From the NCBI GenBank assembly GCA_028707105.1, contig JAQTUY010000088.1, forward strand, positions 1-6,730: DNA of 6,730 nt, in the 5' to 3' direction. The notes beneath the pieces are model-generated. The model did no database searches. It had not been told where the DNA came from and worked only from the letters and a program-made list of their open reading frames with translations. Both the position numbers and the translations under genes were made by a program. Origin of the DNA: Candidatus Omnitrophota bacterium. Its GTDB lineage: Bacteria; Omnitrophota; Koll11; Gygaellales; JAQTUY01. Of the stretch, positions 1-6,730 are shown in pieces (position 1 is the stretch's first letter; the number at the start of each line of letters is the position of its first letter).

Positions 1-14
1 TTGATAAAATATTA

Positions 15-82
15 AAAACGGGGTCAGACCTAATTTTTCTGTCTTACGCCTAATCGTAAAAAATTAGGTCTGACCCCGTTTT
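15..82. repeat. Long palindromic (REP/RAYT-like) hairpin repeat
   Basis: Two perfect 24-bp arms (15-38 and 59-82) are inverted around a 20-nt centre. Each arm contains the core GGGGTCAGACC followed by TAATTTTT. The centre holds a second, smaller inverted repeat, TTACG (44-48) against CGTAA (55-59, overlapping the first base of the right arm). From memory, GGTCAGACC-type palindromes like this are dispersed in many candidate-phylum and deltaproteobacterial genomes near IS200-like Y1 (RAYT) transposases; no such transposase is present here. The right arm ends in four Ts, so the element might also act as a transcription terminator in either direction. It ends 6 nt before the tRNA, so any tRNA promoter lies upstream of or inside the repeat. 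Confidence 0.85.
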
Positions 83-88
83 AAAATT

Positions 89-162
89 GCGCCTGTAGCT
101 CATTAGGATAGAGCAACAGTTTCCTAAACTGTGTGTGGCAGGTTCGAATCCTGCCAGGCGCA
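89..162 (+). tRNA. tRNA-Arg (anticodon CCU)
   Basis: A full cloverleaf can be drawn by eye. The acceptor stem is GCGCCTG (89-95) with CAGGCGC (155-161). The D stem is GCTC/GAGC (98-101/111-114). The anticodon stem is ACAGT/ACTGT (116-120/128-132) with loop TTCCTAA and anticodon CCT at 123-125. The variable loop is 5 nt. The T stem is GCAGG/CCTGC (138-142/150-154) with the canonical loop TTCGAAT, and the discriminator is A162. The following bases are CAT, so the 3' CCA is not encoded and must be added by the CCA-adding enzyme. This tRNA reads AGG arginine codons. Confidence 0.96.
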
Positions 163-173
163 CATGTCTTTAT

Positions 174-821
174 ATGTACGATCTACATACCCATTCATTA
201 TTAAGCGATGGAGTGCTGGTGCCTTCCGAAATGGCGGTGCGTTACGCGGCGCTCGGCTATAAAACTATCGCTATCACTGATCACGTTGATTACAGCAATA
301 TTGAGCAGGTAGCCGCTTCAATAGTCAGGTTCACCAGCCATTGGCCCAAAAAGTCCGCGATCCGCGTTTTGCCCGGGGTGGAATTGACCCATTTGCCGCT
401 TGAGCAATTCAAGCCTTTGGTCAGGCTTGCGCGTTCAAAGGGCGTTAAGATCGTTGTCGGGCATGGGGAGACCCTGGCAGAGCCGGTCATCAAGGGGACT
501 AACCGCGCCGCCGTTAGCGCGGGAATAGATATCTTGGCGCATCCGGGCCTGATCACGGATGAGGATGCCCGGCTGGCCAAGGCTAACGGTGTGTTCCTGG
601 AGATAACCAGCCGCAGGGGGCATTGCCTTACCAACAGGCATGTTGCCGAAATGGCTCTTAAGACCGGCGCCAGGATGATCCTGGATACGGATGGCCACTC
701 TCCCGAAGATATGCTCAGTATTGATGATCTGGCTAAAATAGGCATTAAAGCCGGGCTTAAAAGGGGAGAAATAGAGGTTATTTACCGCGATGTCGGTAAG
801 TTCCTGAAAAGGTTCAAATAA
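174..821 (+). CDS. PHP-domain metal-dependent phosphoesterase (histidinol-phosphatase-like)
   Basis: 215 residues from the ATG at 174. The PHP fold (polymerase and histidinol phosphatase superfamily) hydrolyses phosphoesters with a two- or three-metal centre, and all expected ligand motifs are visible: HTHS (H5, H7), D12, TDH (H37), GVE (E70), GHGE (H97), AHPG (H123) and DTDGHS (D173, H175). It is a compact, cytoplasmic, single-domain protein. The real substrate cannot be read from the sequence; histidinol phosphate is only one possibility, and no his genes are nearby. The frame stays open upstream to an ATG at 135, but that codon lies inside the tRNA. The start at 174 is preferred because the PHP motif YDLHTHS follows it immediately. 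No Shine-Dalgarno sequence precedes 174, and only 11 nt separate it from the tRNA, so translation may follow tRNA processing on a nearly leaderless message. Confidence 0.88.
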   Translation: MYDLHTHSLLSDGVLVPSEMAVRYAALGYKTIAITDHVDYSNIEQVAASIVRFTSHWPKKSAIRVLPGVELTHLPLEQFKPLVRLARSKGVKIVVGHGETLAEPVIKGTNRAAVSAGIDILAHPGLITDEDARLAKANGVFLEITSRRGHCLTNRHVAEMALKTGARMILDTDGHSPEDMLSIDDLAKIGIKAGLKRGEIEVIYRDVGKFLKRFK

Positions 822-824
822 GTG

Positions 825-850
825 GCATATCCTTCGCTGGTATGCTTTAT
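825..850 (+). terminator. Weak terminator-like hairpin after the PHP gene
   Basis: GCATA (825-829) pairs with TATGC (841-845), extended by one G-U and one C-G pair around a small loop. It is followed by TTTAT. The stem is short and AT-rich and the T tract is interrupted, so termination here would be inefficient at best. It may instead be part of the repeat-like DNA that follows. Confidence 0.3.
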
Positions 851-875
851 GTAACTACTTGAAAATTATAAAGGT

Positions 876-933
876 GCGGGATTAATCCGCAGACGCTTCG
901 CTATAACTTACGTCGTTTCGCTCCGTAAGTTAT
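876..933. repeat. Two adjacent inverted repeats, probable dispersed intergenic element
   Basis: The first is an imperfect palindrome, GCGGGATTAATCCGC (876-890), which is symmetric except for one extra G. The second is a perfect 10-bp inverted repeat, ATAACTTACG (903-912) with CGTAAGTTAT (924-933), around an 11-nt loop. A near-duplicate 11-mer ending TTCGCT occurs at 892-902 and 912-922. There is no coding potential, and no U tract follows the second hairpin. The density of symmetry suggests a mobile or dispersed repeat rather than a plain spacer, but the window contains only this one copy. Confidence 0.5.
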
Positions 934-951
934 CTGTTCATTAAATTTTTC

Positions 952-978
952 TTGACAAGTTAGCCGAATTATGATAAT
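952..978 (+). promoter_or_regulatory. Sigma70-type promoter for the porin gene
   Basis: A perfect -35 box TTGACA (952-957) is followed by GATAAT (973-978) after a 15-bp spacer. TATGAT (970-975) is an alternative -10 with worse spacing. The spacer is shorter than the ideal 17 bp. Transcription would begin near 985, giving a leader of about 170 nt before the porin start codon. Confidence 0.6.
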
Positions 979-987
979 TTCATCACA

Positions 988-1038
988 ACTGGATATACCA
1001 TCAGAGATGACTTCAGTTCATGGCAAAAAAGGAGGTGA
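988..1038 (+). promoter_or_regulatory. Structured leader with an orphan Shine-Dalgarno sequence
   Basis: Right at the predicted 5' end of the porin transcript, ACTGGA (988-993) can pair with TTCAGT (1012-1017), enclosing CATC/GATG (999-1002/1006-1009). About 11 nt further on is AAGGAGGTGA (1029-1038), a 10-nt match to the 16S rRNA 3' tail. No ATG, GTG or TTG lies at a usable distance downstream of it; the next ATG is at 1072. A 22-codon frame (1020-1088) spans the motif but has no ribosome-binding site of its own. The arrangement resembles known mRNA-stabilising 5' elements (5' hairpins as in ompA, STAB-SD as in cry3A). That role is inferred. The rest of the leader to 1138 shows only a weak CTAGG/CCTAG pair (1096-1100/1113-1117). 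Confidence 0.45.
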
Positions 1039-1138
1039 AGACAAAAAAGGCCGGAAGTTATCAAATATCTGATGATATACATATATAGAAATATCCTAGG
1101 CATACAAAAAAACCTAGTTTCGATAAGTAGTTTTCCTT

Positions 1139-1147
1139 AAAGGAGGT
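1139..1147 (+). promoter_or_regulatory. Strong ribosome-binding site of the porin gene
   Basis: AAAGGAGGT lies 7 nt before the ATG at 1155. It fixes that start and signals high translation, in keeping with an abundant envelope protein. Confidence 0.9.
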
Positions 1148-1154
1148 AATACCA

Positions 1155-2609
1155 ATGAGTAAACGTTTAATATTTATTCTGGCCTTGGTGTTTGTTGCCA
1201 GCATGGTTGCCGGCGCCTACGCTGAAGTTCAGAATGTTAAAGTTAGCGGCGATATCTTGATGCGCGCTATCAGCAGGAAGAATTTCACCCTGAGCAAGGA
1301 CACGAAGTATGATACCGCGGGCTTCACCACCACCACCCGCGTCAGAGTGGATGCAGACCTTACTGATAACGTATCAACAACCGTAAGGTTATTGAATGAA
1401 AGAAGCTGGGGATTAGAGAACAACTGGAATGCGGCTGGCGTTGCGGACACCGATAAAAATACAGCGATCGATGTCGATTTAGCATATGTTACCCTGAAAG
1501 AGTTCTTATATTCTCCTTTGACCTTGACCATCGGTCGTCAGGAATTAAAGTTCGGGAACGGATTGATAATTGGCGATCCGGACACCGTTCTTTATGCTGA
1601 TGAAACGTACATACCTATGGATCTTAGCTCCAGGAAAGCCTTTGATGCTATCCGGGCGACCTTGAATTACGATCCGTTGATCATCGATTTAGTATACGCA
1701 AAGATCGATGAAACAGATGGTGCTTGGTGGCAGCAGGCTGGTTTGACCGAAAATAACGATACAAACCTCTGGGGTGTGAACGCGTTGTATAATTTAGGCA
1801 TGAACAACGCCACCGCGGAAGTATATTATTGGAAACGCGTGAACAAGGACAAGGATGCTACAACCGTTCTTAGCCCTGAAATGCTTTCCAAGAACGATAC
1901 CTGCAATACCTTTGGTTTCTTGGTCCAGGGTGAAGTTCTTCCTAAGACCTTGAAGGCCTCGGTTGAGTATGCGCGTCAGTACGGCACTGAAACAACCTAT
2001 TTAGGCAACAATATAGGTTATAACGCGAAACGCCGCGCTTGGGCGACCCAGGCGATGTTGACCTATCTTTACCAGGATCAGCCCGCGTTAGGGGCTATCT
2101 ATACTTATCTCTCCGGAGATAATGATGTATTTGCTGGTAAGGCCAAAGGTTGGGATCCGATGTTCACCGGCCAGATCGGAAACAACGTAGTATCCGCTAT
2201 CCTTCCCGCGAGCGATGTTCAGATAATCAACCTCTGGGGAGGTATGAAGCCTTCGGAAGATGTAACCATCTCCTTAGTCTATGGATACTATAGGCTGGTA
2301 AAAGAGATGCAGGATTTGGCGAATGGTACATTGTTACCTGATTATATACGTTTATTAGGTACAACTCCTTATGCCGCGAGTCTTGGAAATTCTTATTCCA
2401 TGACCGGTAAGAAGAGCCTGGGTAACGCGATCGATCTGACCGCGACCTACGATTATACCGAAGACGTGCAGTTTGGTCTGACCTTTGGTATGATGTTCCT
2501 GGGCGATGCTTTCCGCAAAGACACCGGAGCAGTATCCGGCTTGTTCGGTGTGGCAGCGAATAAAGAGAATCCTCGCCAGTTGATCGGTTCGATGAAGGTG
2601 ACATTCTAA
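1155..2609 (+). CDS. Outer-membrane beta-barrel porin-like protein (alginate-export-like)
   Basis: 484 residues. The start is set by the strong upstream ribosome-binding site. Residues 1-23 form a classical Sec signal peptide: basic SKR, a hydrophobic core, then AYA with predicted cleavage before E24. The mature part alternates polar and hydrophobic residues, is rich in Tyr, Asn, Asp and aromatics, and ends in VTF; a C-terminal Phe is the usual recognition signal for the BAM assembly machinery. The segment GRQELKFGNG (127-136), followed by a conserved-looking DLSSRKAFDAIR stretch, resembles the alginate-export/porin family. It should form a channel in the outer membrane for small, perhaps oligosaccharide, solutes, although the substrate is unknown. 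It has its own promoter, a long leader and a strong terminator, so it is a monocistronic and probably highly expressed gene. The family name is a resemblance read by eye; the barrel and export assignments are firmer. Confidence 0.85.
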   Translation: MSKRLIFILALVFVASMVAGAYAEVQNVKVSGDILMRAISRKNFTLSKDTKYDTAGFTTTTRVRVDADLTDNVSTTVRLLNERSWGLENNWNAAGVADTDKNTAIDVDLAYVTLKEFLYSPLTLTIGRQELKFGNGLIIGDPDTVLYADETYIPMDLSSRKAFDAIRATLNYDPLIIDLVYAKIDETDGAWWQQAGLTENNDTNLWGVNALYNLGMNNATAEVYYWKRVNKDKDATTVLSPEMLSKNDTCNTFGFLVQGEVLPKTLKASVEYARQYGTETTYLGNNIGYNAKRRAWATQAMLTYLYQDQPALGAIYTYLSGDNDVFAGKAKGWDPMFTGQIGNNVVSAILPASDVQIINLWGGMKPSEDVTISLVYGYYRLVKEMQDLANGTLLPDYIRLLGTTPYAASLGNSYSMTGKKSLGNAIDLTATYDYTEDVQFGLTFGMMFLGDAFRKDTGAVSGLFGVAANKENPRQLIGSMKVTF

Positions 2610-2624
2610 GTATGTTAATGTAAC

Positions 2625-2662
2625 AAAAACCCCTGGGGGAATTATTCCCCCGGGGGTTTTTT
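2625..2662 (+). terminator. Strong intrinsic terminator after the porin gene
   Basis: A 15-bp stem (2625-2639 with 2647-2661) has one G-U wobble and a CCCC/GGGGG-rich core. It encloses a 7-nt loop (AATTATT) and ends in a run of six Ts. The A-rich 5' arm makes it potentially bidirectional, though no convergent gene is present. It lies 15 nt after the porin stop codon. Confidence 0.95.
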
Positions 2663-2686
2663 ATTAACCCCAAATTTAGTTTTTTC

Positions 2687-2697
2687 AACCTCAGGTT
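2687..2697. promoter_or_regulatory. Small palindrome upstream of the GH57 gene
   Basis: AACCTCAGGTT is a perfect 5+1+5 palindrome 15 nt before the GH57 start codon, in a 50-nt gap after the porin terminator. I see no convincing -35/-10 pair and no Shine-Dalgarno sequence in this gap. It may be an operator or chance. Confidence 0.2.
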
Positions 2698-2712
2698 ATT
2701 ACACACCAAATT

Positions 2713-4266
2713 ATGTTATACCTCGCCTTTATCTACCATATGCACCAGCCTTATTATAAGGACCTTCTAACGGGCATGAGCCCTTTTCCCTGGGTGCGCC
2801 TTCATGGCATTAAAGATTACCTGGATATGGTTGAAATACTGCGTAGGTTTCCGGCAGTGCATCAGACCTTTAACCTTGTGCCTTCCCTTATAGAACAACT
2901 TGAGGATTATACGGCCGGAACGGTCAAAGACAGGTTTGTCGAGCTCACCCTTAAACCGGCGATCGAGCTTACCGCGGATGATCAGAAGTTTTTGCTTGAG
3001 CGTTTTTTTTCCATATTCCCCGATTATTGTATTGCCGTATCCCCGCGTTATTATGAACTATATTTAAAGAATAAGATCAAGGCCCCGTTCAGTACGCAGG
3101 ATTACTTGGACCTGCAGGTATGGTTTAACCTGGCCTGGTTTGATCCGTCTTTTAAGCAGAGTATGCCGGTCCTGCGCGACCTGGTCCGCAAAGCCCGTTT
3201 TTTTACCGAAGAAGATAAGCGTTTATGCCTGGATGCGCAACTCGAGGTTTTAAACAGGGTGATACCGGCGTATAAGGAGTTCATGGGCAAGGGGCAGGTT
3301 GAGGTCATATTGAGCCCGTTTTATCATCCCATTCTCCCGCTTTTGTATAACAGTAACATCGGCAAAGAAGCAAACCTGCGGGCTGTCTTGCCTAAAGCAG
3401 TGTTTAACTATCCGCAGGACGCCAAGTCTCAAGTCGACAGCGCGATATCTTTCTACAAGGAGCGGTTCGGCGCCCTGCCGCAAGGGATGTGGCCTTCGGA
3501 GGAATCAGTCTGTGAACATATACTCCCGATCCTCATTGACTCCGGAATTAAATGGATCATTACCGACGAAGCCATACTTTTTAAATCGTTAAGGAAGAAT
3601 AAAAGGGATACCCGGCTTATCTACAAGCCGCACCTGCTTAAAAGGAAGGATGGGCAGCTCAGTATCATTTTTCGCGACCGTAACCTTTCCGACCTTATCG
3701 GTTTTGAATATCACCGTTATCCCAAAGCGGAAGATGCCGTAAATGATTTTATGAAGCACCTGGAGAATATCGACAAGGCTTTTAAAGGGAAGGACCCGTT
3801 CGTGGCGGTAGCCCTGGACGGGGAGAATGCCTGGGAGTATTACCGTAATGACGGCCACGATTTCCTGGAGCTTCTTTACGCGCGGCTTTCGGAAAGTAAC
3901 TTCTTAAAATGCGTGACGGTAAATGAGTATTTGAATGAACGGCCCGCTAAAAATAATATAAAACACCTGGCAGCCGGCTCATGGATTAACGGCGATTTTT
4001 CCAAGTGGATCGGTTCGCCTTACAAGAACCTGGCCTGGGAGTATCTGATCAAGGCGCGCCGGGAATTTGAAAGCGTCAGCTCCGACTTTAAGGATTACGA
4101 ACTGGCGCGCAAGCAAATGGCGATCCTTGAGGGCAGCGATTGGTTCTGGTGGTACGGGGATGACCCCGGATATTTTGATGAACTTTTTCGCATGCATTTA
4201 TCCAATTTTTATAGTATAATAGGTAAAGATGTACCCGGGTATTTAAATAAGCCTCTTGAGCCGTAA
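2713..4266 (+). CDS. Glycoside hydrolase family 57 (alpha-glucan-active, amylase-like)
   Basis: 517 residues with no signal peptide, so a cytoplasmic enzyme. GH57 enzymes are retaining alpha-glucan hydrolases or transferases (alpha-amylase, amylopullulanase, 4-alpha-glucanotransferase, branching enzyme). The expected motifs appear in order: HMHQP at residues 9-13 (region 1), SPFYHPILPLL at 201-211 (region 2), GMWPSEES at 258-265 with E263 as likely nucleophile (region 3), and VALDGENAWE at 366-375 with D369 as likely acid/base (region 4). The C-terminal part is helical and aromatic-rich (SDWFWWYGDDPG), typical of the family. The start fits because the (beta/alpha)7 barrel begins at residue 2, but no Shine-Dalgarno sequence precedes it. 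Specificity cannot be set from motifs alone; hydrolysis or remodelling of stored glycogen is the natural guess given the glycogen-binding ParA fusion two genes downstream. Confidence 0.92.
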   Translation: MLYLAFIYHMHQPYYKDLLTGMSPFPWVRLHGIKDYLDMVEILRRFPAVHQTFNLVPSLIEQLEDYTAGTVKDRFVELTLKPAIELTADDQKFLLERFFSIFPDYCIAVSPRYYELYLKNKIKAPFSTQDYLDLQVWFNLAWFDPSFKQSMPVLRDLVRKARFFTEEDKRLCLDAQLEVLNRVIPAYKEFMGKGQVEVILSPFYHPILPLLYNSNIGKEANLRAVLPKAVFNYPQDAKSQVDSAISFYKERFGALPQGMWPSEESVCEHILPILIDSGIKWIITDEAILFKSLRKNKRDTRLIYKPHLLKRKDGQLSIIFRDRNLSDLIGFEYHRYPKAEDAVNDFMKHLENIDKAFKGKDPFVAVALDGENAWEYYRNDGHDFLELLYARLSESNFLKCVTVNEYLNERPAKNNIKHLAAGSWINGDFSKWIGSPYKNLAWEYLIKARREFESVSSDFKDYELARKQMAILEGSDWFWWYGDDPGYFDELFRMHLSNFYSIIGKDVPGYLNKPLEP

Positions 4267-4296
4267 TAATGGTGTGTAGCTTCAAGGTTTAAGATA

Positions 4297-4325
4297 TTGA
4301 CACAAATAGGGTTTTGTGTTATAAG
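4297..4325 (+). promoter_or_regulatory. Near-consensus promoter giving a probable leaderless transcript
   Basis: TTGACA (4297-4302) and TATAAG (4320-4325) are separated by exactly 17 bp, an 11 of 12 match to the sigma70 consensus. The expected transcription start, 6-8 nt after the -10 box, falls at 4331-4333, on the ATG of the next gene, which has no Shine-Dalgarno sequence. A perfect 7-bp inverted repeat, ACACAAA (4300-4306) with TTTGTGT (4313-4319), sits between the two boxes, where a repressor or activator could act on DNA. Confidence 0.75.
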
Positions 4326-4330
4326 AAATA

Positions 4331-4888
4331 ATGAAGAAAAAAGAAATATACGAACATTTAGCGGATATTTACCTGAGTTCTCCTAAGAAAAAGAAGGCGA
4401 AATCCGCGTATTCGATAAAGATCGATAAGAACACGCTCTTTGTCAGTTTAGCGACTATAGCTGTTTTTATTATTTTTATATCCGTGATCAGGACGCCCAG
4501 AGGCGTATCCAGCCTGGCCCTGGTGGTCCAGCCGCAAGCGGTTAAGATAAATTACGACCTTGGCGTTGTCAAGAGGGAAGTTTATTCCCTGGACCTGACG
4601 AACATGGACCTTTCCCGGTTCCGGGCGGTGAGCTTCGCCGTAAGAAAAAGCAATCCGGGCGATAATGTCCATTTGAAACTGGAGATGAACAGTTCTTTCC
4701 GGGAGGTCTCTGAGGTCTATATTTCCGGCCTTAAGGACAAATGGCAGGAGTTCCATATTTTTTTCAGGGATTTCAAGGGTATCTCCGATTGGTCGCGGCT
4801 GACCCGTATTTCTTTTGTGGTGGAGGAGTGGAACACCAGGGATAAGAAGGGCGTAATTTACATAGACGATATCAAGTTTTTAAGGTGA
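4331..4888 (+). CDS. Bitopic membrane protein with extracytoplasmic beta-sandwich-like domain
   Basis: 185 residues; I do not recognise a named family. Residues 1-34 are lysine-rich and predicted cytoplasmic (KKKEI, PKKKKAK). Residues 35-53 (TLFVSLATIAVFIIFISVI) form one transmembrane helix, and residues 54-185 would lie outside. That domain has alternating beta strands and ends in VIYIDDIKFLR. The YIDDI-type ending is common in galactose-binding-like jelly rolls such as CBM11 or CIA30-like domains, so carbohydrate binding is plausible but unproven. There is no LPXTG motif, lipobox or cleavable signal; the helix acts as a signal anchor with N-in topology. It lies 73 nt before the ParA fusion with no strong terminator between, so the two may share a message. 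The predicted promoter implies leaderless translation starting at this ATG. Confidence 0.8.
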   Translation: MKKKEIYEHLADIYLSSPKKKKAKSAYSIKIDKNTLFVSLATIAVFIIFISVIRTPRGVSSLALVVQPQAVKINYDLGVVKREVYSLDLTNMDLSRFRAVSFAVRKSNPGDNVHLKLEMNSSFREVSEVYISGLKDKWQEFHIFFRDFKGISDWSRLTRISFVVEEWNTRDKKGVIYIDDIKFLR

Positions 4889-4907
4889 GACATTGTTAAC
4901 CAGGCAT

Positions 4908-4970
4908 CCGGCGCTTATGGGTTTTGCGCCGGCGGCCCCGTGTGGGGCAGGAGGTTAAAATATGCGCCGG
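4908..4970 (+). promoter_or_regulatory. Structured translation-initiation region of the ParA-fusion gene
   Basis: CCGGCGC (4908-4914) can pair with GCGCCGG at 4926-4932. An identical GCGCCGG at 4964-4970 starts on the G of the ATG, so the same strand could instead cover the start codon. Between them lies GCCCC-GTGT-GGGGC (4935-4948), a tetraloop hairpin. AGGAGG (4949-4954) follows directly, 7 nt before the ATG at 4962. The ribosome-binding site is certain. The switch-like alternative pairing is inferred. Neither hairpin has the T tract of a terminator. Confidence 0.5.
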
Positions 4971-6053
4971 ATCTCGATCGCGAATCAAAAAGGTGGTTGC
5001 GGTAAAACTACAACCGCGATAAACTTAGCGGCATCGTTATCTGCCAACAAGCGCAAGGTATTATTAATAGACCTCGATCCCCAGGCGCACGCCACTCTGG
5101 GCTTAAACATAAACCCCACGCTTAATATTTATAACGTCTTGTCCAGAAGCACATCCCAGAAGGCCGAGCTTCAGGATATTATAGTCAACATATCGCCTGA
5201 CTTTGACCTTGCTCCGTCGGGGATCATCTTAAGCATCCTTGAGCAGGAATTAGCCGGCGAGATCGGCAGGGAATCGATCCTTTTCGACGTTTTGAATAAT
5301 TTCAAAAGCGATTATGATTATATACTGATAGATTGTCCTCCGAATCTGGGGATTCTGACTATTAACGCGATCAGGTCAAGTTCTGAGGTCCTTGTGCCGA
5401 CCGAAGCCAGCAAGTTTTCCCTGGATGGCCTGGGCCAGCTAATAGATATTGTCAGCCTGGTTAAGGAACGCCTTAATCACAAGGTAGCCCAGCGTGTTTT
5501 AGTGACTAATTTTGATTCCCGCCTGCGGTATTCCTTTGGCATGCTTGATAAAATAAAGCAGATATTTTCCGAAGACCTGTTCCAGACCATAATCCACGTG
5601 AACGTCAAGCTTAAGGAAGCCCAGAGCGAAGGGGAGCATATTTTACTTTACGATAAATACTCCCGGGGAGCCAAGGATTATTTCAGCCTGGCCAGGGAGA
5701 TCATTACCCAGGAGGATTGGCCGGATGGAAAGAGACCGGTAGATCTCTCTAAAGAGATGCATAAAGAAGTAAAGAAACAGCTTCCCAGGATGAGGGAGGT
5801 TGTTTTTGCCCTTCCCACCATCGATGCCAAAGAGGTGCATGTGGCCGGTGATTTTAACGGCTGGCAGGTCGATGATTCAAGCCGTATGGAGTTTAAGGAT
5901 GATGCGGGCGGATGGGTAAAGAAACTTCCTTTGCAATCCGGGCGTTACCGTTACCGCTTTGTAGTGGACGGTAAGTGGATCGAGGATCCCAATAATCCTG
6001 ATAAAGAAAAGAATCCTTTTGATGCCATGGATTCTTTGTTGAAAATAGATTAG
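4962..6053 (+). CDS. ParA-type ATPase fused to CBM48/AMPK-beta-type glycogen-binding domain
   Basis: 363 residues in two domains. Residues 1-250 are a ParA/Soj-like P-loop ATPase: deviant Walker A KGGCGKT (10-16, with signature K10 and K15), LIDLDPQAHAT (35-45), Walker B-type LIDCPPNLG (122-130), TEASKFSLDGL and the ParA-typical end YDKYSRGAKDYFSLARE. Such proteins dimerise with ATP, bind DNA nonspecifically and move or position cargo. After a charged linker (about 250-277), residues 278-363 match the AMPK-beta glycogen-binding module: VAGDFNGW (294-301), GRYRYRFVVDGKW (327-339), then EDP. W301 and W339 align with the two glycogen-contacting tryptophans of AMPK beta (W100, W133), and R332 falls where AMPK has K126. 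There is no ParB in the window and no frameshift or stop at the junction, so this is a true fusion. A role in positioning or sensing glycogen is inferred. The start is set by AGGAGG 7 nt upstream. Confidence 0.93.
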   Translation: MRRISIANQKGGCGKTTTAINLAASLSANKRKVLLIDLDPQAHATLGLNINPTLNIYNVLSRSTSQKAELQDIIVNISPDFDLAPSGIILSILEQELAGEIGRESILFDVLNNFKSDYDYILIDCPPNLGILTINAIRSSSEVLVPTEASKFSLDGLGQLIDIVSLVKERLNHKVAQRVLVTNFDSRLRYSFGMLDKIKQIFSEDLFQTIIHVNVKLKEAQSEGEHILLYDKYSRGAKDYFSLAREIITQEDWPDGKRPVDLSKEMHKEVKKQLPRMREVVFALPTIDAKEVHVAGDFNGWQVDDSSRMEFKDDAGGWVKKLPLQSGRYRYRFVVDGKWIEDPNNPDKEKNPFDAMDSLLKID

Positions 6054-6070
6054 CCAGGAGGGGGGTTGAG

Positions 6071-6484
6071 ATGGCTGTTAAAAAGCTAAAAAAGAAGCCG
6101 GTCAAAAGGCCGCTGCCTAAAAAAAAGTCAATCTCCAGGAAAAAGTCGTCTCTGAAGAAGGTTCCGGCAAAAAAAGCCAAGAAATCCGTAAGGGCTCCTG
6201 AGAAAAAGGCCGTTTTAGCAACGAAGAAAAAGGCCGAAAAAGGCGTAGTTGTCGGAATTATTACGCATTATTTCCCCAAGGTCAGGGCCGCGGTAATAAA
6301 GTTAAAAGCTCCTTTATCCGTGGGTGATACTATCAGGGTCAAGGGGCACACCACAGACTTTACCGAAAGCATAAATTCTATCCAAATAGACCGTGTTCCT
6401 ATCAATGCCGCAAAAAAAGGCCAGGAGATAGGGCTTTTAGTGAATTCCCGCGTCCGGCAGCACGACCTGGTTTATAAGGTCTAA
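6071..6484 (+). CDS. Lysine-rich-tailed EF-Tu domain-2-like small protein
   Basis: 137 residues. Residues 1-57 are histone-H1-like: by my count 23 Lys and 3 Arg, mixed with Ala, Pro and Ser and no hydrophobic core (KKLKKKPVKRPLPKKK and so on), predicted disordered and able to bind nucleic acid. Residues 58-137 form a compact beta barrel like translation factor domain 2: VVVGIITHYFPKVRAAVIKLKAPLSVGDTIRVKG, then INSIQIDRVPINAAKKGQEIGLLV. There is no GTPase domain, so it is not a truncated EF-Tu; stand-alone proteins of this type are often annotated as translation-elongation-factor-like. The ribosome-binding site is AGGAGG (6056-6061) within a G-rich run, 9 nt before the ATG. It lies 17 nt after the ParA-fusion stop, so it is probably co-transcribed. 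Binding to rRNA, the ribosome or DNA is possible; the function is unknown. Confidence 0.8.
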   Translation: MAVKKLKKKPVKRPLPKKKSISRKKSSLKKVPAKKAKKSVRAPEKKAVLATKKKAEKGVVVGIITHYFPKVRAAVIKLKAPLSVGDTIRVKGHTTDFTESINSIQIDRVPINAAKKGQEIGLLVNSRVRQHDLVYKV

Positions 6485-6501
6485 TCCAAAGGGTAAGACT
6501 T

Positions 6502-6730
6502 ATGACACTGGCGATAGCCATTATTGCCAAAGACGGGATTGCCGTTGCTTCTGACAGCCGGGTCACCTCCGGAGACCCCCGCGGCCCGACTACGGTAAAT
6601 GATACGGTCAAGAAGGTTTTTGGATTAGGCGATTTTTGCGGCTTGACCCTGGCAGGGGATGGGGGGTTGGGAGCCAGCCTGATCGATGTTATTTATTATG
6701 AACTGCATAAAAGGCCGGAATATACCCGGT
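6502..6730 (+). CDS. Proteasome/HslV-like Ntn hydrolase, N-terminal part (runs off the window)
   Basis: 76 complete codons are visible before the window ends. After Met1 comes Thr2; removal of Met would expose Thr as N-terminal nucleophile. Counting that Thr as 1, Asp falls at 17 and Arg at 19 in AVASDSR, exactly the spacing of proteasome beta subunits and HslV. A lysine pair follows in NDTVKKVFGLGD, close to the family's catalytic K33 region, then LTLAGDGGLGASLIDVIYYEL, the family's glycine-rich turn and first helix. The protein is likely a threonine-type peptidase or amidohydrolase of the 20S/HslV fold. HslV proper and other bacterial proteasome-like proteins (Anbu and relatives) are alternatives. 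AAAGGG (6488-6493) lies 8 nt before the ATG, and the gene starts 17 nt after the previous stop. Confidence 0.75.
   Translation, partial: MTLAIAIIAKDGIAVASDSRVTSGDPRGPTTVNDTVKKVFGLGDFCGLTLAGDGGLGASLIDVIYYELHKRPEYTR

Follow-up and report, generated by a model that had tools for sequence, protein, structure and literature searches.

What would a ParA-type ATPase do with a glycogen-binding domain built into its own chain? The question is raised by positions 1 to 6,730 of contig JAQTUY010000088.1 from a Candidatus Omnitrophota genome (GCA_028707105.1), the 6,730-nucleotide stretch of DNA that was analysed and is called the window below. A preliminary description of the window, made from the sequence alone, had read one of its ORFs as a complete ParA/Soj ATPase with an AMPK-beta/CBM48-type module at its C terminus, and had proposed a domain search, a structure prediction of the C-terminal part and a phylogenetic survey as checks. 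It had offered two readings: the module could recognise a polysaccharide granule as cargo, in place of the usual separate partner, or glycogen binding could tune a ParA cycle acting on something else. All protein genes of the window (PHP-domain, porin-like, GH57, membrane protein, ParA fusion, lysine-rich protein and the start of a hydrolase) and a tRNA-Arg gene were found on the + strand. The features were as follows.

17-84, inverted repeat of the ggtctgacccc type just before the tRNA gene, seen by eye
89-163, + strand, tRNA-Arg
1155-2609, + strand, porin-like gene (Alginate_exp, PF13372) upstream of the operon
2713-4266, + strand, GH57 alpha-glucan enzyme of 517 aa, upstream of the candidate partner gene
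4331-4888, + strand, candidate partner of 185 aa with a conserved N-tail, a TM helix (33-53) and a CBM11-like jelly roll
4962-6053, + strand, ParA ATPase with a C-terminal AMPK-beta/CBM48-type module, 363 aa, ATG start (Pfam, PDB match, AF2)
4962-5711, + strand, ParA/Soj ATPase domain, residues 1-250, with the KGGCGKTT Walker A, signature lysine K10, D37/D39, D124 and K216
5712-5789, + strand, linker, residues 251-276, with a model helix at 260-273 (pLDDT 63-72)
5790-6050, + strand, glycogen-binding domain, residues 277-363, with W301 (5862-5864), W318 (5913-5915), W339 (5976-5978), R332 and D357
6071-6484, + strand, 137 aa protein with an EF-Tu-domain-2-like barrel (PF03144 below cut-off), 17 bases downstream of the fusion
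6502-6729, + strand, start of a bacterial proteasome-like Ntn hydrolase, running off the window end

The N-terminal half of the 137 aa protein is extremely lysine-rich, and this neighbour is conserved in Omnitrophota. A strong hairpin with a T run was seen by eye near 2630-2660, after the porin-like gene.

The fused architecture was borne out by the domain search, in which a ParA profile matched, and the glycogen-binding profiles scored above cut-off, in the single ORF at 4962-6053. AAA_31 (PF13614) matched residues 1-175 (6.3e-53), AMPK1_CBM (PF16561) matched residues 288-348 (2.3e-10; 41 bits against a cut-off of 26.8), and CBM_48 (PF02922) also matched (5.2e-5; 23.9 bits against 22.4). Residues 277-363 alone retrieved the solved glycogen-binding domains of AMPK beta subunits with a best E value of 1.2e-7. 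The AF2 model of the fusion had a mean pLDDT of 93.4, and from residue 281 onward the values were 92-98 per ten-residue block. Structure matches of the model by VIA-align were ParA chains aligned over residues 1-257, with the CBM outside the aligned range, and the window protein has the Soj/ParA fold. A deposited protein that is 99% identical to the fusion (P0001) bears the title 'AAA family ATPase [Candidatus Omnitrophota bacterium]'. A search of titles and abstract starts in the open-access literature, preprints not covered, found no description of a ParA joined to a glycogen-binding domain, in agreement with the earlier statement that no characterised protein of this architecture was known to its author.

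A fusion confined to one assembly could be an artefact, and its spread was therefore surveyed. In the genome-collection scan the best 80 loci of 564 relatives were used; the CBM was reached in 79 of these 80, and the remaining one (L046) ended at a contig edge. Of 145 Omnitrophota genomes at least 98 carried the fusion (80 by listed matches that covered both domains, and 18 by fetched sequence), and it also occurred in several other phyla. Because it recurs so widely, an assembly artefact was ruled out. Twenty Omnitrophota proteins were fetched, 18 in which only the ParA part had been aligned and two with full-length matches (G140 and G122), and all 20 carried the CBM, mostly behind a long linker; a different C-terminal module was thereby excluded among them. 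Six Desulfobacterota proteins (L101-L106) are sister ATPases that share the KGGCGK Walker A and, by eye, end in an acidic tail instead of the CBM.

Residue conservation was counted in 107 CBM-bearing proteins, leaving out L046 (truncated), L101-L106 and L113 (no CBM), and L115 and L116 (duplicate places). The deviant Walker A with its signature lysine, Walker A' and Walker B were present throughout the family, K10, C13, K15, D37, D39 and D124 each being invariant (107/107); the cysteine of KGGCGK is thus constant. R187 was conserved in 106 of the 107 proteins, and position 216 was K or R in 89. In our own alignment K216 of the window protein fell on R238 of Myxococcus xanthus ParA, whose R238E variant is reported to lack DNA binding (PMC12462528). 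By this alignment K216 is a predicted DNA-contact lysine, and an ATP-dependent dimer, DNA binding and partner-stimulated hydrolysis are predicted properties of the fusion.

In the glycogen-binding domain we followed the carbohydrate-contact positions of AMPK named in PMC4032982 and PMC2642990, W100, K126, W133 and N150. The two tryptophans were kept as the preliminary description had claimed: the equivalent of W100 (W301) was tryptophan in all 107 proteins, and that of W133 (W339) in 105, the exceptions being one K and one Q (L095 and L114). At the K126 position 84 proteins had R or K and 23 had Q; at the N150 position 60 had N and 45 had D. In the window protein these positions are occupied by R332 and D357, so N150 is not kept there, and a third tryptophan (W318) is present in the domain beyond W301 and W339. 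Across relatives, the stretch between ParA and CBM ranged from 21 to 183 residues, beside a ParA core segment of 122-123 residues and a CBM of 69-74. A linker of such variable length between domains of constant length suggests a tether.

The CBM had been suggested to stand in for the separate partner through which ParA proteins normally reach their cargo. Gene order spoke against this part of the proposal. Outside Omnitrophota, the gene downstream of the ATPase was often MinD-like, with a P-loop that looked degenerate by eye in several lineages, and other partner types also occurred (in Desulfobacterales, for example, a cysteine-containing protein). The neighbour-ORF scan covered 87 of 129 candidates (109 were within the size limit, and 22 more were omitted by eye, some as likely antisense and some as already scanned). 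The neighbours of L062 and L071 matched CbiA/MinD models in Pfam, and no convincing Pfam match was obtained for the remaining partner and third-gene proteins scanned.

These unrelated downstream proteins had in common an N-terminal motif, for example LGRGLEDISHLFLS. The initial motif pattern, run over 3599 ORFs, gave 17 matches, of which 15 lay near the N-terminus of a gene directly downstream of the ATPase. When LG[RK]G[LIMF] was sought within the first 45 residues at 27 loci (non-Omnitrophota and L052), 10 of the 36 ORFs directly downstream had it, as against none of 945 others; the p value for LG[RK]G enrichment, 1.2e-15, is a guide only, as patterns were chosen after some partners had been seen and related loci are not independent. 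The same test on fetched Desulfobacterota loci and one G012 locus gave 1 of 13 adjacent downstream ORFs against 0 of 265 others. Looser forms were picked out by eye (RGLEQVARFYLS, RNLREISHFFLS, LPRDLADVLHYFLP and RKQLEEIAHLYFS), and loci with no recognised motif alongside include L064 (where the contig ends), L066, L068, L073, L074, L101-L105 and L114.

The LG[RK]G core of the partner motif is that of ParB. The N-terminus of HpParB is given as MAKNKVLGRG (PMC11229316), M. xanthus ParB is reported to contact ParA through L11, L15, L18 and I19, with R13 (PMC12462528), and N-terminal peptides are described as a shared means by which partners address ParA/MinD ATPases (PMC10241942). No ParB gene adjoined the fusion in the neighbourhoods examined, and 12 of the 14 regions fetched from carrier genomes contained an LG[RK]G-type ParB together with a ParA distinct from the fusion. 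The true ParB in these genomes, beside its separate ParA, starts LG[RK]G-L/I-x-A-L, so the motif of the dedicated partner departs from it after position 5. The CBM-less sister L106 also has a motif-bearing neighbour, a 102 aa protein with ERGLEEISHIFLSDG, and the motif therefore goes with the ATPase rather than with the CBM. Judged from gene order and this shared motif in several phyla, the ATPase is unlikely to be partner-free, and outside Omnitrophota it probably has a dedicated partner.

In Omnitrophota, a membrane-protein gene lay upstream of the fusion in 44 of 54 loci by BLAST, a block in which L014 and L018, titled otherwise, were counted, and in five further Omnitrophota loci the upstream membrane protein was grouped with it by its tail and layout. 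In the window protein at 4331-4888 the N-tail consists of a model helix (3-15) followed by a lysine-rich stretch, and the positive-inside rule would place the CBM11-like jelly roll outside the membrane. The hydrophobic spacing of the tail looked similar by eye to that of the partner motif. The LG[RK]G core was absent from the Omnitrophota block, where none of 76 adjacent downstream ORFs and none of 933 others had it, and a profile trained on the motif of the other phyla ranked the membrane protein first in just 6 of 50 loci. Equivalence of the two motifs thus failed the profile test and is offered here as conjecture. Since neither the profile nor the core lends support, the proposed role of this membrane-anchored protein rests on its position and conservation, and we regard it as a candidate partner of the fusion.

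Whether the ligand is glycogen was considered from the genes near the fusion and elsewhere in the carrier genomes. A GH57 gene was found upstream near the fusion in 19 of the 41 Omnitrophota loci with enough flank. In the Desulfobacterota genome G190, one strand carried in a row GH57, a glycogen synthase (GT3)-phosphorylase, the ParA-CBM fusion, a partner whose motif is of a looser form, and the third gene; the genome gave no GT5 match at E 1e-30. GT5 was nearly universal in Omnitrophota with or without the fusion (92/98 and 39/47, respectively; Fisher p 0.067), and the association was not significant. Among seven CBM-bearing Desulfobacterota genomes, five had a strong GT5, one GT3 (G190) and one (G005) only weak GT5-like matches; GT5 at 1e-30 was found in 109 of 148 genomes of the Desulfobacterota sample, which gives the background level.

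Carriers outside Omnitrophota, mostly MAGs of unstated completeness, were less uniform: of 24, six had a GT5 match better than 1e-60, eight had weak ones only and ten had none at 1e-10. Nine of them bear Myxococcota or 'Deltaproteobacteria' titles (G007, G008 and G306-G312), and in these GT5 amounted to one partial match (1e-22) and GH13 was found in one, with both tryptophans kept in all nine; neither GH57 nor phosphorylase was found in the two Myxococcota-type carriers tested. A relative of these nine (L068/G015) had GH57, GH13 and a weak GT5 match, and each of the other 15 carriers had at least one match among the tested alpha-glucan families. Neighbours outside Omnitrophota included phosphoglucomutase/phosphomannomutase (4/87) and GalT-like proteins (3/87). 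With the contact residues, the GH57 genes and G190 on one side, and the Myxococcota-type nine, the scarcity of strong GT5 matches outside Omnitrophota and the lack of a significant association within Omnitrophota on the other, the CBM is likely to bind an alpha-glucan. Storage glycogen is the best guess for this ligand, though it may not hold universally. A polysaccharide granule, put forward in the preliminary description, would be a possible cargo.

Comparison with known systems helped to place the fusion. From ParA/Soj of ParABS it differs by the cysteine in Walker A, the C-terminal CBM and a neighbour that is not ParB. It shares profile, PDB match and contact positions with the AMPK beta subunit, but here the domain is joined to a ParA ATPase rather than to a kinase subunit, and the N150 position is often D, including in the window. 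BcsQ of cellulose secretion is likewise a ParA-type ATPase tied to a polysaccharide, and the window protein matched its profile PF06564 (2.6e-13), scoring 81.9 bits with the NCBIfam BcsQ equivalog against a cut-off of 157.85. We know of no glycogen-binding domain in BcsQ. McdA, PomZ and other cargo-positioning ParA/MinD ATPases are described as acting on non-DNA cargo with a partner whose N-terminal peptide is activating (PMC10241942, PMC13170346), and the likeness proposed here lies in these two properties; glycogen is unmentioned in the main text of PMC10241942. In those systems the partner links the ATPase to its cargo, whereas in the fusion the ATPase itself carries the carbohydrate-binding domain.

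The reading that we favour, held tentatively at slightly short of an even chance, is a second, dedicated ParA system. Its ATPase would carry an alpha-glucan module of its own on a tether of variable length, and a separate partner would act on it by way of a ParB-like N-terminal peptide. ATP-bound dimers of the fusion would sit on the nucleoid, the CBM would hold alpha-glucan (glycogen) particles, and the partner, which in Omnitrophota would probably be the upstream membrane-anchored protein and elsewhere often the downstream MinD-like protein, would trigger ATP hydrolysis and release. Glycogen particles would then be tethered and spread over the nucleoid, away from the partner. The usual layout would be inverted, the ATPase riding on the cargo and the activator sitting elsewhere. 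In its fullest form, with the ATPase on the granule, the nucleoid as track, an activating partner in the inner membrane of Omnitrophota, and glycogen spread and shared at division, such inverted positioning is unlikely.

The two readings first offered, cargo recognition and tuning by glycogen, proved to be proper alternatives, and AMPK-like sensing is the main rival of a tethered ParA. A glycogen-sensing ParA, in which alpha-glucan on the CBM tunes the ATPase cycle and the cargo is the structure of which the partner forms part, is a serious alternative that we nevertheless consider rather improbable. AMPK is reported to be allosterically inhibited through this same domain (PMC2642990). In Omnitrophota the cargo would be an envelope assembly centred on the membrane-anchored protein, perhaps with the nearby porin: the candidate partner there is membrane-bound and has a CBM11-like domain, and porin relatives lay upstream of the fusion in 32 loci, one of them more than 7 kb off. 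Because L106 retains its motif-bearing neighbour without a CBM, glycogen is probably not needed for the core machine to work, which also suits sensing. A linker of 21-183 residues, however, is easier to reconcile with a tether than with tight allosteric coupling.

Should the ligand instead be a different alpha-glucan-like polymer or oligosaccharide, such as a precursor of capsule or envelope polysaccharide, the system might help to position envelope or polysaccharide-export machinery, in loose analogy to BcsQ and cellulose. The carriers with no convincing glycogen-synthesis genes point in this direction, as do the phosphoglucomutase/phosphomannomutase and GalT-like neighbours outside Omnitrophota and the CBM-less sister L103, which adjoins a Wzz/tyrosine-kinase-type protein. 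We think this quite unlikely, as the AMPK-type contact set is kept in most of the CBMs and alpha-glucan enzymes adjoin the fusion in many Omnitrophota and in G190. E-set domains are widespread folds with many roles outside carbohydrate binding, and the CBM could be a passive or protein-binding domain of this kind on a standard orphan ParA; conservation of the contact tryptophans across phyla makes so ordinary an accessory very improbable.

Many little-studied bacteria have a ParA-type ATPase with a built-in glycogen-binding domain and apparently its own partner. This suggests that a machine of the chromosome-segregation type may serve to position, or to sense, carbohydrate stores. Active positioning and inheritance of stored glycogen in bacteria would become directly testable with such a widespread pair, and the tag motif of the partner may be a route to the partners of other orphan ParA proteins.

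The non-Omnitrophota loci showed two further regularities. A conserved third gene followed ParA-CBM and the partner (L107 1784-2359, L057 2811-3491, L071 9940-10734 and others); the third-gene proteins scanned matched no Pfam family, and by eye the product resembled a PD-(D/E)XK-type fold. A gene for a MerR-like regulator, also recognised by eye, lay directly upstream of ParA-CBM in L057, L059, L072, L075, L110 and L111.
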